A DNA stretch of 41,694 nucleotides from Anaerolineae bacterium. GTDB lineage: Bacteria > Chloroflexota > Anaerolineae > Aggregatilineales > Phototrophicaceae. The notes under the pieces were generated by a model that saw nothing but the letters and a program-made list of their open reading frames with translations, was not told the DNA's origin and made no database searches. A program made the translations under genes and the position numbers. The stretch is taken from positions 1-41,694 of the forward strand of contig JAPKMO010000028.1 in the NCBI GenBank assembly GCA_026645945.1. The letters run 5' to 3'. Of this stretch, positions 1-41,694 are shown one piece after another (positions within the stretch are counted from its first letter, which is position 1; each line of letters starts with the position of its first letter).

Positions 1-2380
1 GCCCTGCCCCGGAGCGCACGTTCAACGCCGACTCGTCATCAGCCGTCACTTCGCCGCGCGTGCCGGGGTACAACCGCGACTCCAGGGTGTTCGGGCAGGA
101 TACAATACCATTGGCAGGCGGCGCACCGCTGGGCTGCCGGGGCAGGCCGAACAACTGGCGCTCCTCATCGGTGAGCGGGCGCGCCTCGCAGCAGCCCTCG
201 GCGAAAGCGATCAGGTTGCGGACGTTCGTCCAGGTCTGCCACAGGCGCACGCTGCCATCCTGGCTGACGGTGGCGACACTTTCGCCGGACGGCGACCAAT
301 CGGCGCTGTAAACAATATCGGTATGGCCGGTCAGGTTCAACATCAGCGCGCCGGTGTTGATGTCCCACAGCCGAGCGGTATTATCGCGGCTGGTGGTGAC
401 GATTCGTTTGCCGTCCGGCGACCAGGCCGTACCGACAACATCATCGGTATGGCCGAACAGGGTATAAAGCAGTTCGCCGGTATCGGCATTCCAGATGCGC
501 GCGGTATCGTCGGCGCTGGCCGTCACTACGCGGCGGCTGTCCGGCGACCAGGCCACCCGTGTGACCGAGCCGATGTGCGCGGCCAGATAAAAAGCCGAAT
601 AACCGGTATCGGCATTCCAGATGCGCGCGGTGCGGTCGCTGCTGGCGGTAGCGATGCGCCGGCCATCCGGCGACCAGACGGCGCGGTGAACCATCCGGTC
701 GTGGCCGACCAGAATCCGCAGCAGGCTGCCGGTATCGGCATCCCAGATGCGCGCCGTTAAATCGCTGCTGGCCGTCACCAGGCGCTCCCCGTCCGGCGAC
801 CAGTCCACGCTGTTGACATCACCGGTATGCCCGCGTAGGACGGCGATTTGTAACCCGGAAGAGGCATCCCAGATGATAGCGGTATCGTCGCTGCTGGCCG
901 TCGCTATCCGTGTACCGTCCGGCGACCAGACAGCCAGAAACACATCTTCCTGGTGACCGGCCAGCGTAAACAGCGGCGTGCCGGAAACCGCATCCCAGAT
1001 GATGGCGGTATCGTCGCTGCTGGCCGTCACGATCCGTGTCCCGTCCGGCGACCAGAGCGCGCGGTTGACCGGCCCCCGGTGGCGCAGGATGAGCAGCGGG
1101 TCGCCGCCGGCGTTCCACACGCGGGCGGTATTATCGGCGCTGGCTGTCACCAGGCGCGTTCCATCCGGCGACCAGGCTGCCGAATAAACTGCGCCGTTGT
1201 GCTGGTTAAGCGCGCGCTGCGCCAGCCGGGCCTGGACGGCCTGCACCAGTGCACGCTCGATCTGGGTGGTATAAACGTAGTTCCGCAGGGCTTCCAGCGC
1301 CAGCAGCACCGCCCGCTCCGGGCGAGGGCCGCTGCGCTCGGCCTGCGATTGGCCGGCCAGCGCGAGTGACTGCGCGCGGTCGCGCTCGCGGGCGACGGCG
1401 GTAGCCTGCGCCTGCGCGAGATTACGCTGGCGTTCGGCTTCACCCTGGGCGGCGGCAGCAATGGCCGCCTGCGTCTGCGCGAACTGAGCCTGAACTTCGG
1501 CTTCACCCTGGGCAGCAGTAGCGATAGCGGCCTGCGTCCTGGCGATTTCCGCCTGAACTTCGGCTTCGCCCTGGGCGGCGGCAGCAATGGCCGCCTGCGT
1601 CTGCGCGATTCGCGCCTGATCTTCAGCCTCCGCCTGGGCGTCTACGGCGGTGGCGGCGCTTTGATCGGCCAGATTACGCTGGAAATTGGCTTCGCCAAAT
1701 AATGCCAGGGAGATGACGGCCAGCGCGATAGAAACCACCAGCGCCACCGATACACCGGCCAGCAGCGAACGCTGGCGGCGCGTTTCGGCGGTGCGGCTGA
1801 CGGCCAGGAACTCGGCGTGCAGGGGCAGCGGCGCCGGCTCCTTGCTGACGGCCTGCGCCAGCCATTTTTCGGCGTCGCGTAGGTCATCGCCCCGCAGCAG
1901 CAGGCTGGGATTCTGACCGTTGTTGTTCCATTCCCTGGCGCGCACCAGCAGGCGGGTATGCTGCCGCACGTAACCCAGGTCGGTATTAAACGCATTAACC
2001 AGCGACCCAAAGGCAGCCTCAAAATCGTCGCTCTCGCGGAAAAATATCCAGTTGTGAGAACTGACAATCGGGTGCATCAACTTGCGGTCGGCGGCCTCGG
2101 TGATCTCCCGGTGCAGAATCGGGATGATACGTTTGTTATTGGCGATGGCGTGTTCGATCTCCTGGCGACAGATGTCGGAGCGCACCGAATCCGGCGAGAT
2201 GACAAAAACGAAAGCATCCGCTGCTTCGATGCCGGCCTGCACCTCGCGCCACCAGTCGGCGGTGAGAGGAATATCCTCCCAATCCACCCAGGTATCGCGC
2301 TGCTGCTGCGACAGCGCGGCGTGCAGGCGGCGCACGAAGTCCACATCTTTGCGCGAATAAGAGATAAAAACATCTGACAT
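1..2380 (-). CDS. TIR - transmembrane - coiled-coil - WD40 - SH3b protein (partial, C-terminus off the left edge)
   Basis: Open reading frame with no stop before the window edge; 793 codons are visible. It starts MSDVFISYSRKD, behind AAGGGCGG. Residues 1-130 form a TIR domain with the SYSRKD and DWEDIP motifs and a Glu at about 74 (CRQE) where NADase TIRs carry the catalytic Glu. A conserved post-TIR stretch (YVRQHTRLLVRA, LLRGDDL) follows. An Arg-rich stretch precedes one hydrophobic helix (about 204-227), predicting TIR inside and the rest outside. Next come an Ala/Gln/Glu-rich coiled coil with 21-residue repeats (about 235-340) and eight WD40 repeats (about 390-720) of the pattern WSPDGxRxxTASxDxTAxxWDAxTG. 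The last visible residues (ALNVRSGAG) look like the start of a bacterial SH3 domain. No NACHT or NB-ARC domain is present. The domains are seen; a sensor or immune role is inferred. It is a paralogue of the protein at 18884-22384. Confidence 0.9.
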   Translation of the reverse strand, partial: MSDVFISYSRKDVDFVRRLHAALSQQQRDTWVDWEDIPLTADWWREVQAGIEAADAFVFVISPDSVRSDICRQEIEHAIANNKRIIPILHREITEAADRKLMHPIVSSHNWIFFRESDDFEAAFGSLVNAFNTDLGYVRQHTRLLVRAREWNNNGQNPSLLLRGDDLRDAEKWLAQAVSKEPAPLPLHAEFLAVSRTAETRRQRSLLAGVSVALVVSIALAVISLALFGEANFQRNLADQSAATAVDAQAEAEDQARIAQTQAAIAAAAQGEAEVQAEIARTQAAIATAAQGEAEVQAQFAQTQAAIAAAAQGEAERQRNLAQAQATAVARERDRAQSLALAGQSQAERSGPRPERAVLLALEALRNYVYTTQIERALVQAVQARLAQRALNQHNGAVYSAAWSPDGTRLVTASADNTARVWNAGGDPLLILRHRGPVNRALWSPDGTRIVTASSDDTAIIWDAVSGTPLFTLAGHQEDVFLAVWSPDGTRIATASSDDTAIIWDASSGLQIAVLRGHTGDVNSVDWSPDGERLVTASSDLTARIWDADTGSLLRILVGHDRMVHRAVWSPDGRRIATASSDRTARIWNADTGYSAFYLAAHIGSVTRVAWSPDSRRVVTASADDTARIWNADTGELLYTLFGHTDDVVGTAWSPDGKRIVTTSRDNTARLWDINTGALMLNLTGHTDIVYSADWSPSGESVATVSQDGSVRLWQTWTNVRNLIAFAEGCCEARPLTDEERQLFGLPRQPSGAPPANGIVSCPNTLESRLYPGTRGEVTADDESALNVRSGAG
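1427..1617 (-). repeat. 63-bp tandem repeat encoding the coiled coil
   Basis: Three consecutive units of 63 bp inside the TIR-WD40 gene; for example TGAACTTCGGCTTC recurs exactly 63 bp apart, at 1491 and 1554. Each unit encodes about 21 residues of the form AQTQAAIAAAAQGEAEVQAE, which is three heptads and therefore keeps coiled-coil register. The near-identity suggests recent duplication or gene conversion, and unit number could vary between strains. Confidence 0.8.
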
Positions 2381-2418
2381 CCAGCACCGCCCTTAACACG
2401 CTCCGATATATAAAGGCC

Positions 2419-2447
2419 ATTATAATATGGCGCGGGCGGCCTCACAA
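2419..2447 (-). promoter_or_regulatory. sigma70-type promoter of the TIR-WD40 gene
   Basis: Reading the minus strand, TTGTGA (2447-2442) is separated by 17 bp from a perfect TATAAT (2424-2419). Initiation would be near 2412, giving a leader of about 30 nt before the ATG at 2380. Confidence 0.55.
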
Positions 2448-2468
2448 ACGCGGACTTCAGGCGCGGGG

Positions 2469-4016
2469 TCAGGAAATTCGTTTGATCGGCAGGCGAACGC
2501 TGAACGTCGTGCCGACGCCGACCTGACTTTCGACGCTGATGCTGCCGCCATGCCGTTCAACCGCCTGCCGGGTGATCGCCAGTCCCAGGCCGGTGCCTTG
2601 AATCTGGCCGACATTGGAAGCGCGGTGGAAGGGTTCAAACAGGCGGCGCTGGTCATCTTCGGGGATGCCGATACCCTGATCGCTGACGCGAATGATGGCC
2701 GTATCGCCTTCGCAGGCCAGTTCAACGCTGATTGGCGCACCTTCCCGCGAGTATTTGATGGCATTGGTCAGCAGATTGGTGATCGCCCGCCGCAGCAGTT
2801 TAACATCCACATCGGCTTCCACGCGCCGCCCCGTGCCGGAAAACTCGATGCAGCAGGCCATCCGGTAAGCGAGCTGGATTTCCTCGATGATGTCGCGGCA
2901 GTAGGTTTCCAGATCAATCGTTTCGGGATAAAACTCGGCGCCGGTGAAATCCGACTTGCTGATAGTCATCACGTCGTTAATCATCTCGGCCAGATGTTCG
3001 GTCTGCGTTTCGATAACCTCGTAGGATTCGCGCTTCTCCTGCTCCGTCATGCGGTCGCCATAGGCTTTTAACATGCTGTTCGCCAGCCGAATCGCGCCTA
3101 GGGGGGTGCGGAGTTCGTGCGACATCATGGAGATGAAGCGGTTTTTTAACTCACGCAGTTCGCGTTCGTTATCAAGCTGCATGTTAAGGCGCTGTTTTTC
3201 GAGAAGCTGCCCTTCCAGATATTTTCGCTCGGTGAAATCCTGGATGACGCCGGTAAACAGGCGTCTGTCATCCAGCCGAAGCTGGCTGACGGCGAAATAA
3301 ATGGGAAACAGCGTGCCATCTCTGCGCCGCCCGACGACTTCATCCCCCAGGCGGCCAATCTTCTCGACAAAATCCGCCAGCGCGCGTTCGTCGGCCTGGT
3401 TTTCCAGGTCGGACACCAGACAGCCGATAGATTGGCCGATCAGTTCATTGGGTTGGTAGCCGAAGATGGCTGCGCCCGCCGGATTGACGGATTCGATCCG
3501 GCCAGAGCGGTCAAAGGTGATGATGCCGTCTACCAGATTATCCAGAATGGTTTCCAACCGCTGTTTGCTGTTTTGTAGTTCCACCTGCACGCGCTTGATT
3601 TCGGTCACGTTCTGGTGGGCGACGATCAAACGGCGGTAGTCCCGCCACTCAAAAGTCGTAATCTGGATGACAAACCAGCGCCGTTCGGAGGGACTGTGGC
3701 AGGGATATTCGAGATCAAACTGCGGCAGAGAACTTGCCAATATCCGGCGGATGCCCTGCGCGACGGCCAGGGCATCGGGCGTGGCGGCACGGTCGCATAC
3801 GGCCAGGTAGTTCGTGCCGATGCCATACCGGCTGTCTGTGAAGCCGTTGTTTTCAGCAAACTGCCGCCACGCCTGGTTGACGTGGATGATCGTTCCGGTT
3901 TCGTCAAGGATGGCGATATGAGCGGTCAGGCCGTCCAAAGCGGCTTTGACGAAGTTTTCCGCCTCGACCAGGATAGGGAAATCGGCGGCGCTGGCCGGGC
4001 CGAGCAAAGAATTCAC
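2469..4016 (-). CDS. PAS-domain sensor histidine kinase
   Basis: 515 residues with no membrane helix, so probably a cytosolic sensor kinase. Two PAS-like domains (about 22-140 and 150-265; the second has SVNPAGAAIFGY and ends VIQDFTERK) lead through a short coiled coil into the HisKA dimerisation domain. The phosphoacceptor is His300 in MMSHELRTPLG. The ATPase domain follows with N box NLLTNAIKYS (about 414-423), G1 DQGIGIP (about 446-452), F box LFEPFHRAS and G2 GTGLGLAI (about 474-481). Length and order are typical of hybrid-free two-component kinases. No response regulator lies beside it, so it is an orphan kinase here. The signal it senses cannot be read from the sequence. Its -10 box lies about 35 bp upstream. 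Confidence 0.95.
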   Translation of the reverse strand: MNSLLGPASAADFPILVEAENFVKAALDGLTAHIAILDETGTIIHVNQAWRQFAENNGFTDSRYGIGTNYLAVCDRAATPDALAVAQGIRRILASSLPQFDLEYPCHSPSERRWFVIQITTFEWRDYRRLIVAHQNVTEIKRVQVELQNSKQRLETILDNLVDGIITFDRSGRIESVNPAGAAIFGYQPNELIGQSIGCLVSDLENQADERALADFVEKIGRLGDEVVGRRRDGTLFPIYFAVSQLRLDDRRLFTGVIQDFTERKYLEGQLLEKQRLNMQLDNERELRELKNRFISMMSHELRTPLGAIRLANSMLKAYGDRMTEQEKRESYEVIETQTEHLAEMINDVMTISKSDFTGAEFYPETIDLETYCRDIIEEIQLAYRMACCIEFSGTGRRVEADVDVKLLRRAITNLLTNAIKYSREGAPISVELACEGDTAIIRVSDQGIGIPEDDQRRLFEPFHRASNVGQIQGTGLGLAITRQAVERHGGSISVESQVGVGTTFSVRLPIKRIS

Positions 4017-4049
4017 AGGCGCTCCCAGAATTTTTCAGACAACATTTTT

Positions 4050-4055
4050 ATTATA
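4050..4055 (-). promoter_or_regulatory. -10 box for the histidine kinase gene
   Basis: A perfect TATAAT on the minus strand lies 34 bp before the kinase ATG. I see no convincing -35 at 16-18 bp, so this is a partial promoter call. Confidence 0.4.
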
Positions 4056-4109
4056 GCCCGTTTGCACCTCCAGCGGCAGAGCAGGCGAAATTTTCTTATC
4101 TTTTTCTGG

Positions 4110-4138
4110 TAGACGGCGCAAACATGATCTGCTATAAT
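4110..4138 (+). promoter_or_regulatory. sigma70-type promoter of the SWIM protein gene
   Basis: TAGACG (4110-4115, four of six matches to TTGACA), a 17-bp spacer, then perfect TATAAT (4133-4138). Transcription would start near 4145, about 20 nt before the start codon. It diverges from the kinase promoter, so both sit in one 147-bp intergenic region. Confidence 0.55.
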
Positions 4139-4163
4139 TAGAACAAATGTTTAGCGAGGTGGG

Positions 4164-4565
4164 ATGATGAAGCCGAAAAACATCAAACGACTTCAGGAAC
4201 GGGGGAAAGACCTGCGGGCTTACATCCTCAATCCCAATCTGGTCGTGGTGGAAAGCGTTTCGCACCCGCTGGCGAATCATGTCGTCACCGTCAAATACCT
4301 GCGGGATGACCGGATTTACGCCCGCTGCACCTGCCCCTGGGCGATCAACGGCGGCGTGGCCTGCTCGCATGTCATCGCCGCGCTGGAACACCTGGCCGAA
4401 GTACGCGGGCGCAAGTTAAGCTTCTGGACAAACAAGGCGGACGCCCAGCGCCAGAAACACCGGTTGTTCTACCTGACCGGCGGCCAGCGCGACGACGGCA
4501 TTTGGATCACCAGCCGCCCCGCCCGGTGTGGCAAACGCCGCCACATGGCAGATAAAGCGGCCTGA
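4164..4565 (+). CDS. SWIM zinc-finger domain protein
   Basis: 133 residues. The centre holds CTCPWAINGGVACSH (about residues 56-70), which fits the SWIM zinc-finger pattern CxCx(n)CxH. SWIM fingers mediate DNA or protein binding in many contexts, for example SWI2/SNF2 ATPases and MuDR transposases; here the finger stands alone with basic flanks and a basic C-terminus. There is no catalytic domain. The start is ambiguous: two ATGs are adjacent (4164 and 4167) behind GAGGTGGG, and the second has the better spacing. It is monocistronic, has its own promoter, and converges on the small membrane-protein operon with 6 bp between stops. Family identification is firm; function is unknown. Confidence 0.75.
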   Translation: MMKPKNIKRLQERGKDLRAYILNPNLVVVESVSHPLANHVVTVKYLRDDRIYARCTCPWAINGGVACSHVIAALEHLAEVRGRKLSFWTNKADAQRQKHRLFYLTGGQRDDGIWITSRPARCGKRRHMADKAA

Positions 4566-4571
4566 ACGCGG

Positions 4572-5228
4572 CTAACGCCCCCTGCGCCGGGCTTCGTCCT
4601 GCTGCGCCAGCAGCTCCTCGAACGAAACCGGCTCGTTTTCGACGCTTTCCAGCCGGTTTCGTAATTCGGCCAGTTCGTATTCGTCAAGCGTGTTTATCAC
4701 CACGTCCACCCGGCTGCCGGTTTCGCCGCGTTTGGCTTTAGCCGCCCGCGCGGCTTTTCTGGCTTCCGGCTCGGCTTCTGCCTCAGCATGTCGCCAAACG
4801 AAATATGTGGAAACCACCGCCGCCAGAGTTACTGCTAAGGCCAGCAGAACCATCGGCCCCATGCGGGCATCAAGCTGCTGATTCAAGCCGGTGATGACCT
4901 GGCTCATTAAATCCTGGGCGATTCTCTGTGCATCGCTGACCATCTGCTGCCAGCGATCCCAATCGGCCGGGGTAAAGTCGGCGAAGGGAGTAACCGGATA
5001 AGTCGGCCACAGGCCGGTAAAATCCGCCGTCACCCGCATAAAACGGTCGAAGATGTTGCTCATCATCACGGCAAAGGCAATCCAGATGGCCGCCGTTGAA
5101 AATAAACGCTCGCGCCCCCGCATGAACGAATCCTCCGTTATTCCCTTAAACAACCACCACAGCCAGCGAACAGGATAAAACAGCCATCCAAAAATCGCGC
5201 GGAAAAACCGCCGGAGCGCGCGGAACAT
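4572..5228 (-). CDS. Small membrane protein with conserved C-terminal ELRxRL motif (third of three paralogues)
   Basis: 218 residues. A basic, Trp/Phe-rich N-terminus (FFRAIFGWLFYPVRWLWWLFKG) may be a membrane-associated segment. Two clear hydrophobic segments follow (about 43-60, FSTAAIWIAFAVMM, and about 126-145, MVLLALAVTLAAVVSTYFVW), separated by a roughly 65-residue loop. The cytosolic tail carries RVDVVINTLDEYELAELRNRL ... EPVSFEELLAQQDE, which closely matches the tails of the two upstream proteins. The ATG sits 3 nt after the stop of the preceding gene, so translation is probably coupled. I do not recognise a named family. Confidence 0.75.
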   Translation of the reverse strand: MFRALRRFFRAIFGWLFYPVRWLWWLFKGITEDSFMRGRERLFSTAAIWIAFAVMMSNIFDRFMRVTADFTGLWPTYPVTPFADFTPADWDRWQQMVSDAQRIAQDLMSQVITGLNQQLDARMGPMVLLALAVTLAAVVSTYFVWRHAEAEAEPEARKAARAAKAKRGETGSRVDVVINTLDEYELAELRNRLESVENEPVSFEELLAQQDEARRRGR

Positions 5229-5231
5229 GCT

Positions 5232-5588
5232 TTAATACCCCCGCGTGCGGCGGTCTTCATCCTGCACTAGTTCTTCCAGGGTCAGCAGTTCGCCGTCTGT
5301 TTCGGCCAGGCGCGCCCGCAGTTCGGCCAATTCAGCCTCGTTTAACCGCTCCAGCACGCGGTCAACCCGCCCCCGGCGCTTGGCTTTTTCCCCCTCGGCC
5401 AGGCGGGCCGCCTGGCTGTTTCCCGGCTGGCTGAACCAGACCACTGCTGTCACCCCCACCCCCGAGCCGATGCTGAGGGCGGCCATCCAGAAGTCCAGGG
5501 CGTTGTTGACGACCATCGCCACCAGGATAATCGTCAGCGCCGTCCAGATCACCGCCGTCGAAATCAAGCGCGTCAGGTTGTTGTCCAT
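5232..5588 (-). CDS. Small two-helix membrane protein (second of three paralogues)
   Basis: 118 residues from the start MDNNLTRLISTAVIW; this ATG is chosen over an upstream frame-open one because GAAGGGAA lies at a good distance and because the sister protein begins the same way (MDSHNLSRTLSTVTIW). Two hydrophobic helices (about 8-28 and 32-52) are followed by a basic linker (KAKRRGR) and the tail VDRVLERLNEAELAELRARL ... LLTLEELVQDEDRR. All three proteins share this helix pair and tail, so they arose by tandem duplication. No catalytic motif is visible. The tail could be a dimerisation or docking helix; that is inference. Confidence 0.75.
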   Translation of the reverse strand: MDNNLTRLISTAVIWTALTIILVAMVVNNALDFWMAALSIGSGVGVTAVVWFSQPGNSQAARLAEGEKAKRRGRVDRVLERLNEAELAELRARLAETDGELLTLEELVQDEDRRTRGY

Positions 5589-5613
5589 AGTCTGATATTC
5601 CCTTCGTCCCGGT

Positions 5614-5955
5614 CTATTTCGCACGCCGGCGTTCGGCCAGCAGATCATCCAGCGTCACCTGCTCTCCATCGCTTTCGATCAGCCGCGACCGCAGTTCGGT
5701 GAGTTCATCCTCGCTCAGCCTGTCGAGCATCTGATCAAGACGGCCCCGGCGTTTGGCTTTTTCGGCCTGGTTTTTGCCGGCCTCCTTGCCGCTCTCCCAG
5801 ATCACGATGGTTGCCATCATCCCCGCGCCGATCGCCACCGCCGCCATGATAAAATCCACCCGCGTGCCGGTGAGCATGGCCGTTACGCCCAGGATCGCCA
5901 GGGCAGCCCAGATGGTCACGGTCGAAAGCGTCCGCGATAGATTATGACTATCCAT
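5614..5955 (-). CDS. Small two-helix membrane protein (first of three paralogues)
   Basis: 113 residues from MDSHNLSRTLSTVTIW; AAGGGG lies 8-10 nt upstream of this ATG, which favours it over an in-frame upstream start. It has two hydrophobic segments (about 9-28 and 33-52), a KxKRRGR stop-transfer-like basic stretch, and the tail LDQMLDRLSEDELTELRSRL ... VTLDDLLAERRRAK. First gene of a three-gene operon running to 4572. A -10 box and an inverted repeat lie just upstream, one arm of the repeat covering this gene's ribosome-binding site. No known family recognised. Confidence 0.75.
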   Translation of the reverse strand: MDSHNLSRTLSTVTIWAALAILGVTAMLTGTRVDFIMAAVAIGAGMMATIVIWESGKEAGKNQAEKAKRRGRLDQMLDRLSEDELTELRSRLIESDGEQVTLDDLLAERRRAK

Positions 5956-5962
5956 AATGCAA

Positions 5963-6020
5963 AACCCCTTCTCTAAACGCCGCGCCGTAATTATAGTACG
6001 CACAGGGCAGAGAAGGGGTT
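5963..6020. repeat. 12-bp perfect inverted repeat flanking the promoter of the membrane-protein operon
   Basis: AACCCCTTCTCT at 5963-5974 is the exact complement of AGAGAAGGGGTT at 6009-6020, with 34 bp between. The inner arm includes the Shine-Dalgarno of the gene at 5955; the space between the arms contains a minus-strand TATAAT (5995-5990). It could be a pair of protein-binding sites or an RNA stem hiding the ribosome-binding site. There is no T-run, so a terminator is unlikely. Confidence 0.6.
5990..5995 (-). promoter_or_regulatory. -10 box for the small membrane-protein operon
   Basis: Perfect TATAAT on the minus strand, 35 bp before the ATG at 5955. No good -35 box is visible at the expected distance; the outer arm of the inverted repeat lies there instead, which would fit activator-dependent transcription (inference). 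Confidence 0.4.
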
Positions 6021-6046
6021 GCAGATGAGCGGAAATCGGCGCGCGA

Positions 6047-7906
6047 TCAGCCGCTTTGCGACAGGCGCGGGTCGCCGGAGGCCACCTGGATGACTGCCGC
6101 CCAGGGCTGGTAATGGGTATAGATGGTATCGCGGCGAATTTCCTGGCCGCTGGCGTCCAGGATGATGCGTACCCAGGTTACGTCCGCCCCTTCTTTGGCC
6201 CAGTCTACCTGGAGCGACTGCCCCGGCGCGAGTTCGGCGTTGGCCTCGTAAACCGTCGCCGGCGGGGATGACAGATTGCGAATGTCCGGCCCCTGCATCA
6301 CCACCTGCCGGCCCGGATTGGTGCTGTACAGACGGAACTGAATAGCATTGCTGCCGGGGAAAACCGACGTTTCGATCAGCAGATGATAGGGGGTATCGTT
6401 CAAGAATTTAAAATCCGCTGTCGGCTGGTAGATGGCGGCGTCCAGGCCGGGCGGAAAGTTGTTCTGCTCGTAAAAACCGACCCGGTAGCCGTGCGAATAA
6501 CGCTCGGTGATGGGGAAACCGGCGGCCAGCGCCGCGCGATAAACGGTAGTGCTGACCTGACACACGCCGCCACCCACGCCATCCACCGTGCGCCCGCCGT
6601 AGATGACTTTACCCTGGACGAAACCGCTTTCCAGGCTGATGTCGCCCAGGTGCGTATTAAACGAAAACACCTCACCGGGGCCGATGATAAGGCCGTCGAA
6701 GCGCGAAATAGCCTCGAAGATATTATCCTTGCGGGACTGGGTTGAACCGGTGTAGTAGGTGGTTGCCTCTCCCACCAGTTCAACAATGCCGAGTTCGGCG
6801 GCGGTCAAACCTTCGTGATAGGTCGGCAGCGTATAGGTGAAGGCCATCGGCGCGATGCGATTGGCGGGGTCGAAGATGGCGGTTTCCAGCCGGCGCAGGG
6901 TTTCGTCCACGTCCAGGGCGCGCCCATTAAGTGCCGCCTGAATAACCTCAAGCTGGCGCGTATCCTCGTTAAAGTGGAAACGCGCATTCCGGGTTGAACT
7001 GACCAGACCCGGCGCGAGCCCTTCTAAATAACTGCGGAAGGCAGCGACGTTCACACCCAGATCGTACCGCCGCGCGCCGTCCGCGTCCGGCTCGACGCGC
7101 ACTTCCAGCAGCGCGGCAATCTGCTCGACGGTTGCCGTCCAGGGGCCAAGCGTGCCGCCCTGGGGGTTATCCGCCACCAGCGTAACCGGCCCGCTGAGGG
7201 CGGCACGCGCCTTGGCGGCAGCGGCTTCAGCATCCCAGATCAGCGGCGGGGTTTCGTTGACCACCAGCGGGATTTCCGCGCCGGTATCCAGCCGGCGAAC
7301 GGCGGCTTCCAGGCGCTCCAGCGTCGCGCCGATGTCCAGCGCGCGTCCGTTCTGGGCGGGCGTGGTCGCCACCAGCGTGCCGTTGATGAGCAGCGCTGCG
7401 TCTTTCGGCGGCTGGTTGATCTCCTGGGCGATGGCCGCCAGGCGCATGAAAGTCTGCCCCTGGTCATAACGCACGACCGGGGCGATGCTGCGGCCATTCA
7501 ACCAGATGCTGGCCTGCGAAACCAGATTGGCGGTCAGGCTGCCGCCATGTCCGGCGTTGTAAGCATCGGCGGCAGTTGCCTCGGCATCGAAGGTCACGCC
7601 CAGTTCGGCGGCGCTGACCTGCCAGAAACGGTCGCCGTAGCGAAAAGTGAACACCGCCTGATCGGCATAGGTAAACCGCTGCCGCAGCGCCGCCTGCGCC
7701 TCAGCGGTCGTTAAACCGCTCAGGTTCACACCCAACGCCGAAACGCCCGGCACGATGCGGTCGCTGTAAGCAAACCAGAAGGCCATCACCAGGGCGGCCA
7801 GGGCGGCCACCGTCAGCACGCCGCCGCTGACCACCAGCACCGGCAGGCGCATCAACCAGGGATTAACCGGACGCCGATGGGCCGGGTAATACTCAGGCGT
7901 TTGCAT
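6047..7906 (-). CDS. VanW-family protein with YoaR-like peptidoglycan-binding domains
   Basis: 619 residues. A short N-terminal tail and one membrane helix (about 23-47) anchor it to the membrane with the bulk outside. Two tandem YoaR-like putative peptidoglycan-binding domains follow (about 55-190, with GVNLSGLTTAEA, and about 195-370). The VanW domain (about 385-515) contains DNIFEAISRFDG, GPGEVFSFN and GGGVCQVSTTVYRA. A C-terminal beta-rich segment may be G5-like. VanW occurs in some vancomycin-resistance clusters but its biochemical function is unknown; most VanW proteins are not resistance factors. The ATG shares its A with the stop of the upstream gene (TGATG), so the two are translationally coupled. 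Domain order and length match the family. Confidence 0.93.
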   Translation of the reverse strand: MQTPEYYPAHRRPVNPWLMRLPVLVVSGGVLTVAALAALVMAFWFAYSDRIVPGVSALGVNLSGLTTAEAQAALRQRFTYADQAVFTFRYGDRFWQVSAAELGVTFDAEATAADAYNAGHGGSLTANLVSQASIWLNGRSIAPVVRYDQGQTFMRLAAIAQEINQPPKDAALLINGTLVATTPAQNGRALDIGATLERLEAAVRRLDTGAEIPLVVNETPPLIWDAEAAAAKARAALSGPVTLVADNPQGGTLGPWTATVEQIAALLEVRVEPDADGARRYDLGVNVAAFRSYLEGLAPGLVSSTRNARFHFNEDTRQLEVIQAALNGRALDVDETLRRLETAIFDPANRIAPMAFTYTLPTYHEGLTAAELGIVELVGEATTYYTGSTQSRKDNIFEAISRFDGLIIGPGEVFSFNTHLGDISLESGFVQGKVIYGGRTVDGVGGGVCQVSTTVYRAALAAGFPITERYSHGYRVGFYEQNNFPPGLDAAIYQPTADFKFLNDTPYHLLIETSVFPGSNAIQFRLYSTNPGRQVVMQGPDIRNLSSPPATVYEANAELAPGQSLQVDWAKEGADVTWVRIILDASGQEIRRDTIYTHYQPWAAVIQVASGDPRLSQSG

Positions 7907-8184
7907 CAGCCTCCCTTTTCATATGCCTCAACAATCTTGAGCGCCTTATTATACTCGTCTGACCCTTCGGCGGCGGTGTCCAGCACTTTCGAGGCTTCTA
8001 AATACTGCTCCATTGTGATGACCTGATCTTTCTGGCGCTTTTTTTCGTGAACTTCGGCGTCCAATGTGGCACGTTCCTCGGCGGTCATAGGGCCGGACGA
8101 CTGAATGGCCTGGTTAATTTCATCTTCGCTCAGGGTATCTTGTTTCGCCAGCAGGGCTTTCAGTTTATCGAAAGTTTCGGACAT
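7906..8184 (-). CDS. Small charged helical protein, hypothetical
   Basis: 92 residues, very rich in Glu, Lys, Asp and Ala, with no signal peptide or membrane helix; predicted almost wholly helical (MSETFDKLKALLAKQDTLSEDEINQ...). A clear GGAGG lies upstream of the ATG. It is the first gene of a two-gene unit with the VanW protein, whose start overlaps this stop by one base. Tight coupling suggests the two are made in fixed ratio, but I recognise no family and assign no function. Confidence 0.7.
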   Translation of the reverse strand: MSETFDKLKALLAKQDTLSEDEINQAIQSSGPMTAEERATLDAEVHEKKRQKDQVITMEQYLEASKVLDTAAEGSDEYNKALKIVEAYEKGG

Positions 8185-8277
8185 CAGGAACCTCCGACAG
8201 GTGAGGAAAATAAACTGTTCTATTCTACCATCAATCCTTAGAGATTCGATTTTTAAATTCTGTCCAGGACTTCAGGT

Positions 8278-9003
8278 TTAGCCTGGCGGCGTCTCCGGCA
8301 GGCGCGGGGGATAAAGCGGGAAAATGAGGGGGTCGGGCAGCGCCTCAAGCGCCGCCGCGCCAAGCCGGGCGCTGTTCACGGTCATGCTGCCCAGGATGGC
8401 GGGCAGCATCGCCCGGATGCGAGTCGACTCGCTGACAGGCGAGCTGATATTACACACCACCATCTGCCGCGCGCCGGGCAAAACCAGCGCGATGAGCATG
8501 GTCATGTTGCCATCGCCGTTGTTGGACAGATAATAAGCGGCGTCGTGCTGCTGCCAGGCGAAGCCATACGGTTCCTCAACGTGGGCGCGGCCCATATATT
8601 TCTGGTCGTGGACGATCTGCTCCAGGATAGACCAGGCCGCGTTCTGGCCGTCAGGAATTTGAAAGCCGGCGGCGGAATGCACGAAGATATGCACCTGGAT
8701 GCCGGGCATGGCACTGCCGCCGGAAGCAATCGAGCCGAAGCGTTCCGCCAGCAAAATGCCATCATCCATCTTCTGAACCTCCCAACCGCGCGGTTTTTCG
8801 ATGCCGATCAGGACGCCTCCCACTTCCTGTTCGACCCATTCAGCGGGGGTTGGCTCGATGGTCGCCTCTGGCGAAGGAGGCTGGCTGGCTACAGCCGTTG
8901 GCGAATCCGTTCTTGACGACAGCGGGGCCTGACAGCCGCTCAGGATCAGGCCAATCCATAACAATACAAGGCAGCGCACAGTCAACGTTGAATACCCAGG
9001 CAC
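8278..9003 (-). CDS. Secreted lipoprotein, hypothetical
   Basis: 241 residues. The N-terminus is a lipoprotein signal: hydrophobic CLVLLWIGLIL then lipobox LSGC (Cys about 24), followed by a Ser/Thr/Pro-rich linker. The mature part (about 60-215) contains VGGVLIGIEKPRGWEVQKMDDGILLAER, which resembles the fold of PsbP-like or DUF1795-type lipoproteins; this is a weak resemblance only. The start is uncertain: I used GTG at 9003, but TTG and GTG codons a few residues later are possible and no strong ribosome-binding site decides it. It lies between murJ and the VanW unit, all in the same direction, so an envelope-related job is plausible. Confidence 0.7.
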   Translation of the reverse strand: MPGYSTLTVRCLVLLWIGLILSGCQAPLSSRTDSPTAVASQPPSPEATIEPTPAEWVEQEVGGVLIGIEKPRGWEVQKMDDGILLAERFGSIASGGSAMPGIQVHIFVHSAAGFQIPDGQNAAWSILEQIVHDQKYMGRAHVEEPYGFAWQQHDAAYYLSNNGDGNMTMLIALVLPGARQMVVCNISSPVSESTRIRAMLPAILGSMTVNSARLGAAALEALPDPLIFPLYPPRLPETPPG

Positions 9004-9087
9004 TTATCCGATGGGCTGATAAGTTTATGGTATCATGTACGGGGTATCAGTGGTAGAAACGCTAAACAATCTCTCAGCAAAAGGCCG

Positions 9088-10758
9088 TCAGTTTCGCTTC
9101 AACCGGCGCTTCATCAGCCCCACCAGCCAGTACAGCTCTTCAATTCGCAGCAGCGCCGACAAGCCCAGAAAAACAACGAAACTCGCGCCCCCAGCCAGGC
9201 CGACCAGCGCCATTTCGTGCAGCAGCGTAGCCGCGCCAAGCTTCCGCTCCACAAGCGTTAGGACGACGGCGGCGGCCAGCCCCATCACCCCGGAGGCCAG
9301 ACCGGTTTTGAGGATGGTTCGCCATAACCGCTGGTGGCCCAGGCCGCGCATCCGGCGCACCAGCAAAAAGGCCGATACCAGCGCGTGAACGATGTGTTTC
9401 ACGCTGTCGGCGATCATCAGGCTGAACAGGCCATAACGCGGGAACAGGGCCAGCGCCGCCAGCATATAGACCATCAGGCTGAGCAGCCCGACCAGTGCCG
9501 GGGTGAGTGTGTCCTGCCGGGCATAAAAGGCGTATACCAGCAGCAGATCCACCGCCGCGAAAGGCAAACCGACTAGATACAGACGCAGCGCCAGGGCGGT
9601 CATGGCCGTATCGTGGGCAGTAAACGCGCCATGCTGGAACAGCAGCGCCACAATCGGAGTCGCCAGCGCGAACAGCCCGACTGCCGCCGGCAGAATCAGC
9701 GTGATCGCCAGCCGCAGCCCCAGGCCAAGCGTATCCTTAAAAGCCCGGTCGCCCTCCAGGTTAACCAGCGCCGCCTGCCGCGCCAGCGTGGGCAGGATGG
9801 CGACGCTGATGGCCGTCGCCACTAACCCCTGCGGAAACTGGATGAGCGTGGTCGCCCAGTTCATATAACCGATGCTGCCTTCGCCGGTCTGGCTGGCGAG
9901 GTTGTAGCTGAAGGTGCGAATCACCAGCGTATCCAGGATGAGGGAGAACATCACCGGGGCATAAAGCAGCGCGATCTGCCGGATGGCGGGATGATTCCAG
10001 CGCAGCGTCAGATAGACCCGCGCGCCGCGCATTCCCGGCAGTTGCAGCGCCAGCTGCGCCAGCGAGCCAACCAGCCAGCCAATAGCAGCGGCGACGATGC
10101 CTTCGGCGGGGCGAGCAATCAACCATTGAATGGACAGGTTCGGCCCGACAACAGGCTGGATTTGCAGCGGCGGCGCAAAAACCAGCATGGTGACGACAAT
10201 CGCGCCATTAAAAACGGCCACTGCAAAGGCCGGCCAAGTGAACTCTCGCAGCGCGTACAGCGTGCCGCTGAGGACGGCGAACAGCCCCAGGAAAACCAGC
10301 GCCGGCGCGGTCATCCGCAGCAGGTCAGTCGCCAGCCGCCAGGTGGCCGGGTCGAAGCCGCCGCCGACCAGCCGCACGATCTGCGGCGCGAACAGTTCGA
10401 TCACCAGCACCATCAGCGCCAGCGCCACCGCCACCAGGCTGAGCAGCACCGAAACCAGCCGCCACAGCGCGTCGCGCCCCTCACGGGCGGCGACCTCGCT
10501 CAAAACCGGGATAAGCGCGCTGTTGACATGCCCGCCAATCAGCAGGTCATACAGCGCCTTCGGCACGATGATCGCCACGTTGAAGGCGTCCACCGCGCGC
10601 GTCGCGCCGAACAGGTTCGTCAGCGCGATTTCACGCGCCAGCCCCAACACGCGGCTGGTGATGTTCCCCAGCGCCATTACCCCGGTGGCGCGAGCGACCC
10701 CGGCGTTGGTTTCCGCCTGGCTCAACTCGGCCTCGGCAGGCAGGCTGTCCGTCGCCAT
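9088..10758 (-). CDS. murJ: Lipid II flippase MurJ (MviN family)
   Basis: 556 residues, a polytopic membrane protein of the MOP superfamily with about 13-14 helices. Family features are clear: ITSRVLGLAREIALTNLFGATRAVDAFNVA near the N-terminus, LIGGHVNSALIPVLSE (about 73-88), and NWATTLIQFPQGLVATAISVAILPTLARQAA (about 300-330). MurJ moves the lipid-linked peptidoglycan precursor lipid II across the cytoplasmic membrane. Length is slightly above that of E. coli MurJ. GAGGATAG precedes the ATG. Downstream on the same strand are the lipoprotein and VanW genes, making an envelope-biogenesis neighbourhood. Its presence supports a peptidoglycan-containing cell wall, which varies among Chloroflexota. 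Confidence 0.95.
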   Translation of the reverse strand: MATDSLPAEAELSQAETNAGVARATGVMALGNITSRVLGLAREIALTNLFGATRAVDAFNVAIIVPKALYDLLIGGHVNSALIPVLSEVAAREGRDALWRLVSVLLSLVAVALALMVLVIELFAPQIVRLVGGGFDPATWRLATDLLRMTAPALVFLGLFAVLSGTLYALREFTWPAFAVAVFNGAIVVTMLVFAPPLQIQPVVGPNLSIQWLIARPAEGIVAAAIGWLVGSLAQLALQLPGMRGARVYLTLRWNHPAIRQIALLYAPVMFSLILDTLVIRTFSYNLASQTGEGSIGYMNWATTLIQFPQGLVATAISVAILPTLARQAALVNLEGDRAFKDTLGLGLRLAITLILPAAVGLFALATPIVALLFQHGAFTAHDTAMTALALRLYLVGLPFAAVDLLLVYAFYARQDTLTPALVGLLSLMVYMLAALALFPRYGLFSLMIADSVKHIVHALVSAFLLVRRMRGLGHQRLWRTILKTGLASGVMGLAAAVVLTLVERKLGAATLLHEMALVGLAGGASFVVFLGLSALLRIEELYWLVGLMKRRLKRN

Positions 10759-10870
10759 GTACTATCCTCATTTTGCCGACAAACAGCCGTTAAGCATAGC
10801 ACAACGAGCGTGGTTCGCCAGATGCAGGTGAGGACGCGGCGGGCGAACGTATAAAAGCCCTCACCCCTGA

Positions 10871-11698
10871 TTATCCCTCCGGGTATTCGCCGCCGAACTG
10901 GTTGAAACGATTGGCGACCGGCACGTTATAGGCGATGTTTTCGATCTGCCACGACGCCCAGGGCGGGTCGTCCTGCCACTGCGTTTCGGCGCGCACCGGG
11001 ACGAGCAGGCCGTTGATTTCGCCCCATTCCAGGATGTAGTTTTTCCAGGGGACGCGCTGCGGGAAGTCGCCGTAGCGCAGCGTGCTGAGGCTGGACATCA
11101 GCCCGGTTTCCGGGTCGAAATGCAGCGTGAACATTTCTTCTTCGGCGGCGTTGGGGATGATGAGGCGCGCGGTCGTATCGTCTACCGCTTCCCAGCGCAC
11201 ACGCGGGTCGGTAAACAGCACCGACGGCATCCACACCAGCGCCTCTGACCAGAAGCCCTGGTTGGCGGCGCTGTCGGTATACGGGTCGTTTTCGATGTGC
11301 TGGCCGGGGATGTCCATGATCGCCTTACCATCGAGATACCGCTCGTTGATGGCGATAACCGGAAGGCCGAACCAGGTAATCTGGAAGTAGTGGTAATAGT
11401 CCCCTTTGGCGTCGTAGCTGATTTTGATCCGCGCATTCAGCGTCAGGCCGCTGCGTTTGATGCTGGCGCGGCCAACCACCACGCCGCTTTCGACCACCGG
11501 CACGCGGTCGCCGCCGAAAACCGCCTGCGCATGGCGTTGCACCGGGGCGGGCAGGTCTGCCGGCAGTTCAGCCGTCCCCAGATCGCGGCTTTTAAGATCG
11601 AACGTAAAGCTGGAGGCCGCCGCTTGCAGCCCCGCCCAGCCGATCACCAGCAGCAGGCCGGCCAGCCCGGCCACAGCAAGAATGATTTTGATGACCAT
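10871..11698 (-). CDS. DUF6544-like membrane-anchored protein
   Basis: 275 residues. The N-terminus is a single hydrophobic anchor (IILAVAGLAGLLLVIGWAGL, about 4-24); the rest is a predicted beta-rich soluble domain with LPAPVQRHAQAVFG, ITWFGLPVIAINERYLDG and a DFPQRVPWKNYILEWGEINGL stretch near the C-terminus, in keeping with proteins annotated as DUF6544. The fold looks like a lipid or hydrophobic-ligand carrier (inference). The ATG follows the TetR stop by a single base (TGA-A-ATG), so it is coupled to and almost certainly controlled by that regulator. Confidence 0.75.
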   Translation of the reverse strand: MVIKIILAVAGLAGLLLVIGWAGLQAAASSFTFDLKSRDLGTAELPADLPAPVQRHAQAVFGGDRVPVVESGVVVGRASIKRSGLTLNARIKISYDAKGDYYHYFQITWFGLPVIAINERYLDGKAIMDIPGQHIENDPYTDSAANQGFWSEALVWMPSVLFTDPRVRWEAVDDTTARLIIPNAAEEEMFTLHFDPETGLMSSLSTLRYGDFPQRVPWKNYILEWGEINGLLVPVRAETQWQDDPPWASWQIENIAYNVPVANRFNQFGGEYPEG

Positions 11699-11699
11699 T

Positions 11700-12299
11700 T
11701 CAGTTTCCCTCCGGTGAGTGTTTGAGCGTACCTTGGATGAAAATATCGGCCATTTGGTCGCGCAGCGTCTTAGGCGGAATATCAGGCGATAGTCCGGCCT
11801 GAAAAACTAACGGAACGACCAGCGCCGACGAAAACAGCGCGTCGAAAGTCTGCGCCAGCGCCTCCGGCAGCAGGTCATCGCGCACCACCCCGGCTTCGAT
11901 CTGCCGCCGGAAATAACCGGCAAACAGCGCCGCATTCTGGCGCGCGCCTTCCAGGGCGGCCTGGCGGATTTCCGGCACATCCAGCGCATCGCAGAGCATG
12001 ATCCGCAGCAGTTGAAAATTTTCGATGGTGGACTGCATAGCCGCCCGCGCCATAAAACGAACATCGTCCGGGTACGAGCCGGTGAGGTTCTGCTCAAACG
12101 TTGCGGGAAAACCTTCGGCGTTGAACTGTGCCACGAAGGCGCGCAGCAGGTTTTGTTTGCTGCTAAAGTGGCGGAACAGCGTCACTTCGTTAACGCCGGC
12201 TGCCGCCGCGATAGCGCGGGTGGTGGTGCGGGCGTACCCCTGTTCGGCGAACAGCCGGCCCGCCGCTTTCAGGATACGTTCGCGTGTACCGGTATCCAT
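11700..12299 (-). CDS. TetR-family transcriptional regulator
   Basis: 199 residues from MDTGTRERILKAAGRLF; this start is fixed by a perfect AGGAGG 5 nt upstream, although the frame is open further. The N-terminal helix-turn-helix is textbook TetR (GYARTTTRAIAAAAGVNEVTLFRHFSSKQNLL, about 21-52). The C-terminal helical domain (about 60-195) would bind an unknown small ligand. Coupled by one base to the DUF6544-like gene downstream. A palindrome lies over its own predicted -35 box, and a related half-site lies near the ribosome-binding site, pointing to autorepression. Confidence 0.92.
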   Translation of the reverse strand: MDTGTRERILKAAGRLFAEQGYARTTTRAIAAAAGVNEVTLFRHFSSKQNLLRAFVAQFNAEGFPATFEQNLTGSYPDDVRFMARAAMQSTIENFQLLRIMLCDALDVPEIRQAALEGARQNAALFAGYFRRQIEAGVVRDDLLPEALAQTFDALFSSALVVPLVFQAGLSPDIPPKTLRDQMADIFIQGTLKHSPEGN

Positions 12300-12316
12300 C
12301 CTGCCTCCTGATAAAA

Positions 12317-12379
12317 GCAAGTAAGCAATTACACACACCAGGATAAGGAAAAAAATCATACAAGCAAGTGATTACTTGC
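12317..12379 (-). promoter_or_regulatory. TetR autoregulatory operator and promoter (predicted)
   Basis: GCAAGT-GATT-ACTTGC at 12364-12379 is a dyad with perfect 6-bp arms. It overlaps a minus-strand promoter: TTGCTT (12367-12362), 16-bp spacer, TATCCT (12345-12340). A second copy of the half-site (GCAAGTAA, 12317-12324), part of an imperfect dyad GTAAGCAATTAC, sits between the -10 box and the ribosome-binding site. Binding at both would block RNA polymerase. The palindrome is seen; ownership by this TetR is inferred from position. Confidence 0.6.
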
Positions 12380-12417
12380 ATGATCTGGAAGTGATATTCG
12401 TCAGGTGGGATTCCGGC

Positions 12418-13887
12418 TCAGCCCATCAGCAGGCTGCCGCGCATCTCCATCGGCAGCGAAAACACATACCCGGCGGCGAAGGCCAGTGCCAGCAGCAGCA
12501 GCGCCCAGGGCAGCAGTCCCGGCACGGCGTCGCGGCGGTACAGCCGTGCAGCCGTCCGGTTGGCAAGCGCCAGACTCCACAGGAAACCCAGCACCAGCCC
12601 GGCCCCCTGCACCAGTCCGATCAGGACGGCATCCGCCGTGCTGCTGAAGGCTGCCCAATCACCCGGCTGCCCCAGGAACTCCTGAATAACCGGGATGATA
12701 GTCAGCGGCGCGATCAAAAAGTGGAAGCCGTAATGGGCGAACCAGATGCCAAAACCGAGCGGCACGAAAGCCGGGGCAAAAGCGGCGACGGTGTGCCGCA
12801 GTGACAGCTTTTTTCGGGCCAGCGCACGGCTGAGCGCCCCGGCCAGCAGCGCCAGCGCAAACGGCAGCAGCAGTCCCCCTACCCCAAAGATCAGCCCGAT
12901 CATTAACCATTCGCTCTGAATGCCGAGGGTTTTGATGAGCGCGCGCTGGAGTTCGTAAACCGGCGGCACCATGCCGAAGGCGTTCACCAACCCCAGTGCC
13001 GCCAGCGAAATCGCCAGCAGCGACACGTCCCAGCGTTTCGGCCAGGCTTCCGGGCGCAGCAGTTCGCGCCCCGGCTGGCGAACGAACAGGCCGACGTTGT
13101 TATGCGGGCAGGCGCGGGCGCAGTCCAGGCACATCGTACAGTCCAGGTTGCTTTCGATCTGCGGGGCGAACAGCAGCGTGCCGCAGCCCGGCGTTCCCTC
13201 CGGCCCGTGCCGCACTTCGCACTGTCCGCCGGGGATGTCGTCCAGGCGAACGAGCGGCGTGGGGCTGTAGCTGCCGTTGATGCACTCTTTGCCAACGCAC
13301 GCCCGGCACACTTCCGGGTCGTGGATGCCGATTTGTGTAGGCGAGATGGTGGAATAGACGAAATTAAACGTTCCTAACGGGCAGACATACTTGCAGAAGG
13401 CCGACTCGGTGAACACGGCCTCCAACACGAACGAGGCCGCAAAGTAAGCGACGATCAGCCAGGCGGTGAGCGCCGGGCTGGCCCACAGATCGAGCGCCTC
13501 GTAGGTCACAAACAGCAGGAATAACGAGGCAATGGCGACCCACTTGTTCCGCAGCCGCCGGGGAAAACGCCGCCCGCGTATGCTCAGCCGCTTCGCCAGC
13601 GTGCGCGGCAGCGTAAACGGGCAGCCCATACAGAACAGGTTGCCGGCCAGCAGCAGCACCAGCACCACGAACCCCCGGAAATGCACCCAGGGCGCGACCG
13701 TCGCCAGATTGCGGGCGGCCATCTGCGGCCCGGTAAAACCGTCTATGACCAGCAGAACGGCAGCCGCCAGCAGCGGAATTTGCAGCGCCAGCCGCCCCCA
13801 ACGCCGGCGCAGCAGCCCGATCAGCGGCAGCCGCAGGACATCGAGTCGGGTATGCGTCACGGCGCGTTCCTTATGCGGCCCTGTCAT
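12418..13887 (-). CDS. Polytopic 4Fe-4S membrane protein (NapH/NosR/FixG-like polyferredoxin)
   Basis: 489 residues with many membrane helices. Cysteine motifs typical of the family: FCMGCPF (about 85-91), FCKYVCPLG (about 164-172), CRACVGKECI (about 194-203), and a ferredoxin-type CTMCLDCARACP (about 252-263). An additional C-terminal block of about four helices extends beyond the ferredoxin. Related proteins (NapH, NosR C-terminus, CcoG/FixG) pass electrons at the membrane or handle copper for oxidase assembly. Its ATG overlaps the stop of the YtkA/FixH-like lipoprotein gene (ATGA), recalling fixG-fixH pairing, but no cytochrome oxidase genes are in the window. Function is therefore inferred only broadly as membrane electron transfer. 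Confidence 0.85.
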   Translation of the reverse strand: MTGPHKERAVTHTRLDVLRLPLIGLLRRRWGRLALQIPLLAAAVLLVIDGFTGPQMAARNLATVAPWVHFRGFVVLVLLLAGNLFCMGCPFTLPRTLAKRLSIRGRRFPRRLRNKWVAIASLFLLFVTYEALDLWASPALTAWLIVAYFAASFVLEAVFTESAFCKYVCPLGTFNFVYSTISPTQIGIHDPEVCRACVGKECINGSYSPTPLVRLDDIPGGQCEVRHGPEGTPGCGTLLFAPQIESNLDCTMCLDCARACPHNNVGLFVRQPGRELLRPEAWPKRWDVSLLAISLAALGLVNAFGMVPPVYELQRALIKTLGIQSEWLMIGLIFGVGGLLLPFALALLAGALSRALARKKLSLRHTVAAFAPAFVPLGFGIWFAHYGFHFLIAPLTIIPVIQEFLGQPGDWAAFSSTADAVLIGLVQGAGLVLGFLWSLALANRTAARLYRRDAVPGLLPWALLLLALAFAAGYVFSLPMEMRGSLLMG

Positions 13888-14321
13888 GAACCTGCGCCGG
13901 AGACAGATACGTCAAAACGTTGAGTCATGGTTGAGCCATCCGGCAGCGTAATCGTCAGTTCGACGAACCAATCGCCGCTCATCGTCCACTCAAACGGGAT
14001 GCGGTAGCGGCCATCCTGCCCGCCTTCCGCTTCCGCCAGCACCGGGGCCATGCCGGCGTGGCTCATATCGCCGCGCGCGCCGATTTTCGCGCCGTCCACC
14101 GGCTGGCCGTTCGCGCCGGTGAGCGTGACGATCAAAGCCGCTTCGCCCACCCGCGCCGGGTCGGGTTCGACAGCCATTTCGATAGACAGCTTTTCGGCAG
14201 GCGTGGGCGTGATGGCCTGCCCCCGGCAGCCCGCCGCAGCAAGCAGCAGCAGTCCCACAGCTATCAGTCGGAAAAAAGACAAAATGCGACACTCCTTTTT
14301 ATGATGTTCGACAACCGCCAT
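13884..14321 (-). CDS. YtkA/FixH-like lipoprotein
   Basis: 145 residues with a lipoprotein signal (FFRLIAVGLLLLAAAGC, lipobox AAGC, Cys about 32) and a mature immunoglobulin-like domain: VEPDPARVGEAALIVTLTGANGQPVDGAKI ... GRYRIPFEWTMSGDWFVELTITLPDG, the pattern of YtkA-like and FixH-like proteins. A His/Met-rich segment (GDMSHAGMAPV) could bind copper. The ATG at 14321 overlaps the oxidoreductase stop (TGATG), but AAGGAG lies further in, before a TTG that would give a cleaner signal peptide (LSFFRLIAV...), so the true start is open. Overlaps the next gene by ATGA. Copper handling is an inference. Confidence 0.8.
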   Translation of the reverse strand: MAVVEHHKKECRILSFFRLIAVGLLLLAAAGCRGQAITPTPAEKLSIEMAVEPDPARVGEAALIVTLTGANGQPVDGAKIGARGDMSHAGMAPVLAEAEGGQDGRYRIPFEWTMSGDWFVELTITLPDGSTMTQRFDVSVSGAGS

Positions 14322-15349
14322 CAGACCGGGACCGACACCGGCAGGCCGGTTTCGGCGCTTTCCACAGCAGCAAAAACCATCGCCAGCGATTTGATGTTAT
14401 CGGCGCAAATCGTTTCCGGCTGCGCTCCGGTCTGGATACACTGCACAAATTCGCGGATGATACCGGCGTGGCCGCCGATTTTTGCGCCGGGCAGCAGCGG
14501 CGGGATGATCGCATCGCGGACGGTCGAGAGGAACCCCCCGCTTTCGGTCACCACCTGCGCCTGCATCCGGTCGTCGCCCGGCCAGCGCGCGCTGCCCTGC
14601 TGGCCGATGAAGCGCCACTCACTTTCCCAGGTGGTTGGCAGCCCTTCGGCACACCAGCTTCCCCGGTAAGTGTAGACGATGCCGCCGGTCATCTCGAACA
14701 TGGCGACGGCGGAAGCGCCATGTTCGTACCACGAGCCGGGCGGGTTCCACTCCTTGCAGTAAACCGAAACCGGGTCGGCCCCGGTGAGCAGCCGCGCGGC
14801 GTCGAAAGTGTGAATCGCCATATCCAGCAGCAGGACGTGTTCCATACGGTCGCGGAAGCCACCGAAGTGTGCGCCAATGAAAAAATCGCTGTGAACGGTG
14901 GTGATCGGCCCGATTTCGCCGGAGTCCAGGAACGCCTTTAGGCGGCGGATGTTCGGGTCGTAACGCCGGTTCTGGATGACGGCGTACAGACGCCCCGCCT
15001 CGGACGCGGCGGCAACCATCCTGCGAGCATTTTCCAGCGAGTCGGCCATCGGCTTTTCGCCCAGGACGTGACAGCCGTAGTGCAGCGCCGTCAGCGTCAC
15101 GGGCATGTGCGCTTCCGGCACGGTGCAGTCGAAAACGATGTCCGGGCGCGTCCGGTCAAGCGTGCTTTCGAGGTCAGCGCTGACCACAGCGGTCGGGCTG
15201 CCATATTCCGCCGCGCGCTGCCGGGCGGCGTCTTCGACCACATCCACGAAGCCGGCCAGTTCCAGGTAAGGTATATCTTTAGCGGCGGCAGTCCAGGCGC
15301 GGCTCATCGAGCCGCAGCCGACCAGGACGGCTTTTAACGGTGTTATCAT
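14321..15349 (-). CDS. Gfo/Idh/MocA-family NAD(P)-dependent oxidoreductase
   Basis: 342 residues. Rossmann fold with KAVLVGCGSMSRAW at residues 6-19 (GxGxxx dinucleotide-binding loop) and the family signature GEKPMAD near 97. The C-terminal alpha/beta domain contains GGFRDRMEHVLLLDMAIHTFDAARLLTG, with D and H in the usual catalytic region. Such enzymes oxidise or isomerise sugars, inositols or related polyols; the substrate cannot be told. First gene of an overlapping three-gene set with the YtkA-like lipoprotein and the polyferredoxin, an unusual partnership. Preceded by a strong promoter. Confidence 0.92.
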   Translation of the reverse strand: MITPLKAVLVGCGSMSRAWTAAAKDIPYLELAGFVDVVEDAARQRAAEYGSPTAVVSADLESTLDRTRPDIVFDCTVPEAHMPVTLTALHYGCHVLGEKPMADSLENARRMVAAASEAGRLYAVIQNRRYDPNIRRLKAFLDSGEIGPITTVHSDFFIGAHFGGFRDRMEHVLLLDMAIHTFDAARLLTGADPVSVYCKEWNPPGSWYEHGASAVAMFEMTGGIVYTYRGSWCAEGLPTTWESEWRFIGQQGSARWPGDDRMQAQVVTESGGFLSTVRDAIIPPLLPGAKIGGHAGIIREFVQCIQTGAQPETICADNIKSLAMVFAAVESAETGLPVSVPV

Positions 15350-15386
15350 GAATTTTCATCCTTACGATTGGCGGCGAACCGTGTCT

Positions 15387-15415
15387 ACTATCGCGCGGCG
15401 CGGGCGTGGTGTCAA
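15387..15415 (-). promoter_or_regulatory. sigma70-type promoter of the oxidoreductase operon
   Basis: On the minus strand, perfect TTGACA (15415-15410), a 17-bp GC-rich spacer, then GATAGT (15392-15387, four of six matches). The start codon is about 30 nt beyond the predicted initiation site. Confidence 0.65.
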
Positions 15416-15456
15416 GCAGTCGGTTATACTAAAAACAGATAGAAAGGGCTGGAGAG

Positions 15457-16011
15457 ATGGTCGTACAAGAGCGGATTCGCGTCCCGATTGAAACGTTCGA
15501 GCAGTTCATCAACCTGCCGGAAAACGCCGACCGGCTGTTTGAGTACATCGGGGGGGAGATTGTCGAAGTGCCGTCTAATCCGTACTCATCAAAAATCGCC
15601 ATGCTGATCGTCGGCGCGCTGCTCAACTATTTACAGCAGAACGACATCGGCCACATAACCGGCGAGGCCGGCGGGTATCGCATCTCCGGTGAACGGTACG
15701 CGCCGGATGTGGCCTTCATTTCCTATGCGCGCCAGCCGGAACTGCCCTACCACGAACAGTATAACCCCAATCCGCCGGAACTGGCCGTCGAAGTCCTGTC
15801 ACCCTCCGACACCGATGATCGCCTGCGTATCAAAATCGGCAACTACCTGGCCGCCGGGACGGTTCTGTGGCTGGTAAACCCGGAGACAAAAGAGGTCGAA
15901 GTGTATGCGCCCGGCCAGCCGGTGAAGGTCATCGGCGAAAGCGGCACACTGGACGGCGGCGGCGTGCTGCCGGGTTTTACGCTGGCGGTGAAAGCTCTGT
16001 TCGGCAAGTAG
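15457..16011 (+). CDS. Uma2-family (DUF820) restriction-endonuclease-fold protein
   Basis: 184 residues, full family length. Visible features: FEQFINLPENADRLFEYIGGEIVEVP at the N-terminus, YAPDVAFIS (about 83-91) and ELAVEVLSPSDTDDRLRIKIGNYLAAGTVLWLVNPETKEVEVY (about 106-150). The D...ExV pair and the following Lys form the PD-(D/E)XK nuclease core. Uma2 proteins are abundant in Cyanobacteria and Chloroflexota; their biological role is unsettled. GGAGAG abuts the ATG. It is divergent from the oxidoreductase operon and is followed after 65 bp by the YfhO gene. Confidence 0.92.
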   Translation: MVVQERIRVPIETFEQFINLPENADRLFEYIGGEIVEVPSNPYSSKIAMLIVGALLNYLQQNDIGHITGEAGGYRISGERYAPDVAFISYARQPELPYHEQYNPNPPELAVEVLSPSDTDDRLRIKIGNYLAAGTVLWLVNPETKEVEVYAPGQPVKVIGESGTLDGGGVLPGFTLAVKALFGK

Positions 16012-16076
16012 GCTGTACCGATTCGTTCTCCCCTGTTACACTATCCCCCGTTTGAGCCAACCTCGACGGGACTTTT

Positions 16077-18857
16077 ATGGACGCTCTGACGCGCCGGATT
16101 CGCCTGTTTACCACGCTGATTTTACTGCTTCTGCCGCTGGTCTTCTTTTATAAGCTGGTTTTCACCGGCATGATCCTGGCGCGGGGCGACGTGTACGCCT
16201 ACTTCTACCCGTACTGGCAGGTGCGCAACGCCGCGTTGGGCAGCGGGACTCTACCGCTGTGGTCGCCGGAACTTTTCATGGGCGTGCCGCTGCTGGCGAA
16301 CAGCCAGGTCGGCACGTTTTACCCGCCCAACTGGCCGCTGGTGCCGTTCGACCCGCCGACCGGGGTCGCCATCAGCCTGCTGGCGCACATCACCTGGGCG
16401 CTGGCGGGGACATATCTGCTGGCGCGGCGAACCGTCGGTTTAGAGCGCATCCCGGCGCTGCTGGCGGCGGCGATTTTTGCCCTGGGCGGGTACATGGGCG
16501 CAAAGGCGGAAAACATCAACCAGCTTCAGGCATTGGCGTGGATGCCCTGGCTGTTCGCCCTGTTTGACGCGGCCATACACCAGGGCGCTGCCCGCCGCTG
16601 GACGGTGCTGCTGGCGGTCGGGCTGGCGCTGCAAACCCTGGCCGGACATCCGCAGACAGTTTTTATTACGGCGGTCGGGCTGGCGGTTTACGGCGCGGCG
16701 ACCTGGTTTGCCCCGGCGCGACAGGCGTCGTGGCGGGCGAGGCTGCACCCGGCGCTGGTGCTGGCCGCTGCCGGGGGCGGCGCGCTGCTGCTGGCTTCGC
16801 CGCAGCTTTTGCCTATGCTGGAACTGATGGGCGGCTCTAACCGCAGCGGCGGCCTCAATCCGCAGCAGGCGATGGCCTTCTCACTCAACCCGTTTGTGAT
16901 CGGGCGCGGCCTGCTGCCAAGCTACGACGGGCTGCTGTTCGGGGAATATGTAGCCTATACCGGCGTGATCGGCCTGGGGCTGGCGATTCTGGGCATCTTC
17001 AACCGGATTCCGACAGATCGCCCCGAAACGATATACCACCTGCCCTGGATTGTGCTGGCGGTGGTGGGTTTTGGACTGGCGCTGGGGCTGTACAACCCGC
17101 TGTACTGGACGCTGGCGAATCTGCCGGGTTTCAGCTTCTTCCGCGTGCCGGCGCGCTGGCTGGCGCTGTTCGCGCTGGCTGCCGCCATGCTGGCGGGCAT
17201 CGGGCTGCAAACGCTGGCCGCCGCGCCGCCGCGCCGGCGGTTCATGGTTCTGATCGTGTTGATCGTGGCCGGGTTGGGGGCGGCCAGCCGCCTGACCGAA
17301 CAGATGGCAGTGGATGTGATCGGTCCGGCGCTGCCGACCGAAAAGACGGTAATCGGCTGGGTGGCCGCGCTGGTTGTCCTGTTGGCCGCGCTGAACGTCC
17401 ACCGCGCGTCTTTACGGATCGCCTTCCTGGGCGCGGCGGCGCTGCTGGAACTGTTCCTGGCCTCGCGGGTGCTGGCCTATAACGAGGTTGTGCCGCCGGA
17501 CACCTTCCACGCGCAGCGGTTCACCATCAGCCAGCTTCGCGCTTACGCCGACGAGCAGACCCCGCCGGGGCGCGCCCTCAGCATCAGTGGTTTATTGTTC
17601 GACCCCGGCGACCGGGACAGCCTGATCGCCCGCTACCGCGAAGCCGGCATGTCCGACCTGGCGATTCGCATCGCGCTGGTGGATACTAAAATGCGCGAAA
17701 CGCTGGCCGCCAACCTGCCGCTGGTGTGGGGCGTGCCGAGCGTGGACGGTTTCGACGGCGGGCTGCTGCCGACCGGCTGGTACACCCAGTTTACATCGCT
17801 GATGCTGCCGCCGGGCGAACTGCGGACGATTGACGGGCGGCTGCGCGAAATCCTGGCGAAGCCGGAGTGCCGGGGTGCGTGCATCCCGGACGCTCGCTGG
17901 CTGAACCTGACCCACACACGCTACCTCATCACCGATAAAGTCTACGACCTTTGGCATGAGGACGTGGCCTACGATACGCAGTTTGAGATCCCGCTACAGC
18001 CGGGCGAAACTACGGCCATTCGCGCTGTGCCGGACTTCGAGGCCGACGCGCTGGACGTGCTGTATACCTGCCCGGATGTGGACTGCCGCGCTCCCGCCGC
18101 GATTTTTTACGATGCCAAAGGCGAAATGGAAATATTGGCCGCCGCCGAAAAGCCGGTTGAAGTGGGCGGCTTCTGGCTGGCGCGGCTGACGCTGCCCCCG
18201 GATAATACAGCGCGAACACCCATCCGCATCACCCTGCGCGCCCATGAAACGCCCGTGACCGTGACCGCCGCCACACGGGTAGACACCCGCACCGGGGCGT
18301 TCACGTCCTTAACGCTTGGCCCCTGGCGGCGGGTGCTGTCCAGCGACATCAAACTGTACGAAAACCTGGATGCGCTGCCCCGCGCTTTTGTTGTGCATCA
18401 GGCGCTTTTTGTGCCGGATACCTGGATGGGCAGCGAGGACGCGCTGAACCTGATGCGCGAACCGACCTTCGATCCGGCGCGGACGGTCATTATTGCCGGT
18501 GATGACGATTCAGCCGCGCCCGCCGCAGAACCGCCGGAAGCCCTGCCTGCGAACGCCACCATCGAAACCTACACCCCCACCCATGTTGAAATCACCGCCA
18601 ATACCGACGCCGGCGGCTGGCTGGTGCTGGCGGATGCTTATTTCCCCGGCTGGCAGGCCGAAATTAACGGCCAGGCCGCGCCGGTTTACCGCGCCGACGT
18701 AATGTTCAGGACGGTACGGCTGCCGGCGGGCGAAAGCCGCGTGGTTTTTACCTTCACTCCCACCGGCTGGCCCTGGATATTCCTGCCCGGCGCGGCGGCC
18801 TGGCTGGTGGCGGCGCTGCTGTGGCGCAAAAGGCGGAAAAACACTATTATGACGTAA
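16077..18857 (+). CDS. YfhO-family polytopic membrane protein (GT-C-like)
   Basis: 926 residues. The first half (1-420) has about 11-12 membrane helices; the first outer loop carries GDVYAYFYPYWQVRNAALGSGTLPLWSPELFMGVPLLANSQVGTFYPPNW, the YfhO signature, including the conserved acidic residue after the first helix. The second half is a large extracytoplasmic domain (about 480-890), ending in GWLVLADAYFPGWQAEINGQ and a last membrane helix. Gram-positive YfhO proteins are GT-C-type enzymes that add sugars to cell-wall or teichoic polymers from lipid-linked donors; a similar envelope glycosylation role is inferred. It runs 26 bp ahead of the TIR-WD40 gene, probably co-transcribed. Confidence 0.9.
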   Translation: MDALTRRIRLFTTLILLLLPLVFFYKLVFTGMILARGDVYAYFYPYWQVRNAALGSGTLPLWSPELFMGVPLLANSQVGTFYPPNWPLVPFDPPTGVAISLLAHITWALAGTYLLARRTVGLERIPALLAAAIFALGGYMGAKAENINQLQALAWMPWLFALFDAAIHQGAARRWTVLLAVGLALQTLAGHPQTVFITAVGLAVYGAATWFAPARQASWRARLHPALVLAAAGGGALLLASPQLLPMLELMGGSNRSGGLNPQQAMAFSLNPFVIGRGLLPSYDGLLFGEYVAYTGVIGLGLAILGIFNRIPTDRPETIYHLPWIVLAVVGFGLALGLYNPLYWTLANLPGFSFFRVPARWLALFALAAAMLAGIGLQTLAAAPPRRRFMVLIVLIVAGLGAASRLTEQMAVDVIGPALPTEKTVIGWVAALVVLLAALNVHRASLRIAFLGAAALLELFLASRVLAYNEVVPPDTFHAQRFTISQLRAYADEQTPPGRALSISGLLFDPGDRDSLIARYREAGMSDLAIRIALVDTKMRETLAANLPLVWGVPSVDGFDGGLLPTGWYTQFTSLMLPPGELRTIDGRLREILAKPECRGACIPDARWLNLTHTRYLITDKVYDLWHEDVAYDTQFEIPLQPGETTAIRAVPDFEADALDVLYTCPDVDCRAPAAIFYDAKGEMEILAAAEKPVEVGGFWLARLTLPPDNTARTPIRITLRAHETPVTVTAATRVDTRTGAFTSLTLGPWRRVLSSDIKLYENLDALPRAFVVHQALFVPDTWMGSEDALNLMREPTFDPARTVIIAGDDDSAAPAAEPPEALPANATIETYTPTHVEITANTDAGGWLVLADAYFPGWQAEINGQAAPVYRADVMFRTVRLPAGESRVVFTFTPTGWPWIFLPGAAAWLVAALLWRKRRKNTIMT

Positions 18858-18883
18858 CGTAAAAACGAAGGGAGGGACAGCTG

Positions 18884-21800
18884 ATGGCGGACGTATTCAT
18901 CTCGTACTCCCGCAGAGATGCGGATTTCGTCCGGCAGTTACACGCCCGGCTGTCCGAAGCCGGGCGCGACTGCTGGGTAGACTGGGAGGATATCCCCCCT
19001 TCTGCCGCCTGGTTGAGCGAGATTTATGGCGCGATTGAAGCCGCCGATGCGTTTATCTTCGTCATCACGCCGGATTCGCTGGCTTCGACCGTCTGCGGAC
19101 AGGAACTCGAACACGCGCTCAAACATAACAAACGTCTGGTGCCGCTGCTGCGCCGCCCCGCCGACGGCCAGGATGTGCCGGAACCTCTGGCCGCCCTCAA
19201 CTGGATTTACTGCCGGGAAACCGACTCTTTTGACGAGGCTTTCGGCCGACTGCTGGCCGCGCTGGATACCGATCTGGCCTACGTGCGTGCGCATACCCGC
19301 CTGCTGGTGCGCGCCGTCGAATGGGAAACCAGAGCATTGAACAACAGCTATCTGCTGCGCGGAGATGACCTGAGTGAAGCCGAATCCTGGCTGGCCGGCA
19401 GCGGCGGCAAAAACCCCGCGCCGTCCGACCTGCACACACGCTACATCTTCCGCAGCCGCCAGGCGGCCAACGCGCGCCAGCGGGTGACAATCGGTTCGCT
19501 GGCCGGCGGCCTGGTGCTGGCGCTGGTGCTGGCGGCCTTCGCCCTCGTCCAGTGGAACAACGCCAATCTATCGCAGGCGACCGCCGTCGCCGAAGCGGAC
19601 AGCCGCGCCACCCAGCAGCGAATCGCGGAGGATAACGCCGCTGCTGCCCAGGCCGCCGAGGGAACGGCGCTGGCCGAAGCCGACAGCCGCGCCACCCAGG
19701 AACGCATCGCCCTGGACAACGCCGGAACCGCCGTCGCCGCGCAGGCCACCGCCGTCGAGGAAGCCAACGTGCGCGCCACCGCCCAGGCGGTCGCCGAAAT
19801 GCAGGCGCGCATCGCACAGTCCGGCCAGTTGGCGGCGCAGGCGCTCAACCAGATCAACGAACACCTGGACATGGCGCTGCTGCTCAGCGCCGAGGCTTAC
19901 CGGACTTACAACACCTTTGAAGCCCGCCGCAGCCTGCTAACGACGGTCGCCGAACGCCCGGAACTGGTGATGTACCTGCGCGAACATGCATCGGACGCGC
20001 CGGTTTCTGCCGTCGCCATCAGCCGGGATGGACGCGCGCTGGCCTCCGCCGATGAGGACGGCACGATCATCCTGTGGGACGCCGCCACCGGCCAGCGCCG
20101 CTGGCGCGCGGTAGACCACATTTTTCAGATCACCCGGCTGGCGTTTACCCCGGACGGCCAGACGCTGCTGGCGACCGATACCCGCGAAAATCTGACCCTT
20201 TGGGACGTAAATACCGGGCAGCGAATCGCCTGGCCGCACGTTGGAGAGGCTTTGGATGGCGCGCTGGCAGCCGATTTTAGCTCCGATGGGCGTTTTAAGG
20301 CTTCTGCGTCACTTCCCAATCCGAACCCGGCTGTCATTCTCTGGGATGTATTGAGCGGGCAGCGGCTGGCCGCGCTGACCGGGCATACCGATCTTATGGA
20401 CGATGTAGCCTTCAGCCCGGACGGGCGCTGGCTGGCCTCGGTGGCCGAAGACCGCACCCTGCGGCTGTGGGATGTAGAAACCCACCAGTCGGTCGGCGAC
20501 CCCTGGCAGACCGAAACGCAGAACTGGCCGACCGATCTGACCTGGAGGCCAGATGGTAAAGTCCTGGCAGTGGCTTACATCGGCTACGGGCTGATGCTGT
20601 GGGACGCGGAAAACCGGCGCGAAATCGCCCGGCGGGAAATAGACACGAGTTCGCCAGAGACGATTGAACAACTGGCCTTTACCCCCGACGGCGCGACTCT
20701 GATCGCCGGATTAAACACCGGCAGAATCATGCGGTTGAATGCCGAAACGCTGGAACAGGTCGGCAGCGCGCTGGCCGGGCATACCGGCAAGGTTAACGCC
20801 CTGGCCGTAAGCGCCGATGGCCGCCGGCTGGTTTCCGGCGGCGAGGATGGACTGGTGATCGTGTGGTCACTGGTAAAACGCCCCGCCTTTGGCCGAACGC
20901 TCGATTATTCATTAGAAGCAGGCACGCCGCGAAATATCACCTTCAACGGGGATGAACTGATTCTCCTGCAATGCGCCGAGGACTGCCTGAATCGTGTCGT
21001 GTCGCGTTGGGATGCAGCCACCGGGCAGCCTAAAGGCGAGCCGCTGGCCTTTTCGAACGACCAGTTCAGGGCTTTCCGCATGGCTTTCAACTCGGATGGC
21101 AGCGCGCTGGCATCCGGCGGCATGGATAATCAGGTGATGCTGGTGGACCTGGCAGCCGGCGCTGACATCCACGAGCCGCTGCGCGGGCATGGTGACTATG
21201 CAACTGCGTTCGCCTTCAGCCTGGATGGCAAACTGCTGGCCTCCAGCAGCCTGGATAATACCATCCTTCTTTGGGATACCGCGACGGGTGAGCCGAAGGG
21301 AGAAATCGCGCTGGAAACACAGGTTTTCTCGGTTGACCCCGGCGGATTCTGGAGCCTGGCTTTCAGCCCGGATGGCCGGCTGCTGGCCGCCGGTGATGGT
21401 AATGGAACTATCCACGTGTGGGAAGTTTCCGGCGGCGCGCTGCTGGACGAATACAATGCCCATGAGTTCGCCATCGTGGATGCAGTAGCCTTCAGCCCGG
21501 ATGGCCGGCTGCTGGCGTCTGGCGGCGGCAATTACCAGATCACGCTGTGGGACATGCAGAGACATCAGCGCGTCGGCCAGCCGCTGGTCGGGCATACCAA
21601 CAGCGTCAACGCGCTGGCCTTCAGCCCGGATGGGGAGATTCTGGCATCGGCGGGCAACGATGGGCAGATTTTCCTGTGGGATGTCGCTACCGGGCAGCCT
21701 TACGGCCCACCCCTCGCCGGGCATACCTTCCTTGCAGTTCATCTGGCGTTCAGCCCCGATGGCCGCTGGCTGGCTTCTTCCGGCCCGCGCGAGGTTATTC

Positions 21801-22384
21801 TGTGGAATATGACCGCCGAAGGTTGGCGCGCGGCGGCCTGCGACCGGGCGCGCCTGAACTTTACGCCCGTTGAGTGGGAGCGGTTTTTCCCCGGCCAGGA
21901 TTATCGCCCAAGCTGCCCGGAAAGTCCCGCCGGGCTGCCTGAGGTGCTGGCGCGCGGCGAGTCGCTGGCGCGGGACGGCGATAAAAACGGCGCGGGACGG
22001 CTGTTCGAGACGGCGATGAATTGGGCATCGCAGACCGATGACAGCCGCTCGTTGGCGCAGGTCTGCTACCGGGGTGCGCTGAACGGCTTCGCCTCGCTGG
22101 TGCTGCCGGCCTGCGAACGCGCCGTCCAGATGTCGCCGGAAGCGGGCGTACCGTATCACCGGCGCGGCATCGCCCGCGCGCTGCTGGGTGATTATGCCGG
22201 GGCCGCCGAGGACTTCCGGGTGATGCTGGAATGGCTTAAAACCTGGAACGATAGTTTTCCTGAATCGGAGCGCGGGGTTTACGAGGCCCTGTCGCCGGGC
22301 ATTCTGGGCTGGATAACGGCGCTTAAAGCCGGGCAAAACCCCTTCGATGCCGATACGCTGGCTGCCCTGCGCGAGCAGGGTTAA
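18884..22384 (+). CDS. TIR - transmembrane - coiled-coil - WD40 - TPR-like protein
   Basis: 1166 residues; ATG behind GGGAGGG. TIR domain 1-130 (VFISYSRRDADF, DWEDIP, ITPDSLASTVCGQE with Glu74 at the NADase position), the same post-TIR block as its paralogue (LRGDDLSEAESWL), then Arg-rich RSRQAANARQR before one membrane helix (about 203-224). A coiled coil (about 228-320) has repeats of AEADSRATQxRIAxDNA. About twelve diverged WD40 repeats (355-935) probably form two propellers (FSPDGRxLASxGxD, LWDxxTG). The C-terminus (about 980-1130) looks like TPRs (YHRRGIARALLGDYAGAAEDF). The charge pattern predicts TIR inside and WD40 outside. Repeats are far less alike than in the protein at 1-2380. Role as receptor or NAD-consuming effector is inferred. 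Confidence 0.93.
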   Translation: MADVFISYSRRDADFVRQLHARLSEAGRDCWVDWEDIPPSAAWLSEIYGAIEAADAFIFVITPDSLASTVCGQELEHALKHNKRLVPLLRRPADGQDVPEPLAALNWIYCRETDSFDEAFGRLLAALDTDLAYVRAHTRLLVRAVEWETRALNNSYLLRGDDLSEAESWLAGSGGKNPAPSDLHTRYIFRSRQAANARQRVTIGSLAGGLVLALVLAAFALVQWNNANLSQATAVAEADSRATQQRIAEDNAAAAQAAEGTALAEADSRATQERIALDNAGTAVAAQATAVEEANVRATAQAVAEMQARIAQSGQLAAQALNQINEHLDMALLLSAEAYRTYNTFEARRSLLTTVAERPELVMYLREHASDAPVSAVAISRDGRALASADEDGTIILWDAATGQRRWRAVDHIFQITRLAFTPDGQTLLATDTRENLTLWDVNTGQRIAWPHVGEALDGALAADFSSDGRFKASASLPNPNPAVILWDVLSGQRLAALTGHTDLMDDVAFSPDGRWLASVAEDRTLRLWDVETHQSVGDPWQTETQNWPTDLTWRPDGKVLAVAYIGYGLMLWDAENRREIARREIDTSSPETIEQLAFTPDGATLIAGLNTGRIMRLNAETLEQVGSALAGHTGKVNALAVSADGRRLVSGGEDGLVIVWSLVKRPAFGRTLDYSLEAGTPRNITFNGDELILLQCAEDCLNRVVSRWDAATGQPKGEPLAFSNDQFRAFRMAFNSDGSALASGGMDNQVMLVDLAAGADIHEPLRGHGDYATAFAFSLDGKLLASSSLDNTILLWDTATGEPKGEIALETQVFSVDPGGFWSLAFSPDGRLLAAGDGNGTIHVWEVSGGALLDEYNAHEFAIVDAVAFSPDGRLLASGGGNYQITLWDMQRHQRVGQPLVGHTNSVNALAFSPDGEILASAGNDGQIFLWDVATGQPYGPPLAGHTFLAVHLAFSPDGRWLASSGPREVILWNMTAEGWRAAACDRARLNFTPVEWERFFPGQDYRPSCPESPAGLPEVLARGESLARDGDKNGAGRLFETAMNWASQTDDSRSLAQVCYRGALNGFASLVLPACERAVQMSPEAGVPYHRRGIARALLGDYAGAAEDFRVMLEWLKTWNDSFPESERGVYEALSPGILGWITALKAGQNPFDADTLAALREQG

Positions 22385-22387
22385 ATG

Positions 22388-22544
22388 CCATTTGAGAAGT
22401 CCTTTTGCCCTCATCCCCCAGCCCTTTCTCCCTTATGGAGAAGGGGAGAAAAGACCGCTTAAACTCCTCTCCCTCAGAGAGCGGGCGAGCCGAACGGGGA
22501 CGCATATCCCCTGAGCGCGAGTGGGGCGAGGGCTTTTCAAATGG
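22388..22544. repeat. Palindromic dispersed element (copy R1, MITE-like)
   Basis: The 22407-22533 core begins GCCCTCATCCCC and ends GGGGCGAGGGC, imperfect inverted ends; outer CCATTTGA (22388-22395) pairs with TCAAATGG (22537-22544). Inside are hairpins such as TTCTCC-CTTAT-GGAGAA. Its reverse complement aligns along most of its length with the insertion in metH at 39013-39109, sharing the core CCCCTTCTCCATAAGGGAGAA and both ends; the metH copy lacks about 38 bp of the left part. It lies just after the TIR-WD40 stop. Confidence 0.8.
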
Positions 22545-22566
22545 TCTCTTAGCGAGGCGCAAACCA

Positions 22567-22592
22567 GGGGACGCGCTTGCAGGCGCGCCCCC
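22567..22592. repeat. GC-rich hairpin repeat (family GCGCGCCCCTAC, copy 1)
   Basis: GGGGACGCGC, loop TTGCA, then GGCGCGCCCCC followed by CTAC. Related copies at 29580-29606 and, inside metH, 41159-41185 share the CGCGCCCCTAC end. Here it sits between the convergent TIR-WD40 and PA14-SH3b genes and might act as a transcript-end hairpin, though there is no T-run. Confidence 0.55.
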
Positions 22593-22600
22593 TACTCTAT

Positions 22601-23656
22601 CTACGGCTGCACAATAGGTATGGTATCCAGGCTGCCTTCGACCACGCGCAGATAGGCCGACCATACCCAGCCGGTTGTGCCTTTCCACACCACCTGCCAC
22701 CACTCGCCGCTGGCCGTCCGGGCGACCACGCCGACCGTTCCGCCCCAGGTGACGCGCCCGATCTGCTCCGAATAGATGGTCGGCTGGGCACGCAGCCGGA
22801 GGGTCGAAAACGCCATCGCCACCACGCCGGTTGGGGACGTGGCTGCCGGGTTGCCGGTGAGAGCAAAGCTGCTGATAACCGGCGCGTTAAATTCGTTTTG
22901 CGGGATGTACAGGTAATAACCGAGCGCCCAGCCCTGCCGGTCGCTTAATTGCAGCAAAAACCAGCGCGCGTTTTGGTCGCGCCCGATGACCTGATAGGTT
23001 TGCCCACGCAGGATGCTGCCGATGCGATCCGAATAGACCGACGGCGCAGCGCGCACATTTAACACCGGGGCGCGGATAACCGTCGCCGTGATCGCGCCTT
23101 CCGGGATGGGCGGCAGGCCGGTCGGGGCGGGTGTTTCGGTCGGGCCGGGCGTGGGGCTGGGGCCGAGCGTCGGCACAACGCCGCCGAAAACCCACTGCAC
23201 CTGAATCATGGCGATGTCTATGCCTTCAAAATACTCGACTGTGATATTATGCGGCCCGGCGGTCATGGCCCGCACGAAAGTATCGGTGGTCTGCGGCCTG
23301 GGGACGAAACGATCCAGCATGAGCTGGCCGTCTATAAAAACGCGCACGCCGTCATCCGACGTGATGGTGAACGTATAATTGCCTTCGGCGAACGTCTGGG
23401 TGGAGGTGAACCGCGCCGAGAAGTTATCCGCGCCGATGCCCGGCACGGCCACGCTGTTGACGACCGGCGCGCCCGTCCCCCAGTTGAAGTTGATGCCGCC
23501 GGGAATAGTGACGGTGACGCCCGTCCCGGTCAGGTTGTTGGACGGGAAGAAGGTAGCCGACCAGTTGGTGCCAAATTCCTGCGCCTGCGCCGTGCCGATC
23601 ATCAAGCCAAGCAAGACGGCGACGAGTACAAGACCGATGCCAGCGGTTTTCGACAT
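22601..23656 (-). CDS. Secreted PA14 - SH3b - SH3b protein
   Basis: 351 residues from MSKTAGIGLVLVAVLLGLMIGTAQAQ, a clean signal peptide cut after AQA; this ATG is chosen over an upstream in-frame start because it directly precedes the signal sequence. A PA14 beta-sandwich domain (about 28-165) has YTFTITSDDGVRVFIDGQLMLD, with the DDG motif of calcium/carbohydrate-binding PA14 domains. A Pro/Thr linker leads to two bacterial SH3 domains (about 205-265, LNVRAAPSVYSDRIGSI, and about 285-345, LRLRAQPTIYSEQIGRV). PA14 binds glycans and SH3b typically binds peptidoglycan, so this is probably a wall-bound carbohydrate-binding protein. It converges with the TIR-WD40 gene. Confidence 0.88.
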   Translation of the reverse strand: MSKTAGIGLVLVAVLLGLMIGTAQAQEFGTNWSATFFPSNNLTGTGVTVTIPGGINFNWGTGAPVVNSVAVPGIGADNFSARFTSTQTFAEGNYTFTITSDDGVRVFIDGQLMLDRFVPRPQTTDTFVRAMTAGPHNITVEYFEGIDIAMIQVQWVFGGVVPTLGPSPTPGPTETPAPTGLPPIPEGAITATVIRAPVLNVRAAPSVYSDRIGSILRGQTYQVIGRDQNARWFLLQLSDRQGWALGYYLYIPQNEFNAPVISSFALTGNPAATSPTGVVAMAFSTLRLRAQPTIYSEQIGRVTWGGTVGVVARTASGEWWQVVWKGTTGWVWSAYLRVVEGSLDTIPIVQP

Positions 23657-23810
23657 GCGCCCTGAACTCCTGTATAAAAACCATTTTTCCAAGTATAACG
23701 TTTTTACGCCTAACGGACGATGGTTCGTATGTGCTATGGCACGCACAGGCGCCGGCCCAATGGCCGGCTGCGGGTTATATGGCCTGCAATCCGAGCGGTG
23801 TCAAACAGGG

Positions 23811-24746
23811 CTACGTTTTTTTGCGTACCGTGTCATCAGCCTTACGCGCGGCTTCTTCGCGCGCTTTTTTCTCGGTGATGCCGATGCCGGGGAACCATTC
23901 GTCGGCCAGCGCCCCGGCCTGCCGGGTCAGCACCAGCCCGCCCAGGTCGCGGGCGATCCATTCCAGCATTTTGGGGTCAACCCAGGTCACGCTGTCCACC
24001 TGGACGGCGCGCGCCCCGGCTTCCATGTAATCGCGGGCGTCCTGCTGGCTGTGGATGCCGCCCGCGCCGATGATCGGCACTTCAAACTTGCTCGCCATCT
24101 GCCCCACCACCCGCAGCACCAGCGGTTTGACCAGCGGACCGTACAGCCGCCCGCTCACCAGCCGCCCGGTATGCGGGTCGCGGGCGGTGCCGCGCGGCGG
24201 AGCGGCGATCACCAGCGCACCCGCGCCGGCGTCATCGGCGGCCCGCCCCAACGTATAGGTGTCCCCCACCGGCAGCCGCACCAGCACCGGCTTTTCGGTA
24301 TGGTTGACCGCCGCTTTTACGAACTGCTCGGCCTCCTGCCAGGTGATGTCGTCGTTCAGCCCCAGTTCGATAGCATCTACCGAGTCTTCGCGGTCAATCC
24401 GTTCCGCGCCGCGCCGCACCTGCTCGACAGTCGTGCCGACCAAATGCAGGATGACCGGCATGGGCAGCCCTGCCCAAAGCTGCCGGTACTGCTCCAGCAC
24501 TTTATTCAGGCCGGGGTTCGGCAGCCCGGTATGAACCAGCATCCCGGCATCCAGCAGCACCACGCGCGTACCAGTGGCCGGCTGCCAGGGTTGGAACGTC
24601 ACCGGGTTTGTAACCAGCGCCCCCAGTTTTTCCAGCTTAACCAGGTTTTTGTATTCGTCGCCAAAACCCGCCGTGCCGGCAGCCGGCATCACGGGCGATT
24701 CGACAAACAGGCTGCTTTTACCGGGGCGGGTGATTTCCGTCGTCAT
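23811..24746 (-). CDS. FMN-dependent TIM-barrel enzyme (dihydroorotate dehydrogenase/nitronate monooxygenase-like)
   Basis: 311 residues from MTTEITRPGKSSLF, with AAAGGA 8 nt upstream. Barrel features: VMPAAGTAGFGDEY at the N-terminus, GALVTNPVT, GMLVHTGLPNPGLNKVLEQY (similar to the GLPNPG segment of dihydroorotate dehydrogenases), KPVLVRLPVG, VPIIGAGGIHSQQDARDYMEAGARAVQVDS (phosphate-binding loop for FMN, about 225-255). The long charged C-terminal tail (ITEKKAREEAARKADDTVRKKT) is unusual. The true substrate is not clear: no pyrimidine genes are nearby, so I do not call it pyrD. Probably a solitary oxidoreductase. Confidence 0.78.
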   Translation of the reverse strand: MTTEITRPGKSSLFVESPVMPAAGTAGFGDEYKNLVKLEKLGALVTNPVTFQPWQPATGTRVVLLDAGMLVHTGLPNPGLNKVLEQYRQLWAGLPMPVILHLVGTTVEQVRRGAERIDREDSVDAIELGLNDDITWQEAEQFVKAAVNHTEKPVLVRLPVGDTYTLGRAADDAGAGALVIAAPPRGTARDPHTGRLVSGRLYGPLVKPLVLRVVGQMASKFEVPIIGAGGIHSQQDARDYMEAGARAVQVDSVTWVDPKMLEWIARDLGGLVLTRQAGALADEWFPGIGITEKKAREEAARKADDTVRKKT

Positions 24747-24755
24747 GCAAGATGT

Positions 24756-24768
24756 CCTTTGACAAAGG
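24756..24768. repeat. Small perfect dyad CCTTTG-A-CAAAGG over the FMN enzyme's ribosome-binding site
   Basis: Six-base perfect arms with one central base, covering the AAAGGA Shine-Dalgarno used on the minus strand. It could be a protein-binding site or an RNA hairpin limiting translation, or chance. Confidence 0.35.
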
Positions 24769-24803
24769 CCCTTCTGCGCTCTAGTGTAGCACGAGTCAGG
24801 CGT

Positions 24804-24832
24804 ATGACAGGTGCTTGGGATTATGATATAAC
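24804..24832 (+). promoter_or_regulatory. sigma70-type promoter of the SGNH hydrolase gene
   Basis: ATGACA (five of six matches), 17-bp spacer, TATAAC (five of six). Initiation near 24839, then GGAGG at 24848-24852 and ATG at 24861. Confidence 0.65.
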
Positions 24833-24860
24833 GGAAAGGATTTTGTTGGAGGATAAGCAG

Positions 24861-25835
24861 ATGCTTAATCGGCTTTTGAAAGGCGCGCTCCTGGTGATTG
24901 TGGTCGGCGTATTCCTGGTTGGCGGCGGTTGGTTTGCCTCCAACGGGCTTCAGGCCCAGCCAACCCCGACCCTGGAAACACCGTTCCGCATCGGCATTAT
25001 GGGCGCCAGCGGCATTGATGAGTACCGCGCCGACGACAATCGCGGCGGCGCTTATGCGGACGTGACGTTCAACTGGCTGGAGCTGCTCGTCCGCAGCCGC
25101 AATATTGACGCCGGGGAATGGGGAACCTGGGGCGAGCCGCGCCGCAGTGGTTACGCTTACAATTGGGCGCGCTCCGGTGCGACTGCCCGCACCCTGATCG
25201 AAAGCGGCCAGCATACTGGCCTGGCAGAACAGGTGGCCGCCGGCCAAATTGACCTGATTTTTATCTCCGTCGGCAGCAACGATTTTGCGCCCTACCGCCC
25301 GGATTACGATGCCATCTACAGCGGCCAGCTTGCCGGCCGACCGCTGGAAACCCGGCTGCAAGGCATCGTGGATGACATCGCCCTGGCGATTGACACTGCG
25401 CGCGGCGACCACGAAATCCCGGTCGTTTTAACTACCATCCCCAACTGGAGCCTCAGCCCGGCGGCGCAGAACGACCCGCGTTTTGCCGATGCCGCCGGGC
25501 GCGAGCGAGTCAGCGAAGCCATTTCCGACGTGAACGACCGGTTAAAAACAATGGCCGAAGAACGCGCCGGCGTCTGGATTGCCGACCTGGAGGTTCTCGG
25601 CCAGGAAATTTTTAGCCACCTTCAAGGCGGTGCGCTGCCGGTCGGCGATGAGATGATCCGCCTGCTGTCCATCGGCGACGAGCCGCATAACGGCCTGCTG
25701 GGCGACAGCATCCACGTCGGCACAGTTCTCAGCGGCAAGATGGCGAATTTTTACCTCACCTATTTTAATGAGGCGCTCGACCTGAATATCCCACCGATGA
25801 CAGACGAGGAGATTCTCGCCAGCGCCGGGCTTTAG
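24861..25835 (+). CDS. Secreted SGNH/GDSL-family hydrolase
   Basis: 324 residues; start set by GGAGG 8 nt upstream. Residues 1-32 are a signal peptide or anchor (LLKGALLVIVVGVFLVGGGWFA ... LQAQP). SGNH blocks: block I GASGIDEY (about 49-56), with Ala in place of the Asp of GDS; the Gly of block II in WARSGATAR; block III SVGSNDF (GxND, about 133-139); and block V GDSIHVG near 285 with the D-x-x-H pair. These enzymes cleave esters or remove acyl groups from envelope glycans or lipids. Substrate unknown. It converges with the SbcD-like gene with 3 bp between stops. Confidence 0.85.
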   Translation: MLNRLLKGALLVIVVGVFLVGGGWFASNGLQAQPTPTLETPFRIGIMGASGIDEYRADDNRGGAYADVTFNWLELLVRSRNIDAGEWGTWGEPRRSGYAYNWARSGATARTLIESGQHTGLAEQVAAGQIDLIFISVGSNDFAPYRPDYDAIYSGQLAGRPLETRLQGIVDDIALAIDTARGDHEIPVVLTTIPNWSLSPAAQNDPRFADAAGRERVSEAISDVNDRLKTMAEERAGVWIADLEVLGQEIFSHLQGGALPVGDEMIRLLSIGDEPHNGLLGDSIHVGTVLSGKMANFYLTYFNEALDLNIPPMTDEEILASAGL

Positions 25836-25838
25836 CAC

Positions 25839-27092
25839 TCACAGCTGCCCCTCATCGTCCCGCCGCTCGAATATTCCCGCCGCCGTGTCCAGCAGTTCCC
25901 TGCGGCGCTCCGGCGGGATTTCTTTGCTGATGAGATAACGTTCCAGCAGTTCGGCGGGGGTCAGCCCTTCTGGGCTGGCGCCCAGGCGGGCGCGGGCAGG
26001 CTGTTCCACCTGTTTACGAATGGCCGCCACCTGGAAAACCCCGGCGCGTTTGAGTTCGTCGCGCAGAATATTTTCGTTCAGGCGCGCCTCGGTTTCCGGC
26101 AGAAGATCAAAAATCAGCCGGACAACGGCCTCGCGCAGATCATACTGGCCGATCAGCTTCACGGCGCGGTCGGTCGGGTCAGCGGCGTCTCTCAGGTCGG
26201 CGCGCAGGGTAACGAACGGGCGCACCTTCTCCAGTTCGATGAACGCCCAGATGGTTTCCCCCCGCGCCAGTTCCACCCAACAAAAGCCCTTTGGGTCGCC
26301 TTCCTCGCCAAAGTCAATGCGTTCGATGCTGCCGCTGTACACCACCGGTGGGCTGTCGGGCTGCCCATGCGTCAAATTCTGGTGTTTGTGGATGTGACCG
26401 AGCGCCACGTAATCCCAGCGCGGGTCGGCCAGCGCCGACAGCGGCACGGCCAGATCGCGCCCCAGCATGATGTTCCGCTCGCTGCCCATCACCGCGCCGC
26501 CAACGGTGAAATGCCCGGTCAGCAGGCGCGGCATATCGTAAATATCGGCCCGTTGCGCCAGGTCTTCGATGGTTTCCACCATAACCCGCTGGAGCAGGTC
26601 ATCGGTTTCGGCGATGGTCAGCCCAGCTACTTTGTCATCTGCCAGCAGCCGAGCGCGAACCGGATAAGGCGCGGCAGCCACCACAACCGGGCCGCGCCGG
26701 GTCTCGAAAATCCTGTAATCGTAATCGTTGGCGACCCACACGTTCGGCACTTGCAGCGTATCGTAAATTTCGATGCTGGAGGCTTTAAGCTGCGTGGGCG
26801 GCAAATCGTGGTTGCCGACCAGCAGCACGACCGGCGCAAGCCGCGACAGATCGCGGATGCGGTGGGCGAATTCGCGCTGGTAGGTCGGGTTGGGCTGGCG
26901 GGTTTTGAAAGCGTCGCCCGCGAAAATCACCAGATCGGCCTCATGCTGTTCGGCATACTGGCAGATGTCATCCAGCCGCCGCAGGAAATCGGTCACGCGG
27001 CTGCTGAGGCCGGTCTGCGGATCGGTTCTGCCGTAGTTTTCCATGCCGATGTGCGTATCGGCGAAGTGTAAAACACGAATCGGGTCGCTCAT
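25839..27092 (-). CDS. SbcD/Mre11-like DNA repair exonuclease (calcineurin-like phosphoesterase)
   Basis: 417 residues from MSDPIRVLHFADTHIG, with GGGGA upstream (the TTG one codon earlier is rejected). All metal-binding motifs of the Mre11/SbcD family are visible: DTHIG (about 11-15), VIFAGDAF, LLVGNHDLP, TGHFTVGG and ALGHIHKHQ. The C-terminal cap (about 290-417) is helical and shorter than in classic SbcD. Partner SbcC/Rad50 ATPases are normally encoded next door, but none is in the window. Manganese-dependent nuclease activity is expected from the family. It follows the aldo/keto reductase gene by 13 bp and is probably co-transcribed. Confidence 0.9.
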   Translation of the reverse strand: MSDPIRVLHFADTHIGMENYGRTDPQTGLSSRVTDFLRRLDDICQYAEQHEADLVIFAGDAFKTRQPNPTYQREFAHRIRDLSRLAPVVLLVGNHDLPPTQLKASSIEIYDTLQVPNVWVANDYDYRIFETRRGPVVVAAAPYPVRARLLADDKVAGLTIAETDDLLQRVMVETIEDLAQRADIYDMPRLLTGHFTVGGAVMGSERNIMLGRDLAVPLSALADPRWDYVALGHIHKHQNLTHGQPDSPPVVYSGSIERIDFGEEGDPKGFCWVELARGETIWAFIELEKVRPFVTLRADLRDAADPTDRAVKLIGQYDLREAVVRLIFDLLPETEARLNENILRDELKRAGVFQVAAIRKQVEQPARARLGASPEGLTPAELLERYLISKEIPPERRRELLDTAAGIFERRDDEGQL

Positions 27093-27105
27093 CAAAAGTC
27101 CCCGC

Positions 27106-27966
27106 TCACTCGAACATCAGTGCCAGATCGCGCGAGCTTTCGACCAGCGCGGCCTGTTCCTCAGCGGGCATGGGCGAAAAGTTTTTGCCCGCCTCCAACA
27201 CCATCAGCAGCAGGCGCACATCGCCCGCGCTGGGGATGGCCGCCACGCCGGGCTGCGACAGCGCGAACCGCACGCCTTCATTAATGCGCGCCGGGATGTC
27301 GTAAGGTTGATACCAGGTATTGTAGCTGCGCGGCTGGCTGCCCCACGCCCCGCGCGTGATGGCCTTGATGACCTGCACGCCCACATCGCGCTGCTGGCAC
27401 AGGTCCAGCAGGCGCTCGGCATCGCGGCGGTAAGCTGGGTCGGCGTACAGGCGGGGATGAATGGGGAACATCACCGTATCGAAATCGAAACGGTTGAGCG
27501 CCTCGATAAAGATAGTAGGCGCCAACATTCCATGTCCGGTGATGCCCAGCCAGCGCGTCAGCCCTTTCTCGCGGGCTTCGACCAGGGCTTCAATCGCGCC
27601 GCCAGGCCGTGTGGCCGCGTCCAGTTCCTCGAAGGTAGTAACGCCGTGAAGCTGGTACAGGTCGAAGCGGTCGGTATGCAGCAGCAGCAGCGAGCGATGC
27701 AGTTCCGCCCATGCGCTGGCGCGGTCGCGCATGGTGGTTTTGCAGCCCAGGAAATAACGGTCGCGGCGGCTTTCCAGCCAGGGGCCGACGCGCATCTCCG
27801 CGAAACCATATGTAGGCGCGATGTCAATGTGGTTGACGCCGTAAGAGTCGGCCAGGTCGAGCGCCTGCTCGGCCTCCTCCTGGCCGATGTCGTGATAAAA
27901 AGCCGCCGCGCCGAAAATGACAAGGCTGCTGAAATGGCCGGTACGCCCTAAACGCCGGGTCTGCAT
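27106..27966 (-). CDS. Aldo/keto reductase
   Basis: 286 residues. Begins MQTRRLGRTGHFSSLVIFGAAAF, typical of the family. The catalytic tetrad can be assigned: Asp in HIDIAPTYG (about 48), Tyr in the same motif (about 52), Lys in GCKTTMRD (about 74-77) and His in LYQLHGV (about 106). A TIM barrel continues with GLTRWLGITGHG and KAITRGAW, and the NADPH-binding IPSAGD near 244-249. Reduces carbonyl compounds with NADPH; natural substrate unknown. Upstream of the SbcD-like gene on the same strand. Confidence 0.92.
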   Translation of the reverse strand: MQTRRLGRTGHFSSLVIFGAAAFYHDIGQEEAEQALDLADSYGVNHIDIAPTYGFAEMRVGPWLESRRDRYFLGCKTTMRDRASAWAELHRSLLLLHTDRFDLYQLHGVTTFEELDAATRPGGAIEALVEAREKGLTRWLGITGHGMLAPTIFIEALNRFDFDTVMFPIHPRLYADPAYRRDAERLLDLCQQRDVGVQVIKAITRGAWGSQPRSYNTWYQPYDIPARINEGVRFALSQPGVAAIPSAGDVRLLLMVLEAGKNFSPMPAEEQAALVESSRDLALMFE

Positions 27967-28043
27967 GTTCGCCCTCCCTCAAAAACTAACGCGGCGAAAA
28001 ACACAGCCGCCTCTATTGATTGTACCCGATGCGCGCCGTACAT

Positions 28044-28073
28044 AAAAAAGGCCGGTCAGCACGACCGGCCTTT
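28044..28073 (-). terminator. Strong Rho-independent terminator after aceA
   Basis: Perfect 11-bp stem: AAAGGCCGGTC (28047-28057), loop AGCAC, GACCGGCCTTT (28063-28073). Read on the minus strand it is followed by a T-run from the A tract at 28044-28049, so it ends the glyoxylate-shunt transcript and shields the aldo/keto reductase gene. Confidence 0.9.
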
Positions 28074-28104
28074 CGCGGCAGTTCAGATAGATGGTTTAGC
28101 GGTA

Positions 28105-29412
<1,308 letters not shown>

Positions 29413-29497
29413 ACTGGCTTTACTCCTCCTCTATCAGACAAAACAGGCTGACCATCGAAATGCACTATGTTAACAAGCTGAGAATACCGACCTCTGG

Positions 29498-29517
29498 CAG
29501 TGGGCTTAAGCCCACTG
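29498..29517. repeat. 20-bp perfect palindrome between aceB and aceA
   Basis: CAGTGGGCTT is followed directly by its complement AAGCCCACTG, and the flanks (TGG / TCA) extend it with one mismatch. Part of the sequence (CAGTGGGCTTA) recurs at about 37923, so this is probably a small dispersed repeat. As RNA it would form a hairpin in the aceB-aceA intergenic region. Confidence 0.65.
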
Positions 29518-29579
29518 TCAGTATGCAAATTAAGCTGGTTCAGGCACTACTACGGGCGGCCCCGCGGGGCGCCATCCCA

Positions 29580-29606
29580 GGGCGCGCACACCGGCGCGCC
29601 CCTACA
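29580..29606. repeat. GC-rich hairpin repeat (family GCGCGCCCCTAC, copy 2)
   Basis: GGGCGCGC (29580-29587), a 6-nt loop, GCGCGCCC (29594-29601), then CTACAG. The end CGCGCCCCTACAG is identical to the copy inside metH at 41159-41185. It sits 29 bp after the aceB stop. Confidence 0.65.
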
Positions 29607-29634
29607 GCCCCGGCATGTGGCCGGATGTTAACGC

Positions 29635-31233
29635 CTACGGCAGATGTTCGTAGGCCGGCAGCGTCAAAAATTCCACAAAGTCCCGCGCTTTGACCATCTC
29701 GGTGAACAGCCGGGTCGCCAGCGGGAAATGGCCGTTCTGGTAGCGTTCCTCGCCAATTTCACCGCGAATGGCTTCCAGTTCTTCGGCCAGGAACGAATCG
29801 TACAGTTCCGGCGTCAGGCGGCGGCCATCCTCCAGCGCGGCCTGGTGGCGCATCCACTGCCAGATTTGCGCGCGGCTGATTTCCGAGGTGGCGGCGTCCT
29901 CCATCAGGTAGTACAGCGGCACGCAGCCGTTGCCCCCCAGCCAGGCTTCCAGATATTGGATGCCAACCTTGATATTCCAGCGCACACCGTTTTCAGTGAT
30001 CGGCCCCTGGGGTGGGGCCAGCAGGTCGGCGGCGCTCACCTGCACGTCGTCGCGCTGGCGGTCGAGCTGGTTGGGCTGCGGCATAAACTCGTCGAAAATT
30101 TCCGCCGCCACCGGCACGAGGCCAGGATGCGCCACCCAGGTGCCGTCGTGGCCGTCCTGGGCTTCGCGCAGTTTGTCGGCGCGCACCTTTGCCAAAGCCT
30201 GCTCGTTAACTTCCGGGTTGCTTTTGATCGGAATCTGCGCGGCCATGCCGCCCATCGCAAATGCGCCGCGCCGGTGGCAGTTTTTGATGACCAGCAGCGA
30301 ATAGGAACGCATCATATGGACGGTCATCGTCACCAGCGCCCGGTCAGGCAGCACGAAGTCCGGCCTGCTGCGGAACTTTTTGATGAAGCTGAAGATGTAA
30401 TCCCAGCGCCCACAGTTTAACCCGGCAGAATGATCGCGCAGTTCGTACAGGATTTCCTCGGTTTCAAAAGCCGCCAGAATGGTTTCGATCAATACAGTGG
30501 CTTTGATCGTTCCGCGCGGGATTTTCAGTTCATCCTGCGCCATATTAAAAACATCGTTCCACAGCCGCGCTTCCAGGTGGCTTTCCAGCTTTGGCAGGTA
30601 GAAGTACGGCCCGCTGCCGCGCCGCAGCAGTTCGTGAGCGTTGTGGAAAAAATACAGCCCAAAGTCGAACAAACCGCCGGGAACAGGCTGCCCGTCCACC
30701 AGCATATGTTTTTCGTCCAGATGCCAGCCGCGCGGGCGCACCATCAATACGGCGGGCTGTGGATTGAGCCGGTACAGCTTGCCCTCCGGGCTGGTGTATT
30801 CGATGGTGCGGCGGATGGCATCCCGTAGGTTGATGTGGCCTTCGATCAGGTTGCTCCAGGTGGGCGAGTTCGCATCCTCAAAATCCGCCATAAAAACCTT
30901 CGCACCGGAGTTCAGCGCATTGATGACCATCTTCCGGTCAGTCGGGCCGGTAATCTCCACCCGGCGATCCTGTAAATCAGGCGGACAGGGGGCTACACGC
31001 CAGCGGCTTTCGCGGATATGCGCCGTTTCCGGCAGGAAGTCCGGCAGTTTACCGGCATCAATTTCCGCCTGGCGCTGGGCGCGCCGCCGCAGCAGAGCGT
31101 CGCGCCGGGCGGTAAACGTGCGCGCCAGCATGGCGACAAACGCCAGCGCCTCCGGCGTTAAAATTTCGGCGTATTCCAGCGTGATGGGGGCGGTTATCTG
31201 CACGCCGGCCACCTGAACGGCTGAAGAGGTCAT
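29635..31233 (-). CDS. aceB: Malate synthase A
   Basis: 532 residues from [16 protein letters not shown], the usual length of malate synthase A; AAAGGTGA lies upstream, and the longer in-frame start is rejected. Condenses glyoxylate with acetyl-CoA to malate. Family features: [13 protein letters not shown] (about 114-126), [16 protein letters not shown] (catalytic Arg), [44 protein letters not shown] and [26 protein letters not shown] (catalytic Asp). First gene of the glyoxylate-shunt unit with aceA. A 9-bp-arm inverted repeat about 70 bp upstream is a candidate regulator site. Confidence 0.98.
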
Positions 31234-31301
31234 ACAGGGCTTCACCTTTCTACCACAAACGATGCGTTTAAACTGGGGACGATGGATTTCGATGATTGAT
31301 A

Positions 31302-31323
31302 TAATCAAATCTGCATTTGATTA
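31302..31323. promoter_or_regulatory. Candidate operator for aceB (22-bp inverted repeat)
   Basis: TAATCAAAT (31302-31310), CTGC, ATTTGATTA (31315-31323): perfect 9-bp arms, AT-rich in a GC-rich genome, 69-90 bp before the aceB ATG in the divergent region with the gene at 31495. The regulator is not identified; IclR, GntR or CRP-type proteins are possibilities for glyoxylate genes. Confidence 0.55.
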
Positions 31324-31494
31324 GCCGGTATGCATAAGTCTACAGAAATTTGGATTAAATGGAATGCACATTGTTGTGAAATTCCGCACAGTCTTTCCTA
31401 CACGATGTACGAAATATCCCGGCGGCCACAAAGTTATGATATGGGCGAATCGCCCGGCGTTTTGTACAATCGGTAAACACAGGCAGGAAATATT

Positions 31495-32424
31495 ATGCGC
31501 GATGTTGTGATTATCGGCGGCGGGCTGAGCGGCCTGGCCGCCGCCTATGAGCTGGAACGGCTGAACATCACTTATACGCTGATCGAGGTCAAAGCGCGGC
31601 TGGGGGGCAGCATCATCAGCCGCCGCCAGAATGGTTTTGTGCTGGACGGCGGGGCCTGTGTTTTCCCGGCTGCCAACTGGTCATTTTTGGACGATCTGGG
31701 CTTGCAGGAAGCGCGCTTTACCTTCCAGAGTGGGCAGCTGGCCGCTTTTCAGGATGGGACGCAAAGCCTGGTGGATGTCCTGGCGCGCCCGCTGCAGGGC
31801 GAAATCCTGCTGCGGATGGCCGTCAGCAGCCTGGGGATGGATGGCGCGTTTTTCGGCGTTTGCCTGGAAAACGGTCTGCTGCTGAACACCCGCGCCCTGA
31901 TCGTGGCTGTGCCGGCCCGTTACGCCGAGCATATGTTCCGCGCGCTCCAGCCGGAAGTCAGCCTGCGCCTGCTGGATTACGACTACGACACCATCACCCG
32001 CGTGTCCCTGGGCTACCGGCGCGAGCAGATCGGCGAGCCGGGGCGGCGCTTGTGGGATATGGGGCTGCCCTTTTATTACGAAATCGAACATTCCTGCCGT
32101 GTTCCGGCAGGCTGCGTGCTGGTTCATGTTGGCGTGCGTTTTGCGCTGCCGCAAACCACCCCGCAGGCGGTGATCGCTGCGCTGCAAACGCAACTTGATT
32201 GGCCGGACAATCCGCTGGCAAGCTGGGTCACATACTGGCCGGAGGCCGACCCCCTCCCCCCCCAAGCGCCCGGCTTCCACGACCGGATGGCCGCGCTCAG
32301 GCGTTTGCTGCCGGAACGGGTCGCGCTGGTGGGCAGCGACTACGACGGGTTGAGTTTAAACGAACGGGTGGCCGCCGGACGGTCGGCGGCGCGGCAGATC
32401 GCAGCGGGGCTGGCAGCACGATGA
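31495..32424 (+). CDS. Short FAD-dependent amine-oxidase/protoporphyrinogen-oxidase-like protein
   Basis: 309 residues; AGGA before the ATG. The N-terminus is a classic FAD-binding fold (VVIIGGGLSGLAAAYELE, residues 4-21; VKARLGGSIISRR). The C-terminus ERVALVGSDYDGLSLNERVAAGRSAARQIA matches the closing FAD-binding segment of the HemY/HemG flavin monoamine-oxidase superfamily. It is about 130-150 residues shorter than usual (about 450), the shortage falling between about 80 and 120 where the helical substrate domain should be. It could be a reduced functional form or an internally deleted gene; the frame is intact throughout. Its stop overlaps the next gene's start (ATGA). Confidence 0.78.
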   Translation: MRDVVIIGGGLSGLAAAYELERLNITYTLIEVKARLGGSIISRRQNGFVLDGGACVFPAANWSFLDDLGLQEARFTFQSGQLAAFQDGTQSLVDVLARPLQGEILLRMAVSSLGMDGAFFGVCLENGLLLNTRALIVAVPARYAEHMFRALQPEVSLRLLDYDYDTITRVSLGYRREQIGEPGRRLWDMGLPFYYEIEHSCRVPAGCVLVHVGVRFALPQTTPQAVIAALQTQLDWPDNPLASWVTYWPEADPLPPQAPGFHDRMAALRRLLPERVALVGSDYDGLSLNERVAAGRSAARQIAAGLAAR

Positions 32425-33227
32425 ACATTTCTCCGATTTTTGTAGTTTCAGGCGGGGAAGGCGTCAGCGGCCAGCAGTTGGTACGGACGGTGCTGGCCCA
32501 GTTCCAGGATGCCGATACGCCTATCATCATCATTCCGCACGTCAGGCAGACCGAACAGCTTAAAGACGTGATCGCGCAGGCGCAAAATACAAACGGCATC
32601 ATCGTTCATACGCTGGTAGACGCGCACTTACGCAGCGCGATGAACGATCTGGCGCGGGAAAACAACCTGGTCGCCATTGATTTGATCGGCCCGCTGATGT
32701 TCCAGCTAACCGGCCTGCTGGGGCAAAAACCGCTGGAACGTCCCGGCCTGTACCGCCGCCTGCGCGAGGACTACTTTAAACGCATCGAAGCCATCGAATT
32801 CGCCGTTGACCATGACGACGGCCTGAAACCGGATGACCTGCGCCTGGCCGATATTGTCCTGATCGGCGTATCGCGGGTGGGCAAAACACCGCTCAGCATG
32901 TATCTTTCGACGCGCGGCTGGAAGGTCGCCAACGTGCCGCTGATTCCGCAGTTCGCGCCGCCGGCCCAGTTGTTTAAAATCGAACGGCGGCGCGTTATCG
33001 GGCTGACCATCAAACTTGACCAGTTGGTGGCTTACCGCAGACGCCGCCAGCAGCGTATGGGTGTAGTGGGCAGCGCGGCCTACAGCGATATCAGCGAAAT
33101 TGAAGCCGAATTGGCCTTCGCGCAGCACGTCTTCCAGCAGGGGCGATTCACCGTTATAGACATCACCGACAAACCGATTGAAGAAAGCGCCGACGAAATC
33201 GTGGCGCAGGTCAGCCGGCATCTATAA
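32421..33227 (+). CDS. Pyruvate,phosphate dikinase / PEP synthase regulatory protein (DUF299 family)
   Basis: 268 residues. The signature IGVSRVGKTPLSMYLSTRGWKVANVPL (about 150-176) is diagnostic of the bifunctional kinase/pyrophosphorylase that switches PPDK or PEP synthase off and on by ADP-dependent phosphorylation. The C-terminal VVGSAAYSDISEIEAELAFAQHVF and TVIDITDKPIEESADEIV fit too. In most members the N-terminus reads SDGTGxTA; here it is VVSGGEGVSGQQLVRTVLAQF, so the conserved Asp is replaced. The target enzyme is not in the window. Together with aceBA next door it suggests control of gluconeogenesis from acetate (inference). ATGA overlap with the preceding gene. Confidence 0.9.
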   Translation: MNISPIFVVSGGEGVSGQQLVRTVLAQFQDADTPIIIIPHVRQTEQLKDVIAQAQNTNGIIVHTLVDAHLRSAMNDLARENNLVAIDLIGPLMFQLTGLLGQKPLERPGLYRRLREDYFKRIEAIEFAVDHDDGLKPDDLRLADIVLIGVSRVGKTPLSMYLSTRGWKVANVPLIPQFAPPAQLFKIERRRVIGLTIKLDQLVAYRRRRQQRMGVVGSAAYSDISEIEAELAFAQHVFQQGRFTVIDITDKPIEESADEIVAQVSRHL

Positions 33228-33288
33228 CCGGACGGCCATCGTCGGCGTTTTGCCAGCTGGTGATCGCCATTCCGCCGCGCTGTTTTGT

Positions 33289-34098
33289 TTAGCGGCGCTC
33301 GCCCGGCCCGCCGTCCGGCGGCAGCCAGCCAAATGGTGTATCTTCATCCAGCAGTTTAAACGGGTCAAGCGGACGCGCCGGGTCGGGCGTTTCGCGCGGC
33401 AAAATCGGGGCCGCGCCGCGCGCTTCGCGGGCGGTATTGCGGCGGCGCAGATCGGCGGCGTAATAAATCGTCCGGGTGCGGTTTGTCTCCAGTGCGATGC
33501 GCGCCACGCCGCGTGCCAGCATATCTATTGGTATTGGGGCGACTCGCCCGAAACCCAACCACGATACCACCGGTATGCTGCCGAGCAGCGTCATCAGCCA
33601 GAAAAACGGGTGGCGGCGCTCGCCGCGCACGTAAGCCATCGGCGCGCGGATGATCGTCGCGCTCAGGCCAACGCGCCCCATATAAGCCTCGGCTTCGCGT
33701 TTGGCGCGGATGTAACTGCGGTTTACCCAGGGGGCGGCAGCGGCGCTAAGTAAAATCATCTGCGGCACGCCATCGCTGACGCACATATTGGCGACATTGC
33801 GGGCGGAGACAAAATTCAGGTAATGATGGTTCAAACCCTGCGCCGGGTCGGCGGCCATGCTGCCGACGGTATGGATCACGGCGGCATGGCCCCGCCCCCG
33901 CCCGCGCAGGCTGGCCGGATTCCATACGTCCGCCGTCCACCAGCGGGTGCGCTGCGCCAGCGGCCCCAGGCGATCTTCCACGCCGGGACGCACCAGCAGC
34001 GTCACTTCCGCGCCCTCTGCCAGCAGCGCGGCAGCGATGTTATCGCCCAGGAACGTGCCGCCCCCGGTGATGAGAAAACGTCGGTTATTCGTCGGCAT
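33289..34098 (-). CDS. NAD(P)-binding epimerase/NmrA-like SDR protein
   Basis: 269 residues. N-terminal Rossmann motif FLITGGGTFLGDNIAAALLAEGAEVTLLVR (about 8-37), then VIHTVGSMAADPAQGLNHHYLNFVSARNVANMC and the extended-SDR active-site region QMILLSAAAAPWVNRSYIRAKREAEAYM, with YxxxK (YIRAK, about 137-141) preceded by Ser. IPIDMLARGVARIAL is typical of the substrate-binding part. The Pro-rich C-terminus is probably disordered. Last gene of the five-gene operon with TIR-HEAT and EutN/CcmL proteins, 36 bp after the second pentamer gene. Substrate unknown. Confidence 0.85.
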   Translation of the reverse strand: MPTNNRRFLITGGGTFLGDNIAAALLAEGAEVTLLVRPGVEDRLGPLAQRTRWWTADVWNPASLRGRGRGHAAVIHTVGSMAADPAQGLNHHYLNFVSARNVANMCVSDGVPQMILLSAAAAPWVNRSYIRAKREAEAYMGRVGLSATIIRAPMAYVRGERRHPFFWLMTLLGSIPVVSWLGFGRVAPIPIDMLARGVARIALETNRTRTIYYAADLRRRNTAREARGAAPILPRETPDPARPLDPFKLLDEDTPFGWLPPDGGPGERR

Positions 34099-34134
34099 TC
34101 AATTGTCCTTGTCGGGGATGCGGGAACCGCCGGT

Positions 34135-34410
34135 TCAGTGCGTCAGCGTCACTTCCTCCACGATGCCGACGATCACCGCTCGAACCGGCCCCGTCCCGCG
34201 CTTGCGGATAACCTGACGGGCGCTGCTGCCCTCATCCAGAACCAGCACCACATCGCCTACCCCGGCCTGTACATCATCTACGCAGATGTCGTAGGCACTC
34301 GTCTCGCTGCCGTCCAGGTTCAGGCGCGCCACCAGCATCAGCTTGCGCCCTTCATAGAGCGCGTGTTTGATGGTGCTTACGACCGTACCTTTCACCCGAC
34401 CAATGTACAT
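34135..34410 (-). CDS. EutN/CcmL-family microcompartment vertex protein (BMC-P), copy 2
   Basis: 91 residues, standard for the family. MYIGRVKGTVVSTIKHALYEGRKLMLVARLNLDGSE ... CVDDVQAGVGDVVLVLDEGSSARQVI ... PVRAVIVGIVEEV follows the EutN/CcmL beta-barrel pattern closely (IGxVxGxVVxTxK; GxGDxVLVxxGSSAR; VRAxIVGIV). Such proteins assemble as pentamers that cap the vertices of bacterial microcompartments. No BMC-H or BMC-T shell gene and no encapsulated enzyme cluster is in the window. It lies 32 bp after a second BMC-P gene. Confidence 0.9.
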   Translation of the reverse strand: MYIGRVKGTVVSTIKHALYEGRKLMLVARLNLDGSETSAYDICVDDVQAGVGDVVLVLDEGSSARQVIRKRGTGPVRAVIVGIVEEVTLTH

Positions 34411-34442
34411 AGGTGTGTCTCCCGCTGTCCCGCTCCGAATCC

Positions 34443-34781
34443 TCAGCCTTCAGCCGGTTTTGACTCTGTTTTGAGGAAAATTTTCCAATCCACGCTGCCG
34501 GCGTCGTACAGCGGGCGGTCGTCTACGTCATCCACAATGCCGACCACCGCCGCGTCCACCGGCACGAACTCCACCGGCAGGGCGAAGGCCGCCTCTTTAG
34601 ACGCGACCACGAATACCAGTTCATCCATACCGGCCTGGTTGGTGGCGTCCACCGCGACGTAGGCTTCGCCGTCCGGCTGGCGGTGAATATCCAGCGGCTG
34701 CACGATCAGGAACTTGACACCTTCCAGACCGCGATACTTTTTTGTGCTGACCAGATTGCCGATCACACGCGCAAATTTCAT
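34443..34781 (-). CDS. EutN/CcmL-family microcompartment vertex protein (BMC-P), copy 1
   Basis: 112 residues. MKFARVIGNLVSTKKYRGLEGVKFLIVQPLDIHRQPDGEAYVAVDATNQAGMDELVFVVASKEAAFA ... VPVDAAVVGIVDDVD is a clear EutN/CcmL sequence; the last 25 residues (YDAGSVDWKIFLKTESKPAEG) are an extra tail that might dock a partner. Its ATG overlaps the stop of the TIR-HEAT gene (ATGA), so the two are made together. The pair of different pentamer genes is normal in real BMC loci, but here they lack shell hexamers nearby. Confidence 0.9.
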   Translation of the reverse strand: MKFARVIGNLVSTKKYRGLEGVKFLIVQPLDIHRQPDGEAYVAVDATNQAGMDELVFVVASKEAAFALPVEFVPVDAAVVGIVDDVDDRPLYDAGSVDWKIFLKTESKPAEG

Positions 34782-35953
34782 CGCTGACCTCTCGGAAACT
34801 GGCGGCGCGGTTCGTCCAGCCGGGTGGTCGCTTTGCCCTGCCAGCGGTGGTAGGCGATCATCGCTTCCGGCGTGCCGATTCGCTGGAGCATGTCCGCCGC
34901 GATGGTCGCCACGTTGGTATCACGGCTTTGTAGGCACTCAATCAGTTTCGGCACAGCCATTTCGCCCATACTTTCCAGCGCATGAGCAATCGCCTGCCGC
35001 ACCACATCATTTTTGTCGGTCATACCTTCAATCAGCGCCGGCACTGCCGCCGGCTCGCGCATCCCGGACAGCGCCTCTGCCGCGCTGCGCCGCACTTTCC
35101 AGTCATCATCCTTGAGCGCGACGGCCAGCCCCGGCACGGCAGCCTCGCCGATTTTACTGAGCGCGCCGGAGGCCGCCCAGCGGATGTTGCCATCGGCGTC
35201 CTTGTTCATCGCCCGCAGCAGTTCCGGCACGGCGGTCGGGTCGCCGATTTCGCCCAGGGCTTTGGCCGCCGCTGCGCGCAGGCGGGCGTCGTCGTCGTGC
35301 AGGGCGTCCAGCAGCCCCGGCACGGCGGCTTTTTCCTGGTGATTGGTCTGTTTGGTCAGCAGAAAGGCAGCATCCACCCGCACATCGCGTAAAGGATGCT
35401 GCACCGCACCCACCAGCGCCGCATAAGCAGAGGGGTGGTTCATCTGCGCCAAGCTTTTAAGCGCCTGTCGGCGTTCGTCGGCGTTGGGGCTGTCCAGCGC
35501 CGCCACCGCCCCGCGCACCGCCGGCGGCGCATCCCGCGCGACGGATACGGTGTACGGCTGGTGTTCGCCCTGGATTTCCCACAGCCGCCGCACCAGTTTA
35601 TCCCAGGGCGGGCGAGTGCGGTCGGTAAAATCCAGGTACTGCAGCATTTCAAGCTGAGGATGCAGGTTGTCGGTCGGGCGCAGCAGCACCGGCACGACCT
35701 TTATGCCCGCCCCCTGCGCGAATGCCCATTCGTAGGTGACGTACTCGGAAGATTTCGCCTCCGGCGAGATCACCAGCACCAGCGCAAAAGCCTCTTTGAT
35801 CGCCTGGTTGATCGCCTCGCGCCAGTTTTCCCCAGCGCGCAGATGTTCCGTATCCAGCCAGACGGTGAACCCGGCCAACTGCAACTGCCGCATGAGCATA
35901 TCGGCAAAAACTTCATCTTCGTGTTTATAAGAAACAAAAATGTGCTGGCTCAT
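34778..35953 (-). CDS. TIR - HEAT-repeat protein
   Basis: 391 residues. TIR domain 1-130: HIFVSYKHEDEVFADMLMRQL, VWLDTEHLRAGENWREAI, VLVISPEAKSSEYVTYEW with Glu75 at the NADase position, KVVPVLLRP. After a short linker, six or more HEAT/PBS-lyase-type repeats (about 145-365; for example VPGLLDALHDDDARLRAAAAKALGEIGDP) form an alpha-solenoid. No membrane helix, so cytosolic, unlike the two TIR-WD40 proteins. TIR-solenoid proteins may act as NAD-degrading or scaffold proteins; activity here is unproven. Second gene of the operon, coupled by ATGA to the BMC-P gene and 39 bp after a small HEAT protein. Confidence 0.92.
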   Translation of the reverse strand: MSQHIFVSYKHEDEVFADMLMRQLQLAGFTVWLDTEHLRAGENWREAINQAIKEAFALVLVISPEAKSSEYVTYEWAFAQGAGIKVVPVLLRPTDNLHPQLEMLQYLDFTDRTRPPWDKLVRRLWEIQGEHQPYTVSVARDAPPAVRGAVAALDSPNADERRQALKSLAQMNHPSAYAALVGAVQHPLRDVRVDAAFLLTKQTNHQEKAAVPGLLDALHDDDARLRAAAAKALGEIGDPTAVPELLRAMNKDADGNIRWAASGALSKIGEAAVPGLAVALKDDDWKVRRSAAEALSGMREPAAVPALIEGMTDKNDVVRQAIAHALESMGEMAVPKLIECLQSRDTNVATIAADMLQRIGTPEAMIAYHRWQGKATTRLDEPRRQFPRGQR

Positions 35954-35992
35954 CTTGCACTCCTGACAGCCAATAGCGTGGCCGGGGTCGAG

Positions 35993-36247
35993 CTAAACGT
36001 TTACGTCGCCGCCCATTTTTTCTCGCCAGTGGGCGACGGCGGCCAGCGCCCCCGGTGTGGCGATGTGTTCAAGCGCCTCGGCGGCGGCTTTTTGCGCTTC
36101 GGGATTTTTATCGTTTAACCGCGCGATCAGCCCCGGCACTGCCGGCGCGCCGATTTCTATCAGCGCATTGATCGCCTTACGGCGCGGGATCGCATAGCGG
36201 CTGCTCAGGTCGCGCAGCAGCCGGTTGATTTCACGCTCGTCGCTCAT
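35993..36247 (-). CDS. Small HEAT-repeat protein
   Basis: 84 residues; GAGGT upstream of the ATG. About two HEAT repeats: YAIPRRKAINALIEIGAPAVPGLIARLNDKNPEAQKAAAEALEHIATPGALAAVAHWREKMGG. The end (TPGALAAVAHWR) resembles the end of the TIR-HEAT solenoid (TPEAMIAYHRWQ), so it may have arisen from it or cap it. First gene of the five-gene TIR/BMC-P operon. Confidence 0.85.
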   Translation of the reverse strand: MSDEREINRLLRDLSSRYAIPRRKAINALIEIGAPAVPGLIARLNDKNPEAQKAAAEALEHIATPGALAAVAHWREKMGGDVNV

Positions 36248-36305
36248 CGTTTTTTGACCTCGCTTGCAAGCACTACGGCAATTGTAACACGATTGCCCCC
36301 ATTCC

Positions 36306-36523
36306 GAACACGAAACCAGGGCGATTGCATATCCAATCTTAACTGGCTCATGGCCCTTTCAGACCCCTCCCCAGCCCTCCCCGTATACGGGGAGGGGGGG
36401 ACGAGTCACGCCAGCATTCATCCTCCCCTGTATACGGGGGAGGTGTCCCGAAGGGCGGAGGGGGTCGAGAAGCAGATTGAGAACACTTGTACCGTTTATA
36501 TGCGATTGCCCTGAACACGAAAC
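36306..36523. mobile_element. MITE-like element with 11-bp flanking direct repeats
   Basis: GAACACGAAAC occurs at 36306-36316 and again at 36513-36523, a likely target-site duplication. Inside, CAGGGCGATTGCATAT (36317-36332) faces ATATGCGATTGCCCTG (36498-36513), imperfect inverted ends matching at 14 of 16. The roughly 196-bp interior has two GTATAC-centred palindromes, the first perfect (CCCTCCCC-GTATAC-GGGGAGGG, 36375-36396) and the second near-perfect (about 36422-36443). It has no transposase and must be mobilised in trans. It lies between the HEAT operon start and the riboswitch promoter; apparent reading frames in it are artefacts of the repeat. Confidence 0.7.
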
Positions 36524-36531
36524 AGCCGCGC

Positions 36532-36560
36532 TTGACACCCCAAACCATACGTGTTACGAT
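36532..36560 (+). promoter_or_regulatory. Strong sigma70-type promoter of the SAM riboswitch transcript
   Basis: Perfect TTGACA (36532-36537), 17-bp spacer, TACGAT (36555-36560, four of six). Initiation about 36567, ten bases before the riboswitch stem. Confidence 0.75.
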
Positions 36561-36576
36561 GCACCACAACAATCTA

Positions 36577-36680
36577 TTCTCATCACGAGCGACGGAGGGA
36601 ACGGCCCTGTGAAGTCGCGGCAACCCCCGAAGCGTCGGGACGGTGCCAAGTCCGGCAGGCAAACACCTGGAAGATGAGCG
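36577..36680 (+). promoter_or_regulatory. SAM-I (S-box) riboswitch
   Basis: P1 stem CTCATC (36579-36584) pairs with GATGAG (36673-36678). The conserved core is present in order: GGAGGGA, GGCCCTGTGAAG, CGGCAACC, GGTGCCAAGTCC, GGCAGG, GGAAGATGAG. These are the hallmark SAM-I sequences for binding S-adenosylmethionine. With a promoter before it and a terminator after it, it should stop transcription when SAM is plentiful. The expected target is methionine biosynthesis; the first gene after it is a toxin-antitoxin remnant and metH begins about 1.3 kb on. Confidence 0.93.
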
Positions 36681-36703
36681 CAGACGACGATTGACGACCC
36701 ATG

Positions 36704-36729
36704 CGCTCCTTCCACAAAGGGGCGTTTTT
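36704..36729 (+). terminator. Riboswitch expression-platform terminator
   Basis: CGCTCCTT (36704-36711), loop CCACA, AAGGGGCG (36717-36724), eight pairs with one G-T wobble, followed by TTTTT (36725-36729). It lies 24 nt after the aptamer, the usual place for a SAM-dependent terminator. Confidence 0.8.
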
Positions 36730-36779
36730 GTTTGGCGTGACAAGGCACGCGGGATGAGTGAATAGAGGAGATGACGATT

Positions 36780-37022
36780 ATGGCAGATATGACACTCGAA
36801 CAGGAAATTTTGGAAATAGTGCAGCGGATGACACCGGAGCAGCAGCAGCGAGCCTTAGAGTATGCGCGCAGTCTATCTCGTCCGCGCGGCATATCCGGCA
36901 AGGAATTTATTGCGCGCACCCGCGACATCTCGATTTCAGCGGATGATCTTGAAGCCATGAAGCAGGCGATTGAAGAGGACTGCGAGAGGATCGACTCGGA
37001 TGAGTGGGAATTTCCTGCTTGA
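36780..37022 (+). CDS. VapB-like antitoxin of a decayed toxin-antitoxin module
   Basis: 80 residues from MADMTLEQEILEIVQRM. GAGGAG (36765-36770) is 9 nt before this ATG but touches the in-frame ATG at 36771, so the later start is chosen. An acidic helical protein with MTPEQQQRALEYARSL and a C-terminal EAMKQAIEEDCERIDSDEWEF, the usual arrangement of short antitoxins paired with PIN toxins. Its last 23 bases overlap the toxin reading frame. It is the first gene behind the SAM riboswitch. Confidence 0.75.
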   Translation: MADMTLEQEILEIVQRMTPEQQQRALEYARSLSRPRGISGKEFIARTRDISISADDLEAMKQAIEEDCERIDSDEWEFPA

Positions 37023-37287
37023 CACGAATGCAGCCAGTGCTTATCTCGCTCAGGATGCGACATTATTGGCGATTATTGAAGCCGCTGACGAAATTTTTGT
37101 TCCGGCAGTTGTGTTAGGTGAGTTTTTTATGGCGTTGAGAAGTCGGGGCGAGTAGAGGCTAATCGTAGAAATGCCGCCGCACAACGATACGTGGATTGCA
37201 GCCATCGCCATGCAGCACGGTTTAACGGTGCTGACCCGCGACAAACATTTTGACGATGTAGATGGACTGGCGAAACAGGGATGGTAA
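37000..37287 (+). pseudogene. VapC-like PIN-domain toxin, internally deleted and with an in-frame stop
   Basis: Begins ATG at 37000 within the antitoxin gene: MSGNFLLDTNAASAYLAQD..., ADEIFVPAVVLGEFFMALRSRGE, then TAG at 37153-37155. The same frame resumes at once with the second half of a PIN domain: MPPHNDTWIAAIAMQHGLTVLTRDKHFDDVDGLAKQGW and TAA at 37285. The roughly 45 residues that normally join these halves in VapC are missing. The acidic residues (D in LLDTN, E in LGEF, D in NDTW, D in TRDKHF) are all still there. A full toxin would be about 130-140 residues. Interpreted as a dead toxin beside an intact antitoxin. Confidence 0.85.
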
Positions 37288-37348
37288 CGCGCGCCTGTTG
37301 AATGGGGAATCTCGTTGAAACACACTAACGATAAACCGAGACATCCTG

Positions 37349-37681
37349 ATGCAAATCCCGAACTGTGAACGCGCTATCGTTGACATTGTGAAATTGCGGG
37401 ACTACTGCCTCAACCTCGATCATATCAGGGGTCGCCATAAAGCCAGAGTATTTCTCAATGTGCTTGGGCTGACGGTGAATGATGCGGGATTCCTGCACGA
37501 GGAACTGCTCAAAGCTGCCTGCAATGATGGAGCTGTGATTGGCGAACGGGATGAATTTGGACAGCGATATCGGCTGGATTTTGCAGTAGCCGTTAATGAG
37601 AAAAAGGCCATTGTTCGCAGCCTGTGGATTATTCGCTCTTTGGAAGATGTTCCACGATTGACAAGCTGTTATGTACTTTGA
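37349..37681 (+). CDS. DUF6883-type protein
   Basis: 110 residues. The pattern KLRDYCLNLDHIRGRHKARVFLNVLGLTVNDAGFLHEELLKAA ... DEFGQRYRLDFAV ... AIVRSLWIIRSLEDVPRLTSCYVL fits the DUF6883 family (xKLxxYLLxxxHxxGRHKARxF; RSLWIIRxxEDxPRLxSCY). No signal or membrane helix. Function unknown. The next gene, 11 bp on, is DUF4926, which is its frequent partner, so the two may work as a pair. The ribosome-binding site is weak. The 61 bp before it show nothing notable. Confidence 0.78.
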   Translation: MQIPNCERAIVDIVKLRDYCLNLDHIRGRHKARVFLNVLGLTVNDAGFLHEELLKAACNDGAVIGERDEFGQRYRLDFAVAVNEKKAIVRSLWIIRSLEDVPRLTSCYVL

Positions 37682-37692
37682 GAGGTGAGGTA

Positions 37693-37905
37693 ATGCTGCA
37701 ATTACTGGATGTTGTCGCCCTGACCGAAGATTTACCGGAGCGCGACCTGCTGCGCGGGCAGGTTGGAACGATTGTCGAGATTCTTGCGCCGGATGCATAC
37801 GAAGTCGAATTCAGTGATAACAACGGGCGCACCTATGCCATGCTGGCGCTGCGCGGTGACCAGTTGATGGTGCTGCACTACGAGCCGGCGCAAAAGGCTG
37901 GGTAA
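37693..37905 (+). CDS. DUF4926 protein
   Basis: 70 residues from MLQLLDVVALTEDLPERDLLRGQVGTIVEIL; start fixed by GAGGTGAGG just upstream. The small SH3-like beta-barrel pattern (DVVALTEDLPExxLxRGQVGTIVExLxxxxYEVEFSDxxGRTYAxxxLxxxQLMVL) is characteristic of DUF4926. No known activity. Paired with the DUF6883 gene; the two are likely co-transcribed and might be a toxin-antitoxin-like or regulatory pair (inference). Confidence 0.85.
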   Translation: MLQLLDVVALTEDLPERDLLRGQVGTIVEILAPDAYEVEFSDNNGRTYAMLALRGDQLMVLHYEPAQKAG

Positions 37906-37949
37906 TGCGCGGCCAGCCCCTTCAGTGGGCTTACCTGTCTTTACTGGAA

Positions 37950-37972
37950 GCCGGGGGTTTTGAACCCTCGGC
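37950..37972. repeat. Hairpin before metH
   Basis: GCCGGGGGTT (37950-37959), loop TTG, AACCCTCGGC (37963-37972), one mismatch in ten pairs. No T-run follows, so it is not a standard terminator. The adjoining CAGTGGGCTTA (about 37923) repeats half of the palindrome found between aceB and aceA. Confidence 0.5.
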
Positions 37973-38017
37973 GGCGGAACGAGCAAACAGCGTAAGAAAA
38001 CGGAGAACACGTAATTC

Positions 38018-41000
38018 ATGACCACCACCCGCACCTACACCAACCGGCGCTATCTGGACGCGATTGCCGATCATATCGTCATCTTCGACGGCGCGATGGG
38101 GACGAGCATCCAAAAGTTCAACCTGACGGCGGCAGACTTCGGCGGCGAGCGTTACAACGGCTGCAACGATTATCTGGTCATCACCCGCCCGGACGTGATC
38201 GAGGCCATCCATGCGTCGTTCCTGGCCGTCGGCAGCGAGGCGGTGGAGACGGATACCTTTCGCGGCAACCGGCTGACGCTGGCCGAATACGGCCTGGGCG
38301 ACCGCGTGCTGGAGATCAACCGCGCGGCGGCGCAGATCGCCCGGCGCGTCTGCGACCGTTTTGAGGCCGAAACCGGCATCCCGCGTTTTGTGGCCGGCAG
38401 CATCGGCCCGTCCGGCAAGCTGCCCAGCGGCAATGACCCCGACCTGAGCAATATCACCTTTGAAGAACTGGCGGACGTATTTTACGAACAGGCGCGCGGG
38501 CTGGTCGAGGGCGGCGCAGACCTGCTGCTGGTGGAAACCAGCCAGGATATTCTGGAAGTTAAGGCGGCGGTGGCGGGCATCAACCGTTATTTCGAGGATG
38601 CCGGCGTGCGGATTCCGCTGCAATGTCAGGTGACGCTGGACACTACCGGGCGTATGCTGTTTGGCACGGACATCGCCTCGGCGCTGGCGACGTTGGAGGC
38701 GCTGCCGATTGATGTGATCGGCATGAACTGTTCCACCGGGCCGGAATACATGCGCGCGCCGATTCAATATCTGGTCGAACACAGCCGCCTGCCCATCAGT
38801 GTGCTGCCCAATGCCGGGCTGCCGATCAACGTGGACGGCGAAGCGGTCTACCCGATGGAGCCGGAGCCGTTCAGCGACATGGTTTCGGAGTTCGCCCGCT
38901 GGGGTGTCAACGTCGTCGGCGGCTGCTGCGGCACGCGCCCGGAACACCTGGACGCGCTGTACCGCAAGGTGCATGGGCATTCGTATGCAGAATTGCTGGC
39001 ATCGCGACACCTGCCCTCACCCCAACCCCCTCTCTCTCAGGGCGAGGAGCCTAAACAGCAGGCTTTTCCCCCCTTCTCCATAAGGGAGAAGGGGACGGGA
39101 GATGAGAGCATCAACCTTACCCCGCCCAGGCCCCGCGCCCCCCAGCACGAACCCGCCGCATCCAGCGGCATGACAGCCACGCTGATGCAGCAGAACCCCG
39201 GCCCAACGCTGATCGGCGAGCGCGTCAACAGCCAGGGCAGCCGCAAGGTCAAACAGCTTTTACTGGCCGAAGATTACGACAGCATCGTGCAGATTGCCGT
39301 TGACCAGGTGAACAGCGGCGCGCACATGCTGGATGTATGCGTGGCGCTGACCGAACGCGCCGACGAAAAAGAGCAGATGCAGGCGCTCGTCAAAAAACTC
39401 TCGCTGGCCGTCAGCGCGCCGCTGATCTTCGATACCACCGAGGCCGACGTGGCCGAAGCGGCGTTGGCCCTGTATCCAGGGCGCGGCATCATCAACGGCA
39501 ACAACCTGGAAAACGGTCGGGAGCGGATAGATAAAATTCTGCCGATTGCTAAAAAACATGGCGCGGCGGTCATCTCGATGACCATTGACGAAGAAGGCAT
39601 GGCGCACAGCCGCGAACGCAAATACGCTATCGCCCGGCGCATCCACGACATCGCCGTAAACGAATACGGCCTGAGGCCGGAAGACCTAATTTTTGATACG
39701 TTGGTGTTCACGCTGACCACCGGCCAGGAAGAACTGCGGAACAGCGCCATCGAAACCATCGAGAGCATCCGGCTTATCAAACAAAATCTGCCCGGCGTGT
39801 TAACCTCGCTGGGCGTGAGCAACGTCAGCTTCGGCGTCACCCCGGCGGCGCGCGGCGTATTAAACAGCGTGTTCCTGTACCACGCCGTCCAGGCCGGGCT
39901 GGACATGGCAATTGTTAACCCCGCGCATATCACCCCTTATGCGGAAATTCCCGCCGAGCAGCGCAAGCTGGCCGATGACCTGATTTTTAACACTGATCCC
40001 GACGCGCTGCCGCGTTTCATCCAGTATTTTGAGCAGAACGCGGTGGCGGCGGGCGGTAAGGAAGTCGAAGACCCAACCGCCGACATGACCAGCGAGCAGG
40101 CGCTCCACTGGCAGATCGTCCACCGCAAAAAAGACGGCGTGGAAGCCCTCATTGATGACTGCCTGACGCGCCAGGATGCCGTCGGCGTGCTGAACAATGT
40201 GCTGCTGCCGGCCATGAAGGAAGTGGGCGACAAGTTCGGCGCGGGCGAGTTAATCCTGCCCTTCGTGCTGCAAAGCGCCGAGGTGATGAAAAAGTCGGTC
40301 GCCTACCTGGAAACCTTCATGGACAAGGTGGAAGGTTCGACCAAAGGCGTGGTCGTGCTGGCGACGGTTTACGGCGATGTGCATGACATCGGCAAAAACC
40401 TGGTTAAAACCATCCTCAGCAATAACGGCTATACCGTTCACGACCTGGGCAAGCAGGTTCCGGCCAACACCATCATCGAGAAGGCGCAGGAATACAACGC
40501 CGACGCCATCGGCCTGAGCGCCCTGCTGGTCAGCACCTCCAAACAGATGCCGCTGATCGTTAACGAACTGGCGCGGCGCGGCCTATCGTATCCGGTTTTG
40601 ATCGGCGGCGCGGCCATCAACCGCAGGTTCGGGCGGCGCATCCTGTTCCTTGAGGAAACGAACCAGCCTTACGAGCCGGGCGTATTCTATTGTAAAGACG
40701 CTTTTGAGGGGCTGTCGGTGATGGACAAACTGGCCGACCCGCAGGAGCGCGGCGACTTCGTAGGGCAGATTTTCGCCGAAGCGTTTGAGGAAATGGGCAA
40801 ACCCGCGCCGGTCAAACGCGCGGTTACGCCGGGAACGCGCACCGTTCGCCCTGCGCCGAGTATCCCGACGCCGCCCTTCTGGGGGCCCAAAACCATCCTG
40901 GAAATGCCGCTGGAGATTGTCTTTAAATACCTGCACAAACCGGAACTGTTCCGCTTGTCCTGGGGCGCAAAAAACACCCAGGGTGACGAATGGGCGCGGC

Positions 41001-41694
41001 TGGAAGCCGAGTTCGAGGCGCGGCTGGCGCGGATGCAGAAGGATGCCATCCGGGACAAAACGCTGCGCCCGCAGGCGGTTTACGGCTACTTCCCCTGCAA
41101 TAGTCAGGGCGATGATCTGGTCGTCTGGGACTGGCAAGCATTTAACGAAAATGGCGCCGGGGCGCAGAGTCTCGCGCCCCTACAGAACGGCCAGCAGGCA
41201 TTAACCGAACTCGCCCGTTTCACCTTCCCACGCCAGCCGGGCGGCGAACACCTGTGCCTCAGCGATTATTTCGCGCCGGTCGAAAGCGGCCAGGTGGATA
41301 CGGTCGCCTTGCAGGTGGTAACGGTCGGTGCGGCTGCAACCGAAGCCTTCGATAAGCTGCAAGCGGCCAACGAGTACAGCGAGGCCTATTTCTTTCACGG
41401 GCTGGCCGTGCAGACCGCCGAGGCAGCCGCCAATTTCGTCAACCGGCAGGTGGTCAACAAGGAACTGGGCATCCCGCCGGGACAGGGCAAACGTTACAGC
41501 TGGGGCTACCCCGCCTGCCCTGACCTGCGCGATCATGAAACCGTCTTTAAGCTGCTGCCCGGCGCGGCAGCCGACCTAGGTTTAAGCCTGACCGCCTCTT
41601 ACCAGCTTGTGCCGGAGCAAAGCACGGCGGCCATCGTCGTCCACCACCCCGACGCCAAATATTACAGCGTGGGCAGTCTCGACCGGACGGCGCA
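38018..41694 (+). CDS. metH: Cobalamin-dependent methionine synthase (partial, last residues off the right edge)
   Basis: 1225 codons visible, nearly complete. Transfers methyl from methyltetrahydrofolate to homocysteine via cobalamin. Domains: homocysteine-binding (1-325) with zinc ligands Cys238 (GMNCSTG), Cys303 and Cys304 (GGCCGT); pterin-binding (about 388-690, PTLIGERVNSQGS); cobalamin module (about 705-900) with DVHDIG, where His789 is the lower cobalt ligand; AdoMet-binding activation domain (about 930 on) with YFPCNSQGDD, SWGYPACPD and HHPDAKYYSVG. Two in-frame repeats interrupt linker or loop regions: residues 332-364 and about 1046-1057. GGAG precedes the ATG by 12 nt. Probably reached by the transcript from the SAM-I riboswitch upstream. 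No frameshift is seen. Confidence 0.97.
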   Translation, partial: MTTTRTYTNRRYLDAIADHIVIFDGAMGTSIQKFNLTAADFGGERYNGCNDYLVITRPDVIEAIHASFLAVGSEAVETDTFRGNRLTLAEYGLGDRVLEINRAAAQIARRVCDRFEAETGIPRFVAGSIGPSGKLPSGNDPDLSNITFEELADVFYEQARGLVEGGADLLLVETSQDILEVKAAVAGINRYFEDAGVRIPLQCQVTLDTTGRMLFGTDIASALATLEALPIDVIGMNCSTGPEYMRAPIQYLVEHSRLPISVLPNAGLPINVDGEAVYPMEPEPFSDMVSEFARWGVNVVGGCCGTRPEHLDALYRKVHGHSYAELLASRHLPSPQPPLSQGEEPKQQAFPPFSIREKGTGDESINLTPPRPRAPQHEPAASSGMTATLMQQNPGPTLIGERVNSQGSRKVKQLLLAEDYDSIVQIAVDQVNSGAHMLDVCVALTERADEKEQMQALVKKLSLAVSAPLIFDTTEADVAEAALALYPGRGIINGNNLENGRERIDKILPIAKKHGAAVISMTIDEEGMAHSRERKYAIARRIHDIAVNEYGLRPEDLIFDTLVFTLTTGQEELRNSAIETIESIRLIKQNLPGVLTSLGVSNVSFGVTPAARGVLNSVFLYHAVQAGLDMAIVNPAHITPYAEIPAEQRKLADDLIFNTDPDALPRFIQYFEQNAVAAGGKEVEDPTADMTSEQALHWQIVHRKKDGVEALIDDCLTRQDAVGVLNNVLLPAMKEVGDKFGAGELILPFVLQSAEVMKKSVAYLETFMDKVEGSTKGVVVLATVYGDVHDIGKNLVKTILSNNGYTVHDLGKQVPANTIIEKAQEYNADAIGLSALLVSTSKQMPLIVNELARRGLSYPVLIGGAAINRRFGRRILFLEETNQPYEPGVFYCKDAFEGLSVMDKLADPQERGDFVGQIFAEAFEEMGKPAPVKRAVTPGTRTVRPAPSIPTPPFWGPKTILEMPLEIVFKYLHKPELFRLSWGAKNTQGDEWARLEAEFEARLARMQKDAIRDKTLRPQAVYGYFPCNSQGDDLVVWDWQAFNENGAGAQSLAPLQNGQQALTELARFTFPRQPGGEHLCLSDYFAPVESGQVDTVALQVVTVGAAATEAFDKLQAANEYSEAYFFHGLAVQTAEAAANFVNRQVVNKELGIPPGQGKRYSWGYPACPDLRDHETVFKLLPGAAADLGLSLTASYQLVPEQSTAAIVVHHPDAKYYSVGSLDRTA
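39013..39109 (+). repeat. Palindromic dispersed element inserted in frame in metH (copy R2)
   Basis: Begins GCCCTCACCCC, ends GATGAGAGC, with a 10-bp-arm hairpin CCCCTTCTCC (39070-39079) / GGAGAAGGGG (39085-39094). It aligns with the reverse complement of the intergenic copy at 22407-22533, both at the ends and over the core. Translated, it gives LPSPQPPLSQGEE...FSIREKGTGDES, a low-complexity segment between the homocysteine and pterin domains. The open frame is kept. Confidence 0.85.
41159..41185 (+). repeat. GC-rich hairpin repeat in frame in metH (family GCGCGCCCCTAC, copy 3)
   Basis: GGGGCGC (41159-41165), 8-nt loop, GCGCCCC (41174-41180), then TACAG. The stretch CGCGCCCCTACAG is identical to the intergenic copy at 29580-29606. 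It encodes part of NGAGAQSLAPLQNG in the activation domain, where related enzymes have a short loop. Confidence 0.65.

Follow-up and report, generated by a model that had tools for sequence, protein, structure and literature searches.

A decayed BoxC/TM-like repeat pair in frame in the MetH inter-domain linker of an Anaerolineae bacterium, and repeat-like inserts at the same site in related genomes

Introduction

The gene metH of an Anaerolineae bacterium raises the question of how a palindromic stretch with relatives elsewhere in the same genome comes to be read as part of a conserved enzyme, and whether the place that it occupies is an accidental one. Very small mobile dispersed repeats, some of them inside genes, occur in filamentous cyanobacteria. 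The Rickettsia palindromic elements (RPE) have been described as repeats of 105-146 bp lying in frame in conserved proteins, and in the only enzyme assayed, according to the part of the source available, their effect was neutral or slightly detrimental (PMC2229807). For the intragenic REPs of the GTAG/CGTC type, the insertions in flexible linkers or loops were suggested to be neutral; two Xanthomonas species were found to carry different REPs at nearly the same position in recB, and GTAG repeats were reported in Chloroflexi (PMC3733652, as far as the sections seen describe).

The repeat within metH

The window analysed here is the whole stretch of 41,694 nucleotides, contig C175 of the source genome (G000; 4.7 Mb in 254 contigs, 92.6% complete, with 3.5% contamination), whose MetH is in its best segment 86-93% identical to the nearest Chloroflexota metagenome assemblies. 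The gene, two of its domains and the repeat are located as follows:

38018..41692, + strand: metH, B12-dependent methionine synthase, an ORF that runs off the contig end, with Pfam S-methyl_trans, Pterin_bind, B12-binding_2, B12-binding and Met_synt_B12
38078..38968, + strand: homocysteine-binding domain, residues 21-317 (Pfam PF02574, E 2.7e-79)
39215..39919, + strand: pterin-binding domain, residues 400-634 (Pfam PF00809, E 2.1e-40)
39013..39109, + strand: in-frame repeat of 97 bp, an inverted pair of hairpin-plus-third-block units, codons 332-364 of metH (alignment, genome search, triad scoring and frame check)

The original prediction had placed an open, in-frame palindromic insert of about 33 residues exactly at 39013-39109, and both its coordinates and its frame proved right: one of the six frames is open across the 97 bp, and it is the one read by MetH, while in ten other full or near-full repeat pairs, sliced by eye, one to four frames are open. 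Because the homocysteine domain ends at residue 317 and the pterin domain begins at residue 400, the insert is inter-domain. The same prediction called the linker flexible, of which the inter-domain position stands; the word itself is too simple, since in the available part of a paper on the full-length MetH structure this linker is described as one that 'zips' the two domains together (PMC10567725). For the same reason, the neutrality of the insert has the status of an assumption.

A SAM riboswitch lies at 36577-36680 (+ strand), about 1.3 kb upstream of metH, and two small overlapping frames, DUF6883 and DUF4926, occupy 37349-37905 between them; a SAM riboswitch also stands ahead of metH in six of the eight relatives' loci scanned, about 0.09 to 2.3 kb before the match. 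The Rfam scan of the window at gathering thresholds found no known RNA family besides this riboswitch, and the metH repeat as a known RNA family was accordingly set aside.

A dispersed family of short and long copies

The metH stretch belongs to a dispersed repeat family. Its alignment (38981-39160) with the reverse complement of the intergenic 22381-22560 scores 88, where 678 other 180-bp segments of the window, on both strands, reach 29 at most, so the proposed match of metH to the intergenic 22407-22533 was borne out; in the whole-genome search, the metH copy matches the 22406-22485 element at 81% over query positions 17-99 (E 3.1e-15). The intergenic partner is the following:

22407..22533, - strand: intergenic copy of the long type, after an ORF ending at 22384, with five full genome copies at 89-100%, itself included; it contains a unit at 22409-22445 (-) of 8/9 triads

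Further copies of the element were found in plenty, so that the absence of such copies, which would have spoken against a mobile family, did not materialise. With the metH copy as the query, 46 places in the genome were obtained at E<=10, and with the long intergenic element 49, many of them partial in either case. The hairpin core was found at 30 places of the own genome with up to three mismatches, the reversed control pattern at none, and the fuller repeat motif is present in 15 of the 17 genomes of the genus and in none of the controls. The metH copy, with GCCCTC and GAGAGC at its ends, had been predicted to lack about 38 bp. This holds only in comparison with the long type, as three other short copies of 96 bp (on contigs C180, C211 and C243) match its positions 1-98 at 76-78%; therefore, the metH copy can be a complete member of a short subtype, and its derivation from a shortened long copy became unnecessary.

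BoxC/TM-like architecture

Each half of the metH repeat consists of a hairpin with a third block, rich in G, behind it, and both halves are decayed. The units, with one more found in the window, are:

39015..39047, - strand: left metH unit, hairpin with two stem mismatches in 9, third block, 7/9 triads
39071..39107, + strand: right metH unit, perfect 9-bp stem, loops 5 and 5, third block, 7/9 triads
36363..36396, - strand: another hairpin-plus-third-block unit, upstream of the SAM riboswitch, 8/9 triads, perfect stem

These are the core sequence and the order of blocks, CCCTCTCCC-loop-GGGAGAGGG-loop-GGGTGAGGG, of the BoxC/PIT/TM repeat as given in the accessible part of Holder et al. 2015 (PMC4666352), which is likewise multi-copy, dispersed and found also as inverted pairs: of the 23 TM copies of E. 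coli MG1655, five inverted pairs that combine two types were reported. Three E. coli TM controls reached 9/9 each in the scoring of purine-motif triads, unlike the decayed metH copy with 7/9. The window scan at 8/9 triads returned two places, 22409-22445 (with one stem mismatch) and 36363-36396, and none in 10 shuffled windows; with 7/9 each, the metH units are not picked up at this threshold. Set against the published BoxC/TM search rule of a 6-15 nt stem with one mismatch allowed and loops of 1-6 nt (PMC4666352, as stated in the portion available), the right unit has a perfect 9-bp stem and loops of 5 and 5, the left one two mismatches in 9, and the intergenic 22409-22445 one mismatch. The metH copy thus resembles two BoxC/"TM" intrastrand-triplex repeats in inverted orientation that have decayed, and it may or may not be a strict member of that class.

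The TM repeats of E. coli MG1655 have been reported as always intergenic, whereas the metH copy and others here lie in frame inside genes; that location is an observation about the E. coli copies and not a defining criterion, and in the part of PMC4666352 available no statement on coding copies was found. Among the best literature matches listed, no title dealt with in-gene TM repeats in Chloroflexota.

Filled and unfilled MetH linkers in relatives

The linker was measured between the CCGT and IGERVN motifs and was readable at 100 of 110 loci, with several genomes represented twice. It is not shared by the close relatives: the commonest form is a plain linker of 58 residues without a repeat (38 of the 100 loci), against 92 residues in the own genome. 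Long linkers with a repeat-like insert were also found in G005 (86 residues), G006 (76), G008 (72), G013 (103), G014 (75), G015 (95) and L110 (70). Hence 7 of the 16 same-genus genomes read (of a set of 17, where the linker of G007 was not reached) and one other genome, L110, carry such an in-frame insert, two of the eight assignments being weaker. The linkers of G003, G004, G009 and G010, with 79-84 residues and no clear repeat, were counted as repeat-free, and that of G009 may hold a remnant of a repeat; G015 has a TM-like unit at the site where its sister G009, as well as G003 and G004, has none. The original prediction of an insertion into metH is therefore upheld as to the in-frame repeat but not as an isolated event, since seven other genomes have repeat-like inserts there; for the same reason, the metH copy may be the replacement or the diverged form of an earlier insert and not a first arrival at an empty site.

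The inserts are of several makes: the two-unit element of the own genome; the insert of G013, with a decayed version in G005 (E 1.5e-18 between them); a 29-bp palindrome in G008, matched by a degenerate one in G006; and single TM-like units in G014, G015 and L110. The G013 insert is TM-like in its right part (9/9 triads, two stem mismatches) and has matches among the long-type elements of the own genome in its left part. Most of them are repetitive in the genomes that carry them, for with the insert as the query and itself included, at least 41 matches were counted in G013, at least 77 in G008 (both strands) and at least 7 in G006, at least 47 in the genome of L110, and at least 18 in G015, with at least 17 in the sister G009, whose MetH is without the insert.

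The best short-loop stem in the linker is 14 bp in G008, 11 in G000, G006 and G013, 10 in L110, 9 in G015, 7 in G014 and 6 in G005, and it does not exceed 8 in 11 repeat-free linkers. In control windows of the same metH genes, a stem of at least 9 was reached in 15 of 354 and of at least 11 in none of 354, where the longer linkers had somewhat more room, as slices of 74-209 bases were set against 120-base windows. The linkers of G005 and G014 are not distinct from the controls by stem length, and without the loop limit a few repeat-free linkers, e.g. L088, L115 and L082, show perfect stems of 9-10.

One insert or several

In the pairwise comparisons, whose slices contain some of the shared linker, the insert of G000 is similar to those of G013, G014 and L110 (score equalled by 0 of 200 shuffles) and weakly similar to that of G005 (1 of 200), to which it may be related. 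It has no similarity above shuffles to the palindromes of G006 and G008 (98 and 53 of 200 reach the score). From these scores, the MetH-linker inserts comprise at least two families of unrelated sequence, the TM-like one and the 29-bp palindrome; a count of at least three unrelated types was dropped, as the TM-like inserts resemble one another. G000, G005 and G006 form one clade with metH blocks beside the linker that are 87-99% identical; for the pair G000 and G006 these blocks are 89-97% identical and the inserts dissimilar and, judged by sequence, unrelated. In a MetH tree of 30 rows built without the linker, the repeat label, assigned by the analyst, has to change at least four times, by gain or loss, four changes being forced by well-supported branches.

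A possible if less probable account of this variety is that the five closest species inherited a single ancient, perhaps composite, insertion from their common ancestor, which then diverged and was deleted to differing extents, a different piece being kept in each of them. It would explain why G005 and G013 have one insert type and G006 and G008 another across the split of two clades, a pairing of types over two sub-clades that could mean an ancestral composite, and why the inserts of G000, G005 and G013 are somewhat similar; given the likeness of the TM-like inserts in G000, G013, G014 and L110, the five-species clade may indeed owe some of its variety to one ancestral insert that diverged. 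The flanking blocks give no indication that lineages have exchanged them, which agrees with such an ancestor and led to the rejection of a transfer of the linker along with its flanks, and E. coli strains often differ by the deletion or mutation of TM loci (PMC4666352, in the part seen). Against it stand the dissimilarity of the G006/G008 palindrome to the G000 insert and the lack, among the genomes examined, of any with both insert types, and G014, G015 and L110 would still require separate changes on the tree.

Repeats in frame in other genes

The codon score, from a model trained on metH with the own copy included, put 13 of the 30 hairpin-core places of the own genome in frame, two of them being the metH halves. 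The number rises to 16 of 30 with the places on C218 and C215, which have orthologue support, and on C194, which has a long open frame only. Seven of 16 in-gene places, picked for their long frames, were compared with the orthologues of up to five relatives (30 relatives' loops; the stretch of G013 and a weaker match of G008 for the C177 gene were left out). The seven genes are, by names read from the sequence, those of LeuRS, a P-type ATPase, an E2 acyltransferase, a methyltransferase and three others, and the repeats found in the corresponding loops of close relatives are similar, decayed or different ones. For G014 the comparison covers four of the seven: three have no insert, and LeuRS has a different one. 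A stem of at least 9 was found in 11 of the 30 relatives' loops, a count that stands without control windows for those genes. Elsewhere in the genus, fewer units are in frame: 2 of 22 scored in G015 (from 20 stretches out of 70 fuller-motif places), 1 of 13 in G014 and 1 of 7 in G008. The in-frame prevalence of the repeats is not universal among the genus genomes.

It is also conceivable, and unlikely, that the repeat-encoded segment is selected, either because the linker length or its proline-rich peptide tunes the domain motion of MetH, or because the hairpin acts in DNA or mRNA by pausing or stability. The linker that zips two domains together, as the portion of PMC10567725 available has it, would fit such a role, as would the perfect hairpins kept in some in-gene copies, e.g. 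in the LeuRS-like gene; a conserved function predicts otherwise than a site that in close species has dissimilar sequence, another length or no insert, and the same kind of insertion recurs in unlike proteins. That GC-rich, proline-rich linkers mimic GC-rich palindromes by chance is very improbable, for although the linkers have this composition and two of the eight are not distinct by stem length, the match to the intergenic copy has E 3e-15 at the DNA level, the reversed pattern finds nothing and a stem of 9 is reached in just 15 of 354 control windows.

Comparison with known intragenic repeats

The parallel with RPE drawn in the original prediction is apt as a comparison, as a palindromic repeat lies in frame in a conserved protein gene in both cases, and does not extend to membership: the phylum and the sequence are other ones, and the ends GCCCTC/GAGAGC of the metH copy lack the CGTC tag given for the R. 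conorii RPE in the part of PMC3733652 available. With the intragenic REPs described there, the repeats have in common the location inside genes, in linkers or loops, and the differing repeats at one site. Unlike GTAG/CGTC REPs, the TM-like units are without tags; GTAG REPs leave the GTAG at one end unpaired, and the G008 palindrome, which begins with GTAG, has these bases paired within its 29 bp; they are degenerate in G006. The difference from the recB case, as reported in the same source, is that eight genomes have repeats, of at least two sequence families, at one reused MetH site. In-frame palindromes are known already from RPE and the intragenic REPs, and the present additions are the occurrence of the TM-like class within genes and one enzyme linker reused by TM-like and unrelated repeats.

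Proposed course and meaning

The reading preferred here, and considered likely, is that a multi-copy TM-like pair occupies the MetH linker, which would have been filled repeatedly by at least two repeat families under high-flux copying, with survival in tolerant linkers. Small palindromic repeats would be copied around these genomes at a high rate; most of the in-gene landings would be lost with a broken frame or fold, and copies with an open frame in linkers and surface loops would persist as roughly neutral insertions, which may later decay, shrink or be replaced. The MetH linker would then be one of several standing landing sites. The data suggest that this joint of MetH has been repeatedly rebuilt from repeat DNA; frame-compatible linkers that hold repeats are probably near-neutral, and no catalytic role is proposed for the about 33 added residues. 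A wider and rather doubtful proposition is that linkers like that of MetH are standing sites where palindromic repeats, even unrelated ones, swap on the time scale of species formation, with repeat turnover exceeding point mutation as the main source of linker diversity.

Thus, a repeat class whose purpose is obscure and whose E. coli copies were reported as intergenic now has relatives in open frame inside conserved enzymes, and the filled, unfilled and differently filled MetH linkers of related species form a comparative series for the movement of repeats and for the gain of linkers from repeat DNA.

Possible movers and further in-gene palindromes

No target-site duplication was established at the inserts and no transposase was tied to the repeats. 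A RAYT as the mover in the own genome was rejected, because there are just two Y1_Tnp matches, both inside long frames; the frames that contain such matches in G006 and the own genome are all 663-1007 aa long. Shorter Y1 transposase frames, of about 140-200 aa, are present in G008, G011, G014 and G015, the Y1_Tnp matches of G008 being in frames of 148 and 166 aa.

In the G008 relatives of the C230 and C88 genes (L211 and L206), long in-frame palindromes unlike TM, with stems of 16 and 13, occupy the very loops that contain TM-like units in the own genome. On contig C56 of the own genome, a single long frame at 3869-4825, formylglycine-generating-enzyme-like by a reading of its sequence, contains three in-frame hairpin units and a direct peptide repeat.
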